Position numbers and translations under genes: made by a program. Shown piece after piece: positions 1-43,949 of a DNA stretch of 43,949 nucleotides. Location: positions 1-43,949 of the forward strand of contig CACDOD010000009.1 of the NCBI GenBank assembly GCA_902554335.1, read 5' to 3'. The notes under the pieces are model-generated. The model was not told the DNA's origin. It did not search any database and saw only the letters and a program-made list of their open reading frames with translations. Within the stretch, counting starts at the first letter, position 1. Each line of letters begins with the position of its first letter. Source of the DNA: an uncultured Pelagibacteraceae bacterium. GTDB taxonomy: Bacteria > Pseudomonadota > Alphaproteobacteria > Pelagibacterales > Pelagibacteraceae.

Positions 1-147
1 TTTTGAGTCAATTTTTGAAACACGAATGTATAGTTCATCTACGTCTGGATGATCGTTTGCTTCAGACATAACTTTAGCAATAATTTTTCTCTGTTCGGTT
101 AGTTTAACACCCTTAGCAACACATTTCTGTTCTATTGTTTCTGTCAT
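1..147 (-). CDS. fur: Fur-family transcriptional regulator, N-terminal part (cut by window edge)
   Basis: Reading the minus strand from the ATG at 147 gives 49 open codons to the window edge, starting MTETIEQKCVAKGVKLTEQR and containing DHPDVDELYIRV. This is the first part of the winged-helix domain of the Fur family: the LTxQR motif, then the HPxxxELY helix. Fur proteins are metal-responsive dimeric DNA-binding repressors. The C-terminal metal-binding and dimerisation domain lies outside the window, so Fur, Mur and Zur cannot be told apart. The start lies 2 bases after the tsaB stop, which implies co-transcription. Confidence 0.85.
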   Translation of the reverse strand, partial: MTETIEQKCVAKGVKLTEQRKIIAKVMSEANDHPDVDELYIRVSKIDSK

Positions 148-149
148 AA

Positions 150-533
150 TTAATAATTAATTTCATATTTTGGTTGAATAAAATTTTTTGTCAACCTACC
201 TTCTTTTAACAGCTTAAGTAAAATAAAATGGTCATTATTTATGATCTGCGAAGAATAATAACCATAAATATTAACTTTTTTTAGCACCTTTAAAGCTTTA
301 ACAATACTAATTGCCGATCTAATACTTGTATACTTTCCAGGTCCTTGATTTATAAAAATATTATCAATTTTAGATAATTCAACATTATTATTACTTATGA
401 AATTAAAAATTAGAATTACTAATTTGTCAAAATTTTCCCTACTGTTGTCATGCTTAATACTATATTCTATATCATTAAAGATGATTTTTAAAAAAATTTT
501 TTCTCCAGCAGTGTCAATAATTAAATTGGTCAT
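150..533 (-). CDS. tsaB: TsaB-like tRNA threonylcarbamoyladenosine (t6A) biosynthesis protein, short form
   Basis: The 127-residue product has the ASKHA-type start MTNLIIDTAG and the TsaB signature region GPGKYTSIRSAIS at about residues 64-76, equivalent to the family GPGSFTGLRIG loop. TsaB is the partner of TsaD in making t6A37 on ANN-decoding tRNAs in the cytoplasm. Typical bacterial TsaB has about 220-240 residues; here only the N-terminal actin-like lobe, which contacts TsaD, is left. In many alphaproteobacteria rimI lies between tsaB and fur; here fur follows after 2 bases. The 5' end overlaps the divergent deacetylase gene. The family call is fairly sure; whether the short form is active is inference. 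Confidence 0.72.
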   Translation of the reverse strand: MTNLIIDTAGEKIFLKIIFNDIEYSIKHDNSRENFDKLVILIFNFISNNNVELSKIDNIFINQGPGKYTSIRSAISIVKALKVLKKVNIYGYYSSQIINNDHFILLKLLKEGRLTKNFIQPKYEINY

Positions 534-1545
534 AATATTTTTTTTGCAATTTGAAATATCATATTCTCAAGAAACATTTAATAAATATTTTGCTAATGAA
601 AATGGTATTGTTTCTATAATGTATCATAGATTTAATGAGTCTAAGTATCCATCAACAAATATTCAAATAGATGTGTTTGAAAAGCACATTGATACTATAA
701 AATCATCTGGATATAAATTTTTAAATCCTATGATGTTACCTGAAATATTTTCTAAAGAGAAATTAGAAAAAAAATTTTTGTTAACAATTGATGATGGTTA
801 TAACTCATTTTATGATAATGCATGGCCATATTTAAAAAAAAATAAAATCCCTTTTATAATATTTATATCTACTGATGCTGTTGGTAAAAATGGATATATG
901 AATTGGGATCAAATAAAAGAAATAGAAAAATTTGATTATGTCACTATTGGAAATCATTCACATTCACATGATTATTTGGTGAATTTTAATTTTGAACAAT
1001 TTAAAAAAGATATAAATAAATCAATTGAAATATTTAAAAATAACTTAGGTTATAATCCAATTTTTTTCTCTTATCCATTTGGTGAATGGAGTTTGAATCA
1101 AAAAGAATTCATTAGTCAATACTTTGAATTTGCATTCGGACAACACTCTGGAGTAATAGATTTAAATAAAGATAAATATGCATTACCAAGATTCCCTATA
1201 AATGAAAAATATGGGGACTTGGACAGATTTAAATTTATTGTAGATCTACTACCTTTCCAGTATAAACTAATTTATCCTAAAGAAAAAATTATCGACAAAA
1301 ATAATCCACCAAAAATGAAAATTGAATTTTTTAAAGAACAAAATGTGAAAAATATCAATTGCTTTTCAAATGAGGGAGGTGAATGGAATGAGTCAAATCT
1401 GATTTTAAAAGACAACATTTTAAAAATTAATTTTCGAAGTCAATTTGACACTAGAAGAGGAAGAATAAATTGTTCAATTAAGGATAATGAAGGTTGGCGT
1501 TGGTTTGGAGTACAATTTATTTTGAAAAATATTGAAGAAAATTAA
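511..1545 (+). CDS. Secreted polysaccharide deacetylase (NodB homology, CE4 family)
   Basis: The gene encodes a NodB-type metal-dependent deacetylase. Counted from the GTG at 511, TIDDGY (metal-binding and catalytic Asp pair) is near residues 92-97, NHSHSH (metal-binding His pair) near 148-153, and SYPFG near 188. The segment IMYHRF and the overall layout resemble the PgaB/IcaB branch that deacetylates N-acetylglucosamine polymers. The frame is open from ATG 397, but only the stretch from GTG 511 or ATG 481 gives a sensible signal peptide (KLVIIFFLQF then SYSQE). Either start overlaps the divergent tsaB. About 80 C-terminal residues form an unrecognised extension with two Cys (NCFS, NCSI). 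The substrate is not known. Confidence 0.8.
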   Translation: MSIIKLVIIFFLQFEISYSQETFNKYFANENGIVSIMYHRFNESKYPSTNIQIDVFEKHIDTIKSSGYKFLNPMMLPEIFSKEKLEKKFLLTIDDGYNSFYDNAWPYLKKNKIPFIIFISTDAVGKNGYMNWDQIKEIEKFDYVTIGNHSHSHDYLVNFNFEQFKKDINKSIEIFKNNLGYNPIFFSYPFGEWSLNQKEFISQYFEFAFGQHSGVIDLNKDKYALPRFPINEKYGDLDRFKFIVDLLPFQYKLIYPKEKIIDKNNPPKMKIEFFKEQNVKNINCFSNEGGEWNESNLILKDNILKINFRSQFDTRRGRINCSIKDNEGWRWFGVQFILKNIEEN

Positions 1546-2687
1546 ATTAAATTCTTTACTGCTTCACTGTTTGGTAAAATTTTTACATCATCAAAATCAG
1601 TTAAACTATTTTGCTCAATGATTTTTTTTAAAATAACAGTATATTCTTTCCCTGTTTCTGCATACTTATCTAAATAATCAACTAACTCTAGGCTCATAAG
1701 TTTCCCTACATTATCTCTTTGTATAGCCCTTACATATCGCATTTCTTTATAAGACTTATGTGTATTTAAATTTCTGGCATACGCTCTTACTGATGATTTC
1801 AATACATTAAACATCATTACTTTATGTTTTGTACCAGCATCTGCAGCTGCTGGCTTAATTCCTTTATCGGTATAAGTCCATTGTCCAAACAATGCATTAC
1901 CTTCTAAAGCAAATCGTGATGTTCCCCAACCAGTTTCCTTTGCAGCTTGAGCAATTGCCATGGACGGAGGAATTATATCCATTCTTCTTTTTAGAGTAGG
2001 GATATCTTTTTTTGTAACTCCGTATTGTTTAAATTTTTTGATTAACCACTCATTATCAGATTTTGAATTATTATTTTTGTTTAAAATTGCAAAAAGTTTA
2101 GTTCTATCCAAAAGAATTTTATTATTCTCCTCCAGGATTAGTGGTAAAACAATTTGGATGAATAACTCTTTTCTTTTTTTAACACTTTGAATATCTTTTA
2201 ATTCGTATGGTAGCTTTCCTATCTCAACAGGTTTTGCAATTTTATTAATTCTTACATCGCTTAATTTGTATTTAGTATCCTCAAAAAGTTGATAAAGTAC
2301 TGAGGCCTTTAACCTCACTCCAGTTTCTAGGGAATCTTCTTCTGTAACCTCGCCATAAAGTTCCTGGTAAACTAGATCCTGGTCAGTATTATTTTCTATC
2401 TCCTTTTCATCTACAAATTTCCCTTCTAAAACTTGAACTAACTTTTGATTTGAAGAATTCTCAATTTCTGGATTAGATTTAAGTATATTGCTGAAATATT
2501 TATAAGATGAAGGCAAAATGTAAAAAAAAGAGATTATTAATAAGGAGGCAAAAGAAATTTTGTATAAATTTTCAAGACTTGATTGTTTTTTTACTAAGGA
2601 TTTTCTTGATAGCAAAAAACCTTTTTTAGAAAGAATTTTTCTTAGGGACTTAATATCCATACTTTTTAATTTAACACTATTTAGCAT
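1542..2687 (-). CDS. Bax-like glucosaminidase-domain protein (GH73 type), membrane-anchored
   Basis: The C-terminal half carries a glucosaminidase domain: PSMAIAQAAKETGWGTSRFA at about 241-260, with the expected catalytic Glu at about 251, followed by GNALFGQW. This matches the E. coli Bax family, presumed peptidoglycan N-acetylglucosaminidases. One transmembrane segment at about 44-62 would anchor the enzyme with the catalytic domain in the periplasm; residues 65-130 are a low-complexity acidic linker. An alternative start is the Met at codon 10. The 3' end overlaps the end of the deacetylase by 4 bases, and the nfu-like gene lies 12 bases upstream on the same strand. Confidence 0.82.
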   Translation of the reverse strand: MLNSVKLKSMDIKSLRKILSKKGFLLSRKSLVKKQSSLENLYKISFASLLIISFFYILPSSYKYFSNILKSNPEIENSSNQKLVQVLEGKFVDEKEIENNTDQDLVYQELYGEVTEEDSLETGVRLKASVLYQLFEDTKYKLSDVRINKIAKPVEIGKLPYELKDIQSVKKRKELFIQIVLPLILEENNKILLDRTKLFAILNKNNNSKSDNEWLIKKFKQYGVTKKDIPTLKRRMDIIPPSMAIAQAAKETGWGTSRFALEGNALFGQWTYTDKGIKPAAADAGTKHKVMMFNVLKSSVRAYARNLNTHKSYKEMRYVRAIQRDNVGKLMSLELVDYLDKYAETGKEYTVILKKIIEQNSLTDFDDVKILPNSEAVKNLI

Positions 2688-2699
2688 AAAAATTAATTA

Positions 2700-3242
2700 T
2701 TATACTGGAATTACTTCTGTTATTTCTGGAATATAGTGTTTTAGTAAATTCTCAACACCTTTTTTTAACGTCATGGTTGAACTTGGGCAACCTGAACAGC
2801 TTCCCTGCATTTCAACTTTTACTTTTCCATCTTTATATTCTCTGAATTTAATATCTCCCCCATCCCTAGCAACTGCCGGTCTTATTTTTGTTTCTAAAAT
2901 TTTTATTATTTTTTTTTCAATTTCATCTAGATTGTTATTTTCTTCACTCTTTGATTTTTTTTCATAAACAAATTTTTTACCAGTTGAATAATAATCATTA
3001 ATGAGTGAAATAATTATGTGTTTTATTTCTTCCCAGTCTTTTTCTGATTTTTTATTAACTGATATGAAATCATCAGAGAGGAAAATTCCAACTACTCCAT
3101 TTACTGATAAAATATTTCGAATTAGTTCATTAGAAGTTTGAGATTTTTCAGTAAATTCTACTGGTCCATCTAATGAGACTTTTTCACCAGGTAAAAATTT
3201 TAGTGAATTTGGATTTGGTGTATTTAGAGTTTGTACAAACAT
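2700..3242 (-). CDS. Nfu-type iron-sulfur cluster carrier protein
   Basis: Two domains are visible. Residues 1-90 match the Nfu N-terminal domain (start MFVQTLNTPNPNSLKFLPG, later NGVVGIFLSDDFISV). Residues 105-180 are the NifU C-terminal domain with RPAVARDGGDIKF and the cluster-binding CxxC (SCSGC, Cys 149 and 152). The protein takes a 4Fe-4S cluster and passes it to apo-enzymes in the cytosol. The two-domain layout is that of alphaproteobacterial and mitochondrial Nfu1 and differs from gammaproteobacterial NfuA, which has an A-type N-terminus. It sits 45 bases downstream of trpS on the same strand. Confidence 0.92.
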   Translation of the reverse strand: MFVQTLNTPNPNSLKFLPGEKVSLDGPVEFTEKSQTSNELIRNILSVNGVVGIFLSDDFISVNKKSEKDWEEIKHIIISLINDYYSTGKKFVYEKKSKSEENNNLDEIEKKIIKILETKIRPAVARDGGDIKFREYKDGKVKVEMQGSCSGCPSSTMTLKKGVENLLKHYIPEITEVIPV

Positions 3243-3287
3243 ATCTATGTATATAAATACAATAAATTTTTTTTAAAGATTAAATAT

Positions 3288-4292
3288 TTACTTAAAACCA
3301 ATGATTTTTTTTAAATCTTGTATTTTTTTTGATGCAATAATGTTAGCTTTTTCTGCTCCTTGAATTAATATATCATCTATAAATTTCTCATCTTTTAGTA
3401 ACTTATTAATTTCCAAAGATATAGGGGAAATTTTATCTACAACTAAAGTTGCTAATTGTTTTTTAAACTCAGAAAAATTTTTTCCTGCAAATTCATTGAT
3501 TATTTTATTTAATTTTTGATCACTCAAACTAGAATATATACCTAGTAGGTTTTCTGCTTCTGGTCTATTAGACAATTCATTTTCGTCATCAGGAAGTGGT
3601 TCTGCATCTGTTTTTGCTTTTTTAATTTTATTTATTATCTGATCGCTACTATCATTTAAGTTAATCCTGCTTAAATCCGATGGATCAGATTTGCTCATTT
3701 TAACAGTGCCATCTTTTAAACTCATTATTCTGGAAAATTTTTTTTGTATTAAGGGTTCTGGTGGAATAAAAAAATCAGGAACATTAAAATCAAGATTAAA
3801 TTTATTTGCAATATCTCTTGAAAGTTCCAAATGTTGCTTTTGATCTTCGCCGACAGGTACATGTGTTGCATCGTAAAGAAGTATATCAGCCGCCATTAAT
3901 ATTGGATATATATAAAGTCCAACACTTGCTTTTTCTTTATCCTTACCTGCTTTTTCTTTAAATTGAGTCATTCTATTTAACCAGCCCATTCTTGCTACAC
4001 AACTAAGCATCCATGATCCCTCTGCATGGGCGGGAACCAAGGATTGATTAAATATGATACTTTTTTTATAATCTAAACCACTTGCAATAAATGCTGCTGT
4101 AGTTTCACGAATATTTTTCTTTAATTCGACTGCATTTTGCTTAACTGTGATTGCGTGTAAATCTACAACACAATAAATGCATGAATTGTCGGGATCATTC
4201 TGTAAACTTACAAAATTTTTTATTGCCCCAATATAGTTTCCTAAATGAAGATTGCCTGTAGGCTGAACTCCAGAAAAAATTTTTTTACTCAT
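3288..4292 (-). CDS. trpS: Tryptophanyl-tRNA synthetase
   Basis: A class I aminoacyl-tRNA synthetase that charges tRNA-Trp. The HIGH-type motif is HLGN at residues 16-19, after SGVQPTGN. The KMSKS loop is present exactly at about 198-202. The [13 protein letters not shown] segment at 148-160 is typical of bacterial TrpRS. The length of 334 is normal for the family. The ATG is 3 bases past the murJ stop, so the two are probably co-transcribed as in many alphaproteobacteria. Confidence 0.97.
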
Positions 4293-4295
4293 ATT

Positions 4296-5825
4296 TTAGT
4301 ATTTTAATTTAATATCTGAATATTTAAATGTTTTTGTTAATAATGATATTAAAATATAAGTTATAATAGTAATAATAACCATTAATATTATAGTAAATAA
4401 TTTAACCTCACTTTCATAAATTAAATACTGACCAAAAAAATTAATGGCTATATAAAACAGATATATTGAAATTGAAGATACGAGCAAAATTTTTAAATTA
4501 AATAAATTAAATACATTACTTAAACTAAAATGGTTATTATTAAATAATTTTAAAAATAAAAGCAAAACATTGATCCAAGAAGATATACTGGTAGCAATAG
4601 GTATAATTAAGAAACCAATTGTGTCAAAAAATATAATACTTATTGAAATATTTATTAAAACTGAAATTAGTGAATAATAAAATGGAGTTTTGGTGTCATT
4701 TCTTGCAAATAAAAAAGTTGAAAACACTTTGATTATTGCAAAGGCAGGCAATCCTAAAGCGAAGTAATACAATGCATTTGCTGAATTTATAACACTTGTT
4801 TTATCAAACGCACCATAACCAAATAATGCTGAGGTAATTTCTTCAGCTCCAACCACTAATGCCATTGCAGCTGGTAGACTTAAAAAAAGACTCAATTCAA
4901 ATGCTTTGTTTTGAATAAAATCTATTTTTTTTTTATTACTATTTTTTATATGTCTACTTAAATTTGGTAAAATAACAGTTCCGATAGCTATTCCAGCTAT
5001 TGCAAGGTTTATTTGATATATCCTATCAGCATAGTATAAATAAGATACTGCGCTTGCTTGAAACGAGGCAATTATTGTCCCTACAAGAATATTTATTTGC
5101 GTCACTCCAGAAGAAAATATGCCTGGTAAAAATTTATTAAAAAAATTTTTTATTTTTTTTGTTAATTTTAATTTTAAATTAATTTTTGGTGAAAAGAATT
5201 TTTTTGCAAAAAAATATACAAAAATTAGTTGAATAAATCCCGCTACTGATACACCATATGATAAATATATAACAAGATTATTATTATATTTTTTCTCAAA
5301 AAAAATAATTAATATTAAAATTATATTTAAAATTATTGATGAGGCAGCTGCTACACCAAATTTATTGTGTGAGTTTAAAATGGCAGAAAAAAATGATGCT
5401 AAACTTATAAAAAATAAAAATGGAAATGTAATTCGTGTCAATAATGTTGTTAGTTCCAATTTATCCTGATTTTCAATAAACCCTGGTGCAATTAAATAAA
5501 TGAAGCCTGGCATTAAAATTTCTATAATTATCACTAGAACTAGAAGCCCGAACATTAAAAAGTTAAAAGCATCATTTGCAAATTTTTTTGCTTTTGTTTC
5601 TCCACTATTTAATTCTGATGAATAGCTAGGAACAAATGCTGCATTAAATGATCCTTCAGCAAAAAGTCTCCTAAAAGTGTTAGGTATCCTAAATGCAACA
5701 AAGAAAGCATCAGCAACAGGGCCTGAGCCTAAGTATATAGCAATTAAAAGATCTCTAAAATAACCAAGAACTCTGCTGATAATAACAAAGAAACTAAACG
5801 TACCTGTTGACTTAATTAAGTTCAT
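4296..5825 (-). CDS. murJ: Lipid II flippase MurJ
   Basis: A polytopic inner-membrane protein of the MOP superfamily that moves lipid II across the membrane for peptidoglycan synthesis. The N-terminus has the MurJ pattern SRVLGYFRDLLIAIYLGSG then DAFFVAFRIPNTFRRLFAEG, which carries the conserved Arg/Asp cavity residues. The 509 residues contain about 14 hydrophobic segments, as expected. The neighbours trpS and nfu follow on the same strand. Upstream, 50 bases separate it from the divergent maeB. Confidence 0.95.
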   Translation of the reverse strand: MNLIKSTGTFSFFVIISRVLGYFRDLLIAIYLGSGPVADAFFVAFRIPNTFRRLFAEGSFNAAFVPSYSSELNSGETKAKKFANDAFNFLMFGLLVLVIIIEILMPGFIYLIAPGFIENQDKLELTTLLTRITFPFLFFISLASFFSAILNSHNKFGVAAASSIILNIILILIIFFEKKYNNNLVIYLSYGVSVAGFIQLIFVYFFAKKFFSPKINLKLKLTKKIKNFFNKFLPGIFSSGVTQINILVGTIIASFQASAVSYLYYADRIYQINLAIAGIAIGTVILPNLSRHIKNSNKKKIDFIQNKAFELSLFLSLPAAMALVVGAEEITSALFGYGAFDKTSVINSANALYYFALGLPAFAIIKVFSTFLFARNDTKTPFYYSLISVLINISISIIFFDTIGFLIIPIATSISSWINVLLLFLKLFNNNHFSLSNVFNLFNLKILLVSSISIYLFYIAINFFGQYLIYESEVKLFTIILMVIITIITYILISLLTKTFKYSDIKLKY

Positions 5826-5875
5826 AAATCATATTAGTCTTAATTTAGCTCTATTTGTATATCTAATTGAATTAA

Positions 5876-8161
5876 ATGAAAAAAAATAAGATAGAACATT
5901 ACACCACTAAAGAGGCTTTAGATTTCCATTCTACTGGAAAACCTGGAAAAATTGAAATTACACCTTCAAAGCCTATGACAACAAAGAGAGACCTTGCGCT
6001 TGCTTATTCACCAGGTGTTGCATCTCCAGTTTTAGAAATTAGCAAAGATAATACTTTAGCATATGATTATACCTCTAAAGGAAATTTAGTTGCGGTAATA
6101 AGCAATGGATCTGCAATTTTAGGATTGGGTAATTTGGGGGCCGCTGCATCAAAGCCGGTTATGGAGGGTAAAGCTGTGCTTTTTAAAAGGTTTGCTGACA
6201 TTGACTCGATAGATATAGAGGTGGATAGTAAAAATAATGATGAGATTATAAACACAATTAAAAATATTTCTTGCACCTTCGGTGGTATCAATCTTGAGGA
6301 TATAGCGGCGCCAGATTGTTTTATAATTGAGGAAAAATTAAAAGAAATAGTGGATATTCCCATATTCCACGATGACCAACACGGAACAGCAATTATTACA
6401 ACTGCCGGATTAATAAATGCCCTTGATATAACAGAAAAAAAAATAAACGAAATTAAGGTTGTTGTAAACGGAGCAGGAGCCTCTGCAATTGCTTGTACAG
6501 AATTATTTAAAAATTCTGGTGTTAAAAATGAAAATTTAATTATGTGCGATAGAAAAGGTGTAATTTTTAGAGGTAGAGATAAATTAGATCAATGGAAGTC
6601 AAAACATGCTGTAGATACTAAATTTAGAACTTTACAGGAGGCAATAAAAGGAGCTGACGTTTTTTTAGGATTATCTGCAAAAGATGCTTTGTCAAAAGAT
6701 ATGGTTAAATCAATGGCAAATAACCCAATAATTTTTGCTTGTGCAAATCCTGATCCAGAAATTACACCAGAAAAAGTTAAAGAAGTTCGATCAGATGCAA
6801 TCATTGCAACAGGTCGATCTGACTATCCTAATCAAGTAAATAACCTAATTGGATTTCCGTATATATTTAGAGGTGCGCTAGATGTAAGAGCAAAAACAAT
6901 TAATGAAGAAATGAAGGTTGAAGCAGCAAAATCAATTGCAAAACTTGCTAGAGAAAGAGTTCCAGATGAAGTTGCCTCTGCAATGGGAGGCCTAAGACCT
7001 ACTTATGGTAAAGAATATATTATACCATCTACTTTTGATCCAAGGTTAATTAGTGTAATCCCAGTAGCTGTTGCAAAAGCAGCTATTAAGACTGGAGTGG
7101 CTAGAAAAGAAATAAAAGATTTCGAAATTTATGCAGATCAATTAAAAAATAGATTAGATCCATCAGTAACTGTTATGCAAGGTATTAACTCGGTGATAAA
7201 AAAAAGACCTAAAAGAGTTGTTTTTGCAGATGGTGAAGATGAAAATAATTTAAAGGCTGCTATAGCATTCAAAAATAGTGGGTTAGGGATTCCAATCTTA
7301 GTTGCAAAAGAAGAATTGGTAAAGAAAAAATTGTCGAAGATTGGATATAATAAAGATCTTGATATTGAAATAGTGAATTCAACGAATGAAGAAAAAAGAA
7401 AAAAATATACAAGTTATTTATTTAAAAAACTTCAGAGAGAGCAGGGTTTGCTAGAGAGAGATTGTGATAAATTGGTTAGGAATGATCGGGTTATTTGGTC
7501 AACTTGTATGGTATCGTGTGGAGATGCGGACGCAATGGTAACTGGGAATACAAGAAGATATTCCTCATCACTTGAAAAAGTTTCTACAGTTGTAAATGCC
7601 AGACCAGGAGAAATAATATTTGGCCTTAATTTAGTTGTAAATAGAGGAAAAACTGTTCTGATAGCCGACACTGCAGTTAATGAATGGCCTAATTCTGAAC
7701 AATTGGCGAATATTGCTATATCTTCTTCGAGAATTGCAAAGTTGTTTGGTATGGATCCAAAAGTAGCATTTCTATCTCATTCTACATTCGGTCAACCCAC
7801 AACTGAAAGAACTTCAAAAGTTAGAGAAGCTGTTGAAATTTTAAATAAAAAGCAAGTTGATTTTAAATACGATGGTGAAATGCAACCAGACGTAGCTCTT
7901 GAGGAGATTTTTAAAGAACTTTACCCATTTTCAGAAATTGTTGGTAACGCGAACATATTAATTATGCCTGGATTGCATGCATCTGCAATTTCTTTTAAAC
8001 TTATAAAATCTATGAGTAGAGCTAAAGTTATAGGACCTTTGTTAATTGGGCTAGCAGAGCCAATAGAGATTGCTCCTTTGAGGACCTCAACATCTGAAAT
8101 ATTAAATCTTGCTTCAGTGGCAGCATATTCGGCAGAAATAATTGATTATAATAAAAAGTAA
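5876..8161 (+). CDS. maeB: NADP-dependent malic enzyme with C-terminal phosphotransacetylase-like domain
   Basis: This is a large hybrid malic enzyme (761 residues), converting malate to pyruvate with NADPH release. Residues 1 to about 425 are the malic enzyme part: YSPGVASP near 45, IFHDDQHGTA near 160 (metal-binding Asp pair) and VVNGAGASAIA near 195 (Rossmann loop). Residues 430-761 match a phosphate acetyl/butyryltransferase domain. In this family the latter domain is regulatory, responding to acetyl-CoA, and is not known to be catalytic. The gene stands alone, between divergent murJ and convergent BON lipoprotein; the stop directly abuts the latter's stop. Confidence 0.95.
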   Translation: MKKNKIEHYTTKEALDFHSTGKPGKIEITPSKPMTTKRDLALAYSPGVASPVLEISKDNTLAYDYTSKGNLVAVISNGSAILGLGNLGAAASKPVMEGKAVLFKRFADIDSIDIEVDSKNNDEIINTIKNISCTFGGINLEDIAAPDCFIIEEKLKEIVDIPIFHDDQHGTAIITTAGLINALDITEKKINEIKVVVNGAGASAIACTELFKNSGVKNENLIMCDRKGVIFRGRDKLDQWKSKHAVDTKFRTLQEAIKGADVFLGLSAKDALSKDMVKSMANNPIIFACANPDPEITPEKVKEVRSDAIIATGRSDYPNQVNNLIGFPYIFRGALDVRAKTINEEMKVEAAKSIAKLARERVPDEVASAMGGLRPTYGKEYIIPSTFDPRLISVIPVAVAKAAIKTGVARKEIKDFEIYADQLKNRLDPSVTVMQGINSVIKKRPKRVVFADGEDENNLKAAIAFKNSGLGIPILVAKEELVKKKLSKIGYNKDLDIEIVNSTNEEKRKKYTSYLFKKLQREQGLLERDCDKLVRNDRVIWSTCMVSCGDADAMVTGNTRRYSSSLEKVSTVVNARPGEIIFGLNLVVNRGKTVLIADTAVNEWPNSEQLANIAISSSRIAKLFGMDPKVAFLSHSTFGQPTTERTSKVREAVEILNKKQVDFKYDGEMQPDVALEEIFKELYPFSEIVGNANILIMPGLHASAISFKLIKSMSRAKVIGPLLIGLAEPIEIAPLRTSTSEILNLASVAAYSAEIIDYNKK

Positions 8162-8755
8162 TTAATTTTTTTGAATTCTAAGATCATCAACCAGTAATAT
8201 ACTAGCAATAACATCTTCTACATCTAAAATTTCTTTTGCTTCATTAATTACCTCATCTCTTTCTTCACTATTTTCAGCTATTCCGTAAACATAAATTTTT
8301 TTTTTGTAAGTATCAATATTGTAATTTACAGCTTTTGTTTTCTTATTAAATATTAAAGCTGATCTTAGTTGAGAGGTAATCAAGAGATCTTTTGCAGATT
8401 GTTTAAAGTTAAATTTGCCTTTTATTTTTAAATCATTTTTTACTGATCTAGCACCTTTAATTTCCCAAGCTATTTTTGTAATATTTAATTTTTCTTCTGC
8501 GGTATCAACTTTTCCTGTAATAAAAATTCTTCCGTCAATTATTTTTGTTCTAACATTTATCAGATAACTTTTATTTGTTGCTAGAAGTTTAGCATCTAAA
8601 TTTTTATCCATTATTGAGTCGTCAATTTGTGTACCAAGAGTTCTTGGATCCATTGCAATTGTAACACCCGTTCCAAATATTCCCGTTGATGAAGATCCAA
8701 CGCATGATGATAATAAGAAGAAAGTAAACAGAATGAATAAAATTTTATTTTTCAT
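8162..8755 (-). CDS. BON-domain lipoprotein
   Basis: The signal peptide ends in a lipobox, LLSSC at about residues 14-18, so the product should be a lipoprotein. Two BON modules follow: about 70-115 (RIFITGKVDTAEEKL ... GARSVKNDL) and about 140-190 (KIYVYGIAENSEERDEV ... VEDVIASILL). Dual-BON lipoproteins such as DolP/YraP act at the outer membrane and bind anionic phospholipid. In E. coli, yraP lies in the same rsmI/lpoA neighbourhood, which supports a DolP-like role. The start overlaps the end of rsmI by 11 bases. Confidence 0.85.
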   Translation of the reverse strand: MKNKILFILFTFFLLSSCVGSSSTGIFGTGVTIAMDPRTLGTQIDDSIMDKNLDAKLLATNKSYLINVRTKIIDGRIFITGKVDTAEEKLNITKIAWEIKGARSVKNDLKIKGKFNFKQSAKDLLITSQLRSALIFNKKTKAVNYNIDTYKKKIYVYGIAENSEERDEVINEAKEILDVEDVIASILLVDDLRIQKN

Positions 8756-9596
8756 TTTTGATTTGAAGACAATAATTATAAATTTTTGATTTTGAAATAT
8801 TTTTTTCTTGAGAAATTATGCGAACTATATCTTTGATTGATCTAGTATAAATTAATTTTCGAATTTTTTTTTTATCTGATTCGTCTATATCCACAATTTT
8901 TTTATTTTTAATTTCAGAAATTAATACTGTTACCTCCCCTTTTGGAATAAAATCAAAATTATTTATTTTAGAAATATTACCTCTATAAAAACTTTCATGA
9001 ATTTTTGTTAACTCTCTACAAATTAAAATTTCTTGATCGGGAAAATAATCTTTCAATAACTTAAGCTTTTTTTTTAATTTTTGCGCTGAAATAAAAAAAA
9101 TTGATGTACAGTTATTTTTTTTAAAAATCTCAAATTCCTTTTTGATTGAATTGTCTGTGTCAGATAAAAACCCATGAAAATAAAACTGGTCTGAAAAGCC
9201 TGAAATAGATAAAGATGCAACAACTGCAGATGCCCCTGGTATAGGAATAATCGCAATATTTTCTTCTATACATTTTTTTATTAGCAATTTACCTGGGTCA
9301 GAAATTGCTGGAGTTCCAGCATCTGATATTAGAGACATTGAGTTACCTTCCTTTAGTATTTCTAATATTTTATCTAATTTTTTTTTTTCATTAAATTTGT
9401 GATACGAAATTATTTTATTATTAATTTTATAATGAGATAATAACTTCTTTGATACTCTAGTATCTTCACAAAGAATCATATCAGAATTTTTTAGAACATC
9501 TAAAGCTCTTAATGTAATATCTTTTAAATTGCCTATAGGAGTTGAAACAACATATAAACCATTAATAATCTTATTTTTGTCTTCTTTAAGTGACAT
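8745..9596 (-). CDS. rsmI: 16S rRNA C1402 ribose 2'-O-methyltransferase
   Basis: A SAM-dependent methyltransferase of the tetrapyrrole-methylase fold that methylates the ribose of C1402 in the decoding centre. Hallmarks are VVSTPIGNLKDITLRAL at about 16-32, ILCEDTRVSKKLL near 41 and LISDAGTPAISDPG near 93. The length of 283 is normal. It is divergent from the LpoA-like gene with 27 bases between them, and overlaps the downstream BON lipoprotein gene. Confidence 0.95.
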   Translation of the reverse strand: MSLKEDKNKIINGLYVVSTPIGNLKDITLRALDVLKNSDMILCEDTRVSKKLLSHYKINNKIISYHKFNEKKKLDKILEILKEGNSMSLISDAGTPAISDPGKLLIKKCIEENIAIIPIPGASAVVASLSISGFSDQFYFHGFLSDTDNSIKKEFEIFKKNNCTSIFFISAQKLKKKLKLLKDYFPDQEILICRELTKIHESFYRGNISKINNFDFIPKGEVTVLISEIKNKKIVDIDESDKKKIRKLIYTRSIKDIVRIISQEKNISKSKIYNYCLQIKNEK

Positions 9597-9605
9597 AACC
9601 TAGGC

Positions 9606-9611
9606 TATAAT
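9606..9611 (+). promoter_or_regulatory. Putative -10 element for the LpoA-like gene
   Basis: A perfect TATAAT lies 12 bases before the ATG at 9624 in a 27-base divergent gap. A start 6-7 bases downstream would leave a leader of only about 6 bases. No convincing -35 hexamer is seen at 16-18 bases. In this AT-rich sequence a chance match is quite possible. Confidence 0.3.
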
Positions 9612-9623
9612 ATTTACAATAAA

Positions 9624-10778
9624 ATGAAATACCAAATAAAATTTTATACTATAATAATCTTTTTCATTATAAGTTTTTGCTTCAAATCTATAGCGAATGA
9701 TAGCATCAAAATTGGTTTAGTGATTCCTTTGTCTGGTGAACATAAAGAGCTTGGACAAAGTATATTAAAGTCTGTAAGGCTTGCCATTAATGATATTAAC
9801 GATAATAGAATAGAAATAGTCCCAAGAGATAATCAAAACAGTCCTGATCAAACTTTAGAAGTTTCAAAAGAGCTTTATAATCAAGGAGCCAAAATTATTA
9901 TTGGACCAATTTTTAAAAAAAATACTTTAAAATTAAATCAACTTAATAATGACTTAATATTTTTATCGTTTACAAATAAGATCGATATTTCAAAAAAAAA
10001 TATTATCAGTGCTGGAGTTAATTCAGTTTCACAATTTAACGCAATTAAAAAATTTCAAGATTTAAATAAATTAGAAAGAAGTTATCTATTTGCCCCAAAT
10101 AATGAAATTCTTAAAGAAATAAAAATTGGGATGAAGGTATCTAAAATAAAATTAAAAGATAGGTATTTTTATGATCCAAACCCAACTTTAATAACTAGGC
10201 AAATTGAGGATGTTACTAGATATAGGATTAGAAAACAAAACTTGTTAGATGAGATTGAAAGAGTAGAAAAGTCTAGTGATGTAAATAAAGAAAAAAAGAT
10301 CATTCAACTTAAAAAACTTGACACGATAGGTGGGATAAATTTTGACTCAGTAATTATTGCTGATTTTGAGGAAACCTTGAAAAGTGTTGGAACTTCTTTA
10401 ATTTATACTGATATACCACCTAAAAGAGTTACCTATATTACATTTAACCAATGGTTTGATAAAAGTTTACAAAATGAAACAATGATGCAACCAATATATT
10501 TTCCTTCTGTAAACTACGAGAATTATACAGAATATTTAAAAAAATATTATGAAAATTTTGGTAGCTCCTCAAACCAAATTGCTTTTCTAAGTTACGATTT
10601 AACAGGACTAGTTTATTATTTACTTTTTAAAAATAATTTTATTGTAGATAATAAAATATTTTACAAAGAAAATTCATTCAAAGGTAAAATTGGTATATTT
10701 GAAATCAATAAAAATACAATAACACATAAATTAAATTTTTATGGTATTGAAAATAGAGAGATTAAAAAAATTTTTTGA
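9624..10778 (+). CDS. Periplasmic binding-fold protein, LpoA-like penicillin-binding protein activator
   Basis: After a signal peptide of about 24 residues (hydrophobic IIIFFIISFCF, likely cut after SIA) comes a type I periplasmic-binding fold: IKIGLVIPLSGEHKELGQSI, then GAKIIIGPIF near 90. This matches the branched-chain amino acid binding-protein superfamily and the C-terminal domain of LpoA. Position next to rsmI and a BON lipoprotein mirrors E. coli lpoA-dolP and supports an LpoA-like role in activating a peptidoglycan synthase. There is no proper lipobox and no N-terminal TPR domain, so the assignment rests on fold and context. The 3' end overlaps rdgB by 17 bases. Confidence 0.65.
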   Translation: MKYQIKFYTIIIFFIISFCFKSIANDSIKIGLVIPLSGEHKELGQSILKSVRLAINDINDNRIEIVPRDNQNSPDQTLEVSKELYNQGAKIIIGPIFKKNTLKLNQLNNDLIFLSFTNKIDISKKNIISAGVNSVSQFNAIKKFQDLNKLERSYLFAPNNEILKEIKIGMKVSKIKLKDRYFYDPNPTLITRQIEDVTRYRIRKQNLLDEIERVEKSSDVNKEKKIIQLKKLDTIGGINFDSVIIADFEETLKSVGTSLIYTDIPPKRVTYITFNQWFDKSLQNETMMQPIYFPSVNYENYTEYLKKYYENFGSSSNQIAFLSYDLTGLVYYLLFKNNFIVDNKIFYKENSFKGKIGIFEINKNTITHKLNFYGIENREIKKIF

Positions 10779-11361
10779 TTTTTTCAAAAGCTTTATACCT
10801 ATGATCTATCTTTGATTTTTTTGTGAAAGTCATTTGTCCAAATGTAACTTTATGTCCTTTTGGTATAAATATTGGATCATAGCCAAAACCATTTTTCCCT
10901 TTTGGCTTTCTTGAAATTATACCTTCTACAACTCCCTTTGACTGAAAGAATTTTTTATTTGGCCAGTAAATAGTCAATGCACAAATAAATCTACATTTAA
11001 CATTTTTATTCCAAGTAATGCCTTTTTTTTCTAACTCTTTATAAACTTTTTTAATTGCAACTTTAAAATTAGATTTAGGACCAGCCCATCTTGCAGAATA
11101 TATACCTGGTCTTTTTTTAAGAATATCAATTTCTAAACCTGAGTCATCTGATAAACAAACTTTATTGGTTTTTTTTGAAAAGTATTTAGCTTTAATTAAT
11201 GAATTTTCTAAAAAAGAGCGTCCATTCTCTAATGGACTTTTTATATTAAGTTTTTTAGGTGTTTCTAAATTAATGTTTTTTGGCAATAATTTCTTAATTT
11301 CTCTTACTTTTCCTTGATTATTTGTACCTAAAACTAATGAATTAATTTTTTTTTTATACAT
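10762..11361 (-). CDS. rdgB: XTP/dITP diphosphatase (RdgB/HAM1 family)
   Basis: This house-cleaning enzyme hydrolyses dITP, XTP and related triphosphates to monophosphates. Hallmarks are LVLGTNNQGKVREI at about 9-22, LSDDSGLEID near 70 (catalytic/metal Asp pair), PGIYSARWAG near 85 and GFGYDPIFIPKG near 158. The 199-residue length is typical. In many alphaproteobacteria it forms part of hrcA-rph-rdgB-hemW next to grpE; here only rdgB is left, divergent from grpE with 35 bases between starts. Confidence 0.95.
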   Translation of the reverse strand: MYKKKINSLVLGTNNQGKVREIKKLLPKNINLETPKKLNIKSPLENGRSFLENSLIKAKYFSKKTNKVCLSDDSGLEIDILKKRPGIYSARWAGPKSNFKVAIKKVYKELEKKGITWNKNVKCRFICALTIYWPNKKFFQSKGVVEGIISRKPKGKNGFGYDPIFIPKGHKVTFGQMTFTKKSKIDHRYKAFEKIKKFF

Positions 11362-11389
11362 CTAGAAATTGCAAATTTACTCACCATAT
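11362..11389 (+). promoter_or_regulatory. Putative sigma-32 (RpoH) heat-shock promoter of grpE
   Basis: The 35-base gap holds CTAGAAA (11362-11368), 13 bases, then CACCATAT (11382-11389). This matches the known RpoH consensus CTTGAAA-N11-16-CCCCATNT with one mismatch in each box. Transcription would begin at about 11395-11397, which is the A of the grpE ATG or a base or two before it. The mRNA would be leaderless or nearly so, and no Shine-Dalgarno is present. Confidence 0.6.
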
Positions 11390-11396
11390 ACCGTAC

Positions 11397-12023
11397 ATGG
11401 AAAAAGAAAAGCCAGAAGATCAAACTGTTTCAGACTCTGAAAAAGCTAATACAAAGGATGAAAATACTTCATCAAATACAGTTACAAATGAAACAGATAT
11501 AGAAGAGCAAAGTCCTGAAACCAAAATAGCAGAATTAGAGGAAAAAATTATTAGGCAATATGCTGAAATGGAAAATCAGAGAAGAAGGTATGAAAAAGAG
11601 AGAGATGATGCATATGAGTATGGAGGTTTTGCATTTGCAAAAGAAACATTGAATTTAATTGATAATTTAGAAAGATCAAAAGCTAATATTCAAAATGATG
11701 AAAAATTAAAAAATTCAGATGGTTTTGAGAAGATAATTAATTATTTAGACATAATATATAAAGATACGATCTCGATCTTAAAGAAAAATAATATTCACCC
11801 AATAGAGGCAATTGGAAAAAAGCTTGATCCAAATCTTCATCAAGCAATGATGGAAATTGAGGATGAAAATAAAGAGAATGGAATAATTTTACAAGAAATT
11901 CAAAAAGGTTTCATGATGAAAGACAGGTTATTAAGACCTGCTTTGGTAGGTGTATCTAAGAAAGTTGTAAAAAAAGAGGAAAATATTGGTGAAAACAAGG
12001 AAAAAAGTGAACAAAAAAAGTAA
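11397..12023 (+). CDS. grpE: Nucleotide exchange factor GrpE
   Basis: Co-chaperone that releases ADP from DnaK. An acidic, disordered N-terminus (about 1-40) leads into a long helix (EEKIIRQYAEMENQRRRYEKERDD, about 48-71) and a conserved core with KLDPNLHQAMMEIED and GFMMKDRLLRPALVGVSK (about 170-187), the GrpE signature. The length of 208 is normal. It heads the grpE-dnaK-dnaJ cluster; hrcA, often upstream, is absent here. Confidence 0.97.
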   Translation: MEKEKPEDQTVSDSEKANTKDENTSSNTVTNETDIEEQSPETKIAELEEKIIRQYAEMENQRRRYEKERDDAYEYGGFAFAKETLNLIDNLERSKANIQNDEKLKNSDGFEKIINYLDIIYKDTISILKKNNIHPIEAIGKKLDPNLHQAMMEIEDENKENGIILQEIQKGFMMKDRLLRPALVGVSKKVVKKEENIGENKEKSEQKK

Positions 12024-12031
12024 CAAAATCC

Positions 12032-12057
12032 CTTGTAGATGGAAAAATTGAACATAT
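12032..12057 (+). promoter_or_regulatory. Possible second heat-shock promoter before dnaK
   Basis: In the 53-base grpE-dnaK gap, CTTGTAG (12032-12038), 12 bases and AACATAT (12051-12057) resemble an RpoH-type promoter; the -35 part fits the CTTG core seen in alphaproteobacteria, while the -10 part is weak. A clear Shine-Dalgarno GGAG at 12065-12068 precedes the dnaK ATG at 12077 by 8 bases, which is unusual among its neighbours. Confidence 0.4.
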
Positions 12058-12076
12058 ATGAAATGGAGACAAAAAT

Positions 12077-13996
12077 ATGAGTAAAGTAATAGGTATAGAT
12101 CTTGGAACAACTAATTCTTGTGTTGCTATTATGGATGGTACACAGGCTAAAGTATTGGAAAACGCTGAGGGAGCAAGAACAACTCCATCAGTTGTGGCCT
12201 TTACAGATGAAGATGAAAAGTTAGTTGGACAACCTGCTAAAAGACAAGCTGTAACGAATCCAGAAAATACAATATTTGCAGTAAAAAGATTAATTGGTAG
12301 AAATTTTGAGGATCCAACTGTTAAAAAAGATATTCAGACAGCTCCATATAAAATTATTAAATCAGATAAAAATGATGCTTGGATTGAAGCTAAAGGTAAT
12401 AAATATTCACCCTCACAAATATCAGCTTTTGTTCTTCAAAAAATGAAGGAGACTGCTGAAAAATATTTAGGTCAAACCGTAAGTAAAGCAGTAATTACAG
12501 TGCCAGCATATTTCAATGATGCACAAAGACAAGCAACAAAAGATGCAGGCAAGATTGCTGGTTTAGAAGTTTTGAGAATTATAAATGAACCAACGGCGGC
12601 TTCACTTGCTTACGGTTTAGATAAAAAAGTTAATAAAAAAATTGCTGTTTATGATTTAGGTGGTGGAACATTTGACGTATCTATCCTTGAATTAGGTGAT
12701 GGTGTTTTCGAAGTCAAATCTACAAATGGAGATACTTTTTTAGGAGGAGAAGACTTTGACAATTCAATTGTAAATTATTTATTAAGTGAGTTCAAAAAAG
12801 AAAGTGGTATTGATTTAAAATCAGATAAACTTGCTTTACAAAGACTTAAAGAAGCTGCTGAGAAAGCTAAAATAGAACTATCTTCAGCAACTCAAACAGA
12901 GATAAATTTACCATTCATTACAGCTGATAAAACTGGACCAAAACATATAAATTTAAAAATGACAAGAGCAAAACTCGAAGCTTTAGTTGAAGATTTAATT
13001 TCAAGAACTTTGCCTCCATGTAAAACTGCACTAAAAGATGCAGGTCTATCAGCAAGCGAAATAGATGAAATTGTTCTAGTTGGAGGAATGACTAGAATGC
13101 CAAAAGTAATAGATGAAGTTAAAAACTTCTTTGGAAAAGATCCAAATAAATCAGTAAATCCTGATGAAGTTGTTGCTATGGGTGCAGCAATTCAAGCAGG
13201 TGTGTTACAAGGTGATGTTAAAGATGTTCTTTTATTAGATGTTACACCATTATCATTAGGAATTGAAACGCTTGGAGGAGTTTCAACAAAACTAATTGAT
13301 AAAAATACAACAATACCAACTAAAAAAAGCCAAGTATTTTCTACAGCTGAAGACAATCAACCAGCAGTATCAATAAGAGTACTTCAAGGTGAAAGAGAGA
13401 TGGCTTCAGATAATAAACAACTTGGTACATTTGAACTTGTTGGTATAGCTCCAGCTCCAAGAGGAGTTCCTCAAATCGAAGTTACTTTTGATATTGATGC
13501 AAACGGAATTGTAAATGTATCTGCTAAGGATAAAGGTACTGGAAAAGAACAAAAAATACAAATTCAAGCTTCAGGTGGATTAAGTGATGAAGAAATTAAT
13601 AAAATGGTTAAAGAAGCTGAAGCCAATAAAGATGCAGATAAAAAGAAAAGAGAAGCAGTTGATGCAAGGAATCAAGCGGATACACTTCTTCATTCAACTG
13701 AAAAAAATCTCAAAGAACATGGCTCTAAAGTTTCAGACGTAGATAAAAAGTCAATTGAAGATGCTTCTGCTAACCTAAGAAATGCTTTAAAAGGAACCGA
13801 CGTAGAGGAAATTAAGAAGAAAACCCAAGATCTTGTTCAAGCATCAATGAAACTAGGTGAAGCAATATATAAATCACAACAAGGTGCTAAACCTGAAGAC
13901 AAGGACGATACAAAAAAAGAGGATAAAAAAGACGACAATGTTGTTGATGCTGATTTTGAGGAAGTAAAAGACGAGAATAAAGAGAAAAGCGCTTAA
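12077..13996 (+). CDS. dnaK: Molecular chaperone DnaK (Hsp70)
   Basis: ATP-dependent Hsp70 chaperone of the cytoplasm. The start [39 protein letters not shown] near 192 and [13 protein letters not shown] near 333 are the three Hsp70 signatures. The substrate-binding domain begins after the linker [16 protein letters not shown] near 384. The last 45 residues are Lys/Asp/Glu-rich, ending EKSA where many DnaK end EEVKD-like; an EEVKDENKE stretch precedes the end. The length of 639 is normal. Codon use is more regular than in neighbours, as expected for high expression. Confidence 0.99.
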
Positions 13997-14022
13997 AACA
14001 ACTATTTGTCTATAATTAACTT

Positions 14023-15150
14023 ATGGCAAAAAGAGATTATTACGAAGTTTTAGGCATTAATAGATCGGCTACATCAGATCAAATTAAATCTGCTTATAGA
14101 AAACTAGCAGTAAAATATCATCCAGATAAGAATCCTAACGATAAAAGTGCTGAAGAAAAATTTAAAGAAGCTTCAGAAGCTTACCATGTTCTTTCAAATT
14201 CTGAGAGAAAACAAAGCTATGATAATTTTGGTCATGCTGCCTTTGAAAATGGAGGAAGAGGACAAGGAGGTTTTTCTAATTTTGATTTTTCTGAACACTT
14301 TTCAGATATATTTGAAGATTTTTTTGGAGAAGGTTTTGGCGGAGGTCGAAGAAGAGGAAGAAGGGCTAACTATAGAGGCTCTGACTTAAGATATGACTTA
14401 TCAATTACTTTGGAAGAAGCCTATAAAGGCAAAAAGCAAGATATCAAATTTTCTACATCTGAAAAATGCAATACTTGTAGTGGAAATGGATCGAAACCTG
14501 GTCATGATGCAGGATCATGCTCAATGTGTGGAGGACGAGGTCAAGTAAGATCTAGCCAAGGTTTCTTTACAGTCCAGCAAACCTGTCCTCAATGTGGAGG
14601 AGCTGGTGAAGAAATAACACATCCATGTACAAGTTGTGGAGGGCAAGGAAAAAAACAGGCATCAAAGAGATTATCTGTGACAATACCAAAGGGAGTTGAC
14701 GATGGCACAAGAATTAGACTTTCAGGAAAAGGAGAGGCTGGATCAAGAGGAGCAGGTAGTGGAGATTTGTATTTATTTATAAATGTTCATTCACACGAAT
14801 TATTTAAAAGATCAGACGAAAACTTATTCTTTGAGTTCCCAGTATCAATCGCTGACGCGGCGCTTGGAACATCAATTGAAATTCCAACAATTGATGGAAG
14901 TAAAGCAAAAATTAAAATACCAGCAGGTACCCAATCAGGTAAACAATTTAGATTAAGAGAAAAAGGAATGCCCCATATGAGAGGTGGTGGATATGGAGAT
15001 CTTTACGTTCAGGTAAATACAGAAGTTCCGGTTAATTTAAATAGTGAGCAAAAAGAATTACTTGAAAAATTCAGAGAAATTGAAAACGATAAATCTAATC
15101 CAAGTATTAAAAAATTCTTTCAAAAAGCCAAAAGTTTCTGGAAAAACTAG
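14023..15150 (+). CDS. dnaJ: Chaperone DnaJ (Hsp40, type I)
   Basis: DnaJ delivers clients to DnaK and stimulates its ATPase. The J-domain covers 1-70 with YHPDKNP (HPD at about 33-35). A Gly/Phe-rich segment spans about 75-115. Four zinc-finger repeats follow: CNTCSGNG, CSMCGGRG, CPQCGGAG and CTSCGGQG, about 145-210. The C-terminal substrate domains include IPKGVDDGTRIRLSGKGEAG. The length of 375 is typical. It lies 26 bases after dnaK without a clear Shine-Dalgarno. Confidence 0.99.
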   Translation: MAKRDYYEVLGINRSATSDQIKSAYRKLAVKYHPDKNPNDKSAEEKFKEASEAYHVLSNSERKQSYDNFGHAAFENGGRGQGGFSNFDFSEHFSDIFEDFFGEGFGGGRRRGRRANYRGSDLRYDLSITLEEAYKGKKQDIKFSTSEKCNTCSGNGSKPGHDAGSCSMCGGRGQVRSSQGFFTVQQTCPQCGGAGEEITHPCTSCGGQGKKQASKRLSVTIPKGVDDGTRIRLSGKGEAGSRGAGSGDLYLFINVHSHELFKRSDENLFFEFPVSIADAALGTSIEIPTIDGSKAKIKIPAGTQSGKQFRLREKGMPHMRGGGYGDLYVQVNTEVPVNLNSEQKELLEKFREIENDKSNPSIKKFFQKAKSFWKN

Positions 15151-15168
15151 ACTAATTTATATAGTCTA
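15148..15168 (+). terminator. Weak hairpin at the end of dnaJ
   Basis: TAGACTA (15148-15154) and TAGTCTA (15162-15168) form a perfect 7-bp stem with a 7-base loop; the first arm includes the dnaJ stop codon. There is no long T-run after it, so it may be a weak terminator, an mRNA-end stabiliser, or chance. Confidence 0.35.
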
Positions 15169-15188
15169 TTCATAATTAATTCTATCAC

Positions 15189-15965
15189 ATGAAAAAAATT
15201 AAATTAGCAATAACTGGATGTATGGGGAGAATGGGACAACAGATAATAAAATCTGCTAAATCCAATAATAATTTTGCAGTTACTGTTCTTACTGAAAATA
15301 GATTAATTAATAAAAAAATTAATGGAATAAATATTGCCTTAAATGATGAGAAAGCATTTAAAAAAGCCGATGTTATAATTGATTTTACAATTCCTAAATG
15401 CACGTTTGAAGTTTTAAAAATTGCATTAAAATTGAAAAAAAAAGTTGTTATAGGAACAACTGGCTTCACTAAAAAAGAAGAGAATTTAATTAAAAATTAC
15501 TCAAAAAAAATACCTATTTTAAAAGCGGGAAATATGAGCTTGGGTATCAATCTCTTAATGTATTTAACAGAAATTACGTCTGCTTCGCTTGGTAATAACT
15601 ATCTAAGTAAAGTTTTTGAGATACACCATAAACATAAAAAAGATCATCCATCAGGTACCGCCCTAATGTTAGGAAAAGGTATTGCGGTTGGTAAAAACAA
15701 GGATTTTTATAAACTTATGGGAAAAAAGTATTTAAATAAAAAATCTTTTCCATATGGAAAAAAGATTAATTTCAATTCAATAAGAAAAGGCGAAATAATT
15801 GGAAAGCACGAAGTAAAATTCTCTAGTGGTAAAGAAATAATTACTTTAAATCATGAAGCATTTGATAGAGCTCTTTATTCTGAGGGAGCCTTAACAGCCG
15901 CTAAATGGTTAAATAAAAAAAAACCAGGACTTTATTCAATGCGAAATCTTTTGAATTTTAAATAA
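15189..15965 (+). CDS. dapB: 4-hydroxy-tetrahydrodipicolinate reductase
   Basis: NAD(P)H-dependent enzyme of the diaminopimelate/lysine pathway, needed for peptidoglycan. Residues 4-16 give the Rossmann loop ITGCMGRMGQQI; IDFTIP near 62 and GTTGFTKKE near 90 are typical. The catalytic signature EIHHKHKKDHPSGTAL lies at about 147-162, with the catalytic His and the Lys of the family. The length of 258 is normal. It follows dnaJ, a common alphaproteobacterial order, and its stop overlaps the nth start region. Confidence 0.96.
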   Translation: MKKIKLAITGCMGRMGQQIIKSAKSNNNFAVTVLTENRLINKKINGINIALNDEKAFKKADVIIDFTIPKCTFEVLKIALKLKKKVVIGTTGFTKKEENLIKNYSKKIPILKAGNMSLGINLLMYLTEITSASLGNNYLSKVFEIHHKHKKDHPSGTALMLGKGIAVGKNKDFYKLMGKKYLNKKSFPYGKKINFNSIRKGEIIGKHEVKFSSGKEIITLNHEAFDRALYSEGALTAAKWLNKKKPGLYSMRNLLNFK

Positions 15966-16618
15966 TGAATGAAGTTCGAAGAGCAAAAGTTGTTCTAAAA
16001 ATTTTAAATAAGACTTATCCAAAAACTCCAATTCCTCTTAAACACAGGAATATATTTACTTTATTAATATCTGTTCTTTTGTCAGCTCAATGCACTGATG
16101 TAAATGTTAATAACGTAACAAAAGATATTTATCCTAAATATAATAAACCAGAACATTTTGTTAAACTTGGTAGGAAAAAAATTGAGAAATTGATAAGAAG
16201 TATTGGTATCTTCAGAATAAAAGCAAAAAGTGTTTATAATCTATCAAAGACTTTAGTTGAAAAATACAAAGGTAAAGTACCAAAAACTTTTGAACAACTT
16301 GAAGAATTGCCAGGTGTTGGACATAAAACAGCTAGCGTGGTGATGTCTCAGGGTTTTGGTTATCCAGCATTTCCCGTAGATACGCATATTCACAGACTTG
16401 CTCAAAGATGGGGACTTACTAACGGGAAAGACGTAATTCAAACAGAAAAAGATTTAAAACGTTTATTTCCAAAGAGATATTGGAATAAACTTCACCTCCA
16501 AATTATTTATTATGGAAGAGAATTCTGCAAAGCAAGAGAATGTTATGGAATATCTTGTAAAATTTGTACTACTTGTTATCCTAATAGAAAAAAACCCATA
16601 AAAACCAAGAAAGCATAA
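15965..16618 (+). CDS. nth: Endonuclease III (base-excision DNA glycosylase/AP lyase)
   Basis: This enzyme removes oxidised pyrimidines and nicks abasic sites. LLSAQCTD (38-45), the helix-hairpin-helix LPGVGHKTA (115-123) with catalytic Lys 121, and VDTHIHRLAQR with catalytic Asp 139 are all present. The C-terminal cluster loop holds Cys at 188, 193, 198, 201 and 204. Aligned without gaps to E. coli Nth (187, 194, 197, 203), three Cys coincide but the second ligand position is Gly; see the finding. It starts directly at the dapB stop, so the two are translationally linked. Confidence 0.95.
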   Translation: MNEVRRAKVVLKILNKTYPKTPIPLKHRNIFTLLISVLLSAQCTDVNVNNVTKDIYPKYNKPEHFVKLGRKKIEKLIRSIGIFRIKAKSVYNLSKTLVEKYKGKVPKTFEQLEELPGVGHKTASVVMSQGFGYPAFPVDTHIHRLAQRWGLTNGKDVIQTEKDLKRLFPKRYWNKLHLQIIYYGREFCKARECYGISCKICTTCYPNRKKPIKTKKA

Positions 16619-16619
16619 T

Positions 16620-17549
16620 ATGAAAATTTTAGGAATAGGAAACGCAATTGTTGACGTTATTTGTAAGGTTGATGATAGTTTCATCTCTCAAAATGGACTA
16701 ACAAAGAGTACGATGAAATTGATTTTTGATGAGAATGAATTTAAAAAATTATTAACTAATCTAAAAATTGAAAAAACTGTTTCTGGTGGATCAGTTGCAA
16801 ATTCTATTGTTGGTATATCTCAGTTAGGAAATAAGGTTGGTTTTATCGGTAAGGTTTCCGATGATACTTTTGGCAGTAAGTATGAAGAAGGTTTAAAAAA
16901 AGAGAATGTTGAATATTTTTATTCTAAAAAAAAGGAAGAATTACCAACTGGTACATGCCTAATATTAGTTACACCAGACTCTGAAAGAACAATGTGTACT
17001 TTTTTGGGAACTGCAGGAAAAATTAATGAAAATGATGTTAATGCTGATGCTATTAAGAAAAGTGAAATAATATTTTTAGAGGGTTATCTCTGGGACGAGG
17101 GCGATCCAAAAAAAGCATTTGATAAGGCAATTAACAATGCAAATAAAGTAGCAATGTCTCTGTCTGATCAGTTTTGTGTAGATAGACATAAACCTCATTT
17201 TTTAGAATTAGTTAAAAATAAATTGGATATAACATTTGCTAATGAGCAAGAATTTGTATCATTAATTGATGCTAAAAATTTTGATGAAGTAGTTAACTTT
17301 TCAAAGAAAATGAATAAATTAGTGGTTATTACTAGAGGTGAAAAGGGTGCGATTGCAATTCAAGGTGAAGAAATTGTTGAATGCGATATACATAAAGATC
17401 TTAAAATTGTAGATCTCACAGGCGCAGGCGACCTTTTCGCAGCTGGATTTCTACATGGCTATGTAAATAAACTTTCAGTAAAAGAAAGTCTTGAAAAAGG
17501 AACAGAAATGTCATCAAAAGTTATTCAGCAAATTGGTGCTAGACTTTAG
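16620..17549 (+). CDS. PfkB-family sugar/nucleoside kinase (adenosine-kinase-like)
   Basis: A ribokinase-superfamily kinase of 309 residues. GNAIVDVICKVDD near the N-terminus, SGGSVANSIVGISQLGNKVGFIGKVSDDTFG (about 56-86) and the PfkB signature DLTGAGDLFAAGFLHG (about 263-278, catalytic Asp in GAGD) are clear. The start and spacing best match adenosine-kinase-like bacterial PfkB proteins, common in alphaproteobacteria; ribokinase activity cannot be excluded. It begins 1 base after the nth stop, and its 3' end overlaps the opposite-strand ArfA-like gene by 36 bases. Confidence 0.85.
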   Translation: MKILGIGNAIVDVICKVDDSFISQNGLTKSTMKLIFDENEFKKLLTNLKIEKTVSGGSVANSIVGISQLGNKVGFIGKVSDDTFGSKYEEGLKKENVEYFYSKKKEELPTGTCLILVTPDSERTMCTFLGTAGKINENDVNADAIKKSEIIFLEGYLWDEGDPKKAFDKAINNANKVAMSLSDQFCVDRHKPHFLELVKNKLDITFANEQEFVSLIDAKNFDEVVNFSKKMNKLVVITRGEKGAIAIQGEEIVECDIHKDLKIVDLTGAGDLFAAGFLHGYVNKLSVKESLEKGTEMSSKVIQQIGARL

Positions 17550-17651
17550 TTTTTTTCTTTTAAAGCTGCCTTTTCCTTTTTTAGGTTTTACTTTCTTTTG
17601 ACTAAACTTTCTTGACAAAAGATCTTTAGCGATAAAATTTCTTTTTTTCAT
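17514..17651 (-). CDS. ArfA-like alternative ribosome-rescue factor, 45 residues
   Basis: The minus frame from ATG 17651 to TGA 17514 encodes 45 residues, beginning MKKRNFIAKDLLSRKFSQKK and containing VKPKKGKGSFKRKK (about 21-34). Aligned with E. coli ArfA, whose core reads FRQRVEKNKKGKGSYMRK, the segment FSQKKVKPKKGKGSFKRK matches without gaps. ArfA recruits RF2 to ribosomes stalled on mRNAs lacking a stop codon, using a basic tail in the mRNA channel. The ORF ends about 11 residues after the motif, close to the length of truncated active ArfA. ATGA overlap with the upstream regulator suggests coupled translation; no Shine-Dalgarno is near. The match is by eye. Confidence 0.72.
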   Translation of the reverse strand: MKKRNFIAKDLLSRKFSQKKVKPKKGKGSFKRKKLKSSTNLLNNF

Positions 17652-18214
17652 TTTGAAACTTTATAACCTTTGTTTGTATTTAATATAAAATGTTGATCAT
17701 TAAATGTATCATTAATTTTTTTTCTTAAACGATAAATATGTGTTTCAACTGTATGAGTTTCCAAATCTGCAGATTGCTTCCAAACATTTTTTTGAAGATC
17801 TAAGGTAGAATTTTCATTTTCAGAATTATTTAAATAAATTAATAAATCAACTTCTCTTTCGGTCAATTTGAGTAACAATGTTTCTTTAGAGATAATTCTT
17901 GAATTTGTATCTAGTTTATAACTTCCAATTGAAATATTTGATTTATTCTCGTAATTATTTTTTGAGAGATAAACATTTATCTGTTGTAATAAATCTTTAA
18001 TTTTTAAAACTTTATTAACAGAAATAAAATTTTTGTAATTTGTATTTAATTCTGAAGAGATTATTAGGGTATTTGGGTTTTCATCAATATACTTTGAAAA
18101 TTGCTCGTTTTTTTCAATAAAATTTATTAAATTAAAATTTAATTCTAATTTAATCTCAGATAATATTTCATACAAGGTAGGAAGTTTTAATAAAATAACA
18201 TTAAACTTGTTCAT
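17648..18214 (-). CDS. OmpR-type winged-helix regulator with degenerate receiver domain
   Basis: Residues about 95-188 form an OmpR/PhoB-type DNA-binding domain: LLLKLTEREVDLLIYL, then ETHTVETHIYRLRKKI (recognition helix) and a C-terminal NTNKGYKVSK, equivalent to the TVRGxGY wing. The first 85 residues have the length and alternating pattern of a receiver, but the acidic pair near the start and the phospho-Asp are missing (ILLKLP and LIISSEL where IVDD and LLDL are expected). It is probably controlled without phosphorylation. The start is 1 base from the divergent L,D-transpeptidase start; the stop overlaps the ArfA-like ATG. Confidence 0.8.
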   Translation of the reverse strand: MNKFNVILLKLPTLYEILSEIKLELNFNLINFIEKNEQFSKYIDENPNTLIISSELNTNYKNFISVNKVLKIKDLLQQINVYLSKNNYENKSNISIGSYKLDTNSRIISKETLLLKLTEREVDLLIYLNNSENENSTLDLQKNVWKQSADLETHTVETHIYRLRKKINDTFNDQHFILNTNKGYKVSK

Positions 18215-18215
18215 T

Positions 18216-18710
18216 ATGATAATTAAATTAAATAAAAAAATTATTAGTCTTGGTCAATTTAAACTAAAATGCTCAATAGGAAAAGGAGGTATTAAGAAAA
18301 AAATCAGAGAAGGTGATAAAATAACACCAAAAGGAACTTATTATTTGAGCGATCTGTATTATAGACCAGAAAGAATAAAAAAATTTAAAACAAGGATAAA
18401 ATGGAAAAAAATTAAAAAAAATATGGGATGGTGCGATGATCCAAATTCAAAAGACTATAACCGTCTAATATACGTAAAAAAAAAACATAATTATTCTTTC
18501 GAAAAATTATTTAGAAAAGATAGAAAATACGATTTGATTATACCAATCAAATACAACTTCAATAAACCTCTAAAGGACAAAGGTAGTGCAATTTTTTTTC
18601 ACCTAACTGAAGATTTTAAACCAACAAATGGTTGTATAGCGTTAGAAAAAAAGGATTTTTTTATCTTATTAAAATTTATTGACAAATACTCAAAAATTAA
18701 AATTTTTTAG
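18216..18710 (+). CDS. L,D-transpeptidase (YkuD domain) family protein
   Basis: A catalytic domain of 164 residues for 3-3 cross-linking of peptidoglycan or protein attachment to it. The family signature HxnGC is seen as FFHLTEDFKPTNGCIAL (about 133-149 from ATG 18216) with the nucleophilic Cys in GC and the upstream His. KGGIKKKIREGDKITPKGTYYL resembles the YkuD start region (G-x-TP-G). There is no clear signal peptide or LysM domain, a common state for this alphaproteobacterial subfamily; how it reaches the periplasm is unclear. A TTG at 18207 in frame would overlap the regulator start; ATG 18216 is preferred. Confidence 0.85.
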   Translation: MIIKLNKKIISLGQFKLKCSIGKGGIKKKIREGDKITPKGTYYLSDLYYRPERIKKFKTRIKWKKIKKNMGWCDDPNSKDYNRLIYVKKKHNYSFEKLFRKDRKYDLIIPIKYNFNKPLKDKGSAIFFHLTEDFKPTNGCIALEKKDFFILLKFIDKYSKIKIF

Positions 18711-19368
18711 TTCTTTCGCCAAATATCTTTGTACCTATTCTTAAGAAAGAGGTTTTATATTTTAATGCCTCAATATAATCACCTGACATACCAATACTTA
18801 AATCTTTAAATCCAAAATCATCGTTTTTTTTCTTAATTAAAGAAAAATATTTAGTAACAGGCTCTCCAAAGGGAGGCAAACACATCAAACCAATTACATT
18901 TAATTTCATTTTTTTACATGCATCAACTAGTTCATCAAGATTACTTAGTTTTGAACCTGATTTTTGAATTTCATCTCCAATATTAATTTGTAAAAAAACT
19001 TTTACATTTCTATTTTGTTTTAATTGTTCCTCTGAAATTTTTTTTACTAACTTAATATTATCTATCGAGTGTATATAATCAAATATTCTAACTGCTTGTT
19101 TTGCTTTATTAGATTGTAATTTTCCTATCATATGTAGTTTAATATTTGGATTATTTAATTTCACTTCTTTCCATTTATTTTCGGCTTCTTGCACTTTATT
19201 TTCGCCAAAATGTATATGTCCATGATTAATTAGTGGAACAATTGAGTCCATTGAAAAGGTTTTTGAGACAGCAATTATTTGGGGATTATAATTTGTAAAT
19301 TTTAATTCCTCAATCTTTTGCTTAACATTATCATATAAATCTATTATGTTTTTAACACTCTGATGCAT
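18697..19368 (-). CDS. PLP-binding protein of the YggS/PLPBP family (vitamin B6 homeostasis)
   Basis: A single-domain alanine-racemase-fold protein that binds pyridoxal phosphate and buffers PLP and amino-acid pools. Lys 36 in PQIIAVSKTFSM is the Schiff-base lysine. HFGENKVQEAENKW near 53, WHMIG-type LHMIGKLQSNKAKQAV near 76, and the end GMSGDYIEALKYKTSFLRIGTKIFG are family signatures. The length of 223 is normal. The 3' end overlaps the L,D-transpeptidase end by 14 bases. Its start codon overlaps that of the divergent ThiE-like gene in a shared ATGCAT. Confidence 0.95.
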   Translation of the reverse strand: MHQSVKNIIDLYDNVKQKIEELKFTNYNPQIIAVSKTFSMDSIVPLINHGHIHFGENKVQEAENKWKEVKLNNPNIKLHMIGKLQSNKAKQAVRIFDYIHSIDNIKLVKKISEEQLKQNRNVKVFLQINIGDEIQKSGSKLSNLDELVDACKKMKLNVIGLMCLPPFGEPVTKYFSLIKKKNDDFGFKDLSIGMSGDYIEALKYKTSFLRIGTKIFGERTKKF

Positions 19369-19908
19369 TTATCTAAATTTAAAAAATATTATTTCATTGA
19401 TGACTTTAATCCTATTCATTTAAAGGATCTAGATAAAAATATAACTTTAATTTGGAGACCTAAAGATAAAATACATAGAATAGAAACAATTTATAAACTT
19501 TGCAACTTCTGCAAAAGAAACAGATTAAAGTTAATTTTGTCGAATAATGTAAAACTAGCATTAAAACTAAATTTAAATGGGGTTTATATATCTGCTCATA
19601 ATAAAAATTTGAGATTCAATGCTTATCAATTAAAAAAAGGATTTAAATTTATTGGATCGGCGCACAATATTTATGAAATAAACATAAAAAAGCTTCAAAA
19701 AGTTGAGGAGATTTTTATTTCTCCAATCTTTAAATTTAAGGGCAGACCAGCACTATACATTCATAAAAGTAGAGCATTATGTGACGATAAATCTTACAAA
19801 AAAATTGCTCTTGGAGGAATTAATAAAACAAATATTAAATTACTATATTTAACAAAATTTTCTGGTTTTGCGGGAATAAACTTTTTTAAAAAAAAAGGCC
19901 CCGAATAA
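19363..19908 (+). CDS. ThiE-like (thiamine phosphate synthase/TenI fold) protein
   Basis: The 181-residue product looks like a short TIM-barrel of the TMP synthase/TenI family: RLKLILSNNVKLALKLNLNGVYISAHN (about 54-80) corresponds to the family's IND..A...GADGVHLGQ strand-helix-strand, then GSAHNIYEI (G.S.H), IFISPIFKFKGRP, and IALGGINKTNI (phosphate-binding GGI) with FAGINFF. Several substrate residues of real ThiE (diphosphate-binding Asp/Lys/Arg) are not evident, so catalytic TMP synthase is doubtful; a TenI-like role is possible. The last codons (Gly-Pro-Glu-stop) lie in the porin terminator hairpin. Confidence 0.65.
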   Translation: MHLSKFKKYYFIDDFNPIHLKDLDKNITLIWRPKDKIHRIETIYKLCNFCKRNRLKLILSNNVKLALKLNLNGVYISAHNKNLRFNAYQLKKGFKFIGSAHNIYEINIKKLQKVEEIFISPIFKFKGRPALYIHKSRALCDDKSYKKIALGGINKTNIKLLYLTKFSGFAGINFFKKKGPE

Positions 19909-19916
19909 TCGGGGCC
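19888..19916 (-). terminator. Strong intrinsic terminator of the porin gene
   Basis: GGCCCCGA (19897-19904) and TCGGGGCC (19909-19916) make a perfect 8-bp GC-rich stem with an ATAA loop. On the minus strand it is followed by nine T (positions 19896 to 19888). It lies 30 bases past the porin stop and is by far the most GC-rich short stretch nearby. The hairpin also overlaps the end of the plus-strand ThiE-like gene, for which the T-run is on the wrong side. Confidence 0.92.
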
Positions 19917-19946
19917 CTTAAATAACTTTAAAGAATTATCTTTAAA

Positions 19947-20885
19947 TTAGAACGACCAAGAAACGTCTATAGCTTTTGCTTCGTCCTCAGCTCCTGATGA
20001 GAATTGCTCATTGTCAGCTTTAGAAATGTGACCTTTAATTGTCATAGATCCCATTGTGTAAGAAGCTTGAATTGAGTTAATTTCTTCATCAACTGCTGCG
20101 TCTGACTTATCAGATATTGATTTGTCGTATGATATTGTTAAGTCATCATTAACTGCAAATGAAACACCGTAGTGTCTTGAGTCATAGTCAGTTCCTGAAG
20201 CTGTATCATCATCTGATGAATAGTCAGTGTAACCAATTGTTGCTCCACCAACTACGTAACTAGCTGATAAACTTAATTCGTCAGTACCATTAGCTGCTGA
20301 AGTATTTCTGTCTGACATACCCGCTGCTAAAGTTAATCCATCAATTAGGTCAGCATATTTCAAGCTAACAGCTGTTGATGAACCTTTACCACCTGTACCA
20401 CCTGGAGTGTAACCTAATCCAACAGATACACCAGCTACAGTAGTAGTATAACCTAAGTTAACTGTTCCTGCACCTGAATCTAATCCGTCAATTACGTGTT
20501 TTCCAGTTGTAGAAGCTGATACTAGTGAATAACCTGCAGAACCATAAGCAGCTCCAACTAAGTCAGCACCTGTACCTTGTGCTCCAGAGTCTTGAACATG
20601 AATTGTTCCACTGTCACCCATATCAACAGTAACAGATCTGTCATCGTAAGTTCCACCGTCAACTTCGATTGAAGAAGTTACAGTCCAACCCTGATCAGTT
20701 TCACCTGAACCAGAGAAAGTTAAACTGTCACCCATAGATACCTTATTTCCAGTAGTTTCCGTTGTGTCCGCAGTTGCGAAGTTAACAGACATACTACCTG
20801 AAACAGACATCTCAACAGCTTGAGCAGAAGTTGCTGCTAATGCACCAGCAAGCGCTGTCAAACCTAGTTTGTTTAGTTTGTTCAT
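19947..20885 (-). CDS. Outer-membrane porin
   Basis: The protein of 312 residues has a classic signal peptide (MNKLNKLGLTALAGALAATSAQA, cut at about 23), repeated amphipathic beta-strands rich in Gly/Ser/Thr/Asp, and a C-terminal Phe (SWSF), the sorting signal of beta-barrel proteins. Start EMSVSGSMSVNF is typical of alphaproteobacterial general porins. The substrate cannot be told. Codon use is richer in G/C and more uniform than in neighbours, a strong Shine-Dalgarno (GGAG, 20891-20894) precedes the ATG by 5 bases, and a strong terminator follows, all indicating very high expression. Confidence 0.9.
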   Translation of the reverse strand: MNKLNKLGLTALAGALAATSAQAVEMSVSGSMSVNFATADTTETTGNKVSMGDSLTFSGSGETDQGWTVTSSIEVDGGTYDDRSVTVDMGDSGTIHVQDSGAQGTGADLVGAAYGSAGYSLVSASTTGKHVIDGLDSGAGTVNLGYTTTVAGVSVGLGYTPGGTGGKGSSTAVSLKYADLIDGLTLAAGMSDRNTSAANGTDELSLSASYVVGGATIGYTDYSSDDDTASGTDYDSRHYGVSFAVNDDLTISYDKSISDKSDAAVDEEINSIQASYTMGSMTIKGHISKADNEQFSSGAEDEAKAIDVSWSF

Positions 20886-21098
20886 TGTTTCTCCTTTAAT
20901 TATTATAATTAATTATAATTAGACCGATTATTAGCAAAAAAATTCAAATTAGCCGCAATTTTCATAATAAAATAGTTAATTTTTATATAACTGTTGCATA
21001 AATACATCATTTTTTTTCACTATATAGGCTGGGATTTGATATTAATATATTAATCTTTTGGTAAGTTTTAAATTGATGATAAATAGTATCAAATATCA
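20886..21098. promoter_or_regulatory. Divergent regulatory gap between porin and DUF3576-like lipoprotein
   Basis: A 213-base gap without a gene. On the porin side are the Shine-Dalgarno and an 18-bp perfect palindrome at 20902-20919 (ATTATAATTAATTATAAT), which also contains two minus-strand TATAAT boxes. A 14-bp palindrome ATTAATATATTAAT lies at 21041-21054, nearer the lipoprotein gene. Neither strand shows a convincing -35/-10 pair, and I could not place the transcription starts. Confidence 0.5.
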
Positions 21099-21668
21099 AT
21101 GAAAACCATCAAAAAATTAATAGTTTATTTAATTAGCACTATAATATTACTTCCCGTCTTAACATCTTGCGAAGCTTTAAAATATAAGCCAGTGGATGCA
21201 AGGGATGTCCCAACAGATCCAAAGGAAAGAGTTAAGAAAAATATTGAAGAAGGAAGAGGATTTAGATTAATGGGAGGAATAGACAAAGCTGGGAAATTTG
21301 ATTTTGCTAGTTCTAACCCTTTATGGAGGGCAACTTTAGATACAATTGATTTTATGCCTCTAGCAACGGCAAATTATAGCGGTGGAATTGTCATAACTGA
21401 TTGGTATTCAGAAAGTGGAACTTTCGATGAGGCAATTAAAATATCAATAAGGTTTTTAAGTAACGAAATAAGATCAGACGCATTAGACATAAAAGTTTTT
21501 TTAAAAACATGTGATCAAAATATGAATTGTGCAATTAATGAAAATGAAGGCAAACTTCTTGTAGAATTAACAGAAAGTATATTACGTAGAGCAGCAAAAT
21601 ATGAGAAAGAAGGTATAGAGAAAAACAAGAAAAAGAACCCTTATGTAACGTCAACTCCTGACAACTAA
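21099..21668 (+). CDS. DUF3576-like lipoprotein
   Basis: A 189-residue predicted lipoprotein: hydrophobic [15 protein letters not shown] then lipobox LTSC (Cys about 25). The mature part contains [34 protein letters not shown], a stretch that I associate with DUF3576, an alphaproteobacterial family of unknown function usually upstream of leuS; that is the position here, 14 bases away. A charged, Lys-rich C-terminal tail ends the protein. The family match is from memory. Confidence 0.72.
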
Positions 21669-21682
21669 AAAAATTAAAAATT

Positions 21683-24220
21683 GTGGAAAGATATAATTTC
21701 AAATTAATTGAGTCTAAGTGGCAAAAATTTTGGGCTGATAATAAATCATTCAAAACTCAAATTGATAAAAATAAAGAAAAATTTTATTGCTTAGAAATGT
21801 TTCCATATCCCTCAGGTAAAATACACATGGGACATGTAAGAAATTATACTATAGGTGACGTTCTTTCTAGATATAAAACGTTAAAAGGCTTTAATGTACT
21901 TCATCCAATGGGATGGGACTCATTTGGAATGCCAGCAGAAAACGCTGCTAAACAAAACAATCAAGACCCAAAAGTTTGGACTGAAAACAATATAAAAACT
22001 ATGAAAGACCAATTAAAACAATTAGGTCTTTCTATTGATTGGGATAGAGAAATCTCTACATGCTCAGAGGAATATTATAAACATCAACAAAAATTTTTTA
22101 TTGAAATGTTCAATAAGGGATTGGTTTATAAAAAAGAGAATTATGTAAATTGGGATCCTGTAGATCAAACTGTATTGGCAAATGAACAAGTTATAGATGG
22201 AAAAGGGTGGAGATCAGGAGCAGTAGTAGAAAGAAAAAAACTTAGCCAATGGTTTTTTAATATATCTAAATTTGCAGATGATTTACAAACCGAGTTGGAT
22301 AAACTTGATGAATGGCCAAATAAAGTTAAAATTATGCAGCAGAATTGGATTGGTAAGTCTTTTGGTTGTGAGATTGATTTTAAAATTATTGGAGATGAAA
22401 AAGTTAAATCAATTAAATGTTTTACAACAAGACCAGATACACTATTTGGTTTTTCATTTTTAGCTCTTTCTGTAGATCATCCATTATCTAAGCTTTATGA
22501 AAGTGACAAAAATTTTCAAGAATTTAAAAATCAATGTTCTAGAACCGGTACTACTGAGGAATCAATAGCAAACGCTGAAAAAATTGGCTTTAAAACAAAT
22601 CTTTTAGCAATAAACCCACTTGCAAAAGATATTAAAGTACCCGTTTATTTTGCTAATTTTGTTCTTATGGATTATGGATTTGGAGCAGTATTTGGTTGCC
22701 CAGCACATGATCAAAGAGATTTTGATTTTGCAAAAAAATATAAACTGGAAATTAAAACTGTTGTCAAACCTTTTGAAGAAAGTAGTGATTTTAAAGTATC
22801 AACAGAAGCTTATGCAGGTCCTGGCGAAATTATTAATTCCAACTTTTTAAATGGTCTAAAGGCTCCTAATGAGTCAGTTATTGAGACAATCAAAATTTTA
22901 GAGGAAAAAAGTATAGGAAACAAAAAAATTAATTTTAGATTAAAAGATTGGGGAGTTTCAAGGCAAAGATATTGGGGATGTCCTATACCAATTTTATACG
23001 ATGAAAATGGCTCTTATAAAACTGTAGCAGAGGAAAATTTACCTGTAAGGTTGCCTGAAAATATTGATTTAAATACTAAAGGAAACCCTCTTTCTAATAT
23101 TGATGAATGGACGAAAGTAGAAATTGATGGGGAAATTTATCATAGAGAAACAGATACATTAGATACTTTTGTGGACTCATCATGGTATTTTTTAAGATTC
23201 TGCTCACCAGAAAACTCTGAAAAACCCTTTGATATTGAGGCCATAAATTATTGGATGCCCGTAGATCAATATATCGGTGGTGTTGAACATGCAATTTTAC
23301 ATCTTCTATACTCAAGATTTTTTATGAGAGCAATTGGATATCAAAATAATAGTTTCCAATTTAAAGAACCATTTAAAGGACTATTTACACAAGGAATGGT
23401 TTGCCACGAAACATATAAAGATGATGCAAATAACTGGCGCAGTCCGGATGAAGTAACAACTGAAGATGGAAAAAATTATTTCTTATTAAATGATAAATCA
23501 AAAAAAATAAAAGTTGGATCATCAGAGTCTATGTCAAAATCAAAACGAAACACCATAGATCCACAAAAAATAATTGAACTTTATGGTGCAGATGCAGTTA
23601 GGTTTTTTATTTTATCTGATAGTCCACCAGAAAAAGATGTACAATGGTCAGATCAAGGAATGACATCTTCGTATAAATTTATACAGAAGTTATATTCCTT
23701 GAACGAGAAAATAAATTCTATAACTAATCTCGAAAAAAAATCTAAATCAATTGAACTTTCAAAGTTTGTAAATCAGTACCTAGATAAAATTGAGAGGAAT
23801 CTCGCAAATTTTCATTATAACGTCATAATAGCTAATATTTACGAGGCTCATTCTTTTTTAAATCAGATTGTGAAAAAAGAGCAAAATTATTCAAACTTAG
23901 TTGAGGAATATTCAAAATTTTTAATGTCTTTACTGCCTATAATTCCCCATTTATCCTCTGAATGCTTGGAACAACTTAAAATAAATAAATACAATTGGCC
24001 AAGTATTGATGAGAAATTCCTTATTGAGGAAAACATTAGCATAGTTGTTCAGTTTGATGGTAAGAAAAGAGGAATTATCAAGGTTAAAAAAGATATAATA
24101 GAAAAGGATTTAATAAAGGAAATACACAACAGTAAATCTTTTGATAAATTTTTAAAAAATAATACAATTACAAAACACTTTTATGTCAAAAATAGACTTA
24201 TTAATTTTTTAATGAAATGA
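21683..24220 (+). CDS. leuS: Leucyl-tRNA synthetase
   Basis: Class I synthetase charging tRNA-Leu with a CP1 editing domain. The HIGH-type motif is HMGH (about 48-51 in [19 protein letters not shown]). The editing domain shows [12 protein letters not shown] near 250 and [15 protein letters not shown] near 340. The KMSKS loop is [13 protein letters not shown] near 614-626, with Met-Ser-Lys-Ser intact. The length of 845 is usual. The start is GTG at 21683 with Glu-Arg-Tyr-Asn following, which is where family members begin. Its stop overlaps the lptE start (ATGA). Confidence 0.98.
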
Positions 24221-24681
24221 TCAAGAGTTCAAAAAATATATTTATAATTTTTATTTTAGTTTCTTTAATTGGATGTGGATATACTCCTTTGCTAGATGTT
24301 AATAAAGAAAAATTTTTTATAAATAAATTGTCACTTGAGGGAGATAGACAAGTAAGTAATTATATTTCAATTAATTTAAAAAGATATCAAAACTATAAAG
24401 AGGATATGAAAATAATTGATATGGAAATTTCATCAAATTATCAAAAGTCTGTTGCAAATAAAGATCGATCAGGAGATCCTAAGAATTATAATATTAAACT
24501 TATAGTGGAAGTAAATATTATGAAAGATGAAAAAATAATTTTATCAAAAATTTTCGAAGAAAATAGGTCTTTAGCTGTACAAAATAGAAAAATAAAAGAA
24601 AAAGAAATGGAAAGAAAATATAAAAAAGATCTTTCAAATTTAATTTCAAAAAATATAATTTTCTTTTTATCAAATCAATAA
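24217..24681 (+). CDS. lptE: LPS-assembly lipoprotein LptE
   Basis: A 154-residue lipoprotein with a lipobox (SLIGC, Cys about 20) followed by GYTPLL, the usual GFxPLY-like start of mature LptE. The remaining sequence has the expected alternating pattern, [16 protein letters not shown] and a basic end. LptE plugs the LptD barrel that puts lipopolysaccharide into the outer leaflet. Sequence identity in this family is low; position between leuS and holA, as in most Proteobacteria, is the main support. Confidence 0.85.
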
Positions 24682-24685
24682 TAGT

Positions 24686-25687
24686 ATGATTATCAAATCA
24701 TTTAACTTAAATGATCTAAGAAAATCTAATTCTAATTTCTTTTTATTTTATGGTAGTAATGATGGTTACAAAGAAGAAATAATAAATGAAATTTTTTTAG
24801 GAAAAGATAGTGGTGAAGTGATTAGGTATGATGAAGGCCAAATATTGAATGACAAAAACTCTTTTTTTGAGACGTGCCTTAATGAATCTTTATTTGAGGA
24901 AAAAAAAATAATTATAGTGTCCAGAATTACTTCGAAATTCTATGAGATTATAAAAGATCTTACTGAAAAAAATTTAAGTAACAAAAAAATTATTTTGAAT
25001 TCTAATATTTTGGAAAAAAAATCTAAAATAAGACAATTATTTGAAAAGGAAAAAAATTTAGTTTGTGTACCCTTTTATGATGATAATGCATCATCTTTGT
25101 ATAAAATTGCTAATGACTTTTTTAAAAAAAATAAAATTTCAATATCCAGTGAAAATATTAATTTGATAGTAAATAATTGTGCGGGTGACAGAAAACATCT
25201 CAAAAATGAAATGGATAAAATTCTGAACTTTTCTTTTACAAATACTACAGTAAATAAGGATCAAATACTTAAATTAATTAACTTGTATGAAAATGAAAAT
25301 TATTTTGAATTAATAGACTCCTGCTTAGCTAAAAATCGAAATAAAGTTTTCAAAATAATTAATAGCAACACATTTAATAGAAATGATGCAATGATATTAA
25401 TAAGATCTTTTATTTCAAGACTCAAAAGACTTTTGGAGTTAAAAAAATTATCAAAAATAATTGGCAATAATCTAGAAACCATAAATCAGTTTAAACCACC
25501 AATTTTTTGGAAAGATAAAGAGATCGTAACCTCACAAATGAACAATTGGACAACAGAAAATATTTATACTTTATTAGACGAACTTAATTCACTGGAGATC
25601 AGTTTCAAAAAAAATAATGATCTTTCATGTAATGTTATTTTTGATTTAATTTTTAATACTTCAAATAAAACTAATAGTTTGCCTTAA
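24686..25687 (+). CDS. holA: DNA polymerase III subunit delta
   Basis: Clamp-loader subunit that opens the beta ring. The 333 residues start with a region typical of HolA (FFLFYGSNDGYKEEIINEI, about 17-35) and contain NNCAGDRKHLKNEMDKILNF (about 165-184), the family's conserved GDxxxLxxEleKL. A degenerate AAA+ fold without Walker residues is expected. It follows lptE by 4 bases and converges on parB with a 17-base overlap, so polymerases terminate inside each other's genes. Confidence 0.92.
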   Translation: MIIKSFNLNDLRKSNSNFFLFYGSNDGYKEEIINEIFLGKDSGEVIRYDEGQILNDKNSFFETCLNESLFEEKKIIIVSRITSKFYEIIKDLTEKNLSNKKIILNSNILEKKSKIRQLFEKEKNLVCVPFYDDNASSLYKIANDFFKKNKISISSENINLIVNNCAGDRKHLKNEMDKILNFSFTNTTVNKDQILKLINLYENENYFELIDSCLAKNRNKVFKIINSNTFNRNDAMILIRSFISRLKRLLELKKLSKIIGNNLETINQFKPPIFWKDKEIVTSQMNNWTTENIYTLLDELNSLEISFKKNNDLSCNVIFDLIFNTSNKTNSLP

Positions 25688-26513
25688 TAACCATTACAAG
25701 CCTATCAAGCTGATCGGTATTATTATATTCAAAAGACAAAATACCTTTGCTATTTTTTTTATGATAAATTTTAGCCTGAAGGCCAGTTTTTTCCTGCAGG
25801 CTTTTTTCCAATGCTTTAATATTACTATCATTGGCTATTACTTTAAATTTTTTTGGAGATTTATAAATTTTAACTAAATTTTCCGCCTGTCTAACTGATA
25901 ATTTTTTTTCAATTATTTTTTTTGCTAATTGAACTGAATTTTCTAGACCAACGAGCACTTTTGCATGACCTTGGGAAAGTTTTTGCTCCTCTAGAAATTT
26001 AATAATTTCTTGAGGCAAAGATAATAACCTTAAACAATTTGATACATGGGTTCTGCTTTTTCCAATGAATTTAGCAACTTTGTCCTGATCATAATTGAAT
26101 TCATCAATAAGTCTTTTGTATCCGTTTGCTTCTTCAATTGGATTTAAATCATCTCTCTGTACGTTTTCAACAATTGCAAATTCTAATGATTTTAAATCAT
26201 CTGCTTCTACTTCAACTACTGGAACCTCGTGAAGACCAGCATTTTGAGCCGCTTGCCATCTTCTTTCTCCAGCTATAATTTCATATTTGTCTAATTGTTT
26301 TCTGACAACTATTGGCTGAATAATTCCTCTTTCTTTGATTGAGTTTGTTAATTCTTCCATTTGATTTTTATTGAAACTTTTTCTTGGCTGATATTTGTTT
26401 CTTATTAGTGAACTTATTGAAATTTTGTTTGATTTAGATGCAGGAGAAGTATCACCGATTAATGATGATAATCCTCTACCCAAACCTTTTTTTAGTTTAA
26501 AAGTATTTGTCAT
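25671..26513 (-). CDS. parB: Chromosome-partitioning protein ParB
   Basis: CTP-dependent DNA clamp that loads at parS. The N-terminal KLKKGLGRGLSSLIGD contacts ParA; IRNKYQPRKSFNKNQMEELTNSI is the ParB/Srx start, GERRWQAA at about 77-84 (CTP-binding motif GERR), ENVQRDDLNPIEEA at about 113-126, and helix-turn-helix KVAKFIGKSRTHVSNCLRLL near 140-159. A C-terminal dimerisation domain follows. The 280-residue length is normal. ATGA-type overlap with parA shows co-translation; a perfect parS lies 1.4 kb away in rsmG. Confidence 0.98.
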   Translation of the reverse strand: MTNTFKLKKGLGRGLSSLIGDTSPASKSNKISISSLIRNKYQPRKSFNKNQMEELTNSIKERGIIQPIVVRKQLDKYEIIAGERRWQAAQNAGLHEVPVVEVEADDLKSLEFAIVENVQRDDLNPIEEANGYKRLIDEFNYDQDKVAKFIGKSRTHVSNCLRLLSLPQEIIKFLEEQKLSQGHAKVLVGLENSVQLAKKIIEKKLSVRQAENLVKIYKSPKKFKVIANDSNIKALEKSLQEKTGLQAKIYHKKNSKGILSFEYNNTDQLDRLVMVIKANY

Positions 26514-27310
26514 GCAGCACTCTCCATTATTTTTTCCTGGTTTATGAATTCATTGGTAAAGCTAAAATATGACTTACTACCTGGACAGGATTTATCATAA
26601 AATAGTACAGGCATTCCATGTGATGGGGCCTCTGATAGTCTTACATTTCTTGGAACGACTGTTTGATATACTTTTTCTTTAAAATACTCTCTTGCTTCTT
26701 TTTCAACTTCTCCAGACAACTTATTTCTTTTATCATACATAGTTAATAAAATTCCTCTTATAGACAAATTAGTATTTAAATTATTTTTAATTCTTTCAAT
26801 TGTCTTCATAAGTTGAGTTACTCCCTCGAGAGCAAAAAATTCTGTTTGCAAAGGTACTAAAAGTGAGTCAGATGCCACTAGGGACATTATTGTCAAAAGA
26901 CTAAGGGATGGAGGGCAATCAATTAATATATGGCTGTAAGAACCTCTAGAATCATTCAAATACGCCATTATTTGCTCCTTTAAAATAAAGGCTCTTCTAT
27001 TATCACCAGCCGTTTCTACCTCTAAACCTGATAAGTCAACGTTAGAAGTTATTAAATCAAGATTTTCAAACTTTGTTTTTTCAATAACGTCAGCGATTTT
27101 TTTTGTTCCATTTAAAACACTGTAAATAGACTTTTCAGAATTTTCTAAATTGGACAAACCCAATCCAGTTGTAGCATTGCCTTGTGGATCTAAATCAATT
27201 ACTAGAACTTTTTTACCTAATAAACTTAGACCGCCTGCAAGGTTGATAACGGTAGTTGTTTTTCCAACTCCACCTTTTTGATTAATTATTGAAATAATTT
27301 TTTCTTTCAT
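26510..27310 (-). CDS. parA: Chromosome-partitioning ATPase ParA
   Basis: Deviant Walker-A ATPase that moves ParB-parS complexes. INQKGGVGKTTTVINLA (about 9-25) contains the signature Lys of the KGGVGKT loop; DLDPQGNATTGLG near 40 is Walker A', ILIDCPPSLSLLT near 127 is Walker B. The length of 266 is typical. Stop/start overlaps join it to rsmG and parB, giving the well-known rsmG-parA-parB operon. Confidence 0.98.
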   Translation of the reverse strand: MKEKIISIINQKGGVGKTTTVINLAGGLSLLGKKVLVIDLDPQGNATTGLGLSNLENSEKSIYSVLNGTKKIADVIEKTKFENLDLITSNVDLSGLEVETAGDNRRAFILKEQIMAYLNDSRGSYSHILIDCPPSLSLLTIMSLVASDSLLVPLQTEFFALEGVTQLMKTIERIKNNLNTNLSIRGILLTMYDKRNKLSGEVEKEAREYFKEKVYQTVVPRNVRLSEAPSHGMPVLFYDKSCPGSKSYFSFTNEFINQEKIMESAA

Positions 27311-27942
27311 TTTTTTCTCAAATTTTTAATTTTCAATATTGTTGAGTCTGAACTTGTTATGCTTGTTTTTTCGTTGTATTCAAACTCCCATTCTTTAAAA
27401 ACATCATGCAAAATTTCCTTTCCATCTTTACCTAGAAATAAAATAATTTCTTTAAAAAATTTAAAATTATTATGTACGAGGTTTAAAATTACTGGGAGTG
27501 GTTTGAAAGCTCTGGCTACAATTAGGTCTGAAATTAAATTTTTTTCCTCAAATATATCTTTCTGCAGCACTTCTACATTTAAGTTAAATTTTCTTGATAC
27601 ATCTTTTAAAAAATTGCTTTTATGAAAACTCTTTTCATAAAGTTTGAACTTCATTTTAGAATTTTTGTGTTTCATAATGATAGCTAAAACGATTCCAGGT
27701 AGGCCAGATCCTGAACCAATGTCTGTGCAAATTTTATTATTTATATCAATTAAATCAATTATTTGCGCGCTATCGATTATATGTCTTTCTTTAGAATTTT
27801 GCTCCGATCGCTTGCTTATAAGATTGATAATGTTGTTTTTATTAATTATGATTTGTCTAAACTCCTCCAAATCTGGGAATGTTTCACGTGAAACATTTAG
27901 AGGTTCTAAACAGGAATAATTTAAAATATTCGAATCAATCAA
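27307..27942 (-). CDS. rsmG: 16S rRNA G527 N7-methyltransferase
   Basis: SAM-dependent methyltransferase acting on G527 in the 530 loop. The motif ICTDIGSGSGLPGIVLAI at about 91-108 is the SAM-binding GxGxGxPG of RsmG; KRSEQNSKERHIIDSAQ and VARAFKPLPVIL are further family marks. The 211-residue length is normal. The N-terminal codons for Asn-Val-Ser-Arg-Glu-Thr (about 16-21) are formed by a perfect parS site, so coding and segregation functions share the same DNA. Four-base overlaps join it to mnmG and parA. Confidence 0.96.
   Translation of the reverse strand: MIDSNILNYSCLEPLNVSRETFPDLEEFRQIIINKNNIINLISKRSEQNSKERHIIDSAQIIDLIDINNKICTDIGSGSGLPGIVLAIIMKHKNSKMKFKLYEKSFHKSNFLKDVSRKFNLNVEVLQKDIFEEKNLISDLIVARAFKPLPVILNLVHNNFKFFKEIILFLGKDGKEILHDVFKEWEFEYNEKTSITSSDSTILKIKNLRKK
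27880..27895. promoter_or_regulatory. parS centromere site inside rsmG
   Basis: TGTTTCACGTGAAACA is the exact 16-bp bacterial parS consensus and a perfect palindrome. It lies in the rsmG N-terminal coding region, 1.4 kb from parB and 8 kb from the candidate origin. This is the only perfect copy I saw in the window. Confidence 0.97.
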
Positions 27943-29810
27943 GCTATATGCTTAATAGACTTTCTTTTAACATGAGACAACAAAATATATACTGCAGCAG
28001 GTGTAATTCCATCAATTCTGAGTGCTTGACCCAGGGTTTTTGGTCTTATTTCCATAAATTTTGACTTAACCTCATTAGATAACCCTGCTAGATCACTATA
28101 ATTAATATTTTCTGGAATTAGCAGGTTCTCATCCCTTTTAAATGCTAATATATCAGCTCTTTGCTTATTTAAATACCCTTTATAATGGGCATTTATTTCT
28201 ATTTGTTCATTGATTTCATTTGAGTACATAGGAATTTCAGGCCATATTTCCCTTATTTTTTGCATATCGACACCTTTTTGACTTAATATTTGACTTGCAT
28301 TCCTTAGAACACCGTCTTTAGATAAAATTATTCCGTATTTTGAGGCTTTTGATGGGCTAATGTGTAAATTGGTCATTATTTTATCCATTTTGCTCAGTTT
28401 TAGGAACTTATCATTAAAGTGCCGGGATCTATTTTCATCTACAAGTCCTAATTCAATACCCTTTTTTGTTAATCTTAAATCTGCATTATCTGCTCTTAAG
28501 CTTAATCTATACTCTGCTCTAGAAGTAAACATTCTATATGGTTCAGCTACTCCTTTAGTAACTAAGTCATCTATCATTACTCCTATATAAGCTTCTGATC
28601 TTTGCAATATTAATGGTTCTTGATTTTTGATAGATAAAGCAGCATTAGCACCTGCTATAAGGCCTTGAGCAGCAGCCTCCTCATAACCGGTTGTTCCGTT
28701 AATTTGACCTGCCATATAAAGATTCTTTATTTTCTTTGTCTCAAGTGTTAAGAAAAGCTCCCTAGGATCAACAAAATCATATTCGATAGCATACCCAGCC
28801 CTAATAATTTTAACGTTCTCTAAACCATTGATCTTACTGCACATTTCTTGCTGTACTTCCTCTGGTAAGGAAGTTGATATGCCATTAGGATAAACTGTGT
28901 GGTCCTCTAGACCTTCTGGCTCCAAAAATATCTGATGCCTTTGTTTATCTGAGAATTTAACAATTTTGTCCTCAATTGAAGGACAATACCTTGGACCAAC
29001 ACTTTTAATGTTACCAGAGTACATAGCACTTCTCTTCAGGTTCTTCGAGATTAACTTATGAACTACCTCATTAGTATAAGTCATTCGACAGGAAATTTGT
29101 TTATTAAAATTTTTTTTAGTTAAGAAAGAAAAAAAATAAGGATCATTATCTGCATACTGCTCTTCTAGGTTTTCAAAATTAATAGTCCTCGAATCTAATC
29201 TAGGAGGGGTTCCAGTTTTTAATCTCCCAATTTTAAATTTAAGTTTTTTTAGTTGTTCACTTAAACCAGTTGTTGGCTTCTCATTAAATCTGCCTGCTGG
29301 GGTCTGTGTCTCACCAATATGAATGATGCCATTCAAAAAAGTGCCCGTAGTAAGTATTAACTTGGAAGATGTAATTTTTTTTCCTTTCTGAGTTATAAAT
29401 CCTTTTATAGTGTTTTTTTCAAAAATAAACTCTGTTACAGGATCTGAAAATATCGTTAAATTACAATAGTTTACAAGTTTTTCTTGCATATATTTCTTAT
29501 ATAGTGATCTATCACTTTGAGTTCTAGGTCCTCTAACTGCAGGGCCTCTGCTTCTATTTAGTAGCCTAAATTGAATTCCTGATTTATCTGCAACATCCCC
29601 CATAACTCCATCTAGCGCATCAATCTCTCTTACTAGGTGACCTTTGCCTAAACCTCCAATTGCAGGATTGCAGGACATTTCTCCAATAGTTTCAAACTTA
29701 TGAGTAAAAAGAGCGGTATTAACTCCAAGTCTTGCTGAAGCGGCCGCTGCTTCACAACCGGCATGACCACCACCTATTACAACTACATCAAATTTTAGCT
29801 CATTTTTCAT
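27939..29810 (-). CDS. mnmG: tRNA uridine-5-carboxymethylaminomethyl modification enzyme MnmG
   Basis: FAD-dependent partner of MnmE that modifies U34 of tRNAs reading NNA/NNG codons. DVVVIGGGHAGCEAAAASARLG (about 8-29) is the FAD-binding loop; CNPAIGGLGKGHLVREIDALDG near 48, GLKTGTPPR-type GRLKTGTPPRLD near 195 and AGQINGTTGYEEAAAQGL near 365 are strictly conserved in the family. The length of 623 is normal. It is followed by rsmG with a 4-base overlap; mnmE is 47 bases upstream. Confidence 0.98.
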   Translation of the reverse strand: MKNELKFDVVVIGGGHAGCEAAAASARLGVNTALFTHKFETIGEMSCNPAIGGLGKGHLVREIDALDGVMGDVADKSGIQFRLLNRSRGPAVRGPRTQSDRSLYKKYMQEKLVNYCNLTIFSDPVTEFIFEKNTIKGFITQKGKKITSSKLILTTGTFLNGIIHIGETQTPAGRFNEKPTTGLSEQLKKLKFKIGRLKTGTPPRLDSRTINFENLEEQYADNDPYFFSFLTKKNFNKQISCRMTYTNEVVHKLISKNLKRSAMYSGNIKSVGPRYCPSIEDKIVKFSDKQRHQIFLEPEGLEDHTVYPNGISTSLPEEVQQEMCSKINGLENVKIIRAGYAIEYDFVDPRELFLTLETKKIKNLYMAGQINGTTGYEEAAAQGLIAGANAALSIKNQEPLILQRSEAYIGVMIDDLVTKGVAEPYRMFTSRAEYRLSLRADNADLRLTKKGIELGLVDENRSRHFNDKFLKLSKMDKIMTNLHISPSKASKYGIILSKDGVLRNASQILSQKGVDMQKIREIWPEIPMYSNEINEQIEINAHYKGYLNKQRADILAFKRDENLLIPENINYSDLAGLSNEVKSKFMEIRPKTLGQALRIDGITPAAVYILLSHVKRKSIKHIA

Positions 29811-29857
29811 AAGTTTAATTTATTACTGATTTATATTTTTACAAGCTATGAGATCTC

Positions 29858-31189
29858 TTATTTGCCAATACAAAAATTCTCAAAAATTGATCCTAATATT
29901 TCCTCAACATCAACTCTGCCAACAATTGTACCAATATGTCTAATTGATAATCTTAAATCTTCAGCTGCTTTATCGTAATCGTCATTATTTTTTTTTTCTA
30001 AAAACCTATTCAAATGTTTATGACACTCATTAAGATGATGCCTATGTCTTGATCTGGTGATTAAAACATTTTCATTTTTTAAAAATTGTTTTTTAAGTTT
30101 ATTTTTTATTTGCTCAATTAAAATATTTAGATTTTTATTTTCTTTAATTGAAATAATAATTGGTTCGACGTTTGTTTCTAAACCAGCTAAACTATTTACA
30201 CCTAAATCAGATTTATTTATTACAATTATCGATTTATCGACTACTTGTGTGTTAAAAAACCCTTTAAAATCAAGGTTTTTTGGCTCTAATAAGATAATGT
30301 TTAAATCTGCATCTTCAGCTCTACTGATGGCTAATTTTACACCCCTAGTTTCAATTTCATTATTAGTCTCCCTAATGCCTGCTGTATCAGATATTATAAT
30401 TGGTATACCAAGAATATCTAAATGTACTTCGACTATATCTCTTGTGGTCCCTGCCTTTTCGGAAACTATCGCTGCTTCTCTCTTGGATAGGTAATTCAAC
30501 AAACTAGATTTACCAACATTTGGAGGTCCAATAATCGCAACTTTAAAACCTTCTCTAATTATTTCACCTATTTTTTCATCGTCCAATGTCTTTTCTATTT
30601 CGTTCCTAATTTTTTCAACATTTAATTGTAAAGTCTGTGAAATATCAGTTGGTAGGTCTTCATCAGGAAAATCTATTTTAGCTTCAATTTCTGCAAGCAT
30701 TTTAATTAGTTCTTCTCTCCAAAAATTGAACTTTTTTGCACTGGCGCCTGACATTATTCTTAAAGCCTGCTGCCTCTGCATTTCTGTTTCAGCTGCTATC
30801 AAATCACCAATACTTTCTGCTTCTAATAAATTAATTTTTTTATTTTGGAAAGCTAACTTTGTAAACTCACCAGGTTCGGCAATTCTACATTCATTAAATT
30901 TTTCTAAAATACCTTGTATTTTATTTACTACAGCCTTGCTCCCATGGGTATGTAGTTCTATCATGTCTTCTCCTGTATAACTATTTGGTCCTTTGAACCA
31001 GAGAACTATACCTTCATCGATCAGATCTCTTGTTTCTGGATCTTTAATTTTTTTTAAAGTCGCTACTCTTTCTTTTGGAAATTTGCCACTTGTAATTGAT
31101 TTTAAAATGTGTTCAGATTTATTTCCGGATATTCTAGTTACTGCTATACCAGAAATTCCAGGCCCGGATGACAAAGCATATATAGTCAT
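29858..31189 (-). CDS. mnmE: tRNA modification GTPase MnmE
   Basis: Partner of MnmG in cmnm5U34 synthesis. The N-terminal folate-binding domain opens with TIYALSSGPGISGIAVTRISG. GTPase motifs inside the helical domain are IIGPPNVGKSSLLNYLS (G1), GTTRDIVE (G2), ISDTAGIRE (G3) and INKSD (G4). It ends in the family's FCIGK, whose Cys is functional. The length of 443 is normal. The gene is divergent from the sulfotransferase with 39 bases between, which contain two TATAAT-like boxes. Confidence 0.98.
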   Translation of the reverse strand: MTIYALSSGPGISGIAVTRISGNKSEHILKSITSGKFPKERVATLKKIKDPETRDLIDEGIVLWFKGPNSYTGEDMIELHTHGSKAVVNKIQGILEKFNECRIAEPGEFTKLAFQNKKINLLEAESIGDLIAAETEMQRQQALRIMSGASAKKFNFWREELIKMLAEIEAKIDFPDEDLPTDISQTLQLNVEKIRNEIEKTLDDEKIGEIIREGFKVAIIGPPNVGKSSLLNYLSKREAAIVSEKAGTTRDIVEVHLDILGIPIIISDTAGIRETNNEIETRGVKLAISRAEDADLNIILLEPKNLDFKGFFNTQVVDKSIIVINKSDLGVNSLAGLETNVEPIIISIKENKNLNILIEQIKNKLKKQFLKNENVLITRSRHRHHLNECHKHLNRFLEKKNNDDYDKAAEDLRLSIRHIGTIVGRVDVEEILGSIFENFCIGK

Positions 31190-31228
31190 AATTAGTTATT
31201 TTATTTATAATTTAGTATATAATTTTTT

Positions 31229-32083
31229 ATGATTATTTGGCTAGCCTCATATCCTAAAAGCGGAAATACTTGGATAAGGTCTTTTTTGACTACTATAATG
31301 TATAGCGCGGACGGTAAAAATGAATTCAAGCATTTAAATAAAATTAAGCAATTTCCAGCATTAACTCATTTTAAGAAATATATATCTGATTATAAAAATG
31401 TTGATCAGCTTTCAAAATCATGGATCGCAGCTCAACAAACTATCAATATAGATAATAAAGTAAGGTTGTTTAAAACCCACCATGTTAATTGTAAAATAGG
31501 AAATGATGTATTCACAGATAACAATAATACCCTTGGTGTAATCCATATCGTAAGGGATCCAAGAAACGTGGTGACCTCTATAAAAAATCATTATTCTTTA
31601 CCAGACATAGAAAAAGCAAAAAATTTTATTTTTGATGAGAATATGTGGATTAAAAGACCACAAAAAACCACCGGAACAGAAGATGATGAGATAGTTCCTA
31701 CTCTTATTAGTTCTTGGAAGACAAATTACTTATCATGGAAAAATAAATCAAAAAATTATTTATTAATACGATATGAAGACTTATTAAATAATCCGCAAGA
31801 AACCTTTCCCAAAGTTACAAAATTTATATCAAATTTAATGAATATAGATATTGAGCAACGAAAAATTGAGGAAGCAATAGTTTCAAATTCTTTTGAAAGT
31901 TTGCAGAAATTAGAAGAGAAAGGGATGTTTGAAGAATATAATCACAGAGTTGATAAAAAAAAAGGATTTAAATTTTTCAATCTTGGTCCAAAAAATACTT
32001 GGCAAAATATTTTAGATCCTAAAATCTCCAACGAAATTAGTGAAAGATTTTCAAAAGAAATGAAAGAGCTAAATTATATTTAG
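31229..32083 (+). CDS. Sulfotransferase-domain protein (PAPS-dependent type)
   Basis: 284 residues with the cytosolic sulfotransferase fold. The 5'-phosphosulfate loop is YPKSGNTW (8-15), the catalytic His is probably in FKTHH (81-85), and the 3'-phosphate-binding motif is RDPRNVVTS (109-117). Family members move sulfate from PAPS to an acceptor alcohol or amine; the acceptor here is unknown. The gene sits between mnmE and rho, usually neighbouring genes in alphaproteobacteria, so it may be an insertion. Its composition matches its neighbours, so any transfer is old. Confidence 0.85.
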   Translation: MIIWLASYPKSGNTWIRSFLTTIMYSADGKNEFKHLNKIKQFPALTHFKKYISDYKNVDQLSKSWIAAQQTINIDNKVRLFKTHHVNCKIGNDVFTDNNNTLGVIHIVRDPRNVVTSIKNHYSLPDIEKAKNFIFDENMWIKRPQKTTGTEDDEIVPTLISSWKTNYLSWKNKSKNYLLIRYEDLLNNPQETFPKVTKFISNLMNIDIEQRKIEEAIVSNSFESLQKLEEKGMFEEYNHRVDKKKGFKFFNLGPKNTWQNILDPKISNEISERFSKEMKELNYI

Positions 32084-32097
32084 GAAATTTATAATAT

Positions 32098-33369
32098 TTA
32101 GCTTGGTTTATTCATTGAATTAAAAAATTCTGTGTTACTTTTGGTATTTTTCAGTTTAGAATTTAAAAATTCAATTGCATCCATTGAACCCATTGGGGCG
32201 ATAATTCTTCTTAATACATTCATTTTTTGAAGATCATTCTTATCAAATAGCAATTCTTCTCTTCTTGTGCCCGATTTTGTAATATCGATAGCAGGAAATA
32301 TTCTTTTTTCAGAAATTTTTCTATCTAGAATCGTTTCACTGTTTCCAGTACCTTTAAATTCCTCAAATATTACTTCATCCATTCTGCTTCCAGTATCTAT
32401 CAATGCTGTAGCGATTATAGTCAATGAGCCTCCTTCTTCTATATTTCGAGCAGCTCCAAAAAATCTTTTAGGTCTTTGAAGCGCATTAGCATCGACACCT
32501 CCAGTCAAAACCTTGCCTGAGCTTGGTACTACGGCATTATAAGCTCTTCCAAGTCGAGTGATTGAGTCTAGAAGTATAACAACGTCTTTTTTATGTTCTG
32601 TTAACCTTTTCGCTTTTTCAATAACCATCTCTGCAACAGCCACGTGTCTCTGTGCTGGTTCATCAAATGTGGAACTTATAACTTCGCCTTCAACTGTCCT
32701 TTGCATGTCAGTAACTTCCTCTGGTCTTTCGTCTATTAGTAATACCATTAAATAACATTCTGGATGATTAGCTGTGATTGCATTGGCAATGCTTTGTAGA
32801 ATCATCGTTTTCCCAGCTTTTGGTGGCGATATGATTAAAGACCTTTGTCCTTTTCCAATGGGGCTAACAAGGTCAATTAGTCTTGGAGTAAGATCTGGAT
32901 TTTTTTCAACTTTTGTTTTCTCTGTTTCCATCACTAGCTGATTATTTGGATATAAAGGTGTTAAATTGTCAAACGCAATCTTATGTCTGGCTTTTTCTGG
33001 CTCTTCAAAATTAATTTTACTTACTTGCAACAGAGCAAAATATCTTTCACCATCTTTAGGTGCTCTTACCGGTCCTTCTACTGTATCGCCTGTCCTAAGA
33101 CCAAATCTTCTTATTTGACTTGGGCTAACATATATATCGTCTGGACCTGGTAGATAGTTAGATTCCATCGCTCTTAAAAAACCAAAACCATCCTGAAGCA
33201 TTTGGAGAACACCACCTCCAGTAATTTCTTCGCCTTTCTCAGCATGTTTTTTTAATATAGCAAACAGAATTTCTTGTCTTCTTAAAGTGCTTGCGTTTTC
33301 AATGCCTAACTTTTCAGCATCATCAATAAGCTGTTCTGAAGTTTTTCCTTTTAATTCTTGAATGTTCAT
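32098..33369 (-). CDS. rho: Transcription termination factor Rho
   Basis: Hexameric RNA-dependent ATPase that ends transcription. The N-terminal helix bundle [23 protein letters not shown] leads to the cold-shock-like RNA-binding domain ([45 protein letters not shown], about 52-96). The ATPase has Walker [12 protein letters not shown] near 179, Walker [17 protein letters not shown] near 262 and the secondary RNA loop [20 protein letters not shown]. The length of 423 is typical. It lies 54 bases downstream of hemJ, where a short inverted repeat (TTAGA-CTTA-TCTAA on the minus strand) is present. Confidence 0.99.
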
Positions 33370-33423
33370 GGGGATTTTAATTTAGATAAGTCTAATATAG
33401 TGTGAAATTTAAAAATTACAAGC

Positions 33424-33858
33424 CTATAAAGGTTTAATAATAACGATAAATATAATCAATATAAGTGTTATTGTAGGTATCTCGTTTATATATCTGTAAA
33501 ATTTAGCTGTTTTAGTATTTGTTCTTTCTTTTAATTTAATTATGCATTTTCCTAAATACTCATGATATGCTGATAAGAAAATAACCAATGCTAGTTTTAT
33601 TTGCATCCATAAATTCGATAAAATCTCAAATCCAATAATATAAATTAATATAATTCCAAATATCCAAGAAAAAAGCATTGCTGGTCGCATTATGAAATTG
33701 TAAAGACGTTTTTCCATGGTTTCAAAAATAGCGGTGGTTTCTTTCTTTTCAAAATTCTCAACATGATAAACAAAAATTCTTGGCAAATACAAAAGACCTG
33801 CCATCCACGAAATAACGGCTATTAAATGCAGAGATTTTATTACCAAATATAAATTCAT
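33424..33858 (-). CDS. hemJ: Protoporphyrinogen IX oxidase HemJ
   Basis: A small membrane protein of 144 residues with about four transmembrane helices. The start LVIKSLHLIAVISWMAGLLYLPRIFVYHVE carries the conserved His of helix 1 and the family's WxAGLxYLPRxxVYH pattern. HemJ oxidises protoporphyrinogen IX to protoporphyrin IX, the step before ferrochelatase. The first base of its ATG is shared with the hemH stop region, and hemE-hemH-hemJ run as one unit. Confidence 0.93.
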   Translation of the reverse strand: MNLYLVIKSLHLIAVISWMAGLLYLPRIFVYHVENFEKKETTAIFETMEKRLYNFIMRPAMLFSWIFGIILIYIIGFEILSNLWMQIKLALVIFLSAYHEYLGKCIIKLKERTNTKTAKFYRYINEIPTITLILIIFIVIIKPL

Positions 33859-34853
33859 TATGTAATATTTTTATTTATAAGATGTTCTAGAAGATTAATG
33901 TGATCTTCGTTATCATTAAGACATGGAATAAATTCAAATTTTTCTCCACCAGATTTTTCAAAACTTTCTTTTCCCTGTATTGATATTTCTTCTAGGGTTT
34001 CTACACAATCAGATGCAAATCCTGGAGATATAACTAATATTTTTTTGATACCCTCTGCAGGCAATGTTTCGAGTGTCTTATCTGTATAAGGTTGAAGCCA
34101 TTCTTGAGGTCCAAATCGTGATTGAAAAGTTGTTATAATTTTTACTTGTTTGAACTTTTCAGAGATCAGCCTTGTGGTTTTTTGACAGTAACAGTGGTAT
34201 GGATCTCCTTTTTCAAAATATTTTTTTGGTATCCCATGATAAGATGCTACGATAAGATCTGGTTCCCAATTAATCTCTTTTATTTTCTTATTTATGCTTT
34301 TTACAAGGGCATCAATATAAAGCGGTTCGGACTCATAGTGCGGTATTATTTGTATTGCTGGTTGCCATCTCATTTTCATTAAAACTCTATAAACCTCGTC
34401 ACAAACAGTGGCTGTTGTCGGTGAAGCATACTGTGGATATAAAGGAAAAATAATAAGTTTTTCACAGCCCTTGTTATGCATTTGCTCGATCTTGCTTTTG
34501 ATACTCGGATTTCCATACCTCATCGCAAAATCAACAAGTAAATTATTGTTTGCTATTCTCTGACTAATTTTTTGTGCTTGCATCTCTGTATAAAACCTTA
34601 AAGGTGATTTATTTAAGTCTTTCATCCATATTTCTTTGTAGGCTTTTGCTGTTTTGGATGGCCTAAAAGTTAATATAAATAAATTTAGTATTATTTGCCA
34701 AAGAAAAGGGTTAACTTCGATTACTCTATTGTCAGATAAAAATTCTTTAAGATATTTTCGTATGTCCCACCAATTTGTAGAATCTGGTGTACCTAAGTTA
34801 ATCAACAAAACTCCAGTTTTTCCGTACTTAATTTGTGGATGATCTTTGTTCAT
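33858..34853 (-). CDS. hemH: Ferrochelatase
   Basis: Inserts ferrous iron into protoporphyrin IX in the last step of heme synthesis. GVLLINLGTPDSTNWWDIRKYLKEFLSD near the N-terminus, VDFAMRYGNPSIKS near 98, the iron-ligand His in VASYHGIPKKYFEKGDPY (about 200) and QSRFGPQEWLQPYTDKTLE near 245 are family hallmarks. The length of 331 is normal. It overlaps the hemE stop by 4 bases. Confidence 0.97.
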   Translation of the reverse strand: MNKDHPQIKYGKTGVLLINLGTPDSTNWWDIRKYLKEFLSDNRVIEVNPFLWQIILNLFILTFRPSKTAKAYKEIWMKDLNKSPLRFYTEMQAQKISQRIANNNLLVDFAMRYGNPSIKSKIEQMHNKGCEKLIIFPLYPQYASPTTATVCDEVYRVLMKMRWQPAIQIIPHYESEPLYIDALVKSINKKIKEINWEPDLIVASYHGIPKKYFEKGDPYHCYCQKTTRLISEKFKQVKIITTFQSRFGPQEWLQPYTDKTLETLPAEGIKKILVISPGFASDCVETLEEISIQGKESFEKSGGEKFEFIPCLNDNEDHINLLEHLINKNIT

Positions 34854-35848
34854 CTAAAGTCTTTTACAAAATTAACTAAGATCTTAACATTTTCTGGATT
34901 GGTTTCCGGTATCATTCCATGTCCAAGATTAAATATATAGTTGTGATCTTTAAATACATCTAGATATTTTTTTGCATTTTTTAACATCTCGTCTTTATCT
35001 AGTAATAAACATTTTGGATCCATTCCTCCTTGAACAGGAATCTTTATATCTTTTGCAATTTTAAATGGATCTACTTCATAATCAATATTAATTGCGCTTG
35101 GTTTAACTATGTCACAGTATTTTTTGTATGACTTTATTCCTCTAGGAAAACAAATTACCTCTACCCCTAAATTTTTTGTATACTCAACTAATTCTTTTGT
35201 GGTCCTATAAATATATTTTTCTAACTGATCTTCTGATGCAAGCCCAGCCCAACTGTCAAAAATTTGAATTATACTAGCTCCGTTTAAAACTTGATTTTTA
35301 ATATGTAGTTTTTGGCAATGAATAATCTTTTCTATTATTTGGTCTATTTTTGGATTTGTGTATATTCCATTATTTATTTTTTTTGGTGATTGGCGGTTTA
35401 ACATGTAAACCAACAAAGTCCATGTTGCCCCTATAAAACCTATTAAATCTTTATTTTTCATTATTTTATCATTAGAAACTAATTTTATTAAATCATAAAT
35501 AGGTTTTAATTTTTCTAATATTTCATCATCACTAATATTTGAAATTTTATCAAAATCTAGTTTACCAAGTTTGGGTCCTAAACCTTTTTCAAATACAACA
35601 TCCTGTCCAAGAGAATATGGGACAAGTAAAATATCTGAGAAAATTATTGCAGCATCAATCTGAAATCTTCTTAAAGGTTGAATAGTAATTTCTTTTGATA
35701 AAGTTGGGTTGAGACATAATTCTATAAAATTACTATTTTCAGACCTAATTTTTCTAAATTCAGGTAAATATCTACCCGCTTGTCTCATAAACCATATAGG
35801 AATACTACTTGTCACTTTTTTATTAATACATTCCTTTAATATTCCCAT
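34850..35848 (-). CDS. hemE: Uroporphyrinogen decarboxylase
   Basis: Decarboxylates the four acetate chains of uroporphyrinogen III to give coproporphyrinogen III. PIWFMRQAGRYLPEFRKIR at about 18-36 is the signature with the catalytic Arg pair; AAIIFSDILLVPYSLG near 68 holds the conserved catalytic Asp. GFIGATWTLLVYML and QIFDSWAGLAS are also typical. The length of 332 is normal. The start borders the 270-base candidate origin, as in Caulobacter. Confidence 0.97.
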   Translation of the reverse strand: MGILKECINKKVTSSIPIWFMRQAGRYLPEFRKIRSENSNFIELCLNPTLSKEITIQPLRRFQIDAAIIFSDILLVPYSLGQDVVFEKGLGPKLGKLDFDKISNISDDEILEKLKPIYDLIKLVSNDKIMKNKDLIGFIGATWTLLVYMLNRQSPKKINNGIYTNPKIDQIIEKIIHCQKLHIKNQVLNGASIIQIFDSWAGLASEDQLEKYIYRTTKELVEYTKNLGVEVICFPRGIKSYKKYCDIVKPSAINIDYEVDPFKIAKDIKIPVQGGMDPKCLLLDKDEMLKNAKKYLDVFKDHNYIFNLGHGMIPETNPENVKILVNFVKDFR

Positions 35849-36118
35849 AATAAAATTATAATATATTTCATTATTTTATATTATTATCCTGTGAAATAGT
35901 TTAATTAAATTTCATACACACTTTTCCACATTTTTAATAACAAAAAAAATGCTCCAAATTAGGATATTTACTAACTTTTATTTAAAATTAACAATTATAA
36001 CAAATATTAATATATTTTTTTCACTTGTTTAAATGTGTTAATAACTGCTTATAAAATATAACATTTTTAAAAGTTTAATATTTAGGAATGAATTTATTTA
36101 ATTAGCTTAAATTTATAC
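35849..36118. other. Candidate replication origin (oriC) between hemE and the DUF299 gene
   Basis: This 270-base, extremely AT-rich stretch is the longest gene-free gap in the window. It holds one good DnaA-box-like 9-mer, TTTTCCACA at 35932-35940 (one mismatch from TTATCCACA). Gene direction flips outward at this point: hemE-hemH-hemJ-rho to the left, the DUF299 gene-maf-aroE-coaE-dnaQ to the right. The same order flanks the mapped Caulobacter origin. I found no clear cluster of DnaA boxes and no TTAA-N7-TTAA CtrA sites, so origin function is inferred mainly from synteny. Both divergent promoters must also lie here. Confidence 0.5.
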
Positions 36119-36943
36119 ATGAAAAATACATACAACATATATTTAATTTCCGACTCCACTGGCGAAACTCTTGATAGAATTTTTATGGCTCTTAAAGCTC
36201 AATTTGAAAATTTTGAACATAACTTATTTCACTTTTCGTTTACAAGAACAGAAAACCAACTACTTCAAATCCTTGAAGATGCTAGAAAAAAAAATAGTGC
36301 AATAATATTATATACTATAGTAGATAACAAACTTGCAAAATTTTTATCTCAAGAAGCAAATAAAAAAAATATTCCTTGTTTTGGAGTTCTTGGAGATTTA
36401 ATACTAAATTTTTCAAAACTACTTAATCAAGAGGCTACAAACATTCCAAGTGGCCAACACGCGCTCAATGAAGAATATTACAAACGAATAGAAGCAATTC
36501 AATTTACAATGAATCATGATGATGGTAATTCAATGACTGACATAGAGAAGTCTGATATAGTTCTATTGGGCGTAAGTAGGACAAGTAAAACTCCAACCTC
36601 AATATATTTGGCGAACCGAGGATACAAGACGTCGAATATTCCGCTAGTAAACGAAAATTCTATACCAGACAAACTTACGAAAGATCCAAATATTACATGT
36701 ATTATAGGCTTAACCGCTGAAGCAAATAGATTATATGATGTTAGAAAAAATAGACTTAACACAATTAAAGAGAATGAAAATACTAATTATGTAAAGCTAG
36801 ACTCTATTCAAAATGAATTAGATTTTTCAAAAAAAGCATTTCAAAAATATCAATGGCCAATAATTGACGTTACAAGAAAATCTGTTGAAGAAACTGCGGC
36901 CTCAGTTATAAAAATCCATGAAATATATTCAAATAAAAAATGA
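36119..36943 (+). CDS. Pyruvate, water dikinase/PPDK regulatory protein (DUF299 kinase-pyrophosphorylase)
   Basis: The 274-residue protein begins NIYLISDSTGETLDRIFMALKAQFENF and carries the P-loop-like GVSRTSKTPTSIYLANRGYKTSNIPLV near 152-178, the hallmark of DUF299 proteins (PpsR/PDRP). These are bifunctional Ser/Thr kinase and phosphate-dependent pyrophosphorylases controlling PEP synthase or pyruvate phosphate dikinase; which target applies cannot be read from here. It is the first rightward gene after the candidate origin. Its stop overlaps the maf start by 4 bases. Confidence 0.93.
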   Translation: MKNTYNIYLISDSTGETLDRIFMALKAQFENFEHNLFHFSFTRTENQLLQILEDARKKNSAIILYTIVDNKLAKFLSQEANKKNIPCFGVLGDLILNFSKLLNQEATNIPSGQHALNEEYYKRIEAIQFTMNHDDGNSMTDIEKSDIVLLGVSRTSKTPTSIYLANRGYKTSNIPLVNENSIPDKLTKDPNITCIIGLTAEANRLYDVRKNRLNTIKENENTNYVKLDSIQNELDFSKKAFQKYQWPIIDVTRKSVEETAASVIKIHEIYSNKK

Positions 36944-37518
36944 TCATATTGGCTTCTAAAAGCAAGGTAAGAAGAGAGATTTTAGAAAAAAACAACATTA
37001 AGTGCAAAGTGATAACCTCAAATATTGATGAAGAACCGATAAAAAAAAGCCTTATTAATGAAGGAGCATCACCGGAAATTATAAGCAAAAATTTGGCAGA
37101 GGTAAAAGCTGTGAAGGTAAGTTCGCAAAACGAAAATCAAATGGTTCTTGGGGCTGACAGTGTTATTGATTTACAAAATACTATTATTTCAAAACCAAAA
37201 GACAGAGCAGAGGCTCTAGAGATATTAAAAAAGCTTAATGGTAGAAAACATTATTTAATCAGCTCTGTTTCGATAGCTAAAAATGGTTCGATGATTTGGA
37301 ATCACACAGATAGAGCGGAATTAACTATGAAAGAATTTAAAGAAAATGAGCTAAAAGAATATTTATCCAAAATATCAGATGAAAAATTGTTTGCATATAA
37401 TGTTTACCAAATAGAGGATAAGGGTAGGTCGTTATTTGCTAAAATTGATGGTGACGAAAATACTATAATGGGCCTTCCTATTGACAAAATTAAGGAGTAC
37501 TTACGAAAGCATGAGTAA
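36940..37518 (+). CDS. maf: Maf-family nucleoside triphosphate pyrophosphatase
   Basis: House-cleaning pyrophosphatase for modified or non-canonical NTPs. ILASKSKVRREILEKNNIKCKV (about 3-24) is the Maf start (usual ASxSPRRRELL; here with Lys-Val in place of Pro-Arg), followed by DEEPIKK and VLGADSVIDLQ near 68-78 (catalytic Asp). ENTIMGLPIDKI is the usual end. The 192-residue length is normal. It lies in the DUF299-maf-aroE-coaE-dnaQ run and overlaps aroE by 8 bases. Confidence 0.92.
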   Translation: MIILASKSKVRREILEKNNIKCKVITSNIDEEPIKKSLINEGASPEIISKNLAEVKAVKVSSQNENQMVLGADSVIDLQNTIISKPKDRAEALEILKKLNGRKHYLISSVSIAKNGSMIWNHTDRAELTMKEFKENELKEYLSKISDEKLFAYNVYQIEDKGRSLFAKIDGDENTIMGLPIDKIKEYLRKHE

Positions 37519-38347
37519 CTATTTTGTCATTGGAAATCCAATAGATCATTCACTTTCACCACTAATTCATAACTATTGGTTTAAAAAATATAAAATTCAA
37601 AGCAAATATGAAAAAAAGAAATTAAAGGAAAATGATCTTAAAAATTTTATAACCGAGATGAAAAATAACAAACAGATAGATGGAGCAAATGTAACTGTTC
37701 CATTTAAAAAAAAAATAATACCTTTTTTAGATCAGCTAACAGACATTTCCCAAAAAACCTTGTCGGTCAATACTATTTATAAAGAGAATGGAAAATTAAT
37801 TGGACACAATACTGATGCACCAGCTTTTACACAAACATTGCTCGATTTAAAAGATTGGAGAGATGGATCAAACAGACCACTCAAATCATTAATAATAGGG
37901 GCAGGAGGAGTAACATCCTCAGTAATTTTTGCCATAGAAGAATTAAATGATGTGCAGGGAGAAAATTACATTATGAACAGAACAAAAAAAAATGCTGAAG
38001 ATCTAATAAGGACTGGTTTAAAAGAACTTAAAACAAAGCCCAAATTTTTAGATTGGGGAGATATACCTCAAAATTTAGATATAATTGTAAATACAACAAG
38101 CGTCGGATTGGCTAAAGATGATAATTTAAAATTAGATTTTTCAATTTATAAAAATTCAAAAAAAACTGTTTTTTATGACCTTATTTATAACCCTAAAGAA
38201 ACTAATTTTTTGAATGATGCAAAGGAAAGAGGAAACACGGTAATAAATGGCAAAATGATGTTTGTATTGCAAGCAAAAAAGGCTTTTTTACATTGGACCA
38301 AAATAGATGCTGAAATAGATGATGAAATTTTAAAACTTTTAGATTGA
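37511..38347 (+). CDS. aroE: Shikimate dehydrogenase
   Basis: NADPH-dependent reduction of 3-dehydroshikimate in the aromatic amino-acid pathway. FVIGNPIDHSLSPLIHNYW at residues 4-22 is the shikimate-binding start; GANVTVPFKKKIIPF near 58 has the catalytic Lys, GHNTDAPAF near 98 the Asp, and IIGAGGVTSSVIFAI near 125 the nucleotide loop. ATG 37511 is chosen because MSNYFVIGNP begins the family homology; the frame is open from 37481 but this part lies within maf. The length of 278 is normal. Confidence 0.96.
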   Translation: MSNYFVIGNPIDHSLSPLIHNYWFKKYKIQSKYEKKKLKENDLKNFITEMKNNKQIDGANVTVPFKKKIIPFLDQLTDISQKTLSVNTIYKENGKLIGHNTDAPAFTQTLLDLKDWRDGSNRPLKSLIIGAGGVTSSVIFAIEELNDVQGENYIMNRTKKNAEDLIRTGLKELKTKPKFLDWGDIPQNLDIIVNTTSVGLAKDDNLKLDFSIYKNSKKTVFYDLIYNPKETNFLNDAKERGNTVINGKMMFVLQAKKAFLHWTKIDAEIDDEILKLLD

Positions 38348-38913
38348 TGATTAGAATTTGCATAGTTGGTGAAATAGCTTCAGGTAAAACATTTGTATCA
38401 AATTGTTTTGGTTATCCTATTTTTAATGCTGACAAAGAAGTAATAAAAATTTATAAAAAAAGTAGAAAATGCTTTAATCAGTTAAAAAAAAAATTTCCAA
38501 ATAATATAAATCACTTTCCAATTAAAAAATCGCAAATAAAAAAAATATTAAATCAAAAAAACATAAAATCTCTGTCAAATATCGTTCACCCATATGTAAG
38601 ATTGAGTTTAAAAAAATTTCTAAAAAAACACAAAAAGAGAAAATTTGTTATTCTAGATATTCCGCTTCTTATAGAAAATAAGTTATATTTAAAATCTGAT
38701 ATATTAATTTATGTTAATACACCAAAATACATAATTAATAAAAGATTGAAAAAAAGAGGAACATATAACAAACAAATTATAAAAATTTTAGAGTCTCAAC
38801 AGTTAAAAAAAATTAAAAAGAAAAAATTTTGTAATTTTGTAATTGAAAATGCCACTGATAGAAATAATATTATAAAACAAATTAAATTTATTAAAAAAAA
38901 AATTTATGATTGA
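38347..38913 (+). CDS. coaE: Dephospho-CoA kinase
   Basis: Last step of coenzyme A synthesis. The P-loop GEIASGKTFVSNCF at about 7-20 (usual GLTGSGKS; Glu-Ile-Ala here) is followed by PIFNADKEVIKIY (usual DAD), HPYVRLSLKKFL near 81, VILDIPLLIENKLY near 100 and VNTPKYIINKRLKKRG near 122. The 188-residue length is near normal. The sequence is very Lys-rich. The start is ATG 38347, sharing its A with the aroE stop; the in-frame TTG at 38344 is less likely. Confidence 0.92.
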   Translation: MIRICIVGEIASGKTFVSNCFGYPIFNADKEVIKIYKKSRKCFNQLKKKFPNNINHFPIKKSQIKKILNQKNIKSLSNIVHPYVRLSLKKFLKKHKKRKFVILDIPLLIENKLYLKSDILIYVNTPKYIINKRLKKRGTYNKQIIKILESQQLKKIKKKKFCNFVIENATDRNNIIKQIKFIKKKIYD

Positions 38914-39574
38914 AGTAGTTTTAGATACGGAAACCACAGGCCTTTCAGTTGTTGAAGGTCATAGAATAGTAGAAATAGGTTGTATAGAATTAAAAGATCT
39001 TATTCCAACAAAAAACAAATTTCATTCATATTTAAATCCAGAAAGAAAAGTTTCTGAACAAGCACTAAAAATTCATGGTTATACCGATGATTTTTTATCA
39101 AAGCAGAAAAAATTTGAGGAAATAGTTGATGATTTTTTAAATTTTATAGAGGGAAAAAGATTAGTCATTCACAACGCAGAATTTGATCTATCTCATTTAA
39201 ACAATGAATTGTCTTTACTAGGAAAGAAAAAAATTGACTTAGAGATTGTAGATACGCTTAAAATCGCAAGAGATAAATTTCCAGGATCACTAACAAGCCT
39301 AGATGCATTATGTAAAAAATACAACATCGATAATTCTAAAAGAGACAAGCACAATGCCATTATGGACTGTGAATTATTATCCAAGGTTTATATAAATTTA
39401 TTAGATCAGAAAGAGCCAATGTTCGAATTAAAGATTGATAAACCGGTTAGTAAAAGTCATGAAGAGAATATTCAAAATAAATATTATAAGAAGGTAATTA
39501 AACCTACTGTCGAGGATTTAGAAATTCACAAGAAATTTTTAAAATCAGAGATAAAAAAAAATTATTTTAACTAA
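38906..39574 (+). CDS. dnaQ: DNA polymerase III subunit epsilon (3'-5' proofreading exonuclease)
   Basis: DEDDh exonuclease of the replicase. ExoI is VVLDTETTGLSVVEGHRIVEIG (Asp/Glu at about 7 and 9), ExoII is LVIHNAEFDLSHLNNEL (Asp at about 94), and ExoIII is KRDKHNAIMDCELLSKVY with the His and Asp. The length of 222 is typical. The last 50 residues are divergent and should include the alpha-binding tail. It overlaps coaE by 8 bases and the convergent secB by 8 bases. Confidence 0.95.
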   Translation: MIEVVLDTETTGLSVVEGHRIVEIGCIELKDLIPTKNKFHSYLNPERKVSEQALKIHGYTDDFLSKQKKFEEIVDDFLNFIEGKRLVIHNAEFDLSHLNNELSLLGKKKIDLEIVDTLKIARDKFPGSLTSLDALCKKYNIDNSKRDKHNAIMDCELLSKVYINLLDQKEPMFELKIDKPVSKSHEENIQNKYYKKVIKPTVEDLEIHKKFLKSEIKKNYFN

Positions 39575-40001
39575 TTTTCTCATTATATAACTTTTCAAAA
39601 TCAACCTTTTTTTCAAACTTTAACTCAGGATAGCCAGCAATTTTAATTAGATCCAAAAATATTTTTTCAATTTTTGGATAAACAATCTTTTGTAAATCAC
39701 AAAGAATAATTTTTCCTATAATGTTTTTATCGTTTAAATTTTCATCTATAGTTATTACCGTTGCATATTTTATTTCAAAAAAAGCTTTTTCCAAACTATC
39801 TTTTTTATCATTTAAAATTAACTTTGTTGTTACTTCTAACGCTTTATTTTTAATTAAGATAGAAGATATATCTATATCCATTATATAATTCGTTAAATTT
39901 TCTCTTACATATGTAAGAGTAGATACATTAGGAGTTTCAATTGAAAGATCTTTTATGTACTCAAGAATAATCTTAAATTTCTCATCTTTGTTTTTATTCA
40001 T
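39567..40001 (-). CDS. secB: Protein-export chaperone SecB
   Basis: The 144-residue product shows the SecB pattern: ILEYIKDLSIETPNVSTL near 11-28 (usual Y.KDLSFE.P), followed by the beta-rich core and the end region LCDLQKIVYPKIEKIFLDLIKIAGYPELKFEKKVDFEKLY (usual P.ar..i...t..ggfppl.l.piDF..ly). SecB holds preproteins unfolded for SecA. The position beside dnaQ and fxsA is conserved in alphaproteobacteria. The ATG overlaps the end of fxsA by 8 bases. Confidence 0.92.
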   Translation of the reverse strand: MNKNKDEKFKIILEYIKDLSIETPNVSTLTYVRENLTNYIMDIDISSILIKNKALEVTTKLILNDKKDSLEKAFFEIKYATVITIDENLNDKNIIGKIILCDLQKIVYPKIEKIFLDLIKIAGYPELKFEKKVDFEKLYNEKIS

Positions 40002-40401
40002 CTAAATCTTTGTATTCTCCTTCAATAAAATCCTTAGATTTGATATCATCTTTTTTGTTTTTGTTAGAAAATAATTTAAAAATTATTTTTCTTGTAGGTG
40101 GAAAAATGATTAAAAAACCAAAAAAATCTGTGGCAAAACCTGGTAAAATTAAAAAGATAGCCCCTATAGCTATTAGGGCGCCAGATATTAATTCGTAAGC
40201 TGGCATTTGATTTTTAACCATTTTCTTAAGGCCGTGATTTAATGTGTTTAAACCTTCGGCTCTGGCGTAATAAATTCCTACAAAAGCGGTAAAAAATATA
40301 AGTATTACAGTCTTAAAAGCTCCAATAACAGCACCAATTTTTATGAATAAATAAATTTCAACAGCAGGAATTAATATTATTGCAAGTAAAAGTGAGTTCA
40401 T
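39994..40401 (-). CDS. fxsA: FxsA-family membrane protein
   Basis: From ATG 40401, MNSLLLAIILIPAVEIYLFIKIGAVIGAFKTVILIFFTAFVGIYYARAEG is the FxsA start with its two helices and the conserved Pro-x-x-Glu. ALIAIGAIFLILPGFATDFFGFLIIFPPTRKIIF follows with the typical LLPGFxTDxxG segment. The family is known for countering phage F exclusion by T7 in E. coli; its normal role is unclear. A frame extension to 40443 lies outside family homology. The last 25 residues are cytoplasmic and charged. Confidence 0.9.
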   Translation of the reverse strand: MNSLLLAIILIPAVEIYLFIKIGAVIGAFKTVILIFFTAFVGIYYARAEGLNTLNHGLKKMVKNQMPAYELISGALIAIGAIFLILPGFATDFFGFLIIFPPTRKIIFKLFSNKNKKDDIKSKDFIEGEYKDLDE

Positions 40402-40476
40402 TTGTCTATATTTTCCAAAATTTAGGTCATTGAAAAAGACCAATTAAGTAAATATTATAATTATATATAAAATACA

Positions 40477-41064
40477 ATGAATTATAGCTTTGAATATATA
40501 GATATTATTTTACTGGCCATGATAGCAGGCTTTATTTTTTTAAGATTGAGAGGCATTCTTGGAAAAAAAACAGGTCATGAGGAAGACATCGGTTCGAGCT
40601 TTGCACATGATTTTGATTTTAAAAAACCGATAGTCAAAAAAGAAGTATATGAATTTGATGATGATGCAAAAAAAGAATTTTTAAAAGGAGCACAAATTGC
40701 TTACGAAACAATAATTACGTCTTTTGCAAGTGGAAAAATAAGTGAGATTAAGACTTTATTAAATAAAGATGTATATAATTCATTTAACGAAGCAATCAAA
40801 GAGAGATCTACTAAAGAGCTTAAAAACGAGACAACTTTTATTGGAATCAATTCTGCTGAGATTAAAGAACACAACCAAAGTAATGATTTATTAGAGGTAA
40901 GTGTTAATTTCATTAGTGAGATAATTACATGCATAAAAGACAAAGAAAATAAAATTATTTCTGGAGATCCTCAAAAAATTAAACGTGTAAATGATACCTG
41001 GATGTTTTCTAGAAATATTAGGTCTCAAAATCCTAATTGGCAATTGGTAAAAACCGAAGTTTAA
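40477..41064 (+). CDS. Tim44-like domain protein, membrane-anchored
   Basis: One N-terminal helix (YIDIILLAMIAGFIFLRLRGILGKKTG) precedes a variable linker and a Tim44/TimA domain from about residue 60: FLKGAQIAYETIITSFASGKISEIKTLLNKDVYNSFNEAI, with WMFSRNIRSQNPNWQLVKTE at the end. This matches alphaproteobacterial Tim44-like proteins, relatives of the mitochondrial import-motor anchor; the bacterial role is not settled. Its place between fxsA/secB (divergent) and smr is conserved. mltA, often next in the series, is missing here. Confidence 0.88.
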   Translation: MNYSFEYIDIILLAMIAGFIFLRLRGILGKKTGHEEDIGSSFAHDFDFKKPIVKKEVYEFDDDAKKEFLKGAQIAYETIITSFASGKISEIKTLLNKDVYNSFNEAIKERSTKELKNETTFIGINSAEIKEHNQSNDLLEVSVNFISEIITCIKDKENKIISGDPQKIKRVNDTWMFSRNIRSQNPNWQLVKTEV

Positions 41065-41484
41065 TTGAATAAAAAAATATCAGATAAAGATAAAAAAGCT
41101 TGGGATAATTTTATAAATTCTAAAGATAAAATACCAAATAAAGATATTAAATCTGAAGATAAAAGTAATTCATATATTGAAAAAACGATAGATTTACATG
41201 GATATTCGTTAGACGATGCAAATCTAAAAATAAAAAAATTTATTGAATTGTCTTTTGAAAAAGGTGTAACAAGAATTAGTATTATAACTGGCAAGGGAAG
41301 TAGGTCAAAAAATAAAGAGGACCCCTACCAATCAAAGGATTTAAGTATATTAAAATATTCGGTCCCAAATTATTTAAAAGAAAATAAAGATTTAATGAAT
41401 AAAATTTTGAAAATTGATTTTAATTCTGTTGAAAGTCCATCAAAAGGTAAATTTTATATAATCCTGAAAAAAAAAAATGTTTGA
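41065..41484 (+). CDS. Smr-domain protein
   Basis: A 139-residue protein with a C-terminal Smr domain: KTIDLHGYSLDDANLKIKKFI (DLHGxxxxxA, about 45-65) and RISIITGKGSRSK (the GKG loop, about 72-84), then LKYSVPNYLKEN and a basic end. Smr domains are nucleases acting on branched DNA or on RNA at stalled ribosomes. The start is a TTG directly after the Tim44-like stop (41062-41064); no ATG precedes the homology. It overlaps the next gene by 8 bases. Confidence 0.88.
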   Translation: MNKKISDKDKKAWDNFINSKDKIPNKDIKSEDKSNSYIEKTIDLHGYSLDDANLKIKKFIELSFEKGVTRISIITGKGSRSKNKEDPYQSKDLSILKYSVPNYLKENKDLMNKILKIDFNSVESPSKGKFYIILKKKNV

Positions 41485-42034
41485 AAAAAAAATACCACAT
41501 AAACTTAAAAATAGAATAATAAAGAGTAAAAAACAGCTTGATAAAAATATTAAGAACTTTTTTGATTGGGTAAAAGGTGCAGAATTAATTGAACTATACA
41601 ATTGTGAGATAGAAAAGGACCCTGTTAGGCCGGAATTAGATCTTGAATTTAGAACAAGTTATGGGAGAAAAATTTATGGTGTTAAATATAAAAACGAAAT
41701 TCATGCTGTAATGTGTTTTGCTTTTACAAACAAAATTCCAAAAACTGTTCATGAATTAGATTTGTTCAGCAGAGATGCTTTTTTACAAAGTGCCACAAGA
41801 GATCAAAATGTAGGAAAAATAGCAATTGCATATACTGTATGGTCAAATAAAAAAGGAGGAGGAAAATTAATTGTAAAAGAAGTATATAAAATGATAAAAA
41901 AATCAAATCATTTAAATAGATTAGTTACTCTTTCGCCATTAACTGAAATGGCTAGAAATTTCCATTTAAGAAATGGAGCTTTAGAAATAAGTGTTAACGA
42001 AGAGACTCAAAATTTTGAATATAAAATTTTTTAA
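41477..42034 (+). CDS. Uncharacterised protein, possible GNAT-type acetyltransferase
   Basis: 185 residues without signal peptide or membrane segment. I do not recognise the family with certainty. The C-terminal half has a GNAT-like layout: VHELDLFSRDAF, IAIAYTVWSNKKGGGKLIVKEVYKMIKK (a possible acetyl-CoA loop), then RLVTLSPLTEMARNFHLRNGA, where the end resembles the FYxxxGF element. No standard Q/RxxGxG/A loop is visible. It overlaps smr by 8 bases and lies 5 bases before the methyltransferase, in a position where hslU often follows smr. Confidence 0.5.
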   Translation: MFEKKIPHKLKNRIIKSKKQLDKNIKNFFDWVKGAELIELYNCEIEKDPVRPELDLEFRTSYGRKIYGVKYKNEIHAVMCFAFTNKIPKTVHELDLFSRDAFLQSATRDQNVGKIAIAYTVWSNKKGGGKLIVKEVYKMIKKSNHLNRLVTLSPLTEMARNFHLRNGALEISVNEETQNFEYKIF

Positions 42035-42039
42035 AAAAA

Positions 42040-42693
42040 ATGACGATTAAAAGAACACATAAATCTCATCAAAAAAAATGGTTAAAAAAAAACAGTCATT
42101 TAAAAATTCTTGATTTAGGATGTACTCATGTGAATTATTGGAAAGAGGCAAATCACTTTGCGGATATAGTTGACTATTCAAATGAATTTAAAGAAAAAAA
42201 TTTGAAATTTACATTACTATCTCCTAATAAAAAACTACCTTTTAAGGATAAAGAATTTGATTATGTAATTTTGAGTCACGTATTAGAACATGTAGATGAT
42301 ATTCAAGAATTTTCAAAAGAAATAGAAAGAATTTCAAATGCTGGATATATTGAGTTACCAACTAAACTTGCTGACAATTTAACAATAGGATGTGACGAGG
42401 AAGATATAGGCCATAAATGGTGGTTAAGATTTGACGATGTAGATAAAAAGTTAGAATTTGTTAAAAAAGTAGATGTGCTTCAAAAATTTATTTCTGTAGG
42501 AACATTGAACAAATTTCAAGAGTACTTTGAGGATAGTTTAATCATTCAACTTTATTGGGAGAATTCAATTGATTTAATAAAAGGAAAACCAATTGCATTT
42601 GACAAAAAAATCAACTTTTCGTCTTTAATCAGAAAATATATAGGAAAAAAAATCAGGGATAATTTTGCGAGATTAAGAAATTTTATAAAATAA
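42040..42693 (+). CDS. SAM-dependent methyltransferase (class I, type 11-like)
   Basis: The 217 residues include a short motif [15 protein letters not shown] (about 21-34), and the post-II/motif IV region [32 protein letters not shown] (about 67-98), typical of the Methyltransf_11 group. [26 protein letters not shown] follows. Such proteins often act on sugars, lipids or small molecules; the substrate cannot be inferred. It is co-directional with the GNAT-like gene and overlaps the end of hslU by 11 bases on the opposite strand. Confidence 0.82.
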
Positions 42694-43949
42694 ATTTTGA
42701 TAAATCTGTATCTTTTACAAGTTCACCTATATGTTTCTTAATATATTGAGAATCAACTATTAGCTCTTCTCCAGATTTATCTGAAGCAGTGAAACTTATT
42801 TCGTCTAAAATTCTTTCTATTATTGTATGCAATCTTCTCGCACCAATATTTTCAATTGTATTGTTCACTTCACTAGCAATACTGGCTATTAAATCTATTC
42901 CGTCGTCAGTAAACTTAAGTTCCACATTCTCTGTTTTTAATAGAGCTTTATACTGTTTAATTAAGCTATTGTCTGGTTCCTTTAAAATTCTCTTAAAGTC
43001 ATCACTATTTAATGCATCTAGCTCAACTCTTATAGGCAATCTTCCTTGAAGTTCAGGTAATAAATCAGAAGGTTTTGCAAGCTGAAATGCACCTGATGCA
43101 ATAAATAATATGTGATCAGTTTTAATTGGACCATGCTTTGTATTTACAGTAGTGCCCTCAATTAACGGGAGAAGATCTCTTTGAACACCCTCTCTTGATA
43201 CATCGCCACCAACTCTATCTGTTCTTGCTGAAATCTTATCGATTTCATCAAGGAAAACAATTCCATTATTTTCAGTTGAATTTTTTGCAGATTTTATAAT
43301 TTTATCTTCTTCGATAAGCTTATCAGACTCTTCATTAATTAGGATTTCATGAGACTCCTTAACTGACATTTTTTTCTTTTGTGGTTTTTTTCCTAACGAT
43401 TTGCCAAGTGCATCTGAAATATTTATCATACCGATATTAGCTCCTGGCATTCCAGGTATTTCAAATGAAGGCATTTGGTTATTTTCACTTACTGCTATTT
43501 CAATTTCGTTGTCATCTAAATCTCCACTTCTAAGTCTCTTTCTAAAACTCTCTCTTGTTGCAACGCTTGCATTATTTCCTACCAAAGCATCTAATACCCT
43601 CTCTTCAGCTAGCTTTTGTGCTTTTGCATGAACTTCTTTTCTTTTTTTTGATCTCTCCATTGCAATAGCAATTTCAATTAAATCTCTTATAATTTGTTCA
43701 ACATCTCTTCCAACATATCCAACTTCAGTAAATCTTGTTGCCTCAACTTTTACGAAAGGAGCCTCTGCTAATTTTGATAATCTTCTTGATATTTCAGTTT
43801 TACCAACTCCTGTTGGTCCCATCATCAATATATTTTTTGGCAAAACTTCATCTTTCATTTCACCATCAATAGCTTGTCGTCTCCACCTATTTCGTAAAGC
43901 AATAGCTACAGCCCTTTTTGCTTTATTTTGACCAACAACAAATCTATCT
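42683..43949 (-). CDS. hslU: ATP-dependent protease ATPase subunit HslU (5' end beyond window)
   Basis: AAA+ unfoldase that feeds HslV. The frame runs open to the window edge: upstream of the internal Met at 43858 it still encodes [20 protein letters not shown], the known HslU N-terminus, so 43858 is not the start. Walker A is [18 protein letters not shown]-like near 43820, the I-domain follows with ERVLDAL, and Walker B is [29 protein letters not shown] (sensor 2) and the C-terminal DLSKFIL complete it. Only about the first 20 residues are missing; hslV would be expected beyond the edge. Confidence 0.97.

Follow-up and report, generated by a model that had tools for sequence, protein, structure and literature searches.

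Where chromosomal replication begins in SAR11, one of the ocean's most abundant bacterial groups, is the question raised by the intergenic gap analyzed here. The gap lies in a 43,949-nucleotide stretch of DNA (the window, analyzed at its full length) from a genome of 919.7 kb in 46 contigs that is 70% complete; the named relatives found with the PpsR protein of the window are Pelagibacteraceae, of the SAR11 group. Growth estimates from metagenome coverage need the position of the origin, and a located origin with mapped elements would anchor them. An "ori region" in Pelagibacter is mentioned in PMC9516812. The accessible portions of the open literature (PMC2031905, PMC2099444, PMC9589681, PMC3973325, PMC9516812, and PMC7858055) hold no described SAR11 oriC sequence, and a DoriC prediction is quite possible.

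The putative oriC is the 270-bp gap between hemE and ppsR (35849-36118), which is 85% AT versus about 65-77% in the 2-kb bins of the window. Its left boundary is hemE (uroporphyrinogen decarboxylase; 34850-35848, minus strand; PF01208, E 4.3e-82), the start of which also adjoins the gap in the relatives according to tblastn. The right boundary is formed by ppsR, a DUF299 (Kinase-PPPase) gene on the plus strand (36119-36943; PF03618, E 7.7e-89), downstream of which Pfam identified maf, aroE, coaE, an RNase_T exonuclease (dnaQ-like), and secB. The original prediction had placed a candidate origin here by its resemblance to the Caulobacter gene order, by the flip of gene direction, and by the length of the gap. 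The Pfam calls and the strands of hemE and ppsR confirm the first two, and the gap is indeed the longest, the next ones between open reading frames of the window measuring 213 and 98 bp. The Caulobacter crescentus Cori and the Rickettsia origins are of the hemE/COG1806 type (PMC1914354), and a site between hemE and COG1806/DUF299, as in this type, is present in the window and in 107 other gaps. These known origins resemble the gap of the window in boundary genes, gene order, AT-richness, and the presence of DnaA boxes. Cori, however, carries five DnaA boxes, five CtrA sites, and an IHF site, whereas the gap of the window has no CtrA site and no exact IHF site, and three Rickettsia origins listed there are 383-395 bp long compared with 270 bp here (PMC1914354). 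No match came from searching the window against Rfam (gathering threshold) or for tRNAs. Judging from its position, its conserved architecture, and the enrichment of boxes and trios, we consider it highly likely that the gap is the chromosomal origin of this SAR11 bacterium. It is very probably an alphaproteobacterial origin of the known hemE type, in a version that is compact and CtrA-free and has degenerate boxes.

Homologous gaps in the relatives enabled us to examine which elements are conserved. A search of 61 genomes recovered the PpsR protein in 31, all of them among the 37 genomes of the window's own family; none of 24 genomes of a sister family had it. The gap set was drawn from 30 of those loci and 80 named loci; of these 110 ppsR loci (L002-L111), L049 and L091 were left out because no hemE start was matched, and L002 duplicates the window. 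The resulting set holds 108 gaps including that of the window, 105 of them distinct, all with a length of 261-289 bp and with hemE on the opposite strand. Exact TTATNMACA sites occur 2.92 times per gap versus 0.18 in dinucleotide shuffles, and sites with at most one mismatch to TTATNCACA occur 4.53 times versus 0.86, although these comparisons give no independent probabilities since the gaps are related to each other. The exact count ranges from 1 to 6 per gap, the window having 1. Of 328 TTATN?ACA sites in the own family, 315 have A or C at position 6, although A and C together account for less than half of the bases. The boxes thus read as TTATNMACA, so that a search with the E. coli consensus sees few of them. 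As a control, we used the 210 bp upstream of the orthologs of window gene 21099 at 17 loci, where a divergent neighbour was seen in the window only. This stretch contains 0.29 exact TTATNMACA sites versus 0.10 in shuffles and 0.82 sites with at most one mismatch to TTATNCACA versus 0.51, well under the values of the gaps.

In the 10-member clade of the window, 102 of 277 alignment columns are invariant, and these fall largely in motif blocks. Reading away from hemE, an AT-rich stretch passes into repeats such as TAGTATTAT, which a short spacer separates from the anchor box; 2-3 boxes on the plus strand follow. The conserved right-hand block, which ends with TGTTAATAA, stands between two variable stretches, the second of which borders ppsR. 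The GANTC motif, for which methylation in SAR11 has been reported (PMC9516812), is rare in the window (62 versus 115 expected from base composition) and in the gaps (4 in 29,704 bases versus about 35 expected from composition by hand calculation).

Only one near-consensus DnaA box, TTTTCCACA, had been predicted in the gap of the window, at 35932-35940. This site actually lies at 35922-35930 on the plus strand, has one mismatch to TTATNCACA, is largely kept in the 10-member clade, and turns out to be one of three sites within one mismatch of TTATNCACA. The other two are TCATACACA (35912-35920, plus strand, one mismatch) and TTATTAACA (36036-36044, minus strand; TGTTAATAA on the plus strand). 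The latter is invariant in the 10-member clade and is the sole exact TTATNMACA site in the window's gap; TGTTAATAA is present in 72 of the 108 gaps. Two weaker box-like sites are located on the plus strand, TTAATAACA at 35934-35942, where several relatives have TTATTAACA, and TTTTTCACT at 36017-36025, with two mismatches, in the conserved right-hand block. When the gap is shuffled, 0.57 sites with at most one mismatch to TTATNCACA occur on average, and three or more turn up with a frequency of 0.022. Over the whole window there is no excess of such sites (62 versus 70.1 in shuffles), and the densest 270-bp cluster, starting at 16015, holds four of them versus three in the gap. Given these two results, box counts in the window sequence fail to identify an origin, whereas the comparison with relatives does so; counting in the window alone was rejected as an origin finder as it does not single out the gap. 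The clustering of DnaA boxes in the gap is strong across the relatives and weak in the window alone. The four-site cluster (16015-16285) falls inside an open reading frame at 15965-16618.

The hemE side of the gap harbors a candidate AT-rich unwinding region of low duplex stability (35849-35878). The 50-mer at 35849-35898 ranks 107th among 43,899 such segments for low duplex stability, although stability alone cannot single out this region since an equally weak stretch is found at 35969-36018. Adjacent to the candidate region lies a DnaA-trio-like array, TAT-TAT-TAT (3'-TAT-5' units; 35879-35887, plus strand), followed by the spacer CC and a putative anchor DnaA box, TATTTCACA (35890-35898, minus strand; TGTGAAATA on the plus strand), which adjoins the trios. 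The stretch TATATTATTA at the array is invariant in the 10-member clade, and trio-like repeats read TAGTATTAT in other relatives and TAGTAGTAGTAG in two gaps of the sister family. The commonest forms of the anchor box in the relatives are TGTGAATAA and TGTGAATTA, and the anchor box of the window has two mismatches to TTATNCACA and three to TTATCCACA.

This arrangement resembles the basal origin unwinding system (BUS; DnaA box, spacer, and DnaA-trios) of Bacillus subtilis and other bacteria (PMC6669920, PMC8287927) in the order of unwinding region, trios, short spacer, DnaA box, and further boxes. It differs in that the trios of the BUS are 3'-GAT-5' whereas those of the window are 3'-TAT-5'. 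According to the published rule, at least three trios lie within 16 bp of a DnaA box with at most two mismatches to TTATCCACA (PMC8287927). Under our test, which used a fixed box orientation and the hemE-side 120 bases only and thereby differs from the published program, the window has three trios, a spacer of 2, and a box with three mismatches, one over the single-box limit of two; the 9 named relatives closest to it have boxes with 1-2 mismatches and pass. With TAG units and the TGTGAATAA box, the relatives are nearer to the BUS than the window is.

The enrichment of trios depends on how strictly they are defined. At least three TAN units with a box of at most two mismatches to TGTGGATAA are found in 57 of 108 gaps versus 1.9 in mononucleotide shuffles, and TAN runs of at least three units before TGT in 72 of 108 versus 5.6; the strict TAN rule is failed by 9 of 11 gaps of the sister family. 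A loose NAN-trio rule with TTATNCACA is passed by 96 of 108 gaps versus 58.3 when shuffled, a weak contrast owing to the AT-rich DNA. Runs of at least three T[AT]G units are strictly one-sided: in the first 140 bases of the 108 gaps, 17 have such runs on the plus strand and none on the minus strand, and the sister family (9 of 11 gaps on the plus strand) and the wider class (5 of 23) likewise have none on the minus strand. The class sample comprised 29 ppsR loci besides the window's own locus, with a divergent hemE beside ppsR in 23, and 13 of these 23 gaps lack even a run of two T[AT]G units in the first 200 bases. In several GC-richer Alphaproteobacteria, T[AT]G runs stand directly before a TGTG box, and one gap of the class, L238, has the sequence TAGTAGTTGTTTATCCCTGTGAATAAC, which comes near the SAR11 layout. 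The core of trios and anchor box can be discerned in some other Alphaproteobacteria as well, with T[AT]G runs in 5 of 23 class gaps. The R1 box of E. coli has the same orientation. The control stretch contains no T[AT]G run of three in its 17 genomes.

These elements suggest how the origin may work. DnaA would bind the weak anchor box at 35890-35898 and also the further weak boxes at 35912-35942 and 36017-36044. A DnaA filament would then grow from the anchor box onto the trio-like array at 35879-35887, toward the AT-rich hemE side, where the duplex is predicted to open before the helicase is loaded. A variant of this explanation, compatible with the gap being the origin, is that opening proceeds without trios and that the TAT/TAG runs merely reflect AT-richness. 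Many AT-rich gaps pass the loosest trio rule even after shuffling, and TA[AGT] runs are less one-sided, occurring on the plus strand in 75 of 108 gaps and on the minus strand in 43, compared with 39.8 in the shuffles. However, the T[AT]G runs of three are confined to one strand in all three groups (31 on the plus strand and none on the minus strand in 142 gaps), and their place directly before the TGTG box in GC-richer genomes also speaks for trios, so we regard opening without them as rather unlikely.

Two other explanations would deny the gap its role as the origin. One is that it serves only as a bidirectional promoter for hemE and ppsR, its motifs being transcription signals. Divergent genes do require promoters, and a TTATAC directly before ppsR is invariant in the clade of the window. 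The sister family bears on this explanation. Kinase-PPPase was not found in any of 12 sister-family genomes, each at least 90% complete (G037-G048), while hemE was found in 11 of them, with no hemE match in G040. The 11 sister gaps (loci L174-L184) correspond to 13 hemE loci minus those of G000 and G012. In all 11 loci read, maf follows hemE across about 268-284 bp, lengths that are approximate since the right end was extrapolated from the maf match and is mostly not a start codon. These gaps resemble that of the window in lying beside hemE, in their similar length, and in carrying trios and boxes (1.55 exact TTATNMACA sites per gap versus 0.10 shuffled). They differ in having no ppsR and in the clear GAT-type trios TAGTAGTAGTAG of L175 and L178. 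A gap kept in a family without ppsR separates the origin function from the ppsR neighbour, and it argues against the promoter explanation that boxes, a similar length, and, in 9 of 11 gaps, trios are retained there, although maf in that family needs a promoter too. The few boxes and the missing T[AT]G runs of three in the control stretch tell against it as well, and we judge a pure promoter to be extremely improbable.

The other explanation makes the hemE gap an ancestral relic and moves the origin to another site, the likeliest being next to dnaA, where many other bacteria have it. The 270 bp upstream of dnaA were read at 28 of 31 dnaA loci (12 and 16 genomes), since at the remaining loci either a start codon could not be identified or the upstream sequence was shorter than 270 bp. 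They contain no exact TTATNMACA site in any of the 28 genomes (0.00 per stretch) and no T[AT]G run of three; in the sister family there is a mild excess of sites with at most one mismatch to TTATNCACA (1.00 versus 0.38 shuffled), well under the gaps. GC skew over the window was rejected as a guide, being local and varying with gene direction. In the closed relative G012, in which ppsR lies at 1,262,210 and dnaA at 1,198,936, skew was computed from 40 evenly spaced 10-kb samples (400 kb, of which 20 kb were sampled twice). The best fit puts the origin at 1.18-1.20 Mb and the terminus at 0.66 Mb, with 1.6% of permutations reaching this contrast. This range takes in dnaA and not the gap. A skew minimum at another site had been proposed as evidence against the gap; in this coarse check the best fit falls 62-82 kb from the gap, nearer to dnaA, at a resolution that cannot separate the two. 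Among the bootstraps, 46% lie within 100 kb of the gap and 64% within that distance of dnaA; 546 of 2000 put the origin at 0.1-0.2 Mb, and the second-best fit of GC plus AT skew is at 0.14-0.16 Mb. The coarse skew of G012 points only to the hemE/dnaA part of the chromosome and, considered by itself, slightly favours dnaA. Within the 400 kb sampled, two of four box patterns have their densest 270-bp cluster at the gap; one pattern ties it with three other places, and one looser pattern peaks at 671828. Published read coverage of SAR11 follows a single V (PMC9589681). If the gap were a relic, the preservation of boxes, trios, and length across the 108 gaps of these streamlined genomes would be unexpected, and together with the bare dnaA upstream regions this makes an origin elsewhere very improbable. 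The original prediction had left open whether the origin is minimal with degenerate boxes or lies elsewhere. The former is supported by the conserved boxes and trios of the 108 gaps, by the bare dnaA upstream regions, and by the gap kept in the sister family.

The hemE-type origin of the window differs most from that of Caulobacter in its regulation sites. As predicted, the gap contains no exact TTAA-N7-TTAA; 10 such sites occur elsewhere in the window, compared with 13.4 in shuffles. The motif is present in 37 of the 108 own-family gaps versus 24 in mononucleotide shuffles and in none of 11 sister gaps, values that make no strong case for CtrA sites. The IHF consensus WATCAANNNNTTR is absent from the gap in an exact-match search. 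No CtrA ortholog was found in 13 of 13 Pelagibacterales genomes, the best match having 33% identity and an E value of about 1e-28. Among 41 control genomes of the class, 28 have a match of 49-84% identity and 4 have only one of 38-41%, these 32 lying below E 1e-40. The other 9, the window's own genome included, have no match at E 1e-40, so the failure to find CtrA is not unique to Pelagibacterales. The lack of a ctrA ortholog in Pelagibacter has been reported before (PMC2877005), and hemE-bounded origins without CtrA sites are listed in PMC1914354, which means that CtrA sites are not obligatory. The missing CtrA sites fit the absence of a CtrA ortholog, and the gap would show what remains of a Caulobacter-type origin once CtrA is absent. 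It is conceivable, though we hold this only tentatively, that the Pelagibacterales origin is unusually reduced, with about 270 bp, no CtrA control, and TTATNMACA boxes that are perhaps individually weak, its timing being set by the DnaA level and by cooperativity over the core of trios and anchor box.

Domain IV of DnaA aligns with that of E. coli (1j1v, E 5e-23), and the RDHTT core is intact in all 31 DnaA loci read; covariation of domain IV with the drift of the boxes was accordingly rejected for this core. Beside the DNA-contact signature, DnaA differs between the families, reading FSNRDHTT(V/I)IHS in the own family (L001 and others) and FGGRDHTTVIHA in the sister family; the own family has SN in place of GG ahead of RDHTT and S in place of A following IH. 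No link between these residues and the box drift is claimed, since the ratio of A to C at box position 6 is similar in both families (250 : 65 in the own family and 13 : 4 in the sister family). G037, G038, G042, and other sister-family genomes also have a weak second match to the DnaA domain, located in an open frame of about 355-366 amino acids.
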